NCBI GenBank assembly: GCA_020073005.1
Contig: JAIQFX010000049.1
Coordinates: 1 to 52,499 of the forward strand
Length of the DNA stretch: 52,499 nt
Origin: Terriglobia bacterium
GTDB taxonomy: Bacteria > Acidobacteriota > Vicinamibacteria > Vicinamibacterales > CAVVIG01
Direction: 5' to 3'
A program made the translations under genes and the position numbers. Shown one piece after another: positions 1-52,499 of this stretch; the stretch's first letter is position 1; every line of letters starts with the position of its first letter. The notes beneath the pieces were generated by a model that was not told the origin of the DNA, made no database searches, and worked only from the letters and a program-made list of their open reading frames with translations.

Positions 1-29
1 AAAAGTTAATGGGTAAAAGGTAAAAGGAC
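1..29. repeat. Short tandem repeat, period 7 (GGTAAAA)
   Basis: Two to three copies of a GGTAAAA-like heptamer lie just upstream of the first gene. This is the first of many spacer arrays of this kind in the window, each with its own word. The array may continue beyond the window edge. Confidence 0.6.
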
Positions 30-59
30 TATACACTTTTCAGTACTCGAGGAGGAGTT

Positions 60-1320
60 GTGAGACGACTTGCGTTGGTCGGTGTGGCGGCGATGACGGC
101 GGGCCTGGCGATCGGGCGCGCGCAGCAGGGCGCGGATTCGCTGAAGAGCCTGATGGACGCGCCCGCCGTGAAAGCGGCGCTGGCGGCGGCGAAGGCCGCG
201 GAGCCGCAGGTGCTCCAGGACCAGATCCGCTTCTGCGAGATTCCCGCGCCGGAGTTCAAGGAAGAGGTCCGTGGACGCGAGCTCCAGCGCGTCTTCCAGG
301 AGATCGGCCTCGCGAACGTGCGAGTGGACAAGGTCGGCAACGTCCTCGGCTCATACGCGGGCCGCGCCGCGCATCCGCATCTCGTGATCGCCGCCCACCT
401 GGACACGGTCTTCCCCGAGGGCACCGACGTCAAGGTGAAGCGCGACGGCGCGATCCTCCGCGGGCCCGGCATCGGCGACGACTGCCGCGGCCTCGCGGTC
501 CTCGTGACGATCGCGCGCGAGATCAAGAAGGCCGGCGTGAAGAACGAGGGCACGATCACGTTCGTCGCGAACGTCGGCGAAGAGGGCCTCGGCGATCTGC
601 GCGGCGTCAAGGAGCTCTTCAACACGACGCTCGCTGGCACAAACGATCGACAACTTCATCTCGATCGACGGCACCGGCGTGCACGTGACCAACGTCGCCG
701 TCGGCAGCCATCGCTACAAGATCACGTTCAAGGGGCCGGGCGGCCACAGCTTCGGCGCGTTCGGGATGGCGAATCCGATGGGCGCGATGGGCCGCGCGAT
801 TGCGAAGATTCAGGAGATCCAGGTCCCGAAGCAGCCCAAGACGACATTTAACGTAGGGCGCGTCGGGGGCGGGACATCTGTCAACTCGGTGCCGTTCGAA
901 GGCTGGATGGAACTCGACATGCGGTCGTCCGACCCGGCGTCGCTCGCCGCCGTGGACGCCAGTATTCAGAAGGCGATCGACGCCGCCGTCGTCGAGGAGA
1001 ACAAACGCTGGGGGACAGCGCAGACGATCACAGTCGTCAAAGAGCTGATCGGCGATCGCCCGGCGGGCAACACGCCGGAGAACAGCGCGATCGTGCGCGC
1101 GGGTCTGGGCGCCGCCACCGCTCTCGGATTCAACGCCAATCTGGGCGAGGGATCGACGGACTCGAACCTCTTCATGAGCGTGAAGATTCCGGCGATCACG
1201 ATCGGGGGCGGCGGGCGCGGACGGAATTCGCACGCGCTGAACGAGTCGTTCGACCCGGCCGACGCGTGGATGGGCACGCAACACGCGCTGCTGCTGACGC
1301 TCGCGATGGTGCAGAAGTAG
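60..1320 (+). pseudogene. M20 family zinc metallopeptidase, frameshifted
   Basis: The GTG start follows a clear GGAGG Shine-Dalgarno sequence by 4 nt. A Sec-type signal peptide covers roughly residues 1-22, which suggests a periplasmic or secreted enzyme. The first reading frame carries the M20 zinc motifs HLD (H113/D115), GDD (139-141) and the catalytic pair E174-E175. It then slips at about 639-645, inside ACAAACG. Removing one A joins it to the frame running to 1320, which holds the dimerisation domain (GGHSFGAFG) and the late ligands (GEGSTDSN, NSHALNE). M20 enzymes are di-zinc aminopeptidases or carboxypeptidases. The two halves together match a full-length enzyme, so this is either a recent +1 frameshift or a base-calling error in an A run. 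Substrate is unknown. Confidence 0.85.
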
Positions 1321-1346
1321 GGCGGGCCCTTCCGGACCCAGCCTGC

Positions 1347-1380
1347 TTTTCTCTTTTCAGTTTTCAGTCTTCGGTTTCAG
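1347..1380. repeat. Heptamer array TTTTCAG between convergent genes
   Basis: Degenerate tandem copies of TTTTCAG fill the gap between the convergent M20 gene and pyrE and run up to the last codons of pyrE. A related array with the same word lies between pyrC and pyrB. Confidence 0.7.
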
Positions 1381-1997
1381 AATCTTGTGATCGGCGTGCC
1401 GGCCCTGCAGAGCGGGCACTCGCCCGCCTTGAAGTTTTCCGGCGCGCGATACTCGGCGAGCGCGATGTTCGGGATCTTCAGATCGACGTTCGGCTCGCCG
1501 CGATCGTAGATCTCGACCGTCGCGACGACCGTGCCGCCCGCGTCCTTCACCAGCGCCGCGCACCGCGCGAACGTCTCGCCGGTGTTCCGCACATCGTCCG
1601 CGAGCAGCACGCGCTTGCCCTTGATCTCCGAGCGATAGAACGGCCGCAGCGCGAAGCCGGTGGCGGCGTCGTTGTGAAACGGCGCGAAGCTGCACGGCGG
1701 ATGCGTGAGGCTGCGGCGGCTGTCGAGCAGGCCCGCGATCGTGTGGGCGAGCAGCGCGCCGCCCGTCGCCGGACCGGCCACGACTTCCGTCTTCTGGATG
1801 AGCTCGGCCGGCATCACGTCGATCAGATCCTGCGCGAAGCGCCAGATCGTGGACGGGTGACGGAAGAGCTGGTGCGCGTTCAGGTAGACGCGGCCGTGAT
1901 AGCCGTTGCCGTAATCGAAGTGCCCGTTGATCATCAGGACCTCGGACTGCTGCAGATCCTTGAGGGCTTTCTGTTTCAATTCCTCGCGTTTGTCCAC
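1377..1997 (-). CDS. pyrE: Orotate phosphoribosyltransferase
   Basis: The product joins orotate and PRPP to give OMP in the cytosol, the fifth step of UMP synthesis. The PRPP-binding signature VLLADDVRNTGET is complete, with its Asp pair at about residues 134-135, and the upstream VAGPATGGALLA segment fits the type I PRTase fold. I chose GTG at 1997 (about 206 residues). The frame could extend to 2078, but that extension is made of a dispersed repeat and is unlikely to be coding. The C-terminus carries a CPLC pair of unknown function. It is the last gene of a minus-strand pyrR-pyrB-pyrC-pyrE series, 55 nt after pyrC. By sequence alone a generic purine or pyrimidine PRTase is possible; context argues for pyrE. 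Confidence 0.87.
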   Translation of the reverse strand: MDKREELKQKALKDLQQSEVLMINGHFDYGNGYHGRVYLNAHQLFRHPSTIWRFAQDLIDVMPAELIQKTEVVAGPATGGALLAHTIAGLLDSRRSLTHPPCSFAPFHNDAATGFALRPFYRSEIKGKRVLLADDVRNTGETFARCAALVKDAGGTVVATVEIYDRGEPNVDLKIPNIALAEYRAPENFKAGECPLCRAGTPITRF

Positions 1998-2004
1998 ATG
2001 CCCT

Positions 2005-2056
2005 CGCTCGGCTGAAGCCTCGCGCCACGTTCGCTCGCCTGAAAGGCTCGCGCTAC
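2005..2056. repeat. Dispersed repeat CGCTCGCCTGAAAGGCTCGC, two copies
   Basis: Two direct, diverged copies lie head to tail in the pyrC-pyrE gap. Related copies occur at 26971-27021 (inverted pair) and at the end of the array at 11503-11527. Each copy contains the small palindrome GCCTGAAAGGC. It looks like a dispersed REP-like element. Confidence 0.6.
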
Positions 2057-3366
2057 AACTGAATGCCGGCGCCTTCATTCACGAACACCGCCCGCCCGCC
2101 CACGATGGTCGCGGCCACGCCGCCGCGCAACCGCCAGCCGTCGAACGGCGAATTCTTCGACTTCGATTTCATCCGCGCGACCGAGATCGTCACCTTCAGG
2201 TCCGGCGCGAGGATGGAAATGTCCGCCGGCGCGCCGTCGCTCAGCGATCCGCCCGGCACGCTCAGAATCCGCGCCGGGTTCACCGACAGCAGCTCGACGA
2301 GCCGCGGCAGCGAGACGACGCCCGCGTGCACGAGCCGATCGAAGCAGAGCGACACGCACGTCTCGAGGCCCGTGATGCCGAACGGCGCGCGGTCGAACTC
2401 GACGTGCTTCTCGTCGTAATGATGCGGTGCGTGATCGGTCGCGATGACGTCGATGCTGCCGTCCGCGAGTCCCGCGAGCAGCGCGTCGCGATCCGCGGTC
2501 TCGCGCAGCGGCGGATTCATCTTCACGTTCGTGTCGTACGCGATCGGCGCGCCGAGCATGTCGTCGGTCAGGACGAAATGATGCGGCGTGACCTCGCAGG
2601 TGACGTGCGCCTTGCGCGACTTGCCCCAGCGCACGGCGTCGAGCGTCTGCCGCGCGCTCATGTGCGCGATGTGCACCATGCCCCGCGTCAGCCCGGCGAG
2701 CGCGATGTCGCGCAACGCCATGATCGACTCCGCTTCGCCGGGAATCCCGCGCAGCCCGAGCGCCGACGCGTGGAAGCCCTCGTGCGCCACGCCGTCGCCC
2801 CTGAGCGTCTGCTCTTCGCAGTGCTCGATGACCGGCATGCGGAACATCGTCGTGTACTCGAGCGCGCGCCGCATCAGCATCGCCGTGGACACCGGATGCC
2901 CGTCGTCGGTGATCGCGACGCAGCCCGCGCGTTTCAGCTCGGCGATGTCGGCGAGCTCTTCGCCCTTCTGCCCGCGCGACACGGCGCCGATCGGATACAC
3001 GCGCGCGAGATTCGCCTCGGCGGCCTTCTTGAGGATGTACTCCGTCACGCCGGCGTTGTCGTTCACCGGATTCGTGTTCGGCATGCACGCGACCGCCGTG
3101 AATCCACCGGCGACCGCGGACGCGGTGCCGGTCGCAACCGTCTCCTTGTGCTCCTGCCCCGGCTCGCGCAGGTGCACGTGCATGTCGATCAGCCCCGGGC
3201 AGATGACGAGGCCGCTCGGAATCTCGACGACGGTCGTTCCCGCATCGACCGGCAGATCTCGCCCGACGCGCGCGATGCGGCCGCCATCCATCAGCACGTC
3301 GAACGCGCCGTCGCGGCCGTTCGCCGGATCGACGACGCGCCCGCCCTTCAACAACGTCTTGCTCAT
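2053..3366 (-). CDS. pyrC: Dihydroorotase
   Basis: The enzyme closes N-carbamoyl-L-aspartate to dihydroorotate, the third step of UMP synthesis. The amidohydrolase metal motif HVHLREPG sits at residues 63-70, and the late ATDHAPHH segment carries the catalytic Asp. At 437 residues it has the length of the Bacillus-type (class I) enzymes, not the shorter E. coli type. The ATG at 3366 begins a typical N-terminus (KGGRVVDP). The gap to pyrB holds a TTTTCAG heptamer array, and the gap to pyrE holds two dispersed repeats. It is transcribed with pyrR, pyrB and pyrE. Confidence 0.96.
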   Translation of the reverse strand: MSKTLLKGGRVVDPANGRDGAFDVLMDGGRIARVGRDLPVDAGTTVVEIPSGLVICPGLIDMHVHLREPGQEHKETVATGTASAVAGGFTAVACMPNTNPVNDNAGVTEYILKKAAEANLARVYPIGAVSRGQKGEELADIAELKRAGCVAITDDGHPVSTAMLMRRALEYTTMFRMPVIEHCEEQTLRGDGVAHEGFHASALGLRGIPGEAESIMALRDIALAGLTRGMVHIAHMSARQTLDAVRWGKSRKAHVTCEVTPHHFVLTDDMLGAPIAYDTNVKMNPPLRETADRDALLAGLADGSIDVIATDHAPHHYDEKHVEFDRAPFGITGLETCVSLCFDRLVHAGVVSLPRLVELLSVNPARILSVPGGSLSDGAPADISILAPDLKVTISVARMKSKSKNSPFDGWRLRGGVAATIVGGRAVFVNEGAGIQL

Positions 3367-3376
3367 TTGTGCGTCT

Positions 3377-3417
3377 TCACTTTTCAGTTTTCTCTTTTCA
3401 GTTTTCAGTTTCTGTTT
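3377..3417. repeat. Heptamer array TTTTCAG between pyrC and pyrB
   Basis: Five to six degenerate units of TTTTCAG occupy the whole intergenic gap and run into the last codons of pyrB, whose C-terminus (GETETEN) is partly repeat-encoded. The word is the same as at 1347-1380. Confidence 0.7.
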
Positions 3418-4321
3418 CGCCCGCCAGCATGTACAGCACCGCCATCCGCACGGCGACGCCGTTGGCGACCTGCTCGAGGATCACCGAGTACGGACCGTCG
3501 GCGACCTCGGACGCGATCTCGACGCCGCGGTTCATCGGCCCGGGATGCATGATGATGACGTCCGGCTTGGCGCGCGCGACCCGCTCGACGGTCATGCCGA
3601 ACGTCGTGAAGTACTCGCGCAGCGACGGCACGAAGGCGCCGTGCATCCGCTCCTGCTGGATGCGCAGCATCATGATCACGTCGGCGTCCGCCACCGCCTC
3701 GTCTATCGACGTGGAGGCGCGCACGCCGAGCCGATCGAGACCGATCGGCACCAGCGTCGGCGGTCCGCACGCCCATACCTCGGCGCCGAGCGACGTCAGC
3801 AGCAGCACGTTCGATCGCAGCACGCGGCTGTGCAGCAGGTCGCCGACGATCACGACCTTCAGGCCTTCGATGCGCTTCTTGTGCTCGCGAATCGTGAACG
3901 CGTCGAGCAGCGCCTGCGTCGGGTGCTCGTGCGTGCCGTCACCTGCGTTGATGATGCGCGACTTGCAGATGCGCGACAGCAGGTGCCCGGCGCCAGACGA
4001 GGCGTGGCGCAGGACGATGAAGTCCGGCTGCATCGCTTCGATGTTGAGCGCGGTGTCGGCGAGCGTCTCGCCCTTCAGGACGCTCGACTGCGCGACGGCG
4101 ATGTTCAGCGTGTCGGCGCTGAGGCGCTTCTCCGCGATCTCGAACGACGTCCGCGTCCGCGTGCTCGGCTCGTAGAACAGATTGACGACGGTCTTGCCGC
4201 GCAGCGTCGGGACTTTCTTGATCGTGCGCTGGCCGATCTCGCGCATCGCCTCGGCCGTGTCGAGGATCGCGTAGATCTCGTCCGGCGTGAGGTCGCCGAT
4301 GCCGAGGAGATCCTTCTTCAT
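3398..4321 (-). CDS. pyrB: Aspartate carbamoyltransferase, catalytic chain
   Basis: The product condenses carbamoyl phosphate with aspartate, the committed step of UMP synthesis. The carbamoyl-phosphate loop STRTRTSFE, the HPTQALLD segment, the RIQQER segment and the [10 protein letters not shown] segment are all present in order. The length of 307 residues is normal. The ATG at 4321 overlaps the pyrR stop as ATGA, which implies translational coupling. No pyrI regulatory chain is seen, in keeping with control through PyrR. Confidence 0.97.
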
Positions 4322-4851
4322 GATTCCTGGATCTCCACTTCGTCGCGGCCGTCGATCTCGAGCAGGTGCACCTGAATGCTCTGCGTGAGCGCGGTCGGCA
4401 CGTTCTTCCCGACGTAGTCGGCCTTGATCGGCAGCTCGCGATGGCCGCGGTCGACGAGGACGACGAGCTGGATGGATTTCGGGCGTCCGAATTCGATCAG
4501 CGCGTCGAGCGCCGCGCGGATCGTCCGGCCCGTGTAGAGCACATCGTCGACGAGCAGGATGCGCTTGTCGTCGATGGAGAACGGGATTTCCGTCTTGCGG
4601 ACGACCGGCTGCGCGGCGACCGCCGCGCGCATCAGGTCGTCGCGGTAGAGCGTGATGTCGAGCGCGCCGGTCGGCACGTCGTGATGGCTGACCTCGCGAA
4701 TCGTCTGGGCGAGGCGCTTCGCCAGCGGCACGCCGCGCGTTCGGATGCCGATGAGCGCGAGCTCGTCGATCCCGCGATTGCGTTCGAGGATCTCATGCGC
4801 AATGCGCGTCAGCGCCCGGCTGACACGATCCGCATCCATCACAACGGACAC
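4318..4851 (-). CDS. pyrR: PyrR regulator / uracil phosphoribosyltransferase
   Basis: PyrR binds UMP and pyr mRNA to cause attenuation and often has uracil phosphoribosyltransferase activity. Close matches to the family are [10 protein letters not shown] near the N-terminus, DITLYRDDL, the PRPP loop [13 protein letters not shown] and [13 protein letters not shown] place the start at GTG 4851, which has AGGTG 9 nt upstream and gives about 177 residues, the usual length. ATG 4839 is an alternative. An upstream extension to 4935 would translate the spacer repeat (as [10 protein letters not shown]) and is rejected. It is first in the minus-strand pyr operon. Confidence 0.95.
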
Positions 4852-4870
4852 GGGCGCACCTGAAGGTGAA

Positions 4871-4896
4871 TTGGGTAAGTGGGTAGTTGGGTAATC
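4871..4896. repeat. Octamer array TGGGTAAT upstream of pyrR
   Basis: Three to four degenerate copies of an eight-base word (TGGGTAAG, TGGGTAGT, TGGGTAAT) lie in the pyrR leader, between the proposed promoter and the start codon. A similar word builds the inverted array at 16035-16128. Confidence 0.65.
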
Positions 4897-4940
4897 GAGG
4901 AATCGCTGAAGCGAGCGCGGACCGGCATCTGGCACCTCTT

Positions 4941-4990
4941 CGCGCTCTCGCAGGAGCGCGTTAAAGAGTTGAAGCTAACGAGGGATTATA
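4941..4990 (-). promoter_or_regulatory. Putative pyr operon promoter and leader hairpin
   Basis: On the minus strand a perfect TATAAT lies at 4990-4985. It is followed by a leader hairpin with 7-bp arms CGCGCTC/GAGCGCG (4941-4947 and 4954-4960). The TATAAT overlaps the stop codon of the preceding small gene. No convincing -35 box or canonical PyrR-binding loop is visible, and no U-run follows the hairpin, so the regulatory role is inferred only. Confidence 0.4.
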
Positions 4991-5153
4991 CCATTACGGA
5001 CGGCAGAGTCGCTCGATGCCAGAATTCGTTCATCTGGCTCTTGAAGTCCTGCTGATCCTCTTGCGAGATGGCTCCAACGACGTGGGTGCTGCCTGCCCTA
5101 TCGGCCGTCAGAATCACAACGTCGCCAATCTGCGTTGGAATATTGCCTGTCAC
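4986..5153 (-). CDS. Small hypothetical protein, 55 residues
   Basis: I do not recognise this protein. The GTG start at 5153 follows a strong GAGGAGG Shine-Dalgarno sequence with a 5-nt spacer, so the short reading is preferred over a frame that stays open to TTG 5363. The predicted protein is soluble, with a VVILTADRAGSTHVVG segment. Codon use is less GC-biased than in the pyr genes, which fits an acquired patch. It lies outside the IS1595 element, between it and pyrR. Confidence 0.5.
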   Translation of the reverse strand: MTGNIPTQIGDVVILTADRAGSTHVVGAISQEDQQDFKSQMNEFWHRATLPSVMV

Positions 5154-5194
5154 GATTTCCTCCTCTCGCTCCCAGAGTAGCCACGCAAGAACAC

Positions 5195-5257
5195 TCACCA
5201 AACACGCCAAAGAATCAGGGCCAGTAAGACGATGATGCAGCCAAGCCACAAGTGCAT
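5195..5257 (-). CDS. Possible 20-residue single-span membrane peptide
   Basis: A short frame starting at ATG 5257 encodes MHLWLGCIIVLLALILWRVW, a single hydrophobic segment with a polar end. It is 41 nt upstream of the 55-residue gene on the same strand. Nothing beyond hydrophobicity supports it, and it may be chance. Confidence 0.2.
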   Translation of the reverse strand: MHLWLGCIIVLLALILWRVW

Positions 5258-5452
5258 GAAGAATCGTAAATTCTCCATCGTCGTAAGCGTCTGGGACGTG
5301 AACACCAACCATCGCCGCGTGATTCTCGATTCTCCTGCTAAACGAGTGCGTCGGACGCGTCAAGCCGGCATCAACATCCGGACAATGAGTTGCTGCCGCA
5401 CGGCCATTGAATGGCCGGCCGAGGGGCCTCGGGCGGCATTCGATCTAGTCCA

Positions 5453-5460
5453 GGTAAAGC
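5453..5460. repeat. Target site duplication, left copy (GGTAAAGC)
   Basis: The eight bases GGTAAAGC immediately before the left end of the IS1595-type element are repeated exactly at 8596-8603 after its right end. Eight-base duplications are the rule for the IS1595 family. Confidence 0.9.
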
Positions 5461-5485
5461 GGTAACAATATAGTTGACTCACCGA
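5461..5485 (+). repeat. Left terminal inverted repeat of the IS1595 element
   Basis: Begins GGTAACAATATA and matches the reverse complement of 8571-8595 with two mismatches over 25 bp. Confidence 0.92.
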
Positions 5486-5500
5486 GTCGAGGAGGCCAGA

Positions 5501-6304
5501 ATGGCACTCCTTAGCTTGGGAGAGTTGATGAGGCAAATATATGTCGGCCGCTTATTTAGAACCGCCACGTTCTTGACCAAGCATAGCGACGGGCCCTATT
5601 CGCCAGCCGCACGCGAAAGCCTAAAAACTGGCGTTCCACAGATTGAGGAGAGTTGCCGAAAAGGTGGACTGCCACTGATGGCTCCGGTGTGTCAGCGGCT
5701 CCTACAAGTTCTTGATCGTGGATCGGATGACGACATTCAACGACTCATCCACGACCTACACACTCGGTTGGAAGATGCCTTGACTGAATCGCTGTTCATG
5801 CAATTTCTGCCGAGTCAGGCGGGTTTGTACCAACAACCCTTGCACGGCTGGGACCAAACCGCCGTCAGTTTCCCTTCAACGATCATCGACATTGACGAGG
5901 CGGCAAAATGCCTCGCGTGCGACCGAGGAACCGCGTGCGTGTTTCACTTGATGAGAGTGCTTGAAATCGGGCTGCGCTCACTCGCTCGTGAGTTGGGTAT
6001 TCCTTATGCGCCAAGTTGGGAAGCCTACTTACGGCAAATCACGGTCAAGATCGACAAAAAGCACAGAAGAAAAGGTATCCGATGGAAACGGGACGAGTTG
6101 TTCTTTCGCGATGTCGCAGCGCACATGAGCACGTTAAAGGTCGCGTGGCGCAACCCGACGATGCACGTCGCAACAACGCACACGGTCGAAGACGCTGAGA
6201 ATATCTTCAACGCGACACGCACCTTTATGGAGTATCTGGCGAAGCGACTCGCTGATGAGCCGCAGCAGAAACATGGAGACGTGAAGCCAGCTACGGTCCA
6301 TTAG
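5501..6304 (+). CDS. Transposon passenger protein with HEPN-like Rx4H motif
   Basis: No characterised family is certain. The start is ATG 5501 behind a GAGGAGG box with a 5-nt spacer, giving 267 residues; an upstream TTG at 5474 lies inside the transposon end. The C-terminal third carries WRNPTMHV, an R-x4-H motif (R217/H222) in a helical context followed by an EDAENIF...FMEYLAKRL helix. This resembles HEPN domains, whose Rx4-6H motif is the RNase active site in many toxins and antiviral proteins. It lies just inside the left end of the IS1595 element, two bases before a small membrane protein gene, so the pair is probably co-transcribed. The function as a defence or abortive-infection protein is inference. 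Confidence 0.6.
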   Translation: MALLSLGELMRQIYVGRLFRTATFLTKHSDGPYSPAARESLKTGVPQIEESCRKGGLPLMAPVCQRLLQVLDRGSDDDIQRLIHDLHTRLEDALTESLFMQFLPSQAGLYQQPLHGWDQTAVSFPSTIIDIDEAAKCLACDRGTACVFHLMRVLEIGLRSLARELGIPYAPSWEAYLRQITVKIDKKHRRKGIRWKRDELFFRDVAAHMSTLKVAWRNPTMHVATTHTVEDAENIFNATRTFMEYLAKRLADEPQQKHGDVKPATVH

Positions 6305-6306
6305 AT

Positions 6307-6564
6307 ATGGCACTCTGGGCGATCTTCGGCGCACTCGTGATCATCGTCGTTCTACTGGTAGGTCTTGGAGTAGAGCGACTCAATCCCCATGCGCTCGCGC
6401 AGAAACTAGATCGGATTATTGGACTCTTGGAGTCGATTCAGGACGATGCAGCGGCGATCCGGGCGTGGACGGACGCACGGCACGACGAGCGAGACGAGAC
6501 ATGGGAAGCGCAGCAGGAAGCGGCTGAGAAGTGGTTACGCGAAAACCCCGCAGAAGACGAATGA
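6307..6564 (+). CDS. Small membrane-anchored coiled-coil protein
   Basis: The 85-residue product has one N-terminal transmembrane helix (about residues 3-21, rich in Ile and Val) and then a charged helix rich in Asp, Glu, Arg and Ala that could form a coiled coil. The start lies two bases after the stop of the HEPN-like gene, so the two are likely one unit. Such anchors sometimes hold a partner at the membrane, but no specific family is recognised. Confidence 0.6.
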   Translation: MALWAIFGALVIIVVLLVGLGVERLNPHALAQKLDRIIGLLESIQDDAAAIRAWTDARHDERDETWEAQQEAAEKWLRENPAEDE

Positions 6565-6570
6565 ACGGGA

Positions 6571-6717
6571 CTAGGCTTTCGCTCGCCGCCGCCGTTTTTT
6601 CTTCTGCTCGTACCGTTTGGCTTGTGCGTCGATTTCAGATTTCGGGACGGCGATGAGGCGTTTGGTTAGGTTGGTCAGGCGCTCAAGCGGCGTGTCGCCA
6701 GGAACGATGATTTTCAT
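6571..6717 (-). CDS. 48-residue basic hypothetical protein
   Basis: A short frame from ATG 6717 to TAG at 6571 encodes MKIIVPGDTPLERLTNLTKR at its start and ends in a Lys/Arg-rich tail (KKKRRRRAKA). The composition looks coding and it begins 10 nt after the stop of the 170-residue gene on the same strand, which suggests one unit with it and the transposase. The basic tail suggests nucleic-acid binding. Function is unknown. Confidence 0.5.
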   Translation of the reverse strand: MKIIVPGDTPLERLTNLTKRLIAVPKSEIDAQAKRYEQKKKRRRRAKA

Positions 6718-6727
6718 ATCACCGATG

Positions 6728-7240
6728 TTAGGAAGCGAGACAGCTTACGGATGGCCATTGGCGTTTATTCATCAGCGGCGTCAGGATAACTTCAGCGACT
6801 TGATTGGTCGTCAACGGAGTACCGGCCAGAGACACAAAGACTTCGCCCGTTTCTTCCGACACATCAAGCTCCAAGATTTCACTATCGTGCGTTTCTGCTG
6901 ATGCGTGAGATGCTTTTCGAAACCACGTCACGACAATTTCTCGGGCTTCACGGTCAATGGAGCATTGAACACGAGTTTCAGGGAAGTTCAGTTGACGAAT
7001 GACAACCGTGAATGGGATCCCCGTGTCGAATGGCTGGATCGCGTCTGGATGGTGTGGAACCTCAAGCGCGGCGTTAAAGCAATCAGCTTCACGTTGGCAC
7101 TCGCGCACAATGGAGTGCCACACACGTTCACCGTGCGCAATGATTTCGTTGCGCCGAAACAGCCACCAACCGCGCCGATTTACGGAGCGGTCATTCGCGT
7201 CTCGGATTCGTTCGGCAGCAAGCTTGGCCCATGCGCTCAT
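6728..7240 (-). CDS. Transposon passenger hypothetical protein, 170 residues
   Basis: Not recognised. ATG 7240 lies 45 nt after the transposase stop on the same strand. The N-terminal half is basic and helical (RIRDANDRSVNRRGWWLF), the C-terminal half alternates short strands and acidic stretches (ILELDVSEETGEVFVSLAG). A competing plus-strand frame at 6905-7351 is judged a shadow. It is within the IS1595 element and has the same moderate GC as its neighbours. Confidence 0.5.
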   Translation of the reverse strand: MSAWAKLAAERIRDANDRSVNRRGWWLFRRNEIIAHGERVWHSIVRECQREADCFNAALEVPHHPDAIQPFDTGIPFTVVIRQLNFPETRVQCSIDREAREIVVTWFRKASHASAETHDSEILELDVSEETGEVFVSLAGTPLTTNQVAEVILTPLMNKRQWPSVSCLAS

Positions 7241-7285
7241 CGTGTCGCTCTTTTCCGCCCACGTCGAATCTGCGGCGCAGAGAGT

Positions 7286-8260
7286 TTAGCACGTTTCTGG
7301 AACGTCCTTGCCAGTCAGCGCAGTGTAGGTCAGACGTTTACCGAACAATGACGCGGCGGCATCGACGAACCGCTTGGCGTCGGTCAGTTTGCGGTTGTTG
7401 AAACGATAGACCTGCTCATCGAGGTAACGAAACAAATGGAACGGTTCAACCGATACGTAGGTGCCCTTCAGGGCGCGCTTGAGCAGCGACCAGAAATTTT
7501 CGAGGCCGTTGGTGTGAACCGCGCCATCCACGTACTCTTCCGCGTGGTCGATGACGCCGTGAACGTAGCCACGCTCTCCCATGCGATCATACGACTTCAG
7601 CGCATCGGTGTAGATGTTCGCGCCGATGGCGACGTTCTCAGTGACGACCTGCTCAAGTTGATGCTTCTTCCGGTTCGCGATGACCTTGAACCGGACTTGG
7701 CTGCTGCCGTCGTCTTTGGTGTGCCGTTCCAGCAGACCCATCACCGCGACCTTACCGATCATCGACCGCGACTGCGAAATACCGAGGCGCTTCCGCTTGC
7801 CGGCGTGCATGTTGCGCGCCTTGCCCCCGATGAAGGTTTCATCGACTTCCACGGTGCCGCCCATCTTGTTGAAGGATTTCGCGTGGATCGCCAAGCGGAG
7901 CCGGTGGAGCATGAACCATGCGGTCTTTTGGGTCACGCCAAGGTCGCGGGCCAGTTCGTAGGAGCTGATGCCGTTCTTGCAATTGACCAGCATCCACAGG
8001 GCCGGAAGCCACTTGTCGAGGCCGATGGGCGAATCCTCAAACAGACTCCCGACCTTGACGGAGAACTGTTTCTGGCATCCTCGGCACTTCCAGATCAGCC
8101 GAGTCTTCAGGAAGGTGACTTCCTTGGAGTCGCAGTTCGGACAGGCGACCCCATCGGGCCAGCGCAAGGACGCCATGAAGCCGATGGCGACTTCCTTGTC
8201 CGAGAAGTATTTCACCGCGTCGAGCAGAGTGTCGAGACCGTTCTTAGACATGGGGATCAC
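7286..8260 (-). CDS. IS1595-family transposase
   Basis: The N-terminus has a zinc ribbon (CPNC...CRGC, about residues 39-82) and a helix-turn-helix-like region. The ISXO2-type DDE domain follows, with the first Asp in VEVDETFIGGK, the second in IYTDALKSY, and a late HTNGLENFWSLLKRALKGTY segment in which His/Asn and Glu take the last catalytic place. About 320 residues is the usual length. Either GTG 8260 or ATG 8251 may be the start; neither has a strong Shine-Dalgarno. The gene lies in the right half of the element whose ends it presumably cuts, and it diverges from the zinc-ribbon gene by only 2 nt. Confidence 0.93.
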   Translation of the reverse strand: MIPMSKNGLDTLLDAVKYFSDKEVAIGFMASLRWPDGVACPNCDSKEVTFLKTRLIWKCRGCQKQFSVKVGSLFEDSPIGLDKWLPALWMLVNCKNGISSYELARDLGVTQKTAWFMLHRLRLAIHAKSFNKMGGTVEVDETFIGGKARNMHAGKRKRLGISQSRSMIGKVAVMGLLERHTKDDGSSQVRFKVIANRKKHQLEQVVTENVAIGANIYTDALKSYDRMGERGYVHGVIDHAEEYVDGAVHTNGLENFWSLLKRALKGTYVSVEPFHLFRYLDEQVYRFNNRKLTDAKRFVDAAASLFGKRLTYTALTGKDVPETC

Positions 8261-8262
8261 CG

Positions 8263-8565
8263 ATGACGATTGAACGTCGGCTAGTGGTCGGCCTGAATGA
8301 CATCAAGGCCATTTCGTTAGAATGCAAGTCCTGTAAGCGCCGGACGACATCCGCGCCGGAACTCTTGACGACGATTCCGCACGCCTGCGCTTGTGGGGCA
8401 TCGTGGCGTCCGGCGCAGAAGCCTGAGCCGGACATCGACGATGACTTCGTAAAGTTCCTAAAGACAGTCCAATCGCTTCGGGTGCTCGACCAGAAGGGCG
8501 CGCTCGGCGTTAGCGTGTTATTCGAGTTCGAGGAACCAACATTCACGCCTTCCAAGGTAGGCTAA
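8263..8565 (+). CDS. Zinc-ribbon-like passenger protein
   Basis: The 100-residue product has Cys pairs CKSC and CAC (about residues 21-24 and 42-44) that could hold one zinc ion, then an acidic C-terminal half. It is divergent from the transposase with a 2-nt gap and ends just inside the right terminal repeat. It might be a DNA-binding accessory or regulator of the transposase; no family is recognised. Confidence 0.55.
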   Translation: MTIERRLVVGLNDIKAISLECKSCKRRTTSAPELLTTIPHACACGASWRPAQKPEPDIDDDFVKFLKTVQSLRVLDQKGALGVSVLFEFEEPTFTPSKVG

Positions 8566-8570
8566 TTCTG

Positions 8571-8595
8571 TCGGTGTGTCAAGTATATTGTTACC
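8571..8595 (-). repeat. Right terminal inverted repeat of the IS1595 element
   Basis: Inverted partner of 5461-5485, ending TATATTGTTACC, with 23 of 25 positions matching. Confidence 0.92.
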
Positions 8596-8603
8596 GGTAA
8601 AGC
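8596..8603. repeat. Target site duplication, right copy (GGTAAAGC)
   Basis: Exact copy of 5453-5460. The sequence after it (CGGACGCCACG) continues the GTCCGGCTGAAGCCGGAC repeat whose left part ends at 5460, so the insertion target was a copy of that repeat. Confidence 0.9.
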
Positions 8604-8616
8604 CGGACGCCACGAT

Positions 8617-8937
8617 CTATGACGAGAGCTTCATCGCGTCTTTCAGCCAGGACTTCAGCTCGCGATCGACCTGCTTCGGATCGTCGAGCCGGATCTCGAG
8701 ATGCCAGCGGCGCGCGGATGCCTGCTGGCGCTTGAAGATCCGTTTGCTCCTGATGTCCGCGTCGGACTTGATCGTGAGGATCAGCGCGTCCTTGCGCGGC
8801 GTGACGCCCGCGAACACCGTCCCGCACCGCAGGTGAATCGACGACTGGTTCGGATCCTCGGTGAATGGGCCGATCGCGCGCGCCACGCTCAGCAGCCGTT
8901 CGTAGATCGCGCGGACCTCCGGCGTCATCCTGGTCAT
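8617..8937 (-). CDS. DUF5655-domain protein
   Basis: About 106 residues from ATG 8937. Conserved features are YERLL near the start, SSIHLRCGTVFAGVTPRKD in the middle and RRWHLEIRLDD towards the end, which match the DUF5655 family of small proteins of unknown function. A longer reading to 9015 would overlap the MOSC gene and is less likely. It lies 10 nt downstream of the MOSC gene on the same strand. Confidence 0.75.
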   Translation of the reverse strand: MTRMTPEVRAIYERLLSVARAIGPFTEDPNQSSIHLRCGTVFAGVTPRKDALILTIKSDADIRSKRIFKRQQASARRWHLEIRLDDPKQVDRELKSWLKDAMKLSS

Positions 8938-8947
8938 CGCCGTCTCA

Positions 8948-9511
8948 TCACAGCTTCCTGACGCGATCGCCGACGCGAATCGCTCCCGCGCGCACCACTC
9001 TGGCATTGACGCCACGCAGGTGCAATTGCCGGCCGACGGTCGAGTTCACGAACTTCACGGCGTCGGCGCCGAACCGGGAGATGAACTTTTCGCAGCCGGT
9101 GTGCGGCTGATCGGTGACCTCGATCACCGCGTCGCCGAGCGCGAGCCGCGTCCACGGCGGCAGATTCTCCTCGCTGAGGTCGAAGTCCACGAAGAGCTGA
9201 TCGCCCGCGAGCGGCCAGCGGCCTGGCTCCCCCGCGATCAGCGCGATCGTGCGCGAGTTCATGATGTTGAGCTGCATGTCCGGGTGCGCGAGTCCGTCCG
9301 CCGACCTTTTGCTCGCGCGCCTCTTCCAGCTGTCGCCGACGAGACCCTCCTCCGGATCGAGACGGCCCTCCTCGAGAACTTCCCGTTCGCCGACGCCGGG
9401 CCGCCGCACGATCAATTCCAGCACGCCGTGATCCTTCGGCGACCGGCGGATCGTTTCAAGTCCCGCTTCCAACTCCTCAATCGTCAGATGCGCCACGCTC
9501 GATATCCTCAT
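8948..9511 (-). CDS. MOSC-domain protein
   Basis: MOSC domains bind sulfur- or molybdenum-cofactor-related ligands through a conserved Cys. Here the Cys is in QPHTGCEKF, within a typical MOSC context (EEGLVGDSW upstream, FVNSTVGRQLHLRGVNARV downstream). The length from ATG 9511 is 187 residues; GTG 9496 is an alternative start, and the longer open frame to 10534 is only an antisense shadow of pyrK. The 5' end abuts a dispersed VRLKPDAT repeat. The physiological substrate is unknown. Confidence 0.85.
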   Translation of the reverse strand: MRISSVAHLTIEELEAGLETIRRSPKDHGVLELIVRRPGVGEREVLEEGRLDPEEGLVGDSWKRRASKRSADGLAHPDMQLNIMNSRTIALIAGEPGRWPLAGDQLFVDFDLSEENLPPWTRLALGDAVIEVTDQPHTGCEKFISRFGADAVKFVNSTVGRQLHLRGVNARVVRAGAIRVGDRVRKL

Positions 9512-9516
9512 TCGTG

Positions 9517-9540
9517 GTCCGGCTGAAGCCGGACGCCACG
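9517..9540. repeat. Dispersed palindrome GTCCGGCTGAAGCCGGAC
   Basis: An 18-bp near-perfect palindrome followed by GCCACG in the gap between the divergent MOSC and pyrK genes. Other copies are the IS1595 target (5449-5460 joined to 8604-8614) and an inverted pair inside the AlaX-type gene (27332-27391). Confidence 0.75.
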
Positions 9541-9562
9541 GGCTGCGAAGTATACTTCCTCC

Positions 9563-10375
9563 ATGCCCGTCGACGTCGATGCCGAGGTGATCGCGAACCG
9601 CGCGCTCTCCAGCGACTACAACGTGCTCGCGCTCGCCGCGCCGCAGATCGCCGCCGCCGCCGCGCCAGGCCAGTTCGTGATGGTGAAACCCGGCGCCGGC
9701 TTCGATCCGCTGCTGCGCCGCCCGTTCTCGGTCTTCGAAGTGCTGCGCGACCCGCGCGGGGCGCCGGCCGGCCTCACGATTCTCAGCAAGCGCATCGGGC
9801 CATCGACCGGGCTTCTCTATGACGCGCGGCCCGGCGATCGCGTGGCGTGCCTCGGCCCGCTCGGCCGTCCGTTCACGCCGGTCGACGCGCCGGCCGAAGC
9901 GTGGATGGTCGCCGGCGGCGTCGGCCTCGCGCCGTTCGCGACGCTCGCCGAATCGCTGCGCGCGCGCGGCGTGAAGACGACGCTCTTCTACGGCGCGCGA
10001 CGGTCGGCGGAGCTGTTCTATCTCGATTTCTTCCGCGCGCTCGACGTCGAGCTGGTGCTGACGACCGAGGACGGCACCGCCGGCGAGCGCGGACGCGTCG
10101 TCGCGCCGCTCGACCGGCAGCTCGCCGCGCGTCCGGCCTCGTCCGGCGTCATGGTCTACGCGTGCGGACCCGAAGGCATGCTGGCCGCGGCCGCGCGCAC
10201 GGCGATGAAACACAGCCGGCCCTGTCAGGTCTCCGTCGAGCGCATCATGGGATGCGGGCTTGGAGGCTGCTACAGCTGCGTGATCCCGATGCGCGGGGAT
10301 GATGGAAAGTTCCACCACGTGCGGTCGTGTCTCGCGGGGCCCGTGCTTGCGGCGGATCAAGTACTGTGGGACTGA
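9563..10375 (+). CDS. pyrK: Dihydroorotate dehydrogenase electron transfer subunit
   Basis: PyrK passes electrons from PyrD to NAD+ through FAD and a [2Fe-2S] cluster. The FAD-binding RRPFSVFEV, the nucleotide-binding GGVGLAPF and YACGPEGML, and the C-terminal cluster CGLGGCYSC followed by a later Cys (VRSCLAG) are all visible. Its 270 residues are normal for the family. It lies upstream of a class 1B pyrD, its obligate partner, separated by an inverted CACGGAGGG array. Confidence 0.94.
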   Translation: MPVDVDAEVIANRALSSDYNVLALAAPQIAAAAAPGQFVMVKPGAGFDPLLRRPFSVFEVLRDPRGAPAGLTILSKRIGPSTGLLYDARPGDRVACLGPLGRPFTPVDAPAEAWMVAGGVGLAPFATLAESLRARGVKTTLFYGARRSAELFYLDFFRALDVELVLTTEDGTAGERGRVVAPLDRQLAARPASSGVMVYACGPEGMLAAAARTAMKHSRPCQVSVERIMGCGLGGCYSCVIPMRGDDGKFHHVRSCLAGPVLAADQVLWD

Positions 10376-10385
10376 CGAATGAGTA

Positions 10386-10488
10386 ACCACGGAGGGCACG
10401 GAGGGCACGGAGGAAGAAACACGATGGAATGTGGGAACCTCACGGCCCGTACACTTTCTCCTCCGTGTCCCCCGTGTCCTCCGTGGTT
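10386..10488. repeat. Inverted CACGGAGGG nonamer array between pyrK and pyrD
   Basis: The left arm (10386-10415) has three copies of a CACGGAGGG-like word. The right arm (10455-10488) has the complementary copies, and about 39 nt separate them. The transcript could form a long GC-rich hairpin just before pyrD. The word period here is 9. Confidence 0.75.
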
Positions 10489-10500
10489 CATCTCTTAGAC

Positions 10501-11433
10501 ATGGATCTTTCCGTTCGTCTGGGTTCGCTGACACTCCAGAATCCGATCATGGCGGCGAGCGGCTGCTTCGGCTACGGCGTCGAGTACGCCGACGTCGTCG
10601 ATCTGTCGTCGCTTGGCGCCGTCGTCACGAAGGGACTCTTCCTCAACGCGCGCGAAGGACACCCGGCGCCGCGCATCGTCGAGACGCCCGCGGGGATGCT
10701 GAACGCGATCGGCCTGCAGGGCATCGGCGCGCGGCGGTTCGTGGACGAGAAGCTGCCGGAGCTCCGCGCGCGACGGGCGACCGTGATCGTCAACGTCTGC
10801 GGGACGACGATCGACGAGTACGTCGAGGTCTCGCGCATCCTGTCCGACGCCGAAGGCGTGGCCGCGATCGAGCTGAACATCTCGTGCCCGAACATCAAGG
10901 AAGGCGGCATCCAGTTCGGCTGCAGCCTGCCCGGCACGGCTGCCGTCGTCAGCGCCGTGCGCAAGGTCACGCGGCTGCCGATCATGCCGAAGCTGACGCC
11001 GAACGTGACCGACGTCGCCTCGTTCGCGCGCGCGGCCGAGGACGCCGGCGCCGACGCCGTGTCCCTCGTCAATACCTTTCTCGCCATGGTGATCGACGTC
11101 GAGTCGCGCCGCCCGAAGATCTCGAACGTCGTCGGCGGCCTCAGCGGCCCCGCCATCCGGCCGATCGCGGTCCGCATGGTGCACGAGTGCCGCCAGGCGG
11201 TGAAGATTCCCATCGTCGGGATGGGCGGGATCGCCAACGCGCGCGACGTGTTGGAGTTCATGATCGCCGGCGCGAACGCCGTGCAGGTGGGCACGGCGAA
11301 TTTCGTGGATCCGTTCATCTGGTCGAAACTGCTCGACGGCATCGGCGACTACCTCGAGCGGCACCAGATCGCCCGCGTCGCGGATCTTGTCGGTACGGTC
11401 GAAACGCGCCAGGCGGCGCACGAGCCGATGTAG
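10501..11433 (+). CDS. pyrD: Dihydroorotate dehydrogenase, catalytic subunit (class 1B)
   Basis: Oxidises dihydroorotate to orotate on FMN. The start at ATG 10501 gives the family N-terminus (VRLGSLTLQNPIMAASGCFG). The active-site cysteine of class 1 enzymes is in ELNISCPNIKEGG, and the FMN-phosphate glycine motifs GLSGPAIRP and GMGGIANARD follow. The 310-residue length fits PyrDB. It works with the adjacent pyrK. The last Met codon and stop codon lie in the first unit of the 25-bp tandem repeat that follows. Confidence 0.95.
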   Translation: MDLSVRLGSLTLQNPIMAASGCFGYGVEYADVVDLSSLGAVVTKGLFLNAREGHPAPRIVETPAGMLNAIGLQGIGARRFVDEKLPELRARRATVIVNVCGTTIDEYVEVSRILSDAEGVAAIELNISCPNIKEGGIQFGCSLPGTAAVVSAVRKVTRLPIMPKLTPNVTDVASFARAAEDAGADAVSLVNTFLAMVIDVESRRPKISNVVGGLSGPAIRPIAVRMVHECRQAVKIPIVGMGGIANARDVLEFMIAGANAVQVGTANFVDPFIWSKLLDGIGDYLERHQIARVADLVGTVETRQAAHEPM

Positions 11434-11527
11434 CGCGAGCGTGGTCTTGCGGATGTAGCACGAGCGTGGTCTTGTGGATGTAGCGCGAGCGTGGTCTTGC
11501 GGATGTAGCGCGAGCCTTTCAGGCGAG
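11428..11527. repeat. 25-bp tandem repeat, 3.5 units, between pyrD and pyrF
   Basis: Units start at 11428, 11453, 11478 and 11503 with the core GTAGCGCGAGCGTGGTCTTG. The first three differ at few positions, and the fourth diverges after GTAGCGCGAGC into the CTTTCAGGCGAGCG of the dispersed repeat at 2005-2056. There are no unique spacers, so this is not a CRISPR array. Confidence 0.85.
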
Positions 11528-11538
11528 CGACGAACGAT

Positions 11539-12255
11539 ATGGATCAACTATTAGTGGCGCTCGACGTCGACACGGTCGCCGACGCGAGCGCGCTGGCCGA
11601 TCGCCTCCGCGGCGCCGTCGGTGGCTTCAAGATCGGCAGTCGCCTGTTCACGAGCGAAGGCCCGGCATTCGTCGAGGCGCTCGCATCGCGCGGCGATCGC
11701 GTCTTCCTGGATCTGAAGTTTCACGACATCCCCAACACGGTCGCCGGCGCCGTCGCGGCCGCCACGCGTCTGGGCGTGTGGATGGTGAACGTCCACGCGT
11801 CGGGCGGCAGCGCGATGATGCGCGCGGCGCGCGACGCCGCGCACGAGGAGGCCGCGCGCCGATCGCGGCCGGCGCCGCTCGTGATTGCCGTGACGATGCT
11901 CACCAGTCTCGATCAGCAGGCATTGACGGAGATCGGCATGCCGGACGCCGTCGCCGCGCAGGTGGAACGTCTCGCGGCGTTGACCGAGGCGTCCGGTCTC
12001 GACGGCGTCGTCGCGTCGCCGCAGGAAATCGCGATCATCCGTCGCCGCTGCGGCACACAGTTGGCGATCGTCACGCCGGGGATCCGCGGCGCGGGCGATC
12101 AACAGGGCGACCAAAAGCGCACGATGTCCGCGGCGGACGCGCTCGCCGCCGGCGCGACGCATCTCGTCGTGGGCCGCCCGATCATCGCCGCGGCCGATCC
12201 GCGCGCCGCCGCCTTGCGCATCGCCGACGAGTGCCGCCGCGCGCACGCCCGCTGA
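11539..12255 (+). CDS. pyrF: Orotidine 5'-phosphate decarboxylase
   Basis: Decarboxylates OMP to UMP, the last step of the pathway. The catalytic Lys-Asp network is in FLDLKFHDIPNTV, the phosphate loop in VTPGIRGAG and the C-terminal VVGRPII segment binds phosphate. At 238 residues it is a typical group I enzyme. It closes the plus-strand pyrK-pyrD-pyrF series. Confidence 0.96.
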   Translation: MDQLLVALDVDTVADASALADRLRGAVGGFKIGSRLFTSEGPAFVEALASRGDRVFLDLKFHDIPNTVAGAVAAATRLGVWMVNVHASGGSAMMRAARDAAHEEAARRSRPAPLVIAVTMLTSLDQQALTEIGMPDAVAAQVERLAALTEASGLDGVVASPQEIAIIRRRCGTQLAIVTPGIRGAGDQQGDQKRTMSAADALAAGATHLVVGRPIIAAADPRAAALRIADECRRAHAR

Positions 12256-12259
12256 TCCC

Positions 12260-12514
12260 GTGATCGCGCTCACCCTCTACTCGCGGCCCGGCTGTCATCT
12301 CTGCGACGACATGAAAGCGATCGTCGACCGCGTGATCCGCTCGATGCCCGTGCCGATCACGATCGACGTCGTGGACATCTCGACCGATTCCGCGCTCGAA
12401 GCGCGCTACGGCCTCGAAATTCCCGTGCTGCTGGTGAATGGAAAGCGGCGAAGGTGCGAATCACCGAGGACGAGCTTCGACGGGCGCTGGCAGGACGAAA
12501 TGGCTGAGGGCTAA
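12260..12514 (+). pseudogene. Glutaredoxin-like protein, C-terminus frameshifted
   Basis: GTG 12260 follows the pyrF stop by 4 nt. The N-terminus is a thioredoxin-fold protein with a redox pair CHLC (residues 12-15 in YSRPGCHLCDDM) and the cis-proline segment LEIPVLLVNGK. After that the frame becomes implausible (RRRCESPRTSFDG). Adding one A to the GGAAAG run near 12443 restores KAAKVRITEDELRRALAG with a stop at 12505-12507, the normal end of this family. The gene therefore carries a one-base deletion or a homopolymer sequencing error. If real, the fold lacks its last helix. Confidence 0.8.
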
Positions 12515-12598
12515 TGGCTAATGGCTGACGGCATGGCTGATGGCGAACCATCGACCATGCCATCAGCCTTCAGCCCTCAGCCCCTTAGCCATCATTGG
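12500..12598. repeat. Inverted heptamer array (GGCTAAT/GGCTGAT) between convergent genes
   Basis: The left arm (about 12500-12547) has tandem GGCTAAT/GGCTGAT-like words. The right arm (about 12554-12598) carries the complementary words. The arms face each other between the convergent glutaredoxin-like and pal genes and could act as a two-way terminator. Confidence 0.75.
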
Positions 12599-13195
12599 CT
12601 ACTTGCCCGTGATGATGAAGTGCCCGCGCCGGTTCTGCTGCCAGCAGGACTCATTCTCCTCGCGGCAGAACGGCTGTTCCTTGCCCTTGCTGACCACCTG
12701 GATTCGGCTGCCAGCGACGCCGAGGTTGACCAGATAGTTGACCAGATAGTCCTTCACGGCATTGGCGCGGCGTGAGCCGAGCCCCAGGTTGTACTCCGAG
12801 CTGCCGCGCGAGTCGCAGTGCCCCTCGACGGAGATCTGCACGCTCGTCCAGCGCTTGAGCCAGTCAGCGTCCTTCTGGAGCGGCGCCTTCGCGTCGTCGC
12901 GGATTTCCGACTTGTCGAAGTCGAAGAAGTTGTCGTCGAGCGGACGCTCGGCGTTCAACTGGTCGACCGACTTGCGCGCGAAGATCTCGTCCTCCGTCGG
13001 CGCCCGTGGAGCCGGCGGCGGCGGTGGGGGTGGCGGCGGCGGTGGCGGTGGCGGCGGCGGCGGCACGACTACCGGCGCCGGCGGCGGCGGCGGCGGTGGT
13101 GCCGGCGGCGGAACCTTCTTGTGGCAGCCCGCAGCCGCAAGTGCGAGAACTGCGCCAAAGGCGAGCATCGGGAGAATTCGGCGAACGCCAGTCAT
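12599..13195 (-). CDS. pal: Peptidoglycan-associated lipoprotein (Pal)
   Basis: An outer-membrane lipoprotein that ties the membrane to peptidoglycan within the Tol-Pal system. The lipobox LAAAGC places the lipidated Cys at residue 24. Residues about 28-63 are almost all proline, interrupted by Ala and Val. The OmpA-like domain follows, with FDFDKSEIR and VEGHCDSRGSSEYNLGLG as peptidoglycan-binding signatures. A 12-nt tandem duplication adds a second YLVN after VKDYLVN. The polyproline linker is longer than usual and is a likely site of slippage. No tol genes are nearby in the window. Confidence 0.93.
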   Translation of the reverse strand: MTGVRRILPMLAFGAVLALAAAGCHKKVPPPAPPPPPPPAPVVVPPPPPPPPPPPPPPPPPAPRAPTEDEIFARKSVDQLNAERPLDDNFFDFDKSEIRDDAKAPLQKDADWLKRWTSVQISVEGHCDSRGSSEYNLGLGSRRANAVKDYLVNYLVNLGVAGSRIQVVSKGKEQPFCREENESCWQQNRRGHFIITGK

Positions 13196-13284
13196 CGTGT
13201 GCTCCTCAGAGATGGAAGGTTACGCACAAGGCTCTGCGGTGTCAATGAAAGGGAGTCTAAGGACGAAAACGATACAATCGCGTC

Positions 13285-14031
13285 GTGGAACACCTGCTGC
13301 GCGCCACCGCCAGGGCGGAGGCGCGTCACTTCTGGTTCCGCGGCTTCCGCGCCTTCGTCACCCCCCTCCTCAAACGCGCCACGGCGAACCGTCCGGGGGC
13401 GCGTTTGCTCGATTGCGGCTGCGGCACCGGCGCCAACCTGGCGCTGCTCGACGGTTTTGGCCGCGCCTACGGGTTCGACCTCTCCGCGACGGGGCTGCGG
13501 CTCGCGCGCGAGGCCGGGCGGACGCGCGTGGCGCGCGCCAGCGTCGCGGCCGCGCCGTTTTCGAACGGATCGTTCGACGTCGTGACGTCATTCGACGTCC
13601 TGTACTCGCTCGAGCATCGCGACGAGCGCGCCGCGATCGACGAGATGTTCCGGCTGCTGCGCCCGGGCGGCTTCGCCGTCGTGAACGTCGCGGCGATGGA
13701 GACGCTGAGAGGCGATCATTCCGTCCTCAGCCAGGAGATTCGCCGGTACCGGCGCGCCGATCTGCGGGCGCTCCTGTCGCGGGCGGGCTTCACGATCATC
13801 CGTCTCACCTACACCAACGCGACACTGTTTCCGCCGCTGCTGTGCGCGCGCACGCTGCAGCGCGTGCGCGGACTGCGGCGTGAGAGCGACGCGCCGCAGG
13901 AGCTGACGGTCCCGCCGGCGCCCGTCAATGCGTTGCTGACCGGCGTGCTGTGGCTCGAAAGTCTGTGGCTGCGCGCGTTCGACGCGCCGTTCGGCAGCTC
14001 GCTGCTCTGTCTGGCGAGAAAGCCTGAATAG
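13285..14031 (+). CDS. Class I SAM-dependent methyltransferase
   Basis: The SAM-binding motif I is LLDCGCGTGANL, with the acidic residue after strand 2 in YGFDLS and motif IV-like FDVVTSFDVLYSLEH. The C-terminal part (RRYRRADLRALLSRAGF) is common in small-molecule or lipid methyltransferases of this group. It starts at GTG 13285 and has 248 residues. It diverges from pal and converges on larE. The substrate cannot be assigned. Confidence 0.85.
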   Translation: MEHLLRATARAEARHFWFRGFRAFVTPLLKRATANRPGARLLDCGCGTGANLALLDGFGRAYGFDLSATGLRLAREAGRTRVARASVAAAPFSNGSFDVVTSFDVLYSLEHRDERAAIDEMFRLLRPGGFAVVNVAAMETLRGDHSVLSQEIRRYRRADLRALLSRAGFTIIRLTYTNATLFPPLLCARTLQRVRGLRRESDAPQELTVPPAPVNALLTGVLWLESLWLRAFDAPFGSSLLCLARKPE

Positions 14032-14084
14032 TCGTTGGTCGTTGGTCGTTGGTCGTTGGTCGTTGGTCGTTAGTCGTTGGTCGG
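14031..14084. repeat. Heptamer array GTCGTTG, seven units, larE end
   Basis: Seven near-perfect units of GTCGTTG (one GTCGTTA) lie between the convergent methyltransferase and larE genes. The larE stop codon and its last residues (PTND) are inside the array. Confidence 0.9.
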
Positions 14085-14878
14085 CCGCAGGAACAGCGCT
14101 TCGTTCAGGCTGCCCATGCGGTAGCCCTGCAGATCGAGGCTGACGTAGCGGTAGCCGGCGGCCTTCACGTCGCGCACGATTGCCGCGCCGATCTCCGGCT
14201 CGAGCGCGCGCGGCATCTCGCTGCGCGCGAGCTCGATGCGCGCCAGGTCGTCGTGATGGCGCACGCGAAACACGCGGAAGCCGAGCGCGCGCAGCGCCTC
14301 TTCGGCGCGTTCGATCGTGCGCAGCTTCTCGTCGGTGACTTCGGAGTCGTACGGAATACGCGACGACAGGCACGCCGACGCCGGCTCGTCCCACGTCGGC
14401 AGGCCCGCGGCGCGCGACAGCGCGCGGATCTCGTCCTTGGTCAGATCCGCTTCGTCGAGCGGACTGCGCACGCCGAACTCGCGCGCCGCCTGGCGTCCGG
14501 GCCGGTAGTCCCCGCGATCGTCCGCGTTGTTGCCGTCGACGACGATGGCGCCGCGCTCGGAGGCGAGACGCGAGAGATGCGTGTAGAGCTCGTGCTTGCA
14601 GTAGTAGCAGCGGTTGGACGGATTGGCGCGGTACTCGGGCCGATCGAGCTCGCTGGTGTGGATGATCTCGTGGCGCAGGTCGAAGTCGCGCGCGATGCGG
14701 ATGGCGAGCTGCCGGTGGCGCTCCGGGTAACTTGCGCTGTCAGCCGTCACCGCCACGGCGCGATCGCCGAGCGTGCGGGCGGCGATGAGCGCCAGATACG
14801 CGCTGTCGACGCCGCCGCTGTAGGCGACGACCACGGAGCCGAGCGACTTCAGGCAGTCGCGCAGCGTGTCTTCCTTCG

Positions 14879-14882
<4 letters not shown>
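14070..14882 (-). CDS. larE: ATP-dependent sacrificial sulfur transferase LarE
   Basis: LarE builds the thiocarboxylates of the nickel-pincer cofactor of lactate racemase-type enzymes, donating sulfur from its own Cys or a cluster-bound sulfide. The PP-loop SGGVDS is at residues 22-27. CYYC (92-95) and the conserved Cys in SACLSSR (C171, the position of the sacrificial Cys) suggest the three-Cys type that can hold a [4Fe-4S] cluster. 270 residues is normal. Its ATG overlaps the stop of the LysW-like gene as ATGA. No larA, larB or larC is in the window. Its last four residues come from the GTCGTTG array. Confidence 0.9.
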
Positions 14883-15142
<260 letters not shown>

Positions 15143-15307
15143 ACGTGTCCTCGCAGCGCATGACGACGGATTGGCAATTGGGGACGTGACGTGCCAGAAT
15201 TCCGCTCGGCAGGCGCGTTCGCGACAGTGCTCGGATTATAGCGACAACCTGCAAAACTCTGCAACGCGGGCTCACGCCTGCACGGGCGAATTGCGATAGC
15301 TCCAGAC

Positions 15308-16027
15308 ATGGCCGCCCCTTCGGTCACGACGAAGACGATCGTCATCGCGGACGACACGGCGTTCGTGCGCGATCGTTTTCGCGCGGCGTGCGAAGCCGCG
15401 GGCCACAAGGCGATCACCGTCAAGAGCGCGGCCGAGCTGCTGGCGCGCGTGCACGCCGATCTCGCGCGCATCGATCTCCTCGTCCTCGATCTGCGGCTGC
15501 CGCACGCGCCCGGCGTGGATCTCGTGCGATCGATCCGCAAGCTGGACGACGGCCGGCTGCCGATTCTGATCTTCAGCGGCACGATCGCGACCGCCGACGA
15601 AGTGCGCGAGCTGGCCGCGCTCGGCGTCGCCGGCTACGTGAACGAGTACAGCGCGGTCCAGCACATCCTGCCGTCGCTCGCGCCGCATCTCTTCCCCGAC
15701 AACTTCAACCGCCGCAGCAGCCCGCGCGTCGTGCTCGGCATTCCGATTCAGTACCGCTTCGGCAACACGATCGCCGCGGCGCTGACGCTGAACCTCAGCC
15801 ACGGCGGCATCGCGATCCGCACGACGAGCCCGCTCGACGCCGGCGCCAAGATCCGGGTCCGCTTCCGCATGCCCGGATCGAAGAAGGACATCGACGCCGA
15901 GGGCCGCGTCGCCTGGGCCGACCGCCGCGTCGGCATGGGCATCCAGTTCGAGACGGTCGACCCCGCCAATCAGGCCGTGATCGACACGTTCGTCGACGCG
16001 CACTTCTTCTCGAACAGAAAAGCATAG
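15308..16027 (+). CDS. Response-regulator receiver fused to PilZ domain
   Basis: The N-terminal REC domain (about 1-125) has the acidic pair IADD and phospho-acceptor Asp61 in LLVLDLRLP. The conserved Lys of receivers (usual context GYxxKP) is replaced by Asn or Glu in GYVNEYS, so switching may be atypical. The C-terminal PilZ domain (about 135-230) has RRSSPR and NLSHGGI, the usual RxxxR and D/NxSxxG c-di-GMP-binding signature. The protein probably links a sensor input with c-di-GMP. No kinase gene is adjacent. Confidence 0.88.
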   Translation: MAAPSVTTKTIVIADDTAFVRDRFRAACEAAGHKAITVKSAAELLARVHADLARIDLLVLDLRLPHAPGVDLVRSIRKLDDGRLPILIFSGTIATADEVRELAALGVAGYVNEYSAVQHILPSLAPHLFPDNFNRRSSPRVVLGIPIQYRFGNTIAAALTLNLSHGGIAIRTTSPLDAGAKIRVRFRMPGSKKDIDAEGRVAWADRRVGMGIQFETVDPANQAVIDTFVDAHFFSNRKA

Positions 16028-16034
16028 ACTCGAC

Positions 16035-16128
16035 GAATTGGGTAGCTGGGTAATTGGGTAGTTGAGTAATGGGATTGTCGCACTCCCAAACCAATGACCC
16101 ACTTACCCTGTTACCCGATTACCCGATT
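16035..16128. repeat. Inverted octamer array (TGGGTAAT / ATTACCCA)
   Basis: The left arm (16035-16073) has tandem TGGGTA-containing octamers. The right arm (16092-16128) has the complementary TACCC words. The hairpin lies just upstream of the CNNM/CorC-like gene, between it and the REC-PilZ gene. Confidence 0.75.
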
Positions 16129-16139
16129 CGAGGCCGCCT

Positions 16140-17477
16140 ATGGATGTGTTTTGGCGATTAGCCGGACTCTTCGCGCTCGTTCTCGCCAACGGGTTTTTCG
16201 TGGCGGCCGAATTCTCGATCGTCACCGTGCGCAAGACGCGCATCGATCAGCTGATCGCGGAAGGCCATCGCGGCGCGCGCGCGGTGCGCCGGGCCGTCAG
16301 CGCGCCCGATCGCTACATCGCGGCGACGCAGCTCGGCATCACGATGGCGAGCCTCGGACTCGGCTGGATCGGCGAGCCCGCGCTCGCGTCGCTCGTCGAG
16401 CCGTCGCTCGCCTTCCTCCCCGCGCATCTCGCGGCCGCCACGGCGCACAGCATCGCCGTCGCGATCGCGTTCACGCTGATCACCGCCGTCGTCCTCGTCT
16501 TCGGCGAGCTGGCGCCGAAGTGGATCGCGTTCGAGCGATCCGAGGCCACGGCGATGTGGACCGTGAAGCCGCTCGAGCTCTTCATGCGCGTGCTGTGGCC
16601 GTTCATCCGCCTCGTCCACGGCACGGCCCAGGCCATCGTCACCGCGATGGGCCTGCACGGCGGAGACCGGCGCGCGATGGTGCACTCGGAAGAAGAACTG
16701 AAGATGCTCGTCACGGCGAGCCAGGAGGCCGGCGTCCTCGAGGAGCAGGAGGAACAGATGCTCCACCGCGTGTTCGGGTTCGCGGATCTGACCGCGGGTC
16801 AGGTGATGGTGCCGCGCACGGAGCTGATTGCGCTCCCGGCCGGCGCGAAGATGACGGAGCTCGTCCCGCTGATCGCGCGCGAGCGGCACACGCGCTTCCC
16901 CGTCTATCGCGCGGACCTCGACGATGTGGCGGGCATGCTGCACGTGACCGACGTCCTCAGCGCGCTGGCGGCGGCCGACCGCCAATCGACCGCCGGCAGC
17001 CTCGCCCGCGAAGTGCTGACCGTGCCCGAGACGCTCGGCGCGGACGATCTATTGGCCGAGATGCGCCGCCGGCGCGCGCGCGAAGCGCTCGTCATCGACG
17101 AGTACGGCGGCACCGCCGGGCTCGTGACGTTCGAATCGCTGGTGGAACGGATCGTCGGCGAGGTGCCCGGCACGGCCGGCGCCGCGCCGCGCATCAGCGT
17201 TCGTCCGGACGGGTCAGCCGATCTCGACGGCCTCGCGCTCGTCACCGACGTCAACGAGCAATTCGCGCTGCACATCGACGAGGCGACGTTCACGACGGTC
17301 GGCGGCTACGTGCTCGGCCGGCTCGGCCGCGGCGCGCGCGTCGGCGACGAGTTCGACGTCGATGGCCGCCGGATGCGCGTGGAGGCGCTGGATGGGTTGA
17401 GGGTCGCGAAAGTGTGGCTGTCGACTTCGTCAGTCAGCCCGCAGCAGTCGCAGGGCGTTCGCGATCACAATGACTGA
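16140..17477 (+). CDS. CNNM/CorC-type membrane protein (DUF21, CBS pair, CorC domain)
   Basis: A DUF21 membrane domain with three to four helices covers about residues 1-190. Two CBS motifs follow (VMVPRTELIAL and the VLTVPETLGADDLL region with EALVIDEYGGTAGLVT), and the C-terminal CorC_HlyC domain (about 345-425) is complete. The family is linked to divalent cation, especially Mg2+, efflux or homeostasis; older annotation calls it hemolysin. The last 48 bp overlap tail to tail with the zinc ATPase gene, which gives an atypical C-terminus (SSVSPQQSQGVRDHND). Confidence 0.92.
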   Translation: MDVFWRLAGLFALVLANGFFVAAEFSIVTVRKTRIDQLIAEGHRGARAVRRAVSAPDRYIAATQLGITMASLGLGWIGEPALASLVEPSLAFLPAHLAAATAHSIAVAIAFTLITAVVLVFGELAPKWIAFERSEATAMWTVKPLELFMRVLWPFIRLVHGTAQAIVTAMGLHGGDRRAMVHSEEELKMLVTASQEAGVLEEQEEQMLHRVFGFADLTAGQVMVPRTELIALPAGAKMTELVPLIARERHTRFPVYRADLDDVAGMLHVTDVLSALAAADRQSTAGSLAREVLTVPETLGADDLLAEMRRRRAREALVIDEYGGTAGLVTFESLVERIVGEVPGTAGAAPRISVRPDGSADLDGLALVTDVNEQFALHIDEATFTTVGGYVLGRLGRGARVGDEFDVDGRRMRVEALDGLRVAKVWLSTSSVSPQQSQGVRDHND

Positions 17478-19619
17478 GGCCCCGGTGTCCGCGAGGACGG
17501 CCATCCACAATGTCGCGATGCCGGCGACCGCGGCGACAACGAACGCGCCTTTGAGGGCGAGCGAGATCGCCAGGTTCACCTTGATGTTGCGCACGGTCGC
17601 GCGGCTCAGGCGAATCGTGTAGGGAATCTTCAGCAGCTCGTCCGCCATCAGGGCGACGTCCGCGGTTTCGAGCGCGGCGTCGCTGCCGGCCGCGCCCATC
17701 ACGATCCCGACGTCCGCCGACGCCAGCGCCGGCGCGTCGTTCACGCCGTCGCCCACCATCGCGACCGTTCCGTGCTGGCGCCGCAGATCCTCGATCGCCG
17801 TCACCTTGTCTTCCGGCAGAAGCTCGGCCCGGACGTCCTCAAAAGCGATGCCGAGCTCGGCCGCAATCGAGCGCGCGCTGCCACGGCTGTCGCCCGTCAG
17901 CATGACGACCGGCGCCACGCCCTGGCGCCGCAGCAGCTCGAGCGCGTCTCTGCCTGCGTCCCGCGGCCGATCGGCGATCGCAATCAGCCCGATGAGCGCC
18001 TGGCCGCGCGCGACGAGCACGGCCGTGCGGCCGGTCGCGTCGAGCGCGGCCAGGTGATCGTGAATCGCCGGCACGCACACGTGGCGTTCCTCGAACAGCC
18101 GATGGTTGCCGACGAGCACCCGCGCGCCATCGACCGTGCCTTCGGCGCCGCGCCCGGGAATCGCGACGACGCCCGTCGCCGGCAGCGACGCGACGTGCAA
18201 CTGCGCCGCGTGCTTGAGGATGGCGTGGGCGACCGGATGCGTCGACCGGTGTTCGACCGCCGCCGCGAGCCCGACGATGGATGAAGTGCCTGCGCCGTCG
18301 AGCGCGACCACGTTGACGACTTCCGGCGCGCCGCGCGTGAGCGTGCCGGTCTTGTCGAACGCGATGCACCGCACCCGGCTCGTGCGCTCGAGATGCCGGC
18401 CGCCCTTGATGAGGACGCCCTTGCGCGCGGCGCCGGCCAGCGCCGCGACGATCGACACGGGCGTCGAGATGACGAGCGCGCACGGGCACGAGACGACGAG
18501 CAGGACCAGCGCGCGGTAAATCCAATCGTGCCAGGCGAGGTGCAGCGCGACCGGCGGAACGACGGCAATCCCGAGCGCGAGCACGATGACCGCGGGCGTG
18601 TAAATGCCCGCGAAGCGCTCGACCAGCGTCTGCGACGGCGCGCGCTCGGCCTGCGCCCGCTCGACCATGTGGATGATGCGCGCCAGCGTCGTGTCGCGAC
18701 GCAGCCGCGTCACGCGGACGTCGAGCGCGCCGCGGCCGTTGATCGTGCCGGCGAACACGCCGTCGCCCGGCGCCTTGTCGACCGGCAGCGACTCGCCCGT
18801 GACGGGCGCCTGATTGACTTCGCTCTGCCCCGCGACGACTTCACCGTCGAGCGGGATCTTCTCGCCGGGCCGCACGACGATGACCGCGCCGGGCACAATC
18901 TGATCGACGTCCACGCGCCGCTCGCCCGTCGCGTCGCGGACGAGCGCGTGCGCCGGCGTCAGATCCATCAGCGCGCGAATCGCACTGCGCGCGCGGTCCA
19001 GCGTGCGCGCCTCGAGCATCTGCGCGAGCGCGAACAGAAAGACGACCGCGGCGGCCTCCGACCACTGGCCAAGCACAACGGCGCCGGTCGCCGCGATCAG
19101 CATCAGGACGTTGATGTCCAGCGAACGGGTCTTCAGCGCGCGCCACGCCTTGCCGGCGGTCAACGGAATGCCGGCGGCCAGCGAGATGACGAAACACGCG
19201 ATGGTCCCCACGCCGACGGCCGGCACATCGGGGAGACACCAGCCGAGCACTGCCGCCGCGCTCCCGCCAGCGGAGATCGCGTGGGTGACGATGCCGGCCA
19301 CGAGCGCGATACCAGACGTCCACACGAGCGCCTGACGTCGTCCGGTGTGCGGTTCGCTCGACGCGAGGGGCTCCTCGTGCTCGAGCCACGCGCGCATCCC
19401 GGTGTCGGCGACCGCGCCGGCAATCGCCGACGCCGACAGCTTCGCGGCGTCGTACTTCACGTGCAGCCGCTGCCCCATCAGGTCCGCGGAGAAATCCTCC
19501 AGGCCCCTGAGGTTCTTGAAGCGGCGCTCGAGCAGCGCCACTTCCTCGCGGCAATCCATGCCTTCGATCTTGAAGGTCGATTCGGCGTGCAGCTCGCAGA
19601 CGGTGCAGGTGGTCGTCAT
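17430..19619 (-). CDS. P1B-type heavy-metal ATPase, zinc/cadmium efflux type
   Basis: The pump drives divalent heavy metals out of the cytosol. It has 729 residues with the membrane motif VSCPCALVIS, the phosphorylation site DKTGTLT, the THPVAHAI His-Pro motif, and the hinge GDGVNDAPALASADVG. The N-terminal metal domain has GMDC, but the second Cys of GMxCxxC is Glu26 (GMDCREE). An extra CTVC pair precedes it at residues 5-8. Its ATG overlaps the stop of an ArsR-family repressor (ATGA), so the two form a metal-responsive operon. Zinc, cadmium or lead export is the likely role. Confidence 0.93.
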   Translation of the reverse strand: MTTTCTVCELHAESTFKIEGMDCREEVALLERRFKNLRGLEDFSADLMGQRLHVKYDAAKLSASAIAGAVADTGMRAWLEHEEPLASSEPHTGRRQALVWTSGIALVAGIVTHAISAGGSAAAVLGWCLPDVPAVGVGTIACFVISLAAGIPLTAGKAWRALKTRSLDINVLMLIAATGAVVLGQWSEAAAVVFLFALAQMLEARTLDRARSAIRALMDLTPAHALVRDATGERRVDVDQIVPGAVIVVRPGEKIPLDGEVVAGQSEVNQAPVTGESLPVDKAPGDGVFAGTINGRGALDVRVTRLRRDTTLARIIHMVERAQAERAPSQTLVERFAGIYTPAVIVLALGIAVVPPVALHLAWHDWIYRALVLLVVSCPCALVISTPVSIVAALAGAARKGVLIKGGRHLERTSRVRCIAFDKTGTLTRGAPEVVNVVALDGAGTSSIVGLAAAVEHRSTHPVAHAILKHAAQLHVASLPATGVVAIPGRGAEGTVDGARVLVGNHRLFEERHVCVPAIHDHLAALDATGRTAVLVARGQALIGLIAIADRPRDAGRDALELLRRQGVAPVVMLTGDSRGSARSIAAELGIAFEDVRAELLPEDKVTAIEDLRRQHGTVAMVGDGVNDAPALASADVGIVMGAAGSDAALETADVALMADELLKIPYTIRLSRATVRNIKVNLAISLALKGAFVVAAVAGIATLWMAVLADTGASVIVIANALRLLRAD

Positions 19620-19948
19620 GGTTCCCGGCGCTCCTGCACGTGCTCGAGCCCCTGCTTGAACAGCCTGGCGATATGGTCGTCGTCGAGGACGTAGTAGATG
19701 TGGCGGCCGTCGCGGCGCGACCGCACCAGCCGCATGTTCCGCAGCAGGCGGAGCTGGTGCGAGACGGCGGATTGCGAGAGGCCGAGCACGTCCGCGAGAT
19801 CGCAGACCGGCGTTTCCTCGCGCGCGAGGGCATCGAGGATCCTCACGCGGGTGGGATCGCCCAGGACCTTGAACGTTTCGGCGAGCGCCGCCACCGACCG
19901 GTCGTCGAGGAGGCGCTCCTTCAGGGCAACATATGAGCGTGTGCTCAT
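19616..19948 (-). CDS. ArsR/SmtB-family metal-sensing repressor
   Basis: A winged-helix repressor that leaves DNA when it binds metal. KVLGDPTRVRILDAL, VCDLADVLGLSQSAVSHQLRLLR (recognition helix) and the wing RRDGRHIYYVL are typical. The C-terminal helix DDDHIARLFKQGLEHVQE offers Asp, His, His and Glu in the spacing of the SmtB alpha-5 site, and VCDLA could give a Cys ligand. ATG 19948 is the preferred start (110 residues); a TTG at 19966 is possible. The start codon lies inside a perfect palindrome that is probably the operator. Confidence 0.92.
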   Translation of the reverse strand: MSTRSYVALKERLLDDRSVAALAETFKVLGDPTRVRILDALAREETPVCDLADVLGLSQSAVSHQLRLLRNMRLVRSRRDGRHIYYVLDDDHIARLFKQGLEHVQERREP

Positions 19949-19949
19949 A
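19932..19949. promoter_or_regulatory. ArsR/SmtB-type operator TATGAGCGTGTGCTCATA
   Basis: A perfect inverted repeat with 7-bp arms (TATGAGC and GCTCATA) around GTGT. It resembles the TATGA-containing 12-2-12 operators of SmtB/CadC regulators. It covers the repressor start codon, so binding would block the repressor-ATPase operon at or after initiation. Autoregulation is inferred. Confidence 0.75.
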
Positions 19950-19968
19950 CGTTCATGGTATTCCAATC

Positions 19969-20042
19969 GGGTGGCTGGTGGCTAGGGGCTGGTGGCTGGA
20001 AGAGCGCTCTCCCAGTCACCAGGCACCAGGCACCAGGCACCT
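19969..20042. repeat. Inverted heptamer array (GGCTGGT / CACCAGG)
   Basis: The left arm (19969-20001) has GGCTGGT-like words and the right arm (20014-20042) has CACCAGG words. It lies between the peroxiredoxin stop and the ArsR gene, on the downstream side of the peroxiredoxin. Confidence 0.7.
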
Positions 20043-20505
20043 ACAGGCGCGTAAGCGCCTCAAACACCGCGCCGTAATTGGGCTCGTTCCGCGCGTCATC
20101 CAGCACCTCGCGATGCCGGACGATGCCGTCCTTGTCGAGCACGAAGACGGCGCGCTTCGCAATCCCCTTCAGGCCGATCATGTCCTCGTTGAACACGCCG
20201 TAGTCGCGGATGACCTGCTTGTTGAAGTCGCTCAACAGCGGGAACGTCAGCTTCTCGTGGTCGGCAAACGCCTTCAGCGTGAAGAACGTGTCCACGCTCA
20301 GGCCGTAGACCTGCGCGTTCGCCTGATTCAGCTTCGCGAGCGAATCGCGGAACGTGCACATCTCCTTTGCGCACACGGAACTGAACGCGGCCGGGAAAAA
20401 CGCGAGCACGACCGGCCGGCCCTTCTGCGCGCTCAGCGTGACCGGCTGCCGATCCTGATTCATCAAGGTAAAGTCCGGAGCCTTCGATCCAACGTCTGCA
20501 GACAT
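20041..20505 (-). CDS. Peroxiredoxin (AhpC/TSA family)
   Basis: A thiol peroxidase of about 154 residues that reduces peroxides in the cytosol. The active-site stretch FFPAAFSSVCAKEMC gives the PxxxSxxC motif with Ser in the Thr place and the peroxidatic Cys at about residue 45. The C-terminal VLDKDGIVRHREVL supports an AhpE or BCP-like member. A strong AAGGAGGT box sits 4 nt before ATG 20505. Confidence 0.93.
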   Translation of the reverse strand: MSADVGSKAPDFTLMNQDRQPVTLSAQKGRPVVLAFFPAAFSSVCAKEMCTFRDSLAKLNQANAQVYGLSVDTFFTLKAFADHEKLTFPLLSDFNKQVIRDYGVFNEDMIGLKGIAKRAVFVLDKDGIVRHREVLDDARNEPNYGAVFEALTRL

Positions 20506-20643
20506 GTGACCTCCTTACATATAATGACGGCCTAAAGGCGTTCCCCTACACAAAACCGGGCCGTTCGGGTTAGCATTTTCGGTTGGCGAGGGACGCCGGC
20601 CTCGGCTCTACGCCCTCAGCCCTTTCGCACACAGGAGATCGCA

Positions 20644-21648
20644 GTGATCGAGGTCCAGCACCTCAGTAAACGCTACGGCCGCGTGACCGCCGTCGACGAC
20701 ATCAGCTTCAAGGTCGAACGCGGCGAGATTCTCGGATTCCTCGGACCGAACGGCGCCGGCAAGACCACGACGATGCGCATCCTGACCGGCTACATGCCGG
20801 CCACGGAAGGCAAAGCCATCGTCGCCGGATTCGACGTCTTCGAGCAACCGATCGAAGCCAAGCGCCGGACCGGCTACCTGCCCGAAACGCCGCCGCTGTA
20901 CCCGGACACGAGCGTCATCGAGTACCTCGGGTTCGTCGCGCGCATCAAGGGCGTGCCGGCCGCCGAGCGGAAGCAGCGCATCCAGCAGGTCATGGAGCGC
21001 ACGCGGATCGCCGACATGGCGAACCGGCTGTGCGGCAAGCTCTCGAAAGGCTACCGGCAGCGCGTCGGCCTCGCGCAGGCGATCATCCACAATCCCGACG
21101 TCCTGATCCTCGATGAACCCACGGCCGGCCTCGACCCGAAGCAGATCATCGAAACCCGCGAGCTCATCAAGGAGCTCGCCGGCAATCACACGATCATCCT
21201 CAGCACGCACATTCTGCCCGAGGTCTCGCAGACCTGCCAGCGCGTCGTCATCATCAACAAAGGTCACGTCGTCGCGATCGACACGCCGGACAACCTGACG
21301 GCGCGGCTGCGCGGATCGGAGACGATGTACGTGCAGGTGGACTCGAGCGGCGCCGACGCGAGCGCGGCGCTGGGCCGCGTGCCGGGTGTGACGCGCGTGG
21401 CGGAATCCGAGCGCAAGGATCACCACGTCAGCTACGAGATCGACAGCGAGCGCGGGCGCGACGTGCGCCGCGATCTCGCGCGCACCATCGTCAACAGCGG
21501 CTGGGGTCTGCTGGAGCTGCGTCCGATGCGGATGAGCCTGGAAGACATCTTCCTCTCGCTGACGACCGACGAAACCCAGACGCCCGCCGCGGCGGGCGAC
21601 GCGCCGCCGCCAGGAACTGTCGCGGCGACGGACGGAGCCGAGTCATGA
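20644..21648 (+). CDS. ABC transporter ATPase (GldA-like)
   Basis: Walker A GPNGAGKTT, signature LSKGYRQRV, Walker B LILDEPTAGLD and the switch His in STHIL are intact. The C-terminal 100 residues form an extra domain common in ABC-2 type exporters. The start is GTG 20644. Its stop overlaps the permease ATG, so the two are coupled. With the permease, GldG-like and DUF4340 genes it forms a Gld-type transporter set whose substrate is unknown; in Bacteroidota the related genes serve gliding motility. Confidence 0.93.
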   Translation: MIEVQHLSKRYGRVTAVDDISFKVERGEILGFLGPNGAGKTTTMRILTGYMPATEGKAIVAGFDVFEQPIEAKRRTGYLPETPPLYPDTSVIEYLGFVARIKGVPAAERKQRIQQVMERTRIADMANRLCGKLSKGYRQRVGLAQAIIHNPDVLILDEPTAGLDPKQIIETRELIKELAGNHTIILSTHILPEVSQTCQRVVIINKGHVVAIDTPDNLTARLRGSETMYVQVDSSGADASAALGRVPGVTRVAESERKDHHVSYEIDSERGRDVRRDLARTIVNSGWGLLELRPMRMSLEDIFLSLTTDETQTPAAAGDAPPPGTVAATDGAES

Positions 21649-22418
21649 GGAACATCCTCGCTATCGCGCAGAAGGAACTGAAGGGGTATTTCGCCGGACC
21701 GATCGCCTACATCACGATCGGCGTCTGGGCGCTGATGTACGGCTGGTTCTTCAACACGATGATGATGTACTTCGTCCGGCAGAGCATGCAGATGAACCAG
21801 TTCGGCATGCAGGGCCCGCAGGCGATGAACGTCAACCAGCAGCTCATCCGGCCGCTGCTGCAGAACGTCACGGTGCTCATCCTGTTCGTGATGCCGGGCA
21901 TCACGATGCGGACCTACTCCGAGGAGAAGCGATCCGGGACGATCGAGCTGCTGCTCACCTCGCCGCTGACGGACTTCGAGATCATCATGGGCAAGTTCGC
22001 CGGCGCGATGGCGCTCTACGGCGTCATGCTCGCCGTCACGCTCATCCACATCGGCATCCTCTTCATCTACGGCACGCCGGAATGGAAGCCGATCGTGACG
22101 GCGTACATCGGCATGCTGCTGATGGGCGGCTGCTTCATTTCGGTCGGCCTCTTCATCTCCAGCATGACGAAGAACCAGATCGCGGCCTTCATGCTGACGT
22201 TCGGGACGTTCCTGCTGCTGTGGGTGATCACGTGGATCGGGAGCTTCTCCGGCCCGACGATCGACAAGCTCACGCAGTACCTGTCGATCGTCGATCACCT
22301 CGACGACTTCAGCAAGGGCGTGCTCGACACGACGCACATCATCTATTACGTCAGCTTCATCACCTTCGGGTTGTTCCTGACGGCGAAGGCGGTCGACAGC
22401 GAACGCTGGCGCGGGTGA
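21645..22418 (+). CDS. ABC-2 type transporter permease (GldF-like)
   Basis: The 257-residue protein has about six transmembrane segments and the ABC-2 hallmarks ILAIAQKELKGYF at the start and EEKRSGTIELLLTSPLTDFEI in the first loop. A Met/Gln-rich segment (about residues 40-65) lies in a periplasmic loop. It is coupled by ATGA overlap to the ATPase and followed after a heptamer array by the GldG-like gene. Confidence 0.92.
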   Translation: MRNILAIAQKELKGYFAGPIAYITIGVWALMYGWFFNTMMMYFVRQSMQMNQFGMQGPQAMNVNQQLIRPLLQNVTVLILFVMPGITMRTYSEEKRSGTIELLLTSPLTDFEIIMGKFAGAMALYGVMLAVTLIHIGILFIYGTPEWKPIVTAYIGMLLMGGCFISVGLFISSMTKNQIAAFMLTFGTFLLLWVITWIGSFSGPTIDKLTQYLSIVDHLDDFSKGVLDTTHIIYYVSFITFGLFLTAKAVDSERWRG

Positions 22419-22451
22419 GCACTGATAACTGAAAGCTGAGAGCTGAAAGCC
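22416..22451. repeat. Heptamer array ACTGAAAG/GCTGAGA
   Basis: Four degenerate units of a CTGA-containing heptamer fill the gap between the permease and GldG-like genes and end next to the ATG at 22454. The array may provide or displace the ribosome-binding region (AGCTGAAAG). Confidence 0.65.
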
Positions 22452-22453
22452 AT

Positions 22454-24031
22454 ATGGTGAATCGTATTTTGAGTTTGGTCGGCTGGCTCGGCACGGCGAT
22501 GGTGTTCATCGCGGTGGCGATCCGCTTCGGATTCCCGGCGAAGGAGCAGTACGCCTACTACCTGGCGTGGGCCGGCCTGGTCTGCGTGCTGGCGTACACG
22601 CTCGGGCAGTGGCGCGAGATCGCGAAGATCTTCGCGCGGCGGCAGGCGCGCTACGGCACGCTGGCCGCGACGAGCGTGTTCGTCGTGCTCGGCATTCTCG
22701 TCGCCATCAACTACATCGGATCGAAGCAGCACAAGCGCTGGGACCTGACGGCGAACAAGCAGTTCAGCCTGTCGGACCAGAGCCGCACCGTCCTGTCGAA
22801 GCTCGACTCGCCGATGCAGGTCATGGTCTTCGCGCAGGAGCCGGAGTTCCCGCGCTACCAGGACAAGCTGAAGGAGTACGAGTACTCGACCAAGCAGATC
22901 TCGACCGAGTACATCGACCCCGACAAGAAGCCGATGATCGCCAAGCAGAACCAGATTCAGCAGTACGGCACGATCGTCATCAACTACAAGGGCCGCACCG
23001 AGCGCATCACGTCGGACGGCGAGCAGGACATCACCAACGGCATCATCAAGGTCGTCAGCGGCCAGCAGCGCAAGGTGTACTTCACCGCGGGCCACGGCGA
23101 GAAGGACACGGGCTCGTCCGAGCGTGACGGCTACAACGCCATCGCCGCCGCGCTGGGACACGAAAACTACGGCGTCGAGAAGCTCGTCCTCGCGCAGCAG
23201 GGCGCGGTGCCGGACGATGCCTCGATGGTCGTCGTGGCGGGACCGCGGACGGATTTCTTCGGGGCTGAAGTGGACGCGCTGAAGAAGTATCTCGACAAGC
23301 AGGGCAAGCTGCTCCTGATGCTCGATCCGCCGGACAAGCCGGACAGCCCGCCGGTGACGAACCTGATCGCCCTCGCGCACGACTGGGGCGTACAGGTCGG
23401 GAACGACGTCGTCGTGGACGTCAGCGGCATGGGCCGGCTGATCGGGACCGACGCGTCGGTGCCGGTCGCGGCGAACTATCCGTCGCATCCGATCACCGCG
23501 CGCTTCACGCTGCTCACGGCGTATCCGCTCGCGCGATCGGCGTCGCCCGTCAGCGGAGGCGTCAACGGGCGCACGGCGCAGACCTTCGTCGAATCGAGCC
23601 CGCGCAGCTGGGCCGAAGCGGACATCAAGGGCCTGCTGACCAGCGGTCAGGTGTCGCTCGACGAAGCGAAAGGCGACAAGAAAGGCCCCGTGTCGATCGC
23701 CGCCGCGGTGTCGGCGGCGGCAACGACGGCCGCGCCGGGCGCCGCGCCCGACGCGCCGAAGCCCGAGACGCGCGTGGCCGTCATCGGCGACTCGGACTTC
23801 GCGGCCAACTCCGGCCTCGGCATCCAGGGCAACAAGGACCTGTTCATGAACACGGTCGGCTGGCTGTCGCAGCAGGAAAACCTGATTTCGATTCGCGCGA
23901 AGGATCCCGAGGATCGGCGCATCACGATCACGGCGACGCAGCAGTCCAACGTCACGTGGCTGTCGCTGCTCGTGATCCCCGGCTTCATTTTCGGCACGGG
24001 CATCTATACGTGGTGGAGAAGAAGGTCATAG
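22454..24031 (+). CDS. GldG-like ABC transporter auxiliary protein
   Basis: The 525-residue protein has N-terminal transmembrane helices, a large extracytoplasmic domain starting WDLTANKQFSLSDQSRTVL, which is typical of the GldG/ABC-type_uncharacterised family, and one C-terminal helix (WLSLLVIPGFIFGTGIYTWW). The segment VYFTAGHGEKD and the LLMLDPPD motif are conserved in the family. An Ala-rich linker lies at about 415-435. The domain is thought to be a substrate-recognition partner of the GldA/F transporter. Substrate unknown. Confidence 0.88.
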   Translation: MVNRILSLVGWLGTAMVFIAVAIRFGFPAKEQYAYYLAWAGLVCVLAYTLGQWREIAKIFARRQARYGTLAATSVFVVLGILVAINYIGSKQHKRWDLTANKQFSLSDQSRTVLSKLDSPMQVMVFAQEPEFPRYQDKLKEYEYSTKQISTEYIDPDKKPMIAKQNQIQQYGTIVINYKGRTERITSDGEQDITNGIIKVVSGQQRKVYFTAGHGEKDTGSSERDGYNAIAAALGHENYGVEKLVLAQQGAVPDDASMVVVAGPRTDFFGAEVDALKKYLDKQGKLLLMLDPPDKPDSPPVTNLIALAHDWGVQVGNDVVVDVSGMGRLIGTDASVPVAANYPSHPITARFTLLTAYPLARSASPVSGGVNGRTAQTFVESSPRSWAEADIKGLLTSGQVSLDEAKGDKKGPVSIAAAVSAAATTAAPGAAPDAPKPETRVAVIGDSDFAANSGLGIQGNKDLFMNTVGWLSQQENLISIRAKDPEDRRITITATQQSNVTWLSLLVIPGFIFGTGIYTWWRRRS

Positions 24032-24083
24032 TCGTTGGTCGTTAGTCGTTGGTCGTTGGTCGTTGGTCGTTGGTCGTTAGTCG
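24031..24083. repeat. Heptamer array GTCGTTG before the DUF4340 gene
   Basis: Seven units of GTCGTTG or GTCGTTA, the same word as at 14031, 25455, 42541 and 43448, lie between the GldG-like and DUF4340 genes. Confidence 0.9.
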
Positions 24084-24096
24084 AGAGACGAACATC

Positions 24097-25455
24097 ATGC
24101 GCGGGTTGAAGTCAACGCTCTTCCTCATCGTCGTTCTTGGCGGGCTCGGGGCGTACGTCTATTTCGTCACGTGGAAGACGCCCGAGGGCGCCGGCGACAG
24201 CACCGCCGCCAAGAAAGAGAAAGTCTTCGCGTCGCTCGAGGCCGACAAGATTGACGAACTGAAGGTCAGCTCCTCCGCCGGCGACTCGACGACGCTCAAG
24301 AAGGAAAACGGCGCGTGGCAGGTGACGCAGCCGGTGGCGGCGAAGGCCGACGAGTCCGAGGCGTCGGGCATCACGTCCGCGCTGACGTCGCTCGAAATCT
24401 CCCGCGTGGTCGACGAAAACCCCGCGAGCCTGAACGACTACGGCCTCTCGAATCCCCGCATCGAGGTCGACTTCAAGGCATCCGGCGACAAGGACTACCG
24501 CAAGCTGTTGCTCGGCGAGAAGACGCCGACGGGCGGCGACATGTTCGCGAAGCGCAACGACGAGAAGAAGGTGTTCCTCGTCCAGGCAACGCAGGAAACC
24601 ACGTTCGACAAGAAGACGTTCGATCTGCGCGACAAGGCGCTGATGAAGTTCGACCGCGAGAAGGTCGACGGGGTCGACGTCACCGCGGGCGGCAAGGCGC
24701 TGGCGTTCGCGAAGGACGGCGGCGACTGGAAGATCACGAAGCCCGTGCAGGTGAAGGGCGACTTCGGATCCGTCGAAGGCCTGATCGGCAAGCTGCAGAA
24801 CGCGTCGATGAAATCCATCGTCGCCGACGAGCCAGGCGCGGCCGACTTGAAGAAGTACGGCCTCGACAAACCGGAAGCGACCGTGAATCTCGCCGCCGGC
24901 AGCACGAAAGCGACGCTCGTCGTCGGCGGCAAGGCCGAGAACAACACGGTCTACGCGCGCGACCTGTCGAAGCCGATGGTCGTCACGATCGACAGCTCGC
25001 TGCTCGACGATCTGAAGAAGGGCGCCGACGACTACCGCCGCAAGGATCTCTTCGAGTTCCGCGCCTACAACGCCACGCGCGTCGAGTTCACGCGCGGCGC
25101 GCAGACGGTCGTGTTCGAGCGCGTCAAGAGCGCCAAGGAAGGCGACCCCGACAAGTGGCGGCGCGCGTCGCCGAACGCCGCCGACGCCGATCGCGACAAA
25201 GTCGACGCGCTGCTCGCGAAGCTCGCGAACATGCGCGCGAGCTCGTTCGTCGAGTCGCAGGCGAAGACCGGCCTCGACAAGCCCGCGCTCGTCGTCTACG
25301 CGAAGTTCGACGATGGCAAGAAGGAAGAGCGGATCTCGTTCGGCCAGGCCGACAAGGACGTCTACGCGTCGATCCCGGGCGCGTCCGGCGCCGCCAAGAC
25401 CGACGCCGCCGACTTCACCGAAGCGCTGAAGTCGCTGGATGAATTGTCCAAGTAG
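24097..25455 (+). CDS. DUF4340-domain protein of the Gld-type locus
   Basis: About 452 residues. ATG 24097 gives a membrane anchor (STLFLIVVLGGLGAYVYFV) followed by a secreted Lys/Asp-rich domain of repeating beta units; an upstream extension to 24049 only translates the heptamer array. DUF4340 proteins regularly lie beside GldA/F/G-type transporters and are thought to act with them at the membrane. Its final codons (ELSK) and stop are overlapped by the start of the PBP4-like gene and the next heptamer array. Confidence 0.85.
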   Translation: MRGLKSTLFLIVVLGGLGAYVYFVTWKTPEGAGDSTAAKKEKVFASLEADKIDELKVSSSAGDSTTLKKENGAWQVTQPVAAKADESEASGITSALTSLEISRVVDENPASLNDYGLSNPRIEVDFKASGDKDYRKLLLGEKTPTGGDMFAKRNDEKKVFLVQATQETTFDKKTFDLRDKALMKFDREKVDGVDVTAGGKALAFAKDGGDWKITKPVQVKGDFGSVEGLIGKLQNASMKSIVADEPGAADLKKYGLDKPEATVNLAAGSTKATLVVGGKAENNTVYARDLSKPMVVTIDSSLLDDLKKGADDYRRKDLFEFRAYNATRVEFTRGAQTVVFERVKSAKEGDPDKWRRASPNAADADRDKVDALLAKLANMRASSFVESQAKTGLDKPALVVYAKFDDGKKEERISFGQADKDVYASIPGASGAAKTDAADFTEALKSLDELSK

Positions 25456-26956
25456 TCGTTGGTCGTTAGTCGTTGGTCGTTGGTCCACATCGCTGGCGCT
25501 CGTTCTCGCGCTGAGCGCGTGCCACAAAACCCTACCCGCCCCACCTGCCCCTCCCACCCCTCCAGCCGTTCCCGCCCTCGTGAAGGACATCGACGCGATC
25601 CTCGCCGACCCGGCGCTCGCGCACGGCTACTGGGGCGTCGTCATCAGGTCGCTCAAGAGTGACGACACGCTCTACTCGCTCAACGCGCGCAAGCTGATGA
25701 TGCCGGCGTCGAACATGAAGATCGTCACGCTCGCGGCAGCAGCCGAGCGGCTCGGGTGGAACTACACGTACGACACGTGGGTGTTCGGCACGGGTCCGAT
25801 CGCGAACGGCGTCCTCGACGGCGACCTGCTGATCATCGGCTTCGGCGATCCGGCCATCGGCACGATCGACGACGTGGCCGATCGCCTGTTCGCCAACTGG
25901 GCCGAGCGCCTCAAAAGCGCGGGCGTGCGCACGATCACCGGCCGCGTGATCGGCGACGACAACGCGTTCGACGACGCCGAGCTCGGCTTCGGATGGTCGT
26001 GGGACGATCTGCCGGACGACTACGCCGCAGGCGTCAGCGCGCTGCAGTTCAACGAGAACATGGCGCGCGTCACCGTCGCGCCCGGACCGGCGGCCGGCGC
26101 ATCGGCCGCGGTGTCGATCGCGCCGGCGTACACCGGTCTCACGATCGACGGCGCGATCACGACGGTCGCCGAGGGCGCAGCGGCATCCGTCAGCGCGCGC
26201 CGGCTTCCGGGCCGCTCGACGCTGGAGCTGCGCGGATCCGTGGCGCTCGGCGGCGCGCCTCGCGTGCTCACCGTGTCCGTCGACAACCCGACGCTGTTCT
26301 TCGTCAGCACGCTGCGCGCCGCGCTGATCGCCCACGGCATCGAGGTGCGCGGCCCGGCCGTCGACGTCGACGAACTGCCGAATCCGCCGGCGCACCCGGG
26401 CACGCCGCCGCTCATCGCGTATACCTCGCCGCGACTCTCTGTCCTCGCGACGCGGCTGATGAAGAACAGTCAGAACCAGTACGCCGAAACATTTCTGAAG
26501 ACGATGGGCGCGGCGACGGGAACGCCGACGGCCGCCGCCGGCCGTGCGGCGGTGCAGACGACCTTGCAGGCGTGGGGCGTCCAGGCCGCCGATCTGATTC
26601 AGCGTGACGGCTCGGGATTGTCGCGCTACGACTACGTCACACCGGAAGCGCTCGCGACAATTCTGGTCCACGTCTATCGTGACGATCGTCTGCGCGGGCC
26701 GTTCGAAGCGACGCTGCCGATCGCCGGCCGCGACGGCTCGCTCGCCAACCGCATGAAGGGGACGCCGGCCGAAGGCAACGCGCGCGCGAAAACCGGATCG
26801 ATGTCCAACGTTCGCGGCCTCTCAGGCTACGTGACGACCGCCGACGGCGAGCCGCTCGTCTTTTCCATCATCGCCAACAACTTCGACGCGCCGCCAGAGA
26901 CGATCACGAAGACGGCGGACGCGATCGTCGTCCGCCTCGCGCAATTCAGGCGTTGA
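25439..26956 (+). CDS. dacB: D-Ala-D-Ala carboxypeptidase/endopeptidase, PBP4 class, lipoprotein
   Basis: A serine penicillin-binding protein that trims peptidoglycan cross-links. The catalytic triad motifs are SNMK (S91, K94), SQN (in MKNSQNQYAE) and KTG (in ARAKTGSMSNVRG). The lipobox LSAC puts the lipid on C28. The only in-frame start is ATG 25439, inside the last codons of the DUF4340 gene; the next 28 bases are four heptamer units, read as RWSLVVGRWS, so the signal peptide is largely repeat-encoded. A change of one unit would break the frame. The Pro-rich stretch after C28 is a linker. Confidence 0.88.
   Translation: MNCPSSRWSLVVGRWSTSLALVLALSACHKTLPAPPAPPTPPAVPALVKDIDAILADPALAHGYWGVVIRSLKSDDTLYSLNARKLMMPASNMKIVTLAAAAERLGWNYTYDTWVFGTGPIANGVLDGDLLIIGFGDPAIGTIDDVADRLFANWAERLKSAGVRTITGRVIGDDNAFDDAELGFGWSWDDLPDDYAAGVSALQFNENMARVTVAPGPAAGASAAVSIAPAYTGLTIDGAITTVAEGAAASVSARRLPGRSTLELRGSVALGGAPRVLTVSVDNPTLFFVSTLRAALIAHGIEVRGPAVDVDELPNPPAHPGTPPLIAYTSPRLSVLATRLMKNSQNQYAETFLKTMGAATGTPTAAAGRAAVQTTLQAWGVQAADLIQRDGSGLSRYDYVTPEALATILVHVYRDDRLRGPFEATLPIAGRDGSLANRMKGTPAEGNARAKTGSMSNVRGLSGYVTTADGEPLVFSIIANNFDAPPETITKTADAIVVRLAQFRR
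25455..25482. repeat. Heptamer array GTCGTTG translated in dacB
   Basis: Four units (GTCGTTG, GTCGTTA, GTCGTTG, GTCGTTG) straddle the DUF4340 stop and lie within the dacB coding frame between its ATG and its lipobox. Confidence 0.9.
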
Positions 26957-26970
26957 CCGTGCGGACGTCG

Positions 26971-27021
26971 CGCGAGGCTTTCAGCCGAGCGTTTCGGCTC
27001 GCCTGAAAGGCTCGCCCTACG
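26971..27021. repeat. Inverted pair of dispersed repeat (CGAGGCTTTCAG / CTGAAAGGCTCG)
   Basis: Left copy 26971-26990, right copy 26997-27021, in reverse orientation, forming a stem with a short loop between the convergent dacB and AlaX-type genes. It belongs to the same family as 2005-2056 and may act as a bidirectional terminator. Confidence 0.7.
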
Positions 27022-28324
27022 AATCTGAGACGATCTGCGCGCGCGCGGCCTCGAGGATCGCATCGGGCGAGGCATCGAGCCCGCCGCCTTGCGCCAGCTC
27101 GGGCTTGCCGCCGCCGCGGCCGCCGAACGTCGCCGTCAGCGCGGTCAGCACCTGATTCGCGGCGACGCCAACGTCCGAGGACCGCGCGACGACGGCGAGC
27201 GCGGGCCTGGACGTCGAGATGAGGACGACGATGAATCCTGGTTTCGCCGTGATGGCCGACGCCAGCGCCTTCAGTCCATTCGCGTCGGCGTCGATCGCGC
27301 GCAGCACGAGCTTCGTGTCGCCTCGCGCGCTGGTCCGGCTGAAGCCGGACTCCACGACTTTGGGTTCAGTGGCGTCCGGCTTCAGCCGGACATCTTTCGC
27401 GGTCGCCGCCAGTTCCTCCGCGCGGAACCGCGACAGCGCCGTCTGCAGGGCGGCCATCGCGCGTTTCTGATCTTTCGCGTCCGCCTGCAGCCGCTCGAGT
27501 GACGCGGGAATCTCCTCCGGCAGCACGGACAGCAGGCGCACGCTCGCCGTCACCGAATCGCGCAGCGAACGGAATCGGCCGAGCGCGCGGCCGCCACAGA
27601 GAAACTCGAGACGCTGGCCGCCTTTGAATCGCTCCCACGCGGCGACCGCGATAACGCCGATGCCGCCCGTCCGCGCGACGTGCGTCCCGCCACAGGCCGA
27701 GAGATCGAAGTGCTCGACGTCGATCAGCCGGAGCGTTCCGCCGCGAACAGGTTCCTTCCGCAGCGGAAGCGTCGCGGCTTCCTCGGCCGTCACGAAACGG
27801 ATCGCGACCGGCCGATCTTCCCAGACGATGCGGTTGGCGTCATCCTCGGCGGCGGCGATCTCCTTCGGCGTCATCTCGCGCGCGAGGTCGATCGTCGATA
27901 CGGCCGCGCCGAGATGAAAGCTGACCGTGCGCACGCCGAACAGGTGATCGATCGCCGCCGACAGCACGTGCTGGCCGGTGTGCTGTTGCATGTGATCGAA
28001 CCGCCGGGGCCAGTCGATCGTCCCGGCGAGCCGGGTGCCTGGTGCTGGGTGCGGGGTGCGGGGTGCCGTGCTGGGTGCCGGGGGGCCGGGTGCTGGTGCA
28101 GGGTGCTCCAACACGTGCGCGATCGATCCATTGTCGCGATCGATCACGTCGACGACGGCGAAGTCGCCCAGCGTGCCCGTGTCGAACGGCTGGCCGCCCG
28201 AGGTGGGATAGAACGCGGTGCGGTCGAGCGTGACGATCAGACGATCGTCGCTTCGCTCGACTGTCTCGACCTGCGCGTCGAACGTCCGCAGGTACGGGTC
28301 AGTGTAGTACAGACGGTCGGTCAT
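27017..28324 (-). CDS. AlaX-type alanyl-tRNA editing protein with DHHA1 domain
   Basis: Deacylates mischarged tRNA-Ala. Metal ligands are H-x3-H in HMQQHTGQH and C-x3-H in SACGGTH. The C-terminal part is a DHHA1 domain (GGRGGGKPELAQGGG), so this is the long AlaX form, 435 residues from ATG 28324. Two in-frame segments do not belong to the family: a Pro/Ala-rich stretch (about residues 75-98) made of a GGGTGCC heptamer array, and VRLKPDAT...GFSRT made of an inverted pair of dispersed palindromes in the linker before DHHA1. Both keep the frame. The start overlaps the histidine kinase gene by 26 bp. Confidence 0.87.
   Translation of the reverse strand: MTDRLYYTDPYLRTFDAQVETVERSDDRLIVTLDRTAFYPTSGGQPFDTGTLGDFAVVDVIDRDNGSIAHVLEHPAPAPGPPAPSTAPRTPHPAPGTRLAGTIDWPRRFDHMQQHTGQHVLSAAIDHLFGVRTVSFHLGAAVSTIDLAREMTPKEIAAAEDDANRIVWEDRPVAIRFVTAEEAATLPLRKEPVRGGTLRLIDVEHFDLSACGGTHVARTGGIGVIAVAAWERFKGGQRLEFLCGGRALGRFRSLRDSVTASVRLLSVLPEEIPASLERLQADAKDQKRAMAALQTALSRFRAEELAATAKDVRLKPDATEPKVVESGFSRTSARGDTKLVLRAIDADANGLKALASAITAKPGFIVVLISTSRPALAVVARSSDVGVAANQVLTALTATFGGRGGGKPELAQGGGLDASPDAILEAARAQIVSDS
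27332..27391. repeat. Inverted pair of GTCCGGCTGAAGCCGGAC inside the AlaX-type gene
   Basis: Arms 27332-27351 and 27373-27391 face each other with a 21-nt centre. Read on the minus strand they encode VRLKPDAT and SGFSRT in frame with the AlaX-type protein. Confidence 0.8.
28029..28112. repeat. Heptamer array GGGTGCC/GGGTGCT inside the AlaX-type gene
   Basis: About eleven degenerate units of a GGGTGCC-like heptamer lie within the coding frame and are read on the minus strand as a Pro/Ala/Thr-rich insert. The same word occurs in the spacer array at 39306-39470. Confidence 0.8.
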
Positions 28325-30176
28325 CGGAGTGCGTCTGGCGATTCGGCGCCGAGGACGACGGCCGCGGGTCGCCTGTCGGCAGCTCGAAGAAGAACGTCGA
28401 GCCGCCCCAGTCGTTCCTCGCGTAGCCGATCGCGCCGCCGTACGATTCGATGATGCCGTAGCTGACGGACAGCCCGAGCCCGGTGCCCTTGCCGACGGGC
28501 TTCGTCGTGAAGAACGGCTGGAACAGCTTCGGCTCATCTTCAGGCGCGACGCCGGGACCGTCGTCCTGCACCTCGAGCCGGACCCGCTTGCCGGCGTCGT
28601 AGACGCGAATCCGGATGCGGCCCTTCCGGCGTCCGTCGGCTTCGAGCGCCTGCTGCGCGTTGATCACGAAGTTCAGCGCGACCTGCTCCAGCTCCGTCAC
28701 CGTCGCGAACACCTTGCGCGTCGACGCGGTTTCGACTTCGAGCGCGATGCCCGTGTTGTCGAGCTCGCGCCGCCTGAGCTGGACGACTTCGGCGACCACC
28801 TCGCGCAGATCGACCATCGCGGGCGGGCCGGAGTGCTGGCTGCTGAAGCGCGAGAGGTTGCGAATGATCTCCTTCGCGCGATTGCTCTGCGTCTTGACGA
28901 ACGTCACCTCTTCGAGCGCCTCCGGCGACATGTCCTTCCGGCGCTCGAGCAGCTCGGCGGACCCGAGGATCGCCTGCAGCGGGTTGTTCAGCTCGTGCGC
29001 GACGCCCGACACGAGGACGCCGACGGCCGCGAGCCGCTCCTGGCGGACCACCTGGCGCTGCAGCGATTCGAGCGTTTCGCGCATCCGGCGCTCCTGTTCG
29101 ATCTGACGGTCCAGGGCGCTGCGCGCGTCGCGCAGGTTCGACGCCATCGTGATGAACGCGGTCTGCAGCCGGCCGATCTCGAGATTGGGCGCCTGCATCC
29201 GCTCGGGCGGCGACAGGTCGCCGCCGGCGACGCGCTCGACGGCGTAGCGCACGCGATCGACCGCGCCGCTCATCAGCCGCGACAGCCACAGCGCCATCAG
29301 CAGCACGGCCGTCGCCGAGATGAACACGAGGACAAGGTTTCTGACGTAGAGCGGCATCAGCCGCGCCCAGACTTCGCTCTGCGGGATGCCGACGCTCAGC
29401 ACCCAGGGCCCGCGGTCGATCGCCGCGTTGCCGTAGAAGCGCGACACGCCGTCGATGCCCGTGGTGAGCTGCGTCGGCGGCACGTCACGCGGGGCCCGCG
29501 GCTGCGTGCCGATCTGCTGGCCGATGTACTTCTCCGCGTCCTTGCTGCGCGCGAGGACGCGGCTGCGCGCGTCCGACAGCGTGACGACGGAACCTTCCGG
29601 CAGCGGGATGTTGCCGAGGAGCGTCTGCATCCCCAGCAGATCGAGACCGAGCGCCAGCACGCCGACGACGTTCTGCTGCGGGCCGCGCACCGGGTACGCG
29701 AGCACCACGGTCGGCTTGCCAGAGACCTGGCCGGTCACGAGCTCGCTGACGACCGGCTGCCCCGTCGTCGCGACGGCGTGGACGTACGGCAACGTCACGA
29801 CCGAGCTGAGGCCGGCGCGCGCCGACACTCCCGTGCCCTTGAGGGCGCCGTCCGGATCGGTGAGCACGACGTTGAGGAGCAGCTGGCGGCCGCGCAGCAC
29901 TTCGGCGAACAGCTGATCGCACTGGGTTCGATCGAGGGCCATCACGGCCGGATGACGGGCGAGCGCGGACGCCATCGAATCGAGCCCGCCCAGATACTGC
30001 TGAAAGTACGCCGCCGCGGTCGCGGCGACCGATCCGGCCTGCTCGCGCACTTCGGCCTGACGCTCGAGCCGCGTCATGTTCGCGGAGAGGGCGCCGGCGA
30101 TCGCGAACGGCACGACGACCGTGGCGGTGGCGGCGGCCACCTGCCGGCGAATGGTGAACCTACGGAGCAACTGCAC
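28299..30176 (-). CDS. Membrane sensor histidine kinase with extracytoplasmic Cache-like domain
   Basis: 625 residues: transmembrane helix 1 (about 12-32), an extracytoplasmic sensor of dCache type (about 35-275), transmembrane helix 2 (about 278-298), HAMP, a coiled coil, and the HisKA domain with phospho-acceptor His in SGVAHELNNPLQAI. The ATPase domain has N-box NFVINAQQALE, G1 DDGPGV, F-box FQPFFTTK and G2 GTGLGLSVS. No response regulator is adjacent. The ligand is unknown; dCache domains usually bind small metabolites. Its end overlaps the AlaX-type gene start. Confidence 0.92.
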   Translation of the reverse strand: MQLLRRFTIRRQVAAATATVVVPFAIAGALSANMTRLERQAEVREQAGSVAATAAAYFQQYLGGLDSMASALARHPAVMALDRTQCDQLFAEVLRGRQLLLNVVLTDPDGALKGTGVSARAGLSSVVTLPYVHAVATTGQPVVSELVTGQVSGKPTVVLAYPVRGPQQNVVGVLALGLDLLGMQTLLGNIPLPEGSVVTLSDARSRVLARSKDAEKYIGQQIGTQPRAPRDVPPTQLTTGIDGVSRFYGNAAIDRGPWVLSVGIPQSEVWARLMPLYVRNLVLVFISATAVLLMALWLSRLMSGAVDRVRYAVERVAGGDLSPPERMQAPNLEIGRLQTAFITMASNLRDARSALDRQIEQERRMRETLESLQRQVVRQERLAAVGVLVSGVAHELNNPLQAILGSAELLERRKDMSPEALEEVTFVKTQSNRAKEIIRNLSRFSSQHSGPPAMVDLREVVAEVVQLRRRELDNTGIALEVETASTRKVFATVTELEQVALNFVINAQQALEADGRRKGRIRIRVYDAGKRVRLEVQDDGPGVAPEDEPKLFQPFFTTKPVGKGTGLGLSVSYGIIESYGGAIGYARNDWGGSTFFFELPTGDPRPSSSAPNRQTHSDDRPSVLH

Positions 30177-30191
30177 GGAGTTCGCGCGATC

Positions 30192-30866
30192 TTAGCGCAG
30201 GAGGAGCGGATCGGCCACGCCCGCCTCGCTGAACCCTCTGGCGCGCAGCACGCAGCTGTCGCAGCGGCGGCAGGGGCGGCCCTGAGCATCCGGCGCGTAG
30301 CAGCTGTGCGTGAGGCCGTAGTCGAGGCCCAGCGCGATCCCGCGCGTGATGATCTCGGCCTTGCTCAGCGCGATGAGCGGCGTGTGGACGCGGAACGTCG
30401 CGCCTTCGACGCCGGCGCGCGTCGCCAGATTGGCCAGCTGCTCGAAGGCGCGGACGAATTCCGGACGGCAGTCGGGATAGCCCGAGTAGTCGAGCGCGTT
30501 GACGCCGATCACGAGGTCGGTCGCGCCGAGGACTTCCGCCCACCCCAGCGCGAGCGAGAGAAAGATCGTGTTGCGCGCGGGCACGTACGTCGACGGAATG
30601 TCGGCGGCGCCGAGATCGCGATCGCGCGGCACCGGCATGTCGGACGTCAGCGACGATCCGCCGATGGCGCGCAGGTCCAGGTTCAGCTCGAGATGCCGCG
30701 TGACGCCGAGGGCGGCCGCGACCGCGCGCGCGGACTCGATCTCGCGGGCGTGGCGCTGACCGTAGTGGATCGTGAGCGCGTGCAGCGCGAAGCCGTCGGC
30801 GCGGGCGATCGCGGCGGCTGTGTACGAGTCAAGTCCTCCGCTCAGCAGAACGACGCAGTTCGCCAA
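30192..30866 (-). CDS. queC: 7-cyano-7-deazaguanine synthase
   Basis: Converts CDG to preQ0 with ATP and ammonia in queuosine synthesis. PP-loop SGGLDS (about 9-14), TIHYGQRH, and four zinc Cys near the C-terminus ([19 protein letters not shown]) are present. The only possible start is TTG 30866, directly beside an octamer array; a stop codon lies just upstream in frame. The array's GGGTGA may substitute for the ribosome-binding site. It is adjacent to queE, another enzyme of the pathway, and queA lies at 48093. Confidence 0.94.
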
Positions 30867-30914
30867 TCAATCACCCAATCACCCAATCACCCAATCACCC
30901 AATCACCCAATCGC
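30866..30914. repeat. Octamer array ACCCAATC between queC and queE
   Basis: Five to six nearly perfect tandem copies of ACCCAATC, read as GATTGGGT on the coding strand, fill the gap between queE and the start codon of queC. Confidence 0.9.
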
Positions 30915-30919
30915 CAGAT

Positions 30920-31561
30920 TCACACGCCTCTCGTCGTCGGTGTCCAGATGTACTTGTGGAGCTGCAGCTGCAGGCGAACCGGCAGATGATCCGCGAGGAT
31001 CCATTCCGACAGCGTCCGCGGATCGAGGACGCCGTGCACGGGCGAGATCAGCACGGCCGCCGTCCGCGACGCGAGCGCGTGGCGCGCGATGACGTCGCGC
31101 GCGAACTCGTAGTCCGCGCGATCCTGGACGACGAACTTCACCTCGTCGTGCGGCGCCAGCCACTCGAGATTGCGCCAGTCGTTCTTGTCCGCTTCGCCGC
31201 TGGCGGGACATTTGACGTCGACGACCTTGACGACCGCGGCCGGCACTTCGTCGATCGGCCGGTGCCCGCCCGTCTCCAGCATGACCGTGTACCCGCGCGC
31301 GAGCAGCCGCTCCATCAGCGGATAGACATCGTCCTGCAGCAGCGGCTCGCCGCCCGTGATTTCGACAAGGCGGCATCCGTGCCGCTCGACCGCGGCGACG
31401 ACCTCGTCGACCGACATCTTCCCGCCTTCGTGGAACGCGTACGGCGTGTCGCACCACGTGCAGCGCAAGTCGCAGGCCGTGAGGCGCACGAACACGCACG
31501 GACGGCCGGCGCGAGTGGATTCGCCTTGAATCGAATGGAAGATTTCGTTGATGGTCAGCAA
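30920..31561 (-). CDS. queE: 7-carboxy-7-deazaguanine synthase (radical SAM)
   Basis: Makes CDG from CPH4 in queuosine synthesis. The radical SAM cluster motif is CDLRCTWC (C-x3-C-x2-C), following EIFHSIQGES, and the SAM-binding ITGGEPLLQ is intact. 213 residues is normal. The start is TTG 31561 because TAA is in frame just upstream. The gap to the divergent ArsC/Spx-like gene is only 19 bp, so promoters overlap the coding ends. Confidence 0.94.
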   Translation of the reverse strand: MLTINEIFHSIQGESTRAGRPCVFVRLTACDLRCTWCDTPYAFHEGGKMSVDEVVAAVERHGCRLVEITGGEPLLQDDVYPLMERLLARGYTVMLETGGHRPIDEVPAAVVKVVDVKCPASGEADKNDWRNLEWLAPHDEVKFVVQDRADYEFARDVIARHALASRTAAVLISPVHGVLDPRTLSEWILADHLPVRLQLQLHKYIWTPTTRGV

Positions 31562-31580
31562 TCTCCATTATCTTATCTCT

Positions 31581-31913
31581 ATGCCCAAACCGACCTTCTA
31601 CACCAAGCCCACGTGAACGACCTGCAAGAACGCCAGAAGTTTTCTGGACACAGCCGGCGTCGACGTGGAGCAAATTGACATCAACAAGGAACCGCCGTCG
31701 CGCGAGTTCCTCGAGAAGCACATCGAGGCCGATCGCTTCCTTGACTTCGTGAGCACGCGCAGTCCGGTGTTCAAGGAGCGGCCGCTCCCGAAGTCGAAGA
31801 AGGAGGCGATCGATCTGATGATGAAGAATCCGAATCTGATTCGCCGCCCGATCATCGTCAAGGGATCGAAGATCATCTTCGGATTCGACAAGGATCGCTA
31901 CAAGGCCCTCTAG
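31581..31913 (+). CDS. ArsC/Spx-like protein, putative selenoprotein with in-frame UGA at the active-site Cys
   Basis: The frame from ATG 31581 reads MPKPTFYTKPT, then TGA (31614-31616), then TTCKNARSFLDTAGV and stays open to TAG at 31911-31913, for 110 residues. The protein has the ArsC/Spx thioredoxin-like fold: DINKEPPSREFLE, then NPNLIRRPIIVKGSKIIFGF, with the RRP segment typical of the family. The TGA falls exactly where the family has its redox Cys (position 12, as in E. coli ArsC Cys12) and would give a U-x-x-C pair. A perfect 6-bp hairpin with a GUU loop lies 16 nt downstream, in the position of a bacterial SECIS. Selenocysteine is the favoured reading; the rival is a TGC-to-TGA nonsense change or a base error. 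No selA, selB or selC is in the window. There is no strong Shine-Dalgarno. Confidence 0.7.
31633..31647 (+). promoter_or_regulatory. Putative bacterial SECIS hairpin
   Basis: CCAGAA-GTT-TTCTGG forms a perfect 6-bp stem with a 3-nt loop whose first base is G. There are 16 nt between the TGA and the stem and 22 nt between the TGA and the loop G. This meets the published outline for bacterial SECIS elements (loop 16-37 nt from the UGA, G among its first two bases). Confidence 0.6.
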
Positions 31914-31925
31914 GGCGGGTGGGGA

Positions 31926-32930
31926 ATGTCTGAGTTGCGCATCGGCACGTCGGGATGGCACTACCCGTCGGGACACGGGACGTGGAATGGTGTGTTCTAT
32001 CCGCCGGCGCGCCGGCGGCCCAGGGGCTTCGACGAGCTCGCGTTCTACGCCGAGCATTTCAACACCGTCGAGGTGAACTCGACCTTCTACGGACAGCCGC
32101 GCGCCGACGTGTGCCGGAAATGGGCCGACCGCACGCCGGCAGGCTTCGAGTTCTCCGTCAAGCTCTACCAGAAGTTCACGCACCCGAAGATGTTCGGCGA
32201 GCGGTTGGCGGGCACGCTGCCGCCGGATGCGCGCGACGCGGAGCGCGTGCGCGCGCTCGCGCGGCCGACCGCGTCGGATCTCGACGAGTTCACGCGCGGC
32301 ATCGATCCGCTCGCGTCGGCCGGCAAGCTCGGCGCGCTGCTCGCGCAGTTCCCGCCGAGCTTCAAGGACGACCCGGCGTCGCGCGAGTACCTCGCGCACC
32401 TGATCCACGCGCTCGGCGGTTACACGATCGCCGTGGAACTGCGCCACCGCAGCTGGAGCGACGACGTCGGCGGCACGCTCGCGCTGCTGAACGGATTCGG
32501 CGCGGCGTGGGTCCAGATCGACGAGCCGAAGTTCCGCTTCTCCATCCGCCAGAACCTTCTTCCCAATGTCACCGGGTGCTACTACATGCGGCTGCATGGA
32601 CGGAATGCCGCGAAGTGGTGGAGCCACGAGAAGGCGGAGGAACGCTACGACTATCTGTATTCCGCCGACGAGGTGAAGGAGTTTTCGGAAACGGCCGCGG
32701 CGGCGAAGGAACTGGTGAAGACACTCTATCTGTACACGAACAATCACTTCTCCGCGAAGGCGATCGCGAACGCGGCGATGATCAAGCAGCAGCTCGGCGA
32801 GCCGATCGACGGCGAGTACCCGCCGGAGTTCCTGGACAAGTACCCGGAGCTCCGTGAAGTCGTGAAGACCGGACTATCAGGGCTCGGTCACCAGCCACCA
32901 GCCACCAGCCACCGGTCATTACTCCCGTAG
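31926..32930 (+). CDS. DUF72-domain protein (YecE-like)
   Basis: A TIM-barrel protein of unknown function. It begins ELRIGTSGWHYPSGHGTWNG, with VEVNSTFYGQP, ELRHRSW and YMRLHGRN later, all family signatures. It starts 12 nt after the ArsC/Spx-like gene and may share a transcript with it. The last residues (GHQPPATSHRSLLP) are encoded by a CACCAGC heptamer array, and its 3' end overlaps the convergent cyclophilin gene by 12 bp. Confidence 0.9.
   Translation: MSELRIGTSGWHYPSGHGTWNGVFYPPARRRPRGFDELAFYAEHFNTVEVNSTFYGQPRADVCRKWADRTPAGFEFSVKLYQKFTHPKMFGERLAGTLPPDARDAERVRALARPTASDLDEFTRGIDPLASAGKLGALLAQFPPSFKDDPASREYLAHLIHALGGYTIAVELRHRSWSDDVGGTLALLNGFGAAWVQIDEPKFRFSIRQNLLPNVTGCYYMRLHGRNAAKWWSHEKAEERYDYLYSADEVKEFSETAAAAKELVKTLYLYTNNHFSAKAIANAAMIKQQLGEPIDGEYPPEFLDKYPELREVVKTGLSGLGHQPPATSHRSLLP
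32888..32915. repeat. Heptamer array CACCAGC at the DUF72 C-terminus
   Basis: Three to four units of CACCAGC, inside the last codons of the DUF72 gene, close to its overlap with the convergent cyclophilin gene. Confidence 0.75.
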
Positions 32931-33467
32931 GGACATCTTCACAATCACGTCGCCGCGCTCGAGCCGCGGCGGCACGTCGGCCCCCGAGATGATGTGGCCG
33001 AACACGGTGTACTTGCCGTTGAGCTCGGGACGGTCCGCGAGCGTGACGTAGATCTGGCTGTCGGCGCGCGCGGGGCTGCCCATGTGCGCCATCCCGACGG
33101 CGCCTGCCGTGTGCGTGCGCGTCTTGGGCATTTCGGCGACGCCAATCGGCGTGCCGCTGGACGCGTCGGCGCCCAGGCCCCAGTCGGCCTCGCGCGACAG
33201 ATCGCGCGACCGCGGATCGCCCCACTGCACGACGAAGCCCGGCTGCGCGCGATGCACGCGCTGGCCGTCGTAGAACCCGCGCTTCACCAGATCGACGATG
33301 TGCGCCACCGTGGCGGGCGCGTCGGCCGGATACGTCTCGAACGCGAACGTGCCCTTCGTCGTCTCGACGACGATGATCGGCCCCACCTGCGCGCTGACAG
33401 CCGCAATGAAGACGAAGCAACCGCAGAGCGCGCTGAGGAGAAGGGGACGGGGCTCGGCGTTGATCAT
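32919..33467 (-). CDS. Cyclophilin-type peptidyl-prolyl isomerase, exported
   Basis: Catalyses proline isomerisation, probably in the periplasm. The start ATG 33467 gives a signal peptide (about residues 1-26: LLLSALCGCFVFIAAVSA). The cyclophilin core is recognisable in FETYPADAPATVAHIVDLVKRGFYDG, FVVQWGD and VGMAHMG...DSQIYVTLADRPELNGKYTVFG. The Arg of the catalytic FHR motif is kept as VHR. The ATG overlaps the nth stop. 182 residues. Confidence 0.9.
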   Translation of the reverse strand: MINAEPRPLLLSALCGCFVFIAAVSAQVGPIIVVETTKGTFAFETYPADAPATVAHIVDLVKRGFYDGQRVHRAQPGFVVQWGDPRSRDLSREADWGLGADASSGTPIGVAEMPKTRTHTAGAVGMAHMGSPARADSQIYVTLADRPELNGKYTVFGHIISGADVPPRLERGDVIVKMSLRE

Positions 33468-34219
33468 CTCCGAGACCCGTCCCCTTTCGACACTCGGGTC
33501 ACGCCCACGCGCGCGCAGTGCTGGCGGATCACGCACGCGCCGCAGCGCGGGTACACGGGCTTGCAGACATTCTGGCCCCAGGTCACCAGGTACAGATTAA
33601 TGTACGGCCACCAGCGATCGTCAGTCGCCTTGTACAGCGCGTGCTCGGTCTCCTCCGGCGTGCGCGTGCGGACCCAGCCGAGGCGATTCGAAATCCGGTG
33701 CACGTGCGTGTCGACGCAGATGTTCTTCAGGCTCTTGAACGACAGAATCAGCACGAGGTTGGCCGTCTTGCGGCCGACGCCCGGCAGCATCAGCAGCTCC
33801 TCCATCGTGCCGGGCACTCGCCCTTTGTAACGCTCGACGAGCAGCCGGCACGTCGTCTTCACGTGCTTCGCCTTGTGGCGATAGAAGCTCACCGGATAGA
33901 TCAGCTTCTGGATCTGCGGCGCCGTCAGCGTCGCCATCGCGCGCGGCGTCCGCGCCACCTTGAACAGCCGCGCCGATGCCGCCGCCGTCACCGGATCCCG
34001 CGTCTGCGCCGAGAGCATCGTCGAGATGAGGACCTCGAACGGGTCCTGCTCGCTCTCTTCGGCGATCTTCTCGACGGCCGGCAGTTCGTGATCGTCGATC
34101 GCGCGCGCGAGCGCGCGCATGACCGGTTCGACGTTCCGCGCTTTCGTAGCGCGACCCTCCGACACGCTCAGGGTCGCCCCCAGTTTCATCGAGGGGCGAG
34201 GCTTCATCCGAGCGGTCAT
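33464..34219 (-). CDS. nth: Endonuclease III
   Basis: A DNA glycosylase/AP lyase for oxidised pyrimidines. The helix-hairpin-helix LPGVGRKTANLVL carries the catalytic Lys, and the catalytic Asp is in VDTHVHR. The C-terminal [4Fe-4S] loop C-x6-C-x2-C-x5-C is complete (CKPVYPRCGACVIRQHC). The first 30 residues are atypical and include the translated dispersed repeat LSVSEGRA, so the true start may lie further in; ATG 34219 overlaps the preceding stop. Confidence 0.94.
   Translation of the reverse strand: MTARMKPRPSMKLGATLSVSEGRATKARNVEPVMRALARAIDDHELPAVEKIAEESEQDPFEVLISTMLSAQTRDPVTAAASARLFKVARTPRAMATLTAPQIQKLIYPVSFYRHKAKHVKTTCRLLVERYKGRVPGTMEELLMLPGVGRKTANLVLILSFKSLKNICVDTHVHRISNRLGWVRTRTPEETEHALYKATDDRWWPYINLYLVTWGQNVCKPVYPRCGACVIRQHCARVGVTRVSKGDGSRR
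34155..34173. repeat. Dispersed repeat CCCT(C/T)CGACACGCTCAGGG
   Basis: A 19-bp imperfect palindrome inside the nth 5' coding end. The same unit occurs at 37627-37645 at the end of the YHS-like gene; a related shorter form is near 33483-33500. It is read in frame as LSVSEG in nth. Confidence 0.65.
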
Positions 34220-35163
34220 GGAACGGGCGTCAGCGGCGCGCGGCCGCCGAGAACGGCGATCACGTTGTCGATCGCGAGATCGGCCATCGCGGTCCGGGTT
34301 TCAGTCGTCCCGCTGCCGAGATGCGGCACGAGCAGCACGTTCTCGAGACCGAGCAGATCGGGATGCACGGCCGGCTCGTTCTCGTACACATCGAGCGCGG
34401 CGCCCGCGAGCAGATGCTGCTGCAGCGCCCACGCGAGCGCCGCTTCGTCGACGACCGGACCGCGCGCGGTGTTGATGAGGTAGGCGGAGCGCTTCATGCG
34501 CGCGAGCGCCTTCTTGTCGACCAGATGGCGCGTCTCCTCCGTCAGCGGGACGTGCAGCGAGACGACGTCGGACGTGTTGAGCAGCCGATCGAAGGACATG
34601 AACTCGGCGTTCGCAATCGTGGCCTCGCGGCGCGAGGTGTACGCGACGCGCATGCCGAACGCCGGCGCGCGGGCGGCGACCGCGCGCCCGATGCGTCCCA
34701 GACCGACGAGCCCGAGCCGCTTGCCCTTCAGTTCGGTGCCGAGCATGAAGTCCAGCGCCCAGCCCTTCCACGCGCCGCGGCGCAGCAGCCGCTCGCCTTC
34801 CGAGAGACGGCGCGTGATGGCGAGGATGAGCGCCCATGTGAAGTCGGCGACGGATTCAGTCAGGACATCCGGCGTGTTCGTGACGACGATGCCGCGCGCC
34901 CGCGCGTGCGCGACATCGATGTTGTTGTAGCCGACGGCGACGTTGGCGATCACCTTCAAGGACGGCGCGGCGTCCATCACGCCGGCGTCGATGGCATCCG
35001 TGAGAAGACAGACGAGCGCGTCCTTGTCCGCGATGCGCGCGCGCAGCTCCTGCGGCGCAATCGCCGCGTCGCCGGCGTAGAGATCAACGGTCGCGGCGGC
35101 GCGCAGCCGATCGAGAACCGAGGAAGGGAGCTTGCGAGTGACCAGGACGCTGAATTGGGTCAT
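34216..35163 (-). CDS. D-2-hydroxyacid dehydrogenase (glyoxylate/hydroxypyruvate reductase type)
   Basis: An NAD(P)-dependent oxidoreductase of 315 residues. The Rossmann motif GLVGLGRIGRAVA, the Arg in NTARGPVVDE, the Glu in DVYENEP and the catalytic His in VPHLGSGT are all present. The closest named group is GyaR-type glyoxylate reductase. It lies just downstream of the microcompartment locus on the same strand and could reduce a hydroxyacid or ketoacid made there, but the spacer hairpin may separate the transcripts. Confidence 0.88.
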   Translation of the reverse strand: MTQFSVLVTRKLPSSVLDRLRAAATVDLYAGDAAIAPQELRARIADKDALVCLLTDAIDAGVMDAAPSLKVIANVAVGYNNIDVAHARARGIVVTNTPDVLTESVADFTWALILAITRRLSEGERLLRRGAWKGWALDFMLGTELKGKRLGLVGLGRIGRAVAARAPAFGMRVAYTSRREATIANAEFMSFDRLLNTSDVVSLHVPLTEETRHLVDKKALARMKRSAYLINTARGPVVDEAALAWALQQHLLAGAALDVYENEPAVHPDLLGLENVLLVPHLGSGTTETRTAMADLAIDNVIAVLGGRAPLTPVP

Positions 35164-35237
35164 GGAGTCATCTGGTTATCGAGTCATTGTAATTGGCAGA
35201 TTCAAATGACCAAATAACCAGATGACTCGATGACCAA
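35164..35237. repeat. Inverted spacer array, GAGTCATCTGGTTAT arms
   Basis: Left arm 35164-35189 and right arm 35204-35237 are complementary over about 22 bases, with degenerate TGACC/TGACT units. They lie between the 70-residue gene and the hydroxyacid dehydrogenase on the same strand and could be an attenuator or terminator. Confidence 0.75.
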
Positions 35238-35250
35238 ATTCGACGCTGGT

Positions 35251-35463
35251 TCAGTGTCCGTAGGACTGGCAGTACCCGCAGTGATTGCAGCGCACCGCCG
35301 GTTCGATGAGGCACGCGCCATCACCGTCGCCGCCCTGCGCGAGCGTGAACCGCAGGTGGCTGATTTGCGCGCGGAACGCGGCTGCGGGCTCGGGAGGCAG
35401 GTGCCGCGCAATCGACGCGCGGATCATGTCGCGCAGTTCCTGTTCGTTCACGTCCGCCATCAC
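35251..35463 (-). CDS. 70-residue Cys-rich protein of the microcompartment locus
   Basis: Not recognised. The ATG overlaps the stop of a BMC-P gene (ATGA). An N-terminal amphipathic helix (ELRDMIRASIARHL, about 9-22) resembles the short helices that target cargo to microcompartment shells. A Pro-rich hinge and a middle strand region follow, and the C-terminus carries CNHCGYC then GH, enough for a small metal or cluster site. It may be a cargo adaptor or an electron-transfer peptide; both are guesses. Confidence 0.7.
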   Translation of the reverse strand: MMADVNEQELRDMIRASIARHLPPEPAAAFRAQISHLRFTLAQGGDGDGACLIEPAVRCNHCGYCQSYGH

Positions 35464-35735
35464 GCCACCGCCATGTCGACCGAATCGATGATGCCGATGA
35501 TCGCCGCGTCGACCGGCGCGGCCTTCCTGCCGAGCGCCTCGCCCGCCGCGCGCCCCTCGAGCACGATCAGCACTTTTTCGTGGACACCCGCGCCAACGCC
35601 GTCGACCGCGAGCAGCGCGACGCCGCGCGGCGTGTCGTCGATGTTCAGCGGCTGGACGAGCAGCAGCTTCGCGCCCTCGAACTTGCGGTGCTTCTGCGTC
35701 GACACAACGGTCCCGATGACCCTGGCAATCTGCAT
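35460..35735 (-). CDS. BMC-P shell vertex protein (EutN/CcmL type), third copy
   Basis: A pentameric pfam03319 protein that caps shell vertices. It has the family pattern MQIARVIGTVVSTQKH...GAKLLLVQPL...VDGVGAGVHEKVLIVLEG...VDAAIIGIIDSVD. 91 residues. It is the last of three BMC-P genes in the locus and overlaps the 70-residue gene. Confidence 0.93.
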   Translation of the reverse strand: MQIARVIGTVVSTQKHRKFEGAKLLLVQPLNIDDTPRGVALLAVDGVGAGVHEKVLIVLEGRAAGEALGRKAAPVDAAIIGIIDSVDMAVA

Positions 35736-35741
35736 CGTTCT

Positions 35742-35826
35742 GAATTTGAGGAGGTCAGGATTTGAGGAAGTGAGGAAGTGATTTCAGATCCTCAAATTCT
35801 CACATTCTCACCTCCTCACCTCTCAA
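35742..35826. repeat. Inverted heptamer array (GAGGAAGT / CTCACATT)
   Basis: Left arm 35742-35780 (GAGGAAGTGAGGAAGTG type) and right arm 35788-35826 (CTCAAATTCTCACATTCTC type) lie between two BMC-P genes. Confidence 0.75.
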
Positions 35827-36085
35827 CATCCCAGTGATCGACGATGCCGACGATGCCGGCGTCGACCGGCGGCTCCGCCGGATGGAACGGAAAGCTCGCT
35901 TCTTTGCCGCGGACGAAGAACACTTCCTCGCCGACGCCGGCGCCGACGGCGTCGACGGCGACCAGCGGCCGTCCTGCCGGCTCGCGCTCTGGCGTCAGCG
36001 GCTGGACGACGAGCAGCTTGATGCCCGCGAGGTTCTCGTCCTTGCGCGTGACGACGACGTCGCCGATGACTCTGGCGAGATGCAT
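35816..36085 (-). CDS. BMC-P shell vertex protein (EutN/CcmL type), second copy
   Basis: 89 residues from ATG 36085: MHLARVIGDVVVTRKDENL, LLVVQPLTPE, VDAVGAGVGEEVFFV, VDAGIVGIVDHWDV. Its start overlaps the previous BMC-P stop by one base (TAATG). The loop KEASFPFHPAEPP is longer than in the neighbours and may line a different vertex face. Confidence 0.93.
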   Translation of the reverse strand: MHLARVIGDVVVTRKDENLAGIKLLVVQPLTPEREPAGRPLVAVDAVGAGVGEEVFFVRGKEASFPFHPAEPPVDAGIVGIVDHWDVER

Positions 36086-36354
36086 TACTCGTTCATCTCG
36101 ATCGCGTCGATGACGCCGACGATGGCGGCGTCGACGGGACACTCCTTCAGGCCCGCGGCCATGCGCGCGGAGCTGCCGCTGACGATGAGCACGGTTTCGC
36201 CGACGCCGGCCTGCACAGTGTCGACGGCGACGAGATGACTGCCTTCGGCTTTGCCACGAGGATCGATTGGACGGACGACGAGCAGCTTGCTGCTGACGAG
36301 CCGCGGATCCTTGCGCGTCGCGACGACGGTCCCGACGACTTTGGCGAGGAGCAA
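36085..36354 (-). CDS. BMC-P shell vertex protein (EutN/CcmL type), first copy
   Basis: 89 residues from TTG 36354: LLAKVVGTVVATRKDPRL, KLLVVRPIDPRG, VDTVQAGVGETVLIVSGSSAR, VDAAIVGVIDAIEM. It follows the BMC-H gene by 6 nt. Three BMC-P paralogues in one small locus match fucose/rhamnose-type microcompartments. Confidence 0.93.
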   Translation of the reverse strand: MLLAKVVGTVVATRKDPRLVSSKLLVVRPIDPRGKAEGSHLVAVDTVQAGVGETVLIVSGSSARMAAGLKECPVDAAIVGVIDAIEMNE

Positions 36355-36360
36355 AAGTTG

Positions 36361-36654
36361 TTACGCCTTCGAGGTCGTGGCTTTCCCGATCGGCAGCGCG
36401 TCCTCGAGGTTCGCGTGCGGACGCGGGATGACGTGCACCGACACGAGCTCGCCGACCCGGCGGGCCGCCGCGGCGCCGGCGTCGGTTGCGGCCTTCACGG
36501 CCGCGACGTCGCCACGCACGATCGCCGTCACGTAGCCCGCGCCGATCTTTTCCCAGCCGACCAGCGTGACCTTCGCCGCCTTGACCATCGCGTCGGCGGC
36601 CTCGATCATCGCGACCAGGCCCTTGGTTTCGACCATTCCTAACGCCTCGCCCAT
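36361..36654 (-). CDS. BMC-H shell hexamer protein
   Basis: A pfam00936 protein that tiles the shell facets. The start is ATG 36654 with AAGGAG 8 nt upstream; the longer frame to 36732 would translate a spacer array. [48 protein letters not shown] and [12 protein letters not shown] are family signatures. 97 residues. It is the only BMC-H in the window. Confidence 0.95.
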
Positions 36655-36669
36655 GGGGCTCTCCTTTAA

Positions 36670-36751
36670 TTGCGGATTGAGGATTGCGGAGTGCGGAGTG
36701 AAGAACTCGGTCTCCCGTTCCGCATTCCGCATTCCTCAGTCCGCATTACCG
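36670..36751. repeat. Inverted heptamer array (GCGGAGT / ATTCCGC)
   Basis: Left arm 36670-36702 has TGCGGAGTGCGGAGTG words and right arm 36717-36751 the CCGCATTCCGCATTC complement. It lies between the aldolase stop and the BMC-H start, where a hairpin could tune expression of shell genes. Confidence 0.75.
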
Positions 36752-37618
36752 CAGGCTCTTTACCGCATCTTCGATCAATGCCGACAACTCGCGGTATGTT
36801 AACCGAATTTCGCCCTCGTCATTGTGTTGCGCGGCCTCGACGGCCCGCCGGACGGCGTTGGGCACCAGGCGCGCGCCGTCGCCCGCGGGCGCCTGCACGA
36901 CCTGACACGTCGCGGGATCGGTGAGATCGCCTGCCCCGAGCTCCGTCGAGGGGTCGGCGCAAATCGGCGCCGGAGCCGTGATGCCATACGTCCCGCGCAG
37001 GTCCTGCAGCCGCAGGACCTCGTCGCGCGAGATCAGGTTCTCGCGGCCGAGCAGCCGCGCGACCAGACTGATCTTCGCGAAGTGCTCGATGGTCTCCATC
37101 TTGTAGTACGCGGCGTAGAGGTCGACGCCGACGGTCAGCGCGCCGTGATTGGCCAGCAGCATGCCGTCGTGCGCCTTGATGTACTTGCGCACGGCGTCGG
37201 GCAGCTCGCGCGTCGACGGCGTCGCGTACTCGGCGATCGGAATGCTGCCGAGCGTCGTGAGCACTTCGGCGAGCACCGCGCGGTCGAGCGGAATGCCCGC
37301 GACCGCGAAGCCCGTCGCCGTCGGCGGATGCGCGTGCACGACCGCCTGCACGTCCGGGCGCTGCCGGTAGACCTCGAGGTGCATCAGCATCTCGGACGAA
37401 GGATCGCGATCGCCCTGCAGCTTCGTGCCGTCGAGATCGGTGATGCACATCATGTCCGGCGTCATGAAGCCCTTGCACACGCTCTTGGGCGTCATGACGA
37501 GCCGATCGGATCCGAGCCGCACGCTGATGTTGCCGTCGTTCGACGCCGTGTACCCGCGCGCGTACATGCGGCGGCCGACTTCGACGATGTCGGCGCGGAG
37601 CGCAGACTCGGGCGTCAT
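36746..37618 (-). CDS. Class II aldolase, L-fuculose-phosphate type
   Basis: A zinc aldolase that cleaves fuculose- or rhamnulose-type 1-phosphates to DHAP and lactaldehyde. The catalytic Glu is in PSSEMLMH, zinc His in VVHAHPP and the third in LLANHGAL. The length of 290 residues exceeds E. coli FucA, with a C-terminal extension (about 215-290) containing the Pro-rich APAPICADPSTELG and a final helix EIRLTYRELSALIEDAVKSL that could be an encapsulation helix. It heads the microcompartment genes and overlaps the YHS-like gene (ATGA). Confidence 0.88.
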   Translation of the reverse strand: MTPESALRADIVEVGRRMYARGYTASNDGNISVRLGSDRLVMTPKSVCKGFMTPDMMCITDLDGTKLQGDRDPSSEMLMHLEVYRQRPDVQAVVHAHPPTATGFAVAGIPLDRAVLAEVLTTLGSIPIAEYATPSTRELPDAVRKYIKAHDGMLLANHGALTVGVDLYAAYYKMETIEHFAKISLVARLLGRENLISRDEVLRLQDLRGTYGITAPAPICADPSTELGAGDLTDPATCQVVQAPAGDGARLVPNAVRRAVEAAQHNDEGEIRLTYRELSALIEDAVKSLR

Positions 37619-37917
37619 GCGGTACGCCCTTCGACACGCTCAGGGCGGGCGCGGTATTTGTCGCGGCAGGCGTCAGAGCAGAAGAAAACGCGCGCGCGCC
37701 CATCGAGGAGCGTCACGGCGCGCTCGGGCTGGACGAACGTGCCGCACACGGGATCGCGCACCATCTGCACGCCCTGCGGCGGCGCCTGCGGCCGCGACGC
37801 GGGATGCCCGGGTTGGGCGTTGTTCCCAGCGAGCCCTTCGATGAAGTGGTCGACCGCGCGCCAGAACATCCGCGCGATGAGCGGAATCAGGATGGCGAGC
37901 AGCGCGAAGCGCAGCAT
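37615..37917 (-). CDS. Small membrane protein with YHS-like metal-binding domain
   Basis: 100 residues: one N-terminal transmembrane helix (about 3-20), a Pro/Gln-rich linker, and a YHS/TRASH-like segment MVRDPVCGTFV...FFCSDACRDKY with three Cys. Such domains bind heavy metals. The last residues (RARPERVEGRTA) come from a dispersed CCCTTCGACACGCTCAGGG repeat. It lies 1 nt from the TPR gene and is not an evident microcompartment part. Confidence 0.75.
   Translation of the reverse strand: MLRFALLAILIPLIARMFWRAVDHFIEGLAGNNAQPGHPASRPQAPPQGVQMVRDPVCGTFVQPERAVTLLDGRARVFFCSDACRDKYRARPERVEGRTA
37627..37645. repeat. Dispersed repeat CCCTTCGACACGCTCAGGG
   Basis: A second copy of the unit at 34155, located in the last codons of the YHS-like gene and read on the minus strand as PERVEG. 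Confidence 0.65.
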
Positions 37918-37918
37918 C

Positions 37919-38548
37919 CTACGTACCCGGTTTCTGCCCGCTCGGGGTGCTCGCTCCGGGATGCGCCGAGCTCAGACTGTCGAGCGCGCGCTTGGCCGCC
38001 TGCCCTTCCGGGCTGTCGGGCGCGACCTTCAGGACGGCCTGCCACGCTTCCTGCGCGCCCGCGAGATCCTGCTTGCCGAACGCGCGCACGATGCCCACGT
38101 TCAGCAGCGTCTTGGCGTGCTTCGGATCCATCTTCAGCGATTTCGCGAACTGCTCCAGCGCCTTGTCCGGCTGGTTCGTGTAGTAGTAGCAGACGCCGAG
38201 ATCCGTGCTGACGTTGACGTCGTTCGGCGCGAGCGCCAGCGCCTCGCCGTACCACGTGATCGCATCGTCGTACTTCTCGGCGTCGAAGTACAGGTTGGCG
38301 ATCTGGACGCGCGGCGTCGCGTTCTTCGGGTCGCGCTCGGCGACGGTCTTCAGGGCGCTGACTTGCGTGTCATCGAGTACAGCAGCGCGGGTGGTACCCG
38401 CGCTGCCGGACGGCGCGTTCGCCGCGGCCTGCTGCGCCGGAACCGCCGTCGGCGGCCGCTGGGCCGCCTGCTGCGACCCGATGATCCAGCCGGCGAGGAG
38501 GCCGAACAACACGCCGGCGATGCCGAAGGCGATCGCGTCAGATTTCAT
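37919..38548 (-). CDS. Membrane-anchored TPR protein
   Basis: 209 residues with one N-terminal transmembrane helix (AIAFGIAGVLFGLLAGWIIG), a Ala/Gln-rich linker, and about three tetratricopeptide repeats (for example ATPRVQIANLYFDAEKYDDA and DVNVSTDLGVCYYYTNQPDKA). The layout is like the TPR half of cytochrome c assembly factor CcmH/CycH, but no other ccm gene is near, so only a scaffold role is claimed. It is followed by the YHS-like gene and preceded by pdxJ. Confidence 0.8.
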   Translation of the reverse strand: MKSDAIAFGIAGVLFGLLAGWIIGSQQAAQRPPTAVPAQQAAANAPSGSAGTTRAAVLDDTQVSALKTVAERDPKNATPRVQIANLYFDAEKYDDAITWYGEALALAPNDVNVSTDLGVCYYYTNQPDKALEQFAKSLKMDPKHAKTLLNVGIVRAFGKQDLAGAQEAWQAVLKVAPDSPEGQAAKRALDSLSSAHPGASTPSGQKPGT

Positions 38549-38566
38549 AGAGAAGCCGTCAGCCGA

Positions 38567-39307
38567 TCATATCCCAGAGAGCACCTTCAGGTACTCGCCG
38601 ACGACGGTCTTCAAGCCGACAAACAGCGCGCGCGACACGATCGCGTGACCGATCGAGACTTCGTCGAGACACGGCAGCTCGCGGAAGATCACCAGGTTGT
38701 CGAGATCCAGATCGTGGCCGGCGTTGATGCCGAGTCCCAGGTCGTGCGCCCGCCGGGCCGCCTCCGCGTACCGTGTGAACGAGCGGCGTCCCGCATCGAG
38801 GCCCTGCTCGAACGCGCGCGCGAACGGCTCCGTGTAGAGCTCGACGCGATCGGCGCCCACGGATGCGGCCCAGGCGATCGGATCCGGCTCCGCATCCACG
38901 AACACGCTGACGCGAATGCCGCGCGCATGAAGCCGCGCGATCACATCGGGCAGTTGCGCGGCCGCCGGACCGGGCCGCCAGCCGGCCTCGCTCGTCACTT
39001 CTCCGGGCTTCACCGGCACGAGCGTGCACTGATCGGGACGGACTTCGTCGACCAGCGCGAGCAGATCCGGACGCGGATCGCCTTCGATGTTGTACTCGAC
39101 ACCCGGCGCCGCCGTGCGCAGCCTGCGCGCGATGTCGCGAACGTCGCCGGGCGTGATGTGGCGCTGATCGGCGCGCGGATGCACGGTGATGCCGGGCGCG
39201 CCCGCCGCGACGCACACATCGACGGCGTCGAGCACGCTCGGCGAGTGCCCGCCGCGCGAGTTGCGAAGAGTGGCGACCTTGTTGACGTTGACGGATAACT
39301 TGATCAT
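38567..39307 (-). CDS. pdxJ: Pyridoxine 5'-phosphate synthase
   Basis: Forms PNP from 1-deoxyxylulose 5-phosphate and 3-amino-2-oxopropyl phosphate. KLSVNVNKVATLRNSRGG, GITVHPRADQRHI, VEYNIEGDP, CTLVPVKPGEVTSEAGW and GHDLDLDNL are the family markers, with His and Glu catalytic residues kept. ATG 39307 is chosen; the open frame to 39448 only translates a GGGTGCC array. 246 residues. Confidence 0.96.
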   Translation of the reverse strand: MIKLSVNVNKVATLRNSRGGHSPSVLDAVDVCVAAGAPGITVHPRADQRHITPGDVRDIARRLRTAAPGVEYNIEGDPRPDLLALVDEVRPDQCTLVPVKPGEVTSEAGWRPGPAAAQLPDVIARLHARGIRVSVFVDAEPDPIAWAASVGADRVELYTEPFARAFEQGLDAGRRSFTRYAEAARRAHDLGLGINAGHDLDLDNLVIFRELPCLDEVSIGHAIVSRALFVGLKTVVGEYLKVLSGI

Positions 39308-39470
39308 CGGGTGCCGGGTGCCGGGTGCGTGGTGCCAGGTGCGGTGCTGGGTGCAAGGGTGCCTGCAAGGTGCTGCGTGCCGCGCAGGGGCTCGTGAGGC
39401 CGCACCAGGCACGCGGCACTCTGCACAGCACCAAGCACCCCGCGCCACGCACCCAGCACCCTACCCAATC
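39308..39470. repeat. Long inverted heptamer array (GGGTGCC / AGCACCC) between glmM and pdxJ
   Basis: About 160 nt of GGTGCC-type words, first as GGGTGCCGGGTGC and later as complementary GCACCCAGCACC, forming a near-continuous hairpin. It fills the entire gap and is the longest array in the window. The same word lies inside the AlaX-type gene. Confidence 0.85.
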
Positions 39471-40813
39471 TCCATCTTCACAACATCAACAATCTCTTGG
39501 GCCCATGTCCGTATCTCTTCCTGGTCCTGCCCCTCAATCATGACCCGTAGCAGCGGCTCAGTACCTGAGTACCTCACGAGCAGGCGGCCGCGGCCCTCGA
39601 CGCGCGCTTCGACCTTCGCCATCGCGGCGGCGACGGCGGGCACCGACTGCAGATTCACTTTCTCGCGCACGCGGACGTTCAGCAGCACCTGCGGGTACGT
39701 CACGAGGTCCGAGGCCAGATCCGCGAGCGAGCGCCCGCTCACCAGCACGGTCCGGATCACGTTCAGCGCCGTGCACAGTCCGTCTCCGGTGAACAGGTAG
39801 TCGGAAAAGATAATGTGGCCGGACTGCTCGCCGCCGAGCGACAGCCCGCGCGCGATCATCTCCTCCATCACGTACTTGTCGCCGACGGCGCAGCGCACGA
39901 GCGAGATGCCGAGCGGACGGAGCGCCAGCTCGAGACCGATGTTGCTCATCACGGTCGCGACGATCGCGTTGCCCTTCAGCTGCCTCTCGCGCTGGAGCTG
40001 GCGCGCGCACAGGAACAGGACGGCGTCGCCGTCGACGACGCGCCCGCGTTCGTCGACGAAGATTGCGCGGTCGCCGTCGCCGTCGAACGCGACGCCCATG
40101 CGGCAGCCGCGCTCGACGACGACGCGCGCGAGCGCTTCGGGATGCGTCGAGCCGCAGCGCAGGTTGATGTTGCGCCCGTCAGGCTCGTTGCCGATGACCA
40201 CCGTGTCGAACCCCAGGCCGCGAAACAGCCGCGGCGCCACGTCCGTCGTCGCGCCGTTGGCGCAGTCGATGGCGAGGCGGAACGGCGACGTCCGCGGCGC
40301 GGAGGGATCCGGCAGGATCGCGCGCAGGTGATCGAGATATCCGCCGACCAGATCGGCGCGCGCGACGGGACCGGGATCGCCGCTTCGCGCCTGCCACGAC
40401 GCGTCCGCGACGATGGCTTCCACGTCGCGCTCGACGCGCTCGGTGAATTTCTCGCCCTGATGCGAGAAGACCTTGATGCCGTTGTCTTCGTACGGATTGT
40501 GCGACGCGGAGATCACGACGCCGGCGTCGAACGGGCCGGTCCGGGTCAGATACGCGACGGCGGGCGTCGGCACGACGCCGACGCTCGTCACGACCGCGCC
40601 CGCGCCCGCCGCGCCGTGAGCCAGCTCCGCTTCGATCCAGCCGCCCGACTCGCGCGTGTCGCGGCCGATCAGGAAGCGCCGCGAGCCGGTCGGCCGCACG
40701 CGGACGAGCGCGGCGCCGATCCGCCGAACGGTGGGCCGATCGAGCGGATAGCGTCCTGCGGTGCCGCGGATGCCGTCGGTGCCGAACAGACGCGGGGCGT
40801 CAGCGTTTGCCAC
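39461..40813 (-). CDS. glmM: Phosphoglucosamine mutase
   Basis: Interconverts glucosamine 6- and 1-phosphate for UDP-GlcNAc synthesis. RLFGTDGIRG, the phosphoserine loop SASHNPYEDNG, the metal loop DGDGDR, GGEQSGHI and the C-terminal RYSGTEPLLRVM are all present. The start is taken as GTG 40813, with AGGTG 10 nt upstream and a 14-bp overlap with cdaR. About 450 residues. cdaA-cdaR-glmM is a conserved c-di-AMP/cell-wall operon. Confidence 0.95.
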   Translation of the reverse strand: MANADAPRLFGTDGIRGTAGRYPLDRPTVRRIGAALVRVRPTGSRRFLIGRDTRESGGWIEAELAHGAAGAGAVVTSVGVVPTPAVAYLTRTGPFDAGVVISASHNPYEDNGIKVFSHQGEKFTERVERDVEAIVADASWQARSGDPGPVARADLVGGYLDHLRAILPDPSAPRTSPFRLAIDCANGATTDVAPRLFRGLGFDTVVIGNEPDGRNINLRCGSTHPEALARVVVERGCRMGVAFDGDGDRAIFVDERGRVVDGDAVLFLCARQLQRERQLKGNAIVATVMSNIGLELALRPLGISLVRCAVGDKYVMEEMIARGLSLGGEQSGHIIFSDYLFTGDGLCTALNVIRTVLVSGRSLADLASDLVTYPQVLLNVRVREKVNLQSVPAVAAAMAKVEARVEGRGRLLVRYSGTEPLLRVMIEGQDQEEIRTWAQEIVDVVKMEIG

Positions 40814-41726
40814 TGGCAATTCGCACCTGGACCGACGCCGGCTCGATGTGAGTGACGCCGACATCTGGCGACGAGTCCGCGTGCACGGTCAGCGAATACT
40901 CGCCCGGCCCGAGCCGGGCCAGATCGATGTAGGCCACGACGTCATCGGCCTCGACGCGATCGATCGCGGCTTTGCTGCCGCGCAGCGTCACGTCGACGGT
41001 CGCGGGCTCGGCCTGCGCGTCGTGATTGGGCTCGAGGTTGCGCAGCTGTACAGGCCGGTGGCGCAGCACACGCTCGAGCGGCGCGGGCAGAATCTGCACG
41101 GTGACGGTGGCGGTTCGCGCGTTCTTGAGCCGGAGCGAGGGATCGACGAGGCCGATGATGACGTTTTCGCGCACGCGATCGCGCGCGCCGCTGACCGCGA
41201 CGGGCGCGGTCGGCGCTTCGGTCACGCGCCGCACGGCGCTCTCGGGCCCGATGACGTCCACCGTGGGCGGATCGCTGACGATCTCGCCGACGATGTAGCC
41301 GGGCGCCGGGCGGCCATCGACGGCGGGCGCGACGGGCACCGATCGCGTCGCCGACGGCTCGAACGCCATCGCGATCGCGGACGGCAGCACCTGCACGACC
41401 TCGACGCCGAACGGCGCCCGGACCTGATCGGGCGTGAGCGGAAACAGCCGGCGCCCGGCGCGCGCCGCGCGCAGATCGAGCACGGCCACGAGGTCGCCCG
41501 GACCGACGCGGCTCAGCGCGCCCGATTCGCCGCGGACGCGGACGTCCACGGTCGCCGGCGCTTCGCCGCTCAGCTCGATGCCGGCGGGAATCTGCTGGAT
41601 TTCGAGCGGCACGCGCAGCCCGCGCTCGACGATCTCCTGGCCGGAGACAGCCATCCACAGCAGCAGCGCGATCGCCACCGAGAGCAGCTTGAGTCCGACG
41701 TGCCGGAAGGGCCAGATGGGTCGCAT
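40800..41726 (-). CDS. cdaR: CdaR-like YbbR-domain membrane protein
   Basis: 308 residues from ATG 41726, which overlaps the cdaA stop (ATGA). One N-terminal transmembrane helix (LKLLSVAIALLLWMAVSG) and three to four extracellular YbbR repeats (beta-rich, with segments such as VPLEIQQIPAGIEL and SVPVAPAVDGRPAPGY). CdaR binds and modulates the diadenylate cyclase CdaA. The repeats are diverged, so the count is approximate. Confidence 0.9.
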   Translation of the reverse strand: MRPIWPFRHVGLKLLSVAIALLLWMAVSGQEIVERGLRVPLEIQQIPAGIELSGEAPATVDVRVRGESGALSRVGPGDLVAVLDLRAARAGRRLFPLTPDQVRAPFGVEVVQVLPSAIAMAFEPSATRSVPVAPAVDGRPAPGYIVGEIVSDPPTVDVIGPESAVRRVTEAPTAPVAVSGARDRVRENVIIGLVDPSLRLKNARTATVTVQILPAPLERVLRHRPVQLRNLEPNHDAQAEPATVDVTLRGSKAAIDRVEADDVVAYIDLARLGPGEYSLTVHADSSPDVGVTHIEPASVQVRIASGKR

Positions 41727-42532
41727 CACGTCAGCTGGGGCTCGCGCGCCCGCGCGCCCTTCGCGCGTCGTTGAAGCATCAGGGATCGCAGGCGCGCGCG
41801 CAGCTCGTCGGCATCGAGCCCGCGCTCGATCTGTCCCTCGGCCACGATGGAAATGCGTCCCGTCTCTTCGGACACGACGATGGCCACGGCGTCGTTCTCT
41901 TCGGTCAACCCGATCGCCGCGCGGTGCCGCGACCCGAGCTCCTTGCTCAGGCGCGGGTTCACGGTCAGCGGCAGAAAGCACGCGGCCGCGGCTACGCGAT
42001 CTTCCTGCACGATGACGGCGCCGTCGTGCAGCGGCGAGGACGGCAGGAAGATGCTCAGCAGCAGATCGTAGGTCAGCACGGCGTCGAGCGGAATCCCGCC
42101 CTCGATGTAGTTGCGCAGCCCGATCTGCCGCTCGATCGCGATGATCGCGCCGATCCGCTGGTTCGAGAGCATGCTCGCTGCGACGACGAGCTCTTCGATC
42201 GTCTCGGCCGCCGACTCGGCCTTCGCAAAGTAGCGGAAGAAGGGCGCGCGTCCGAAATGCGCGAGCGCGCGGCGGATGTCCGACTGAAACAGCACGATGA
42301 CGGCGAACACGATGTAGCCGGCGAGGTTGCGCACGAGCCAGTTGACGGTCTCGAGATGCGCCCAGCGCGAGCCGTAGAACAGGACGACGAAGAGGCCGCC
42401 GCCAAACACCATCTGCACCGCGCGCGTGCCGCGGATGAGCTTCATCACCTCGTAGATGAGAATCGACACGACGAGGATGTCGACGAGGTCGATGAACGAC
42501 GGCCAGTGATTCAACGCGGCGGGCCAGGACAT
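41726..42532 (-). CDS. cdaA: Diadenylate cyclase CdaA
   Basis: Makes c-di-AMP from two ATP. Three N-terminal transmembrane helices (about 17-100) anchor a DisA_N domain with the catalytic DGA (SPLHDGAVIV) and RHR (LGSRHRAAIG) motifs. 268 residues. With cdaR and glmM it links second-messenger synthesis to cell-wall precursor supply. folP lies just upstream. Confidence 0.96.
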   Translation of the reverse strand: MSWPAALNHWPSFIDLVDILVVSILIYEVMKLIRGTRAVQMVFGGGLFVVLFYGSRWAHLETVNWLVRNLAGYIVFAVIVLFQSDIRRALAHFGRAPFFRYFAKAESAAETIEELVVAASMLSNQRIGAIIAIERQIGLRNYIEGGIPLDAVLTYDLLLSIFLPSSPLHDGAVIVQEDRVAAAACFLPLTVNPRLSKELGSRHRAAIGLTEENDAVAIVVSEETGRISIVAEGQIERGLDADELRARLRSLMLQRRAKGARAREPQLT

Positions 42533-42537
42533 TTGAG

Positions 42538-43443
42538 TCAGTAGTCGTTCGTCGTTCGTCGCTCGTCGTTCGTCGTTGGTCCCGCCAGCCGAATCTGCTC
42601 GGCGACGCGGACGACTTGCGCCATTTCAGCCACGGCGTGCACGCGCAGGATGTGCGCGCCGGCCAGCACGGCGGCGGTCACCGCGGCGGCCGTACCCCAA
42701 TCCCGCTCCGGCGCGGGCCGATCGCCGACGGCGTCCGTCATGAACGACTTGCGCGACGGTCCCACCAGCATCGGCCGGTCGAGCGCCGCGGCCAGGTCAG
42801 GCAATCGCGCGAGGACACCATAACTGTGCGTCGCGCGTTTGGCAAACCCGACGCCGGGGTCGACGATCACCCGATCGCGCGGGACGCCCTGCGCGGCGGC
42901 CCGCCGGATGCTGTCCTGCAACTCCGCCGCGACGTCGGCGGCGACATCTCCATACGAGGCTTCCGCGTACATGGTCTTCGGCCGGCCGCGCGAGTGCATG
43001 AGGACGAGGGCGGCGCCCGTGTCGGCCACGACGCGGGCGAGCGCCGGATCGCGGTCCAGTCCGCTCACGTCGTTGACGAGTGAGGCGCCGGCGCCGATGG
43101 CCGCGCGGGCCACGTCCGACTTGTAGGTGTCGACCGAGATCGGCACGCGCAGCCGTCCGCGCAACGCGTTCAGCACGGGGAGCACGCGCCGCAGTTCCTC
43201 GTCCACGGGGACCGGATCCGCGCCGGGTCGCGTCGATTCGCCGCCGACGTCAATCAGATCGGCGCCGTCCGCTTCCAGGCGCAGCGCCGCTGCGATCGCG
43301 CTCTCCGGATCGGCGCAGTGGTTGGCGTCGGCGAAGGAATCCGGCGTGACGTTGAGGATGCCCATGACGAGCGGGCGATCGCCGAGCCGCAGGACGTGGC
43401 CGTGCGCGAGGGAGACGGTGTAGAGACGTCTGGGGGGAAACAC
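42538..43443 (-). CDS. folP: Dihydropteroate synthase
   Basis: Joins p-aminobenzoate and dihydropterin pyrophosphate in folate synthesis. MGILNVTPDSFAD, DVGGESTRPGAD, VNDVSGL, MHSRG, DPGVGFAK, VGPSRKSF and the final HILRVHAV are conserved. The C-terminal tail AGPTTNDERRTTNDY and the stop codon come from the adjacent heptamer array. 301 residues. Confidence 0.96.
   Translation of the reverse strand: MFPPRRLYTVSLAHGHVLRLGDRPLVMGILNVTPDSFADANHCADPESAIAAALRLEADGADLIDVGGESTRPGADPVPVDEELRRVLPVLNALRGRLRVPISVDTYKSDVARAAIGAGASLVNDVSGLDRDPALARVVADTGAALVLMHSRGRPKTMYAEASYGDVAADVAAELQDSIRRAAAQGVPRDRVIVDPGVGFAKRATHSYGVLARLPDLAAALDRPMLVGPSRKSFMTDAVGDRPAPERDWGTAAAVTAAVLAGAHILRVHAVAEMAQVVRVAEQIRLAGPTTNDERRTTNDY
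42541..42581. repeat. Heptamer array GTCGTTC at the folP 3' end
   Basis: Five to six GTCGTTC/GTCGCTC/GTCGTTG units that encode the extra C-terminal residues of FolP, a few bases before the cdaA start. Confidence 0.85.
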
Positions 43444-43447
43444 GGTG

Positions 43448-43539
43448 TAGTCATTAGTCGTTAGTCGTTAGTCGTTGGTCGTTGGTCGTTCGTCAAGCGT
43501 TCGACCGACGACCAAGGACTAACGACCAACGACCAACGA

Positions 43540-43543
<4 letters not shown>
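43448..43543. repeat. Inverted heptamer array (GTCGTTA / TAACGAC) between ftsH and folP
   Basis: Left arm 43448-43494 has six GTCGTTA/GTCGTTG units and right arm 43502-43543 has the complementary GACCAAC/GACTAAC units. The ftsH stop codon (TAG) lies at the end of the right arm. Confidence 0.9.
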
Positions 43544-45447
<1,904 letters not shown>

Positions 45448-45497
45448 GCACTGCCTCCCAATTACCACTGCAGCAGCCGCTTACGCGCGTTCGCGCG

Positions 45498-46868
45498 TCA
45501 GCGAGCCTGCCTGATTTTCAAGATTATCACGCCCTGCACAGGGTCGGTTACCCGAAAAGCCTCGTCAATTCCGTAACCGGCTACCCACACGATCCGGCCC
45601 CTTGTATCAACCACAATCGGCACGTCGTCGCGATCGCGGCGGGCCACCTTGCGGTCCACGAAGAAATCCTGCAGCTTCTTGCGCCCACCCAGCCCGATCG
45701 GTCGGAACCGGTCTCCCGGCCGCCGGTTTCGTACGACCAAACTTGGCCCGCACAAGTCGCGGCGGACCACCGCCTGGCCCTCGCTGCCCAGAGTTGCACC
45801 CGGGACGGTCGCGGACGTCTCGGCGGACACGACGCGCGCGACTTCCGGCAACGTCACCTCTCCTGGGATAGACAGCGGATACTGGAAAAAGGTCTCAAGG
45901 GTGACAGGGGGCGGCGTGCCAGCGTCCCTAGGGGTTAAGACGATCCGCGGACCGATCCGTTGCACGCGCTGCCCCGGCAGGTCGACGGTCCCGTCCGCAC
46001 GGTCGACAAGACGCAGGACCGCGTCGACATGGTTGAACGAAATCGGCCGGCCGCCCGACGCGCCGTTCAGCGCGCGCCAGACGGCAAGGCGCGCGAGCGC
46101 GCGCGGTGCGGCGCGCAGCCGCTCGACGTCGAGATCGGATCCGAACCGCTCGCACTCCGCCTCCATCCACGCCCAGACCTCGCGCGCCAGCTCCGCTTCG
46201 TCGGCCAGCACGTCGACGACGTTCGGGTTGAAGCGCGTCTCGAGCAGCGGCAACAACTCGGCGCGCACGCGATTGCGGGGAATCGCGACGTCCCGGTTGG
46301 ATTCGTCCTCGATGAAGGGAATGTCGCGCTCGTCGAGCCATTCGCGCAGGTCGCGACGGCGGCAGCCGAGCAGCGGGCGGACGATGTGGCCGTGGCGCGG
46401 ATGCATGCCCGAGAGGCCGCGCGGCCCGGCGCCGCGCACGAGGCGCAGCAGAACGGTCTCCGCCTGATCGTCGCGCGTGTGGCCGAGCGCGACGAGGTCG
46501 GCGCCGGCCTCGACGCGCGCGCGCTCGAAGAACTCGTACCGCGACGCGCGCGCCGCGTCCTCGATCGACCGGCGTTCGTCGCGCGCGCGCGCGGCGACGT
46601 CGGCGCGATCGACCAGCATCGGCACGTTCAGCGAACGCGCGACGCCGGCGGCCACGCGCTCATCGTCGGCGGCGCGCGCGCGGAGCTGGTGATTGAAATG
46701 CGCGAGACCCGCCAGCTTCAGATCGCCGGCCGCGTCGAGCTCGCGCAGCACGTGCGCCAGCGCGACCGAATCGGATCCGCCCGATACGGCGGCGAGCACG
46801 CGCGCGCCGGCGCGCATCAGCGCGTGCTGGCGGATGAAGCGGCGCACGCAATCGAGAAGTGCAGTCAT
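45498..46868 (-). CDS. tilS: tRNA(Ile)-lysidine synthase
   Basis: Changes C34 of tRNA-Ile(CAU) to lysidine. PP-loop SGGSDSVALAHVL, the HFNHQLR segment, GHTRDDQAETVLLRL and the C-terminal GLGGRKKLQDFFVDRKV domain mark the family. 456 residues from ATG 46868. The neighbouring tRNA has a CAU anticodon and could even be the substrate. An array of CAGGTGG-type repeats separates them. Confidence 0.94.
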   Translation of the reverse strand: MTALLDCVRRFIRQHALMRAGARVLAAVSGGSDSVALAHVLRELDAAGDLKLAGLAHFNHQLRARAADDERVAAGVARSLNVPMLVDRADVAARARDERRSIEDAARASRYEFFERARVEAGADLVALGHTRDDQAETVLLRLVRGAGPRGLSGMHPRHGHIVRPLLGCRRRDLREWLDERDIPFIEDESNRDVAIPRNRVRAELLPLLETRFNPNVVDVLADEAELAREVWAWMEAECERFGSDLDVERLRAAPRALARLAVWRALNGASGGRPISFNHVDAVLRLVDRADGTVDLPGQRVQRIGPRIVLTPRDAGTPPPVTLETFFQYPLSIPGEVTLPEVARVVSAETSATVPGATLGSEGQAVVRRDLCGPSLVVRNRRPGDRFRPIGLGGRKKLQDFFVDRKVARRDRDDVPIVVDTRGRIVWVAGYGIDEAFRVTDPVQGVIILKIRQAR

Positions 46869-46976
46869 GCGTTCCTGGCGGGTGTGGCAGGTGGGGCAGG
46901 TAGGTGGAGCAGGAAGGCGAGCGCCGCGAAGCTAACCTACCCGGCCCACCCGCCCTACCCGCCCCAGCCGACCCAT
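46866..46976. repeat. Inverted array (GGCAGGTGGGGCAGGT / ACCTACCCGGCCCACC)
   Basis: A left arm with tandem GTGGGGCAGGT words and a right arm with CCACCCGCCCTACCC words, filling the spacer between the tRNA gene and tilS. Confidence 0.75.
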
Positions 46977-46979
46977 ATC

Positions 46980-47057
46980 TGGTGCCGGAGGGCGGACTCG
47001 AACCGCCGACCCCGCGCTTATGAGACGCGTGCTCTCAACCAACTGAGCTACTCCGGC
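46980..47057 (-). tRNA. tRNA with CAU anticodon (Met, or Ile2)
   Basis: A full cloverleaf with encoded CCA: acceptor GCCGGAG paired with CTCCGGC, D-arm GCTC...GAGC, anticodon stem CGCGT/GCGCG around loop CTCATAA (anticodon CAT), T-arm GGCGG TTCGAGT CCGCC. The elongator Met features dominate, but a tRNA-Ile2 read through lysidine cannot be excluded by eye, and tilS is next to it. Confidence 0.92.
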
Positions 47058-47093
47058 CGGAACTTTCGATCTTACCAGTCTGAACGAAGTCTC

Positions 47094-47130
47094 TCAATCT
47101 GAAATCTGAACTCTGAACTCTGAACTCCCG
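47094..47130. repeat. Heptamer array ACTCTGA
   Basis: Four units of CTGAACT/CTGAAAT between the tRNA 5' side and the next gene on the minus strand. Confidence 0.75.
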
Positions 47131-47133
47131 ATT

Positions 47134-48093
47134 TCACGCGCTCCCGCGCGCGTCGGCGTCGATCACCGCGGCGGCGAGCAGCGGAATCATGATCTCGTGG
47201 TGGCCCACCAGGGAGAAGCCGCGGCCAGTCCCCGCCGTCGGCCGCGTGACGACGTTGGTCTGCGGACGATAGTGGCGGACGAAATCGAGGTCGACCGCCG
47301 TCAGGCCGGAGAGCGCGAGGCCGCGGTTGCGCGCGAGCGCCACCGCCTTGAGAAAGACTTCGGGCAGCACGACCGCCGATCCGCAATTCAAGTACACGCC
47401 GCGCTCGAGCCGCGCGACGTTCGACACGAAATAGCGGAAGTCGCGCAGGCTGCCTTCGCCGATCGCCGCGCCGGACGCCGCGGGATGCATGTGGATGATG
47501 TCGGTGCCGATCGCCACGTGGACGGTGACCGGAATCTCGAGCCGCGCGGCCGCCGCGAGGATGCTGCTCCGCGCGTGCTGCGGCTGCTTCGACGCGACCA
47601 AGCGCGTGACCGACTGTCCAATCCCGAGCCCCGCCGCGACGCCGTCGTTGATCGCGCCGTTCAGCAGACGCCCGGTCTCCTCCGCCATGCCGAACCGCCC
47701 AGGACCGAGCGCCTCGTCGACGTCCTCGGACGTCGCGCCGACGAGCGCGACTTCGAAGTCGTGGATGACGGTCGCGCCGTTGGTCGCGATCGCCGAAACG
47801 AAGCCGCGTTCCATCAGATCGATGAGGACCGGGCCGAGTCCCGTCTTGATGACGTGCGCGCCGATGCCCCAGACGACGCCGGCGCCCGTCCGCTTCGCGG
47901 CGACGACGGACCGCACGACGGCTTTGAAATCCGCGGCGGCCTGAATGTTCGGCAGCGCGTCGACGAAGGCGCCGATCGATCCGGCGGGCGCAGCGGCTCG
48001 CGCGAAATCCTCCGACCGCGCTTTGCTCGCGCGCGCCTTCAGCGGATACGTCTTGATGTCCGAAAGATCGAATTCTTCGTAGGGGAATGGCAT
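47134..48093 (-). CDS. Conserved protein, possible deoxyhypusine-synthase-like fold
   Basis: 319 residues, cytosolic. ATG 48093 overlaps the queA stop by one base (TGATG), so it is coupled to queA. It has glycine-rich Rossmann-like segments (VVWGIGAHVIKTGLGPVLIDLM, ATNGATVIHDFEVAL, VAIGTDIIHMHPAASGAAIGEG). The overall pattern recalls deoxyhypusine synthase-related proteins, but I do not see the catalytic Lys region, and I would not name it. NAD or metal binding is a reasonable guess. Confidence 0.75.
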   Translation of the reverse strand: MPFPYEEFDLSDIKTYPLKARASKARSEDFARAAAPAGSIGAFVDALPNIQAAADFKAVVRSVVAAKRTGAGVVWGIGAHVIKTGLGPVLIDLMERGFVSAIATNGATVIHDFEVALVGATSEDVDEALGPGRFGMAEETGRLLNGAINDGVAAGLGIGQSVTRLVASKQPQHARSSILAAAARLEIPVTVHVAIGTDIIHMHPAASGAAIGEGSLRDFRYFVSNVARLERGVYLNCGSAVVLPEVFLKAVALARNRGLALSGLTAVDLDFVRHYRPQTNVVTRPTAGTGRGFSLVGHHEIMIPLLAAAVIDADARGSA

Positions 48094-49190
48094 CAGAGAA
48101 TCAACATCGCATCGCCATAACTGTAGAACCGGTACCGCTCGGCGATTGCCGCATCATACGCGTTTCTCGCGCGATCGCGTCCCGCAAACGCGCACACCAG
48201 CATGAAGAGCGACGACTGCGGAAGGTGGAAGTTCGTCAGCAGCCCGCCGACGACGCGGAAGGTGAAGCCGGGGTAGATAAAGAGGTCCGTCGACCCGCGC
48301 CCGGCGACGACGCGACCGTCGTGCGCCTGCGCGACGGCCTCGAGCGTCCGCGTCGTCGTCGTGCCGACGGCGATGATGCGGCGGCCTTCAGCGCGGGCCG
48401 CTTCAATCGTCGCGGCGGCCGACTCTGAAATCTCGTAGTGCTCCACCTCGAGCCGGTGATCTTCCACGCGATCGACGCGCACGGGCTGGAACGTGCCGTA
48501 GCCGACGTGGAGCGTGATCTCCGTCAGGGCGACGCCGCGGTCCGCGAGCGCGGCCGTGAGCGCCGGTGTGAAATGCAGTCCGGCTGTCGGCGCCGCGATC
48601 GAACCGCGTTCCTTCGCGAAGACGGTCTGATAACGATCGCGATCGGGCGGCGCGTCCTCGCGCTTGATGTACGGCGGCAGCGGCACGTGTCCGATCGCGT
48701 CGACCGCGGCGTCGACCGTCGAGCCGTCCTCGGTCCACAGGCGGATCAGGCGCCGTCCGAAGAACCGCCGCTCGAGCACTTCTCCGTGAATGGTGTGAGT
48801 TCCAGCAAACTCGACGCGCGCCCCCGGTTTCAGTTTCTGCCCAGGGTGCATCAACGCCTCCCAGTTGGCAGAAACTGCAACAGGGTCCGACCCCGGTCCG
48901 ACCCCGGTCCGACCCGGGTCGGACCCTTCTTCGCGGCGGATCAGCAGGCACTCGACGGCGCCGCCGCTCGGCACGCGGCGTCCGAGCAGCCGCGCGGGAA
49001 ACACGCGCGTGTTGTTGACGACGATCAGATCGCCCGCGCGCAGCAGATCAGGAAGCGCGGCGACGTGCGTGTGTTCGACGGCGCCGGCGTCGCGACGCAG
49101 CAGCAACAACCGCGCGCCCGTGCGGTCGGGCGACGGCTCCTGTGCGATCAGTTCGGGAGGAAGGTCGAAATCGAAGTCGCGGACGTCCAT
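48093..49190 (-). CDS. queA: S-adenosylmethionine:tRNA ribosyltransferase-isomerase
   Basis: Adds the cyclopentene ring precursor to preQ1 at tRNA position 34, giving epoxyqueuosine. The N-terminal FDLPPELIAQEP, VVNNTRVFPARL, APTAGLHFT, LHVGYGTFQPVR and NFHLPQSSLFMLV are the family marks. An in-frame insert (EEGSDPGRTGVGPGSDP) comes from an 11-bp GTCCGACCCCG array. 365 residues. With queC and queE it shows queuosine synthesis spread over the segment. Confidence 0.95.
   Translation of the reverse strand: MDVRDFDFDLPPELIAQEPSPDRTGARLLLLRRDAGAVEHTHVAALPDLLRAGDLIVVNNTRVFPARLLGRRVPSGGAVECLLIRREEGSDPGRTGVGPGSDPVAVSANWEALMHPGQKLKPGARVEFAGTHTIHGEVLERRFFGRRLIRLWTEDGSTVDAAVDAIGHVPLPPYIKREDAPPDRDRYQTVFAKERGSIAAPTAGLHFTPALTAALADRGVALTEITLHVGYGTFQPVRVDRVEDHRLEVEHYEISESAAATIEAARAEGRRIIAVGTTTTRTLEAVAQAHDGRVVAGRGSTDLFIYPGFTFRVVGGLLTNFHLPQSSLFMLVCAFAGRDRARNAYDAAIAERYRFYSYGDAMLIL
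48884..48930. repeat. 11-bp tandem array GTCCGACCCCG inside queA
   Basis: Three to four direct units plus a short inverted unit (GGGTCGGACCC), in frame in queA, where the family usually has a short loop. A copy change of three would keep the frame, and single copies would not. Confidence 0.75.
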
Positions 49191-49202
49191 CCGCGACTCA
49201 TG

Positions 49203-49868
49203 TTAATGGACGATGATGTTCGGGCCCCAGACGGCCTTGGCCTCGCGCCAGTCCTCTTCGAGGATGGTCCACAACGCCTGCTCGAGATACTCGCCGTTGC
49301 GCAGGAACGACCGGCGGAGGACGCCTTCCTGCACGGCGCCGATCTTCCTGAGCGCGCCGTTGCCGCGCCCGTTCCGCAGCGCCGCGCGCGCCTCGAGCCG
49401 GTGGACGCCGATGACGTCGATCGCGAAGTCGACGGTGAGGGTGGCGCCTTCGGCGAACATGCCCGTGCCCCAGTACTCGACGGCCATCGCGAAGCCCCAC
49501 TCGGCGGTGCCGAATCCGGCCTCGAGCGAGCGGACCTGAAACAGGCCGACGGCGACGTCGCTGTCCCGCGGCACGATGGCGAAGCAGGCGCTCTGGCCCG
49601 CGGCGCGCTGACGTTGGGTCCAGGCGATGAACCGCTCGAAGCCCTCGACGGTCGTCGGCGGTGGGGAGAGAAACCGCGTGACTTCCTCAGTCGTGAGCGA
49701 GGCGAGCAGCGACGCGGCATCGGTGTGGCGCAGCTCACGCAGCGTCACCAGCGATCCCGTCAACGTCGGCAGACCCGTGCGCCAGTCGATCGCCGCGGGC
49801 TCCTGCGCCGGCAGCGGGACGGTCGAAACGATTGCGTCGGCACCAGGGGTGAAGGGCATCTTCTCCAT
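49203..49868 (-). CDS. GNAT-family N-acetyltransferase (RimJ/RimL-like)
   Basis: Acetyl-CoA-dependent acetyltransferase of 221 residues. VTLRELRHTDAASLLASL opens the fold, GFAMAVEYWGTGMFAEGATLTVDFA is the acetyl-CoA-binding part, and HRLEARAALRNGRGNGALRKIGAV completes the RimJ/L pattern. AAGGA lies 9 nt before ATG 49868. Ribosomal-protein or small-molecule substrates are both possible. It starts 15 nt after the subtilase stop. Confidence 0.87.
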   Translation of the reverse strand: MEKMPFTPGADAIVSTVPLPAQEPAAIDWRTGLPTLTGSLVTLRELRHTDAASLLASLTTEEVTRFLSPPPTTVEGFERFIAWTQRQRAAGQSACFAIVPRDSDVAVGLFQVRSLEAGFGTAEWGFAMAVEYWGTGMFAEGATLTVDFAIDVIGVHRLEARAALRNGRGNGALRKIGAVQEGVLRRSFLRNGEYLEQALWTILEEDWREAKAVWGPNIIVH

Positions 49869-49883
49869 CGGGAGAATCCTTCG

Positions 49884-51911
49884 TTAGAAGGGTTGCCCCT
49901 TTCCGCCCGCGACGGCGGTACCCCAGACGATGTTGTCGAGACGCGACGTGCCCCACACGATGTTCTCGCCATCGTCCGACGTGTCCCAGACGATGTTGTC
50001 GAGACGCGACGTGCCCCACACGATGTTCTCGCCATCGTCCGACGTGCCCCAGACGATGTTGTTGCCGACGACCGTGCCCCAGACGATGTTCTCGTCGTCC
50101 AGCGTGCCCCAGACGATGTTCTCGTCATCGCCGGTGCCCCACACGATGTTCTCGTCGCCGTCCTGCTGACCGATGATCCGGTCGCTCCAGACGATGTTGG
50201 TGCCCCAGACAATGTTGGTGCCCCAGACGATGTTGGAGGCCTTCACCTGCGCGTGGGCGCCGAACGGGATCTTGGCGGCGAGGGTCGCAGTACTGCCGAT
50301 GAGCCTGGTGCCCCACTCGACGCCGAGCCCCCACGTCTTCAGGTTGTGGTAGACGAAGTCGCCGGTGTAGACCGTATCGCCCCAGATAACCTGTTCGCCC
50401 CACGCGTACACCTTGCCGCCGAGGGCCGTGTGCGGCCACACGCCCATGCGCAGCCACCAGTTGCCGACGGACTCGGCGGTGTCGATCGCGCTGGTGAGCG
50501 CGATGGCGCCGGCCGCGTTGAGTTCACCCGCGCCTTGGGACAGATAATCGGCGCCCGCCAGGGGGATCGAGCTGTACTCGAGGATCGCCTTCACCGCGTT
50601 CGGCGTCAGCGGCCCCGCGTTGTAGTAGCCGGCGCGGTTGTGCGCGTCGAGCACGTCGGCGATGACGCCGCTCGCGACGGCGGCGGCCATGCTCGTGCCG
50701 CTCAGCTCGAGGAAGGAATTGCGCTTCTCCGACTTGTGTTCGTTGGTCAGCTTCGTGAACAGCGTCGACACGAGATTCGTGTCCGACGTCAGGTGATGTC
50801 CGGGCGCCACGGCGTCGGGCTTGGCGAAGCCGTCGTACCACGTCGGACCGCGCGAGCTGTAGTCGGCGACCTTGTCGTCGTCGCGCGACAACGTGTCGTT
50901 GGTCATCGCGGAGCCGACCGTGAAGGCCGACGGCGCGTTGGCCGGCGAGTTGATGCCGGTGTAGCCGACCGCACCCTTCTTGTTCTGTCCGTAGTTGCCC
51001 GCGGCCGTCACGACGATCAGGCCCTCGGCGGCGGCCTTCTCGACGGCCTGCACGAGCGGGTCGGTCTTGGCCGGTTCGAAAATCGGATGACCGAGCGAGA
51101 GATTGACGATCTGAACCTGCAGCCGCGCGTGATTCACGGTGACGTATTCGAGCGCCTTGATCACATCGCTCGTGCTGCCCGCGCCGTTCTTGTCGAGGAC
51201 CTTGAGGCCCACGAACCGGACGTCCGGCGCCACGCCCTGATACTGATAGTCCGACATCTGGCCGCCGCTGCCGATCAGGCCGGCGACGTGCGTGCCGTGG
51301 CCGTAGTCGTCGTAGGGCGCCGTCGGAATGCCGCCGCGCGTGAAGTCGTAGAACGCGGTGATGCGGCCGTCGAAGTCCTTGGTCGGCGCGATGCCGGAGT
51401 CGATGATCGCGACGCCGATGCCCGCGCCGCTCGGGGTGGACCAGTCGCTCTGGCGCGGCAACCCGAGCTCCTGCCGCAGCGTGGGCGTGATCAGCTCGTA
51501 CGGCGGCACCGCGACCGACCGCATCGGCGACAGGCGCCCCTTGCCTTTCGCGGCCTGCGCCGCGCCGGCGTAGACGGTCGCGTCAATCGAGACGGCGTCC
51601 ACCCACGGGTGATTCGCGAGCTCGTCGACGTCCTCGCTGTGGATTTCCACCGCGAGCGCGTCGATCAGCGGATGTTCGGATTTGATCTTGTCGCCGTGCT
51701 TCTCGAGCGCCTGACGGATGTCGGCGCGGTAGCCGGCTTTGACGGTGATGATGACGTGCTGCGTCGCGGCGCCCGATCGCAGCGATTCGCGCAGCGCGCG
51801 ATCGACCTTCGCGTGTCCCCCCGGCGCGGCAAACGCCGCGTGCGCGCCCAGGAGAATAAGAAGAAAGAGGAGGGCGGCAACGGCAGGACGCAATGATCTG
51901 GAGAGACTCAC
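49884..51911 (-). CDS. Secreted subtilisin-like serine protease with NIVWGT repeats
   Basis: 675 residues: signal peptide (about 1-28), an I9-like propeptide (about 45-115), and an S8 catalytic domain with Asp171 (AIIDSGI), His205 (DYGHGTHVAG), oxyanion Asn306 (TAAGNYG) and Ser407 (LSGTSMAAA). Residues 560-665 hold eleven NIVWxx repeats (eight exact NIVWGT plus close variants), after a few degenerate WG units from about 505. Linkers are acidic (DDGE, DDE) or SRLD. The tail is probably an extracellular rigid or surface-binding region. Confidence 0.94.
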   Translation of the reverse strand: MSLSRSLRPAVAALLFLLILLGAHAAFAAPGGHAKVDRALRESLRSGAATQHVIITVKAGYRADIRQALEKHGDKIKSEHPLIDALAVEIHSEDVDELANHPWVDAVSIDATVYAGAAQAAKGKGRLSPMRSVAVPPYELITPTLRQELGLPRQSDWSTPSGAGIGVAIIDSGIAPTKDFDGRITAFYDFTRGGIPTAPYDDYGHGTHVAGLIGSGGQMSDYQYQGVAPDVRFVGLKVLDKNGAGSTSDVIKALEYVTVNHARLQVQIVNLSLGHPIFEPAKTDPLVQAVEKAAAEGLIVVTAAGNYGQNKKGAVGYTGINSPANAPSAFTVGSAMTNDTLSRDDDKVADYSSRGPTWYDGFAKPDAVAPGHHLTSDTNLVSTLFTKLTNEHKSEKRNSFLELSGTSMAAAVASGVIADVLDAHNRAGYYNAGPLTPNAVKAILEYSSIPLAGADYLSQGAGELNAAGAIALTSAIDTAESVGNWWLRMGVWPHTALGGKVYAWGEQVIWGDTVYTGDFVYHNLKTWGLGVEWGTRLIGSTATLAAKIPFGAHAQVKASNIVWGTNIVWGTNIVWSDRIIGQQDGDENIVWGTGDDENIVWGTLDDENIVWGTVVGNNIVWGTSDDGENIVWGTSRLDNIVWDTSDDGENIVWGTSRLDNIVWGTAVAGGKGQPF
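49917..50234. repeat. Coding repeat array for NIVWGT units
   Basis: On the minus strand AACATCGTCTGGGGCAC recurs with linkers of variable length. Two adjoining 63-bp units (49930-50055) are nearly identical, which implies recent duplication. Confidence 0.9.
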
Positions 51912-52204
51912 GCGATCAATAAGAGCAATCTGACGGCCAAGATTGGGTTGCAGCCGACCAAATTAGCTAAGATATTTTGAAATCAACAGGTTAAGTCACC
52001 TTTCAGTGACTCCAGTGGACCTTATATGACAGTATATGTCTGTTCTATACAGTTACACATTGACGACATATGATGATGAATACATGCGAATACACTAACA
52101 AAAATGGCACTAGAATGAGATTTGTTCCACTAATAGTCACATGTCGCTCTATCGAACATAAAGTGACAAGAACATACTTGACTAATCACGGCTAAACGGC
52201 CTAT
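51912..52204. other. AT-rich non-coding spacer
   Basis: About 290 bases with much lower GC than the rest and no convincing gene. It lies upstream of the subtilase and may hold its promoter and regulatory sites. Degenerate TATGA- and AGTGAC-type words recur but no clear array or promoter can be set by eye. Confidence 0.6.
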
Positions 52205-52229
52205 TTTAAGGCGTGCGGATCGCCTTAAA
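52205..52229. terminator. Hairpin TTTAAGGCG / CGCCTTAAA
   Basis: Perfect 9-bp arms (52205-52213, 52221-52229) with a 7-nt loop, upstream of the small gene fragment at 52279. It could be a terminator of upstream transcription or an operator. No long U-run follows. Confidence 0.4.
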
Positions 52230-52278
52230 CCTTCGCTTTTTGTTCAGAGCTGAGCGGCCGGTACGCGATAATCTCCGC

Positions 52279-52369
52279 ATGAACTGGATCGACGACAAAG
52301 AGAAGGAATATCGGCAGCAGCAGACGCGGCAGCGCACCGCTGAGGATCTTCAGCTTCACAACCTCGGTG
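52279..52369 (+). pseudogene. Small acidic/basic helical protein, 5' fragment cut by an insertion
   Basis: The frame from ATG 52279 encodes MNWIDDKEKEYRQQQTRQRT and about ten more residues, a charged helical start, then runs into repeat sequence typical of a transposon end at about 52369. The start of a larger hypothetical gene interrupted by the element is the simplest reading. Confidence 0.45.
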
Positions 52370-52499
52370 GACACCCAAAACCGACAATTAATCGACACCT
52401 CAAAACCGACAATTAGCTGACCCCGGCCGGGACGTTGACGAGGGGGAGGGACGTGTAGTCCTTCGCCCGGATGAGCAACGTCTTGGAGCAGCACACACA
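52368..52499. mobile_element. Possible IS21-like element end, running off the window
   Basis: Two direct copies of a GACACC(C/T)CAAAACCGACAATTA-like unit of 21-22 bp lie at 52370-52390 and 52394-52415, the arrangement seen at IS21-family ends. On the minus strand a frame ends with TAA at 52413-52415 and stays open to the window edge, ending LPLVNVPAGVS. No transposase motif is visible in the few residues available, so the family call is tentative. Confidence 0.4.

What the first reader, a model, noticed from the sequence alone, without database searches (positions are those of the whole stretch)
31581..31913. Candidate selenoprotein: ArsC/Spx-like gene with UGA exactly at the catalytic Cys and a SECIS-like hairpin
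Seen: an open frame of 110 codons broken only by one TGA, which replaces the N-terminal redox Cys and leaves the second Cys (U-x-x-C); the downstream sequence is intact, and a perfect 6-bp stem with a G-first loop follows 16 nt after the TGA. Known: bacterial SECIS elements lie just 3' of the UGA with these spacings, and Sec commonly replaces catalytic Cys in thioredoxin-fold oxidoreductases. Inference: this is a Sec-containing ArsC-like protein. A chance nonsense change would hit this one codon out of 110 rarely, and the hairpin would then be a coincidence.
Basis: partly seen in the sequence, partly recalled or inferred. Interest (0 to 1): 0.9.

Follow-up and report, generated by a model that had tools for sequence, protein, structure and literature searches.

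The report
Selenoprotein of ArsC/Spx fold, UGA-encoded
A small bacterial redox protein very probably carries the rare amino acid selenocysteine at its active site, written as a codon that normally means stop; relatives conserve that codon and the RNA signal for reading it, but selenocysteine proteins of this general type were already known.

Summary
Window 31581-31913 (+) is a 110-codon ArsC/Spx-fold gene whose only internal stop is TGA at codon 12 (31614-31616), at the catalytic Cys of a CxxC motif (here U-T-T-C). The genome holds tRNA-Sec, SelA, SelB and a SelD that itself contains a UGA. All 39 orthologues read (own gene included; 9 families of one order, Acidobacteria) have TGA at this codon. 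All 39 have the loop G of the hairpin; 30 form all six stem pairs, 8 five, 1 four. One pair is A-U in 26 and G-C in 13. The stem's Arg codon is AGA/AGG in 39 of 39, against 40 of 391 other Arg codons in these genes. One syntenic orthologue has TGC and lacks both the AGR codon and this hairpin, as expected of a natural Sec/Cys exchange. The gene lies divergent to queE/queC, just upstream of DUF72. Most likely it makes a Sec-dependent thiol-disulfide oxidoreductase (inferred); arsenate reduction or Spx-type RNA-polymerase binding is less likely. Sec-containing ArsC-like proteins (UxxS, UxxC) are in print; none of the 28 UGA clade members scanned matches NCBIfam's ArsC selenoprotein model. Verdict: well-supported new member of a known kind.

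The parts
31581..31913 (+). UGA-containing ArsC/Spx-fold gene (110 codons plus TAG stop)
31614..31616 (+). TGA codon 12, read as selenocysteine (U-T-T-C motif)
   Evidence: TGA in 39 of 39 orthologues
31623..31625 (+). TGC codon 15, probable resolving Cys of U-T-T-C
   Evidence: Cys (TGC 37, TGT 2) in 39 of 39
31633..31647 (+). SECIS-like hairpin: stem 31633-31638 with 31642-31647, loop GUU 31639-31641
31926..32930 (+). DUF72 gene, 12 nt downstream, probable operon partner
   Evidence: (PF01904 E 4.9e-56)
30920..31561 (-). queE-like radical SAM gene, divergent, its longest ORF start 19 nt from the ATG; conserved neighbour
   Evidence: the name QueE is recalled; one search shows Radical_SAM
30192..30866 (-). 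queC gene, conserved neighbour
   Evidence: (PF06508 E 1.6e-73)

Best explanation
31581-31913 is a true bacterial selenoprotein gene. Ribosomes read the UGA at codon 12 as selenocysteine with SelB, Sec-tRNA-Sec and the hairpin 16 nt downstream (supported by conservation and machinery; not shown biochemically). The product is a 110-residue protein of the ArsC/YffB/Spx fold. Its selenol (U12) attacks a disulfide or another oxidised substrate, and C15 resolves the intermediate as a selenenylsulfide that a thioredoxin or glutathione system recycles (inferred from motif and fold). Because the third Arg of the ArsC triad and the Gly52 equivalent of Spx are not seen, a general thiol-disulfide reductase, as proposed for YffB, is more likely than an arsenate reductase or an RNA-polymerase regulator (inferred). 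It is probably co-transcribed with the DUF72 gene (inferred). The confidence given is for the Sec reading; for the thiol-disulfide function I would say about 0.7, given Sec.
For: Machinery: tRNA-Sec 60.4 bits over cut-off, called tRNA-SeC (tca) by ARAGORN; SelB 347.6, SelA 541, SelD 349.4 bits, all over cut-off, SelD with one in-frame TGA. TGA at the same codon in 39 of 39. Stem cells paired in 224 of 233 (96.1%), at most 62.7% when the partner is slid by 1-3 columns; pair 5 A-U in 26, G-C in 13. Stem Arg codon AGA/AGG 39 of 39 against 40 of 391 elsewhere, Fisher p 1.3e-33, rows not independent. Coding frame on both sides of the UGA: third-position differences from the window gene are 2.5 times the mean of first and second positions before the UGA, 2.1 times after the stem. 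Syntenic Cys orthologue L059 lacks the AGR codon and this hairpin. Of 40 genomes with the UGA gene, 38 have SelA over cut-off, G047 a SelA fragment, G067 SelB and tRNA-Sec over cut-off. Fold model pLDDT 94.2; top PDB matches are Spx, YffB and ArsC-related entries. Residue 52 is Gly in 1 of the 29 clade rows examined, Arg in the window; G52R disrupts the Spx-alphaCTD interaction (PMC2801614, passages).
Against: No protein, 75Se or mass-spectrometry evidence. The window hairpin alone is not very improbable (2.1% of synonymous recodings). A both-sided change is seen at one of six pairs; the number of such pairs (1) and of further pair types (1, shuffles 3.0) does not exceed shuffles, and the covariation score of a structure slid by -1 is as high (0.154 against 0.152), though that slid structure pairs in 62.7% only. 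The sixth pair is unpaired in 7 of 38 readable rows. L034 loses two pairs. L065 loses the outer pair and has a further in-frame TAG. G047 has neither SelB nor tRNA-Sec over cut-off (74% complete). Substrate and reductant are unknown; Arg60, which matters in ArsC and Spx, is kept (29 of 29 clade rows).
Confidence: 0.95

Rival explanations
1. The selenoprotein reading holds, but the product is a classical arsenate reductase: U12 forms an adduct with arsenate that is reduced by glutaredoxin. (Odds given Sec.)
For: Pfam ArsC E 9.8e-15; Arg60 in 29 of 29 and Arg89 (Arg94-like) in 28 of 29 clade rows; UxxS arsenate-reductase selenoproteins are in print (PMC1088965, passages).
Against: TIGR00014 only 39 bits against a cut-off of 106.05. 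The aligned C-terminal columns 100-102 read F-G-F in most clade rows, without the third Arg; the triad is described as essential in PMC3169414 (passages). None of the 14 window proteins scanned is an arsenic-resistance protein by its Pfam match; two of them had no match.
Confidence: 0.12
2. It is an Spx/MgsR-type redox switch that binds RNA polymerase, with a Se-S bond instead of the disulfide. (Odds given Sec.)
For: Best NCBIfam family is TIGR01617, 84.5 bits over the cut-off of 75.05. The best-scoring solved sequences are Spx. Arg60 is kept.
Against: The Gly52 equivalent is Gly in 1 of 29 clade rows and Arg in the window (placed by the printed alignments); G52R disrupts the contact with alphaCTD (PMC2801614, passages). 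No docking was done.
Confidence: 0.1
3. Pseudogene, sequencing error, or an ordinary stop followed by a GTG-started 82-residue protein (31665-31913).
For: An 82-aa ORF from GTG at 31665 exists.
Against: TGA in 39 of 39 orthologues, coding constraint before the TGA, conserved hairpin, machinery present. A start at 31665 would remove the UxxC motif, the first strand and the first helix of the model.
Confidence: 0.02
4. UGA is read as Trp or another standard residue, by a code change or a suppressor.
For: The frame is open if TGA is any residue.
Against: Standard-codon relatives have Cys here: L059 and the 7 Cys rows among the 13 non-clade rows of alignment A2 (the other 6 have UGA). tRNA-Sec (tca) and SelA/B/D are present.
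Confidence: 0.01

Closest known systems
'Arsenate reductase 2' (cd03032, UxxC, 42 sequences), GOS metagenome 2008 (PMC2398784, passages)
   Same: ArsC-type selenoprotein with U-x-x-C; cd03032 is, from memory, the Spx subfamily of ArsC, which would fit the TIGR01617 match here
   Different: Its sequences could not be compared here; it may or may not include this clade
ArsC_rel_Se_1 (NF041106), 'ArsC family (seleno)protein'
   Same: ArsC family, UxxC by PMC13188914; a true member occurs in the same order (L074, 98.4 bits over cut-off 85)
   Different: The window protein scores 32.4 against 85; none of the 42 rows of A2 (28 UGA clade rows, L059, 13 others) matches it at E 1e-18
Sec arsenate reductase of the UxxS type, Sargasso Sea 2005 (PMC1088965, passages; TIGR00014 in PMC13188914)
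   Same: ArsC family, Sec at the N-terminal redox residue; UxxS relatives occur in the same order (L072, L073)
   Different: Window has UxxC; TIGR00014 39 bits against 106.05; third Arg not seen
Spx / MgsR regulators (TIGR01617; PDB 3l78, 1z3e)
   Same: Best sequence matches and top Foldseek E-values; Cys pair at the same place
   Different: Sec instead of the first Cys; Gly52 equivalent not kept
YffB (PDB 1rw1, 2kok)
   Same: Same fold (TM-score by query length 0.82 and 0.72); proposed glutathione-dependent thiol reductase (PMC3169414, passages)
   Different: YffB of that paper has a single Cys; the window has UxxC

Membership tests
Bacterial selenoprotein gene | In-frame UGA at a position that is Cys in homologues | tested here: met
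Bacterial selenoprotein gene | Sec machinery (tRNA-Sec, SelA, SelB, SelD) in the genome | tested here: met
Bacterial selenoprotein gene | bSECIS: G in the first two positions of a small apical loop, often followed by G or U, 16-37 nt from UGA (as stated in PMC13188914, passage) | tested here: met
   loop GUU, 22 nt in the window; loop G in 39 of 39
Bacterial selenoprotein gene | Sec found in the protein | not testable with these tools
   needs 75Se labelling or mass spectrometry
ArsC family (Pfam PF03960) | Score over the gathering cut-off | tested here: met
   55.1 bits against 24
TIGR01617 arsC_related (Spx/MgsR) | Score over the curated cut-off | tested here: met
   84.5 against 75.05; but clade members L051 (64.7) and L062 (49.6) are below
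Spx regulator | Gly52 for contact with RNA polymerase alphaCTD | tested here: not met
   Gly in 1 of 29 clade rows, Arg in the window
ArsC_rel_Se_1 (NF041106) | Score over the curated cut-off | tested here: not met
   32.4 against 85
Glutaredoxin-dependent arsenate reductase (TIGR00014) | Score over the curated cut-off | tested here: not met
   39 against 106.05
Glutaredoxin-dependent arsenate reductase (TIGR00014) | Arg triad 60/94/107 (as named in PMC3169414) | tested here: inconclusive
   two of three kept; third not seen in the aligned C-terminal columns; the match to E. coli ArsC ends before that residue

The most novel reading that the evidence does not exclude
This is a separate, so far unmodelled selenoprotein family of the ArsC/Spx fold that was already Sec-containing in the ancestor of this clade in an order of Acidobacteria. 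It works as a Sec-dependent redox partner of the DUF72 protein encoded beside it, and its one syntenic Cys orthologue is a later Sec-to-Cys exchange that also dropped the SECIS.
Probability: 0.35. Interest if true: 0.5.

Novelty: new member of a known kind. Interest (0 to 1): 0.42.

Why it matters
It adds a selenoprotein clade, seen in 9 families of one order of Acidobacteria, that NCBIfam's ArsC selenoprotein model does not capture, so its members are probably annotated as broken or as shortened 'Spx/MgsR regulators' (inference; no annotation was looked up). The syntenic Sec/Cys pair with loss of the hairpin and of the AGR codon (L059 against the 39) is a clean natural case for asking what Sec gives an ArsC-fold enzyme and how a Sec/Cys exchange proceeds. 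The frequent neighbour DUF72, of unknown function, is a lead to a possible partner.

Tried and rejected
Pseudogene, sequencing error or short GTG-started gene: rejected on the conservation of TGA, frame and hairpin. UGA as Trp: rejected, Cys at this place in standard-codon relatives. Membership in NF041106 or TIGR00014: tested, not met. The hairpin as sole proof: not accepted; 2.1% of synonymous recodings of the window do as well, and two of 19 Cys relatives (L089, L095) score 17, above the window's 15, while one of 50 UGA rows scores only 7. The TGA-following sequence of SelD was folded but not compared further.

Papers. Ten searches of open-licence PMC: no title, abstract start or passage that I saw names an ArsC/Spx-type selenoprotein in Acidobacteria. 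I read no full text. PMC1794560 counts 4 selenoproteins of 3 families in Acidobacteria (passage) without naming them in what I saw; PMC12013277 (passages) lists one acidobacterium with 3 known and 0 new. So the absence is weak. One search (reference numbers in PMC9312934) found nothing.

Co-occurrence with SelA: Fisher p 4e-4, but the genomes are related, so the p-value is not independent evidence. G062, G019, G011 and G081, which hold only pieces of the gene, were counted among the genomes without it. Five partial SelA hits (G080, G047, G062, G145, G055) were classed as fragments by eye. In one search the DUF72 start was sought by a motif and is mechanical.

Full report
What is there. The frame at 31581-31913 (+) has 110 codons, one internal TGA at codon 12 (31614-31616) and a TAG stop. 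With TGA read as a residue it matches Pfam ArsC (E 9.8e-15) and NCBIfam TIGR01617 (84.5 bits, cut-off 75.05). The TGA replaces the first Cys of the CxxC motif (U-T-T-C). A 6-bp stem with loop GUU starts 16 nt after the TGA, and 22 nt lie between TGA and the loop G. This fits the bacterial SECIS model as stated in PMC13188914 (passage: G in one of the first two loop positions, often followed by G or U, 16-37 nt from UGA).

Machinery. The genome (G000, 179 contigs) has tRNA-Sec (60.4 bits, over cut-off; ARAGORN calls tRNA-SeC, tca), SelB 347.6 bits, SelA 541 bits and SelD 349.4 bits, the last with one in-frame TGA in the motif U-A-S-K; PMC13188914 gives UxxK for Sec-containing SelD. The four genes lie on four contigs. 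Contamination of the assembly is given as 4.63%, but SelA is over cut-off in 113 of 149 genomes of the group, own included.

Orthologues. Of 149 genomes searched (own included), 62 matched at E 0.001. Forty (own included) have an orthologue at E 1e-30 or better with an in-frame TGA. G062, G019 and G011 hold pieces with the TGA, G081 a piece behind it, and G021 has the gene without a stop; the remaining matches are weaker (E 2e-16 and above), and five of those (G130, G101, G128, G063, G126) hold a TGA in other ArsC-like genes. I read 39 of the 40 (all but the partial G015): TGA at the same codon in 39 of 39, from 9 family codes.

SECIS evidence. Over the 39 rows 224 of 233 stem cells pair (96.1%); 30 rows form all six pairs, 8 five and 1 four; the loop begins with G in 39 of 39; 23 of 39 match CCAGRAGUUUYCUGG exactly. 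Pair 5 is A-U in 26 and G-C in 13; two pairs never vary; the sixth is unpaired in 7 of 38. Sliding the partner by 1-3 columns gives at most 62.7% paired, but the covariation score at slide -1 (0.154) equals that of the structure (0.152), and the counts of changed pairs and pair types do not exceed shuffles. The Arg codon within the stem is AGA or AGG in 39 of 39, other Arg codons of these genes in 40 of 391. Taken alone, the window hairpin is not rare (2.1% of 20,000 synonymous recodings score as well). By the same score 50 UGA rows exceed 19 Cys rows (medians 15 and 9, p 1.5e-7), as do the 11 UGA rows outside the clade (p 2e-5); two Cys rows score 17 and one UGA row 7, so the score alone does not separate them, and the rows are not independent.

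A natural Sec/Cys pair. L059 (G021) has TGC at the codon, the same neighbours (queE, queC, DUF72), CGG instead of AGR, and not this hairpin. In the tree it lies inside the UGA clade (40 rows, support 96/91; nearest join, to L025, 80/85), so a Sec-to-Cys change is the simpler reading; but its branch is long (0.77) and the tree has few columns for its rows. G021 still has SelA, SelB and tRNA-Sec over cut-off. Over all 69 rows the Sec/Cys label needs 7 changes, at least 3 forced by well-supported branches.

Co-occurrence. Of 40 genomes with the UGA gene, 38 have SelA over cut-off, G047 has a SelA fragment, and G067 has no SelA hit but SelB (335.3 bits) and tRNA-Sec (50 bits) over cut-off. Of the other 109 genomes, 79 have SelA whole or in pieces. 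G047 (74% complete) has neither SelB nor tRNA-Sec over cut-off.

Neighbours. queE or queC is found upstream in 34 of 39 loci and DUF72 downstream in 32 of 39, both in 29. Of the DUF72 misses L034 is a contig end, L024 and L064-L066 have another window neighbour (cyclophilin or HhH-GPD gene) in its place, and L048 and L050 have none of the six window neighbours sought within 1500 nt. In one search a DUF72-like motif was found behind the gene in 33 of 40 loci (39 and L059), 27 of them with a possible start between -35 and +25 nt of the stop: one operon is likely (inferred).

Function. The fold model (pLDDT 94.2, from 42 aligned rows with C for U) is nearest to Spx, YffB and ArsC-related entries. 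In the 29 clade rows of that alignment (28 UGA rows of 39, and L059) Arg60 is kept in 29, Arg89 in 28, and residue 52 is Gly in 1; the third ArsC Arg is not seen. G52R disrupts the Spx-alphaCTD interaction (PMC2801614, passages). The Arg triad is described as essential for ArsC, and YffB as a possible glutathione-dependent thiol reductase (PMC3169414, passages). I therefore take a Sec-dependent thiol-disulfide oxidoreductase as most likely, about 0.7 given that Sec is inserted; this step is inference. The stated confidence of 0.95 is for the selenoprotein reading.

Place among known things. Sec ArsC-like proteins are in print: UxxS in the Sargasso Sea set (PMC1088965, passages), ArsC-like proteins in two deltaproteobacteria in 2006 (PMC1794560, passages), 'Arsenate reductase 2', cd03032, UxxC, 42 sequences in GOS (PMC2398784, passages), the UxxS and UxxC forms in a 2022 review (PMC9312934, passages), and TIGR00014 and NF041106 in the 2026 review of 119 families and subfamilies (PMC13188914, section 7 parts 1-2 of 3 and passages). 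The window protein is under the cut-off of every (seleno)protein model that it hit in NCBIfam, and no row of A2 matches NF041106 at E 1e-18. The clade may be covered by the GOS group, which I could not compare. So: new member of a known kind.

Noticed in passing
window 35460-36732 (-), then 36746-37618 (-): Three EutN/CcmL shell-vertex genes and one BMC-domain shell gene in a row, followed by a class II aldolase gene: a likely bacterial microcompartment locus.
   Followed up: partly
window 31562-31580: Only 19 nt lie between the divergent starts (longest ORF of the queE-like gene); in L022-L026 and L028 an ATTAT stretch precedes the ATG and no clear ribosome-binding site is seen, which suggests leaderless mRNA.
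   Followed up: no
L074, L075, L076 and L072, L073: Two other kinds of UGA-containing ArsC-like genes occur in the same order: one of the NF041106 type (UTSC; L074 98.4 bits) and one UxxS type near TIGR00014 (L072 88.5 bits, below its cut-off of 106.05), each with its own 7-8 bp hairpin after the UGA.
   Followed up: partly
L077, L078, L080, L083, L084, L092: UGA-containing relatives outside the order, in four family codes (36-52% identity to the window protein); 4 of 6 read KPSUTSC, and their hairpins differ from the window's, least so in L083. Further rows hold a TGA whose place was not checked.
   Followed up: partly
L065 (G057): Orthologue with the UGA, a further in-frame TAG and the outer stem pair lost: perhaps a decaying copy.
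   Followed up: no
L050 (G005): UGA orthologue without the usual neighbours; it groups with sequences of family f2 (100/94) although G005 is of f1, and G021 of the same genus has the syntenic Cys copy: possible horizontal transfer.
   Followed up: no
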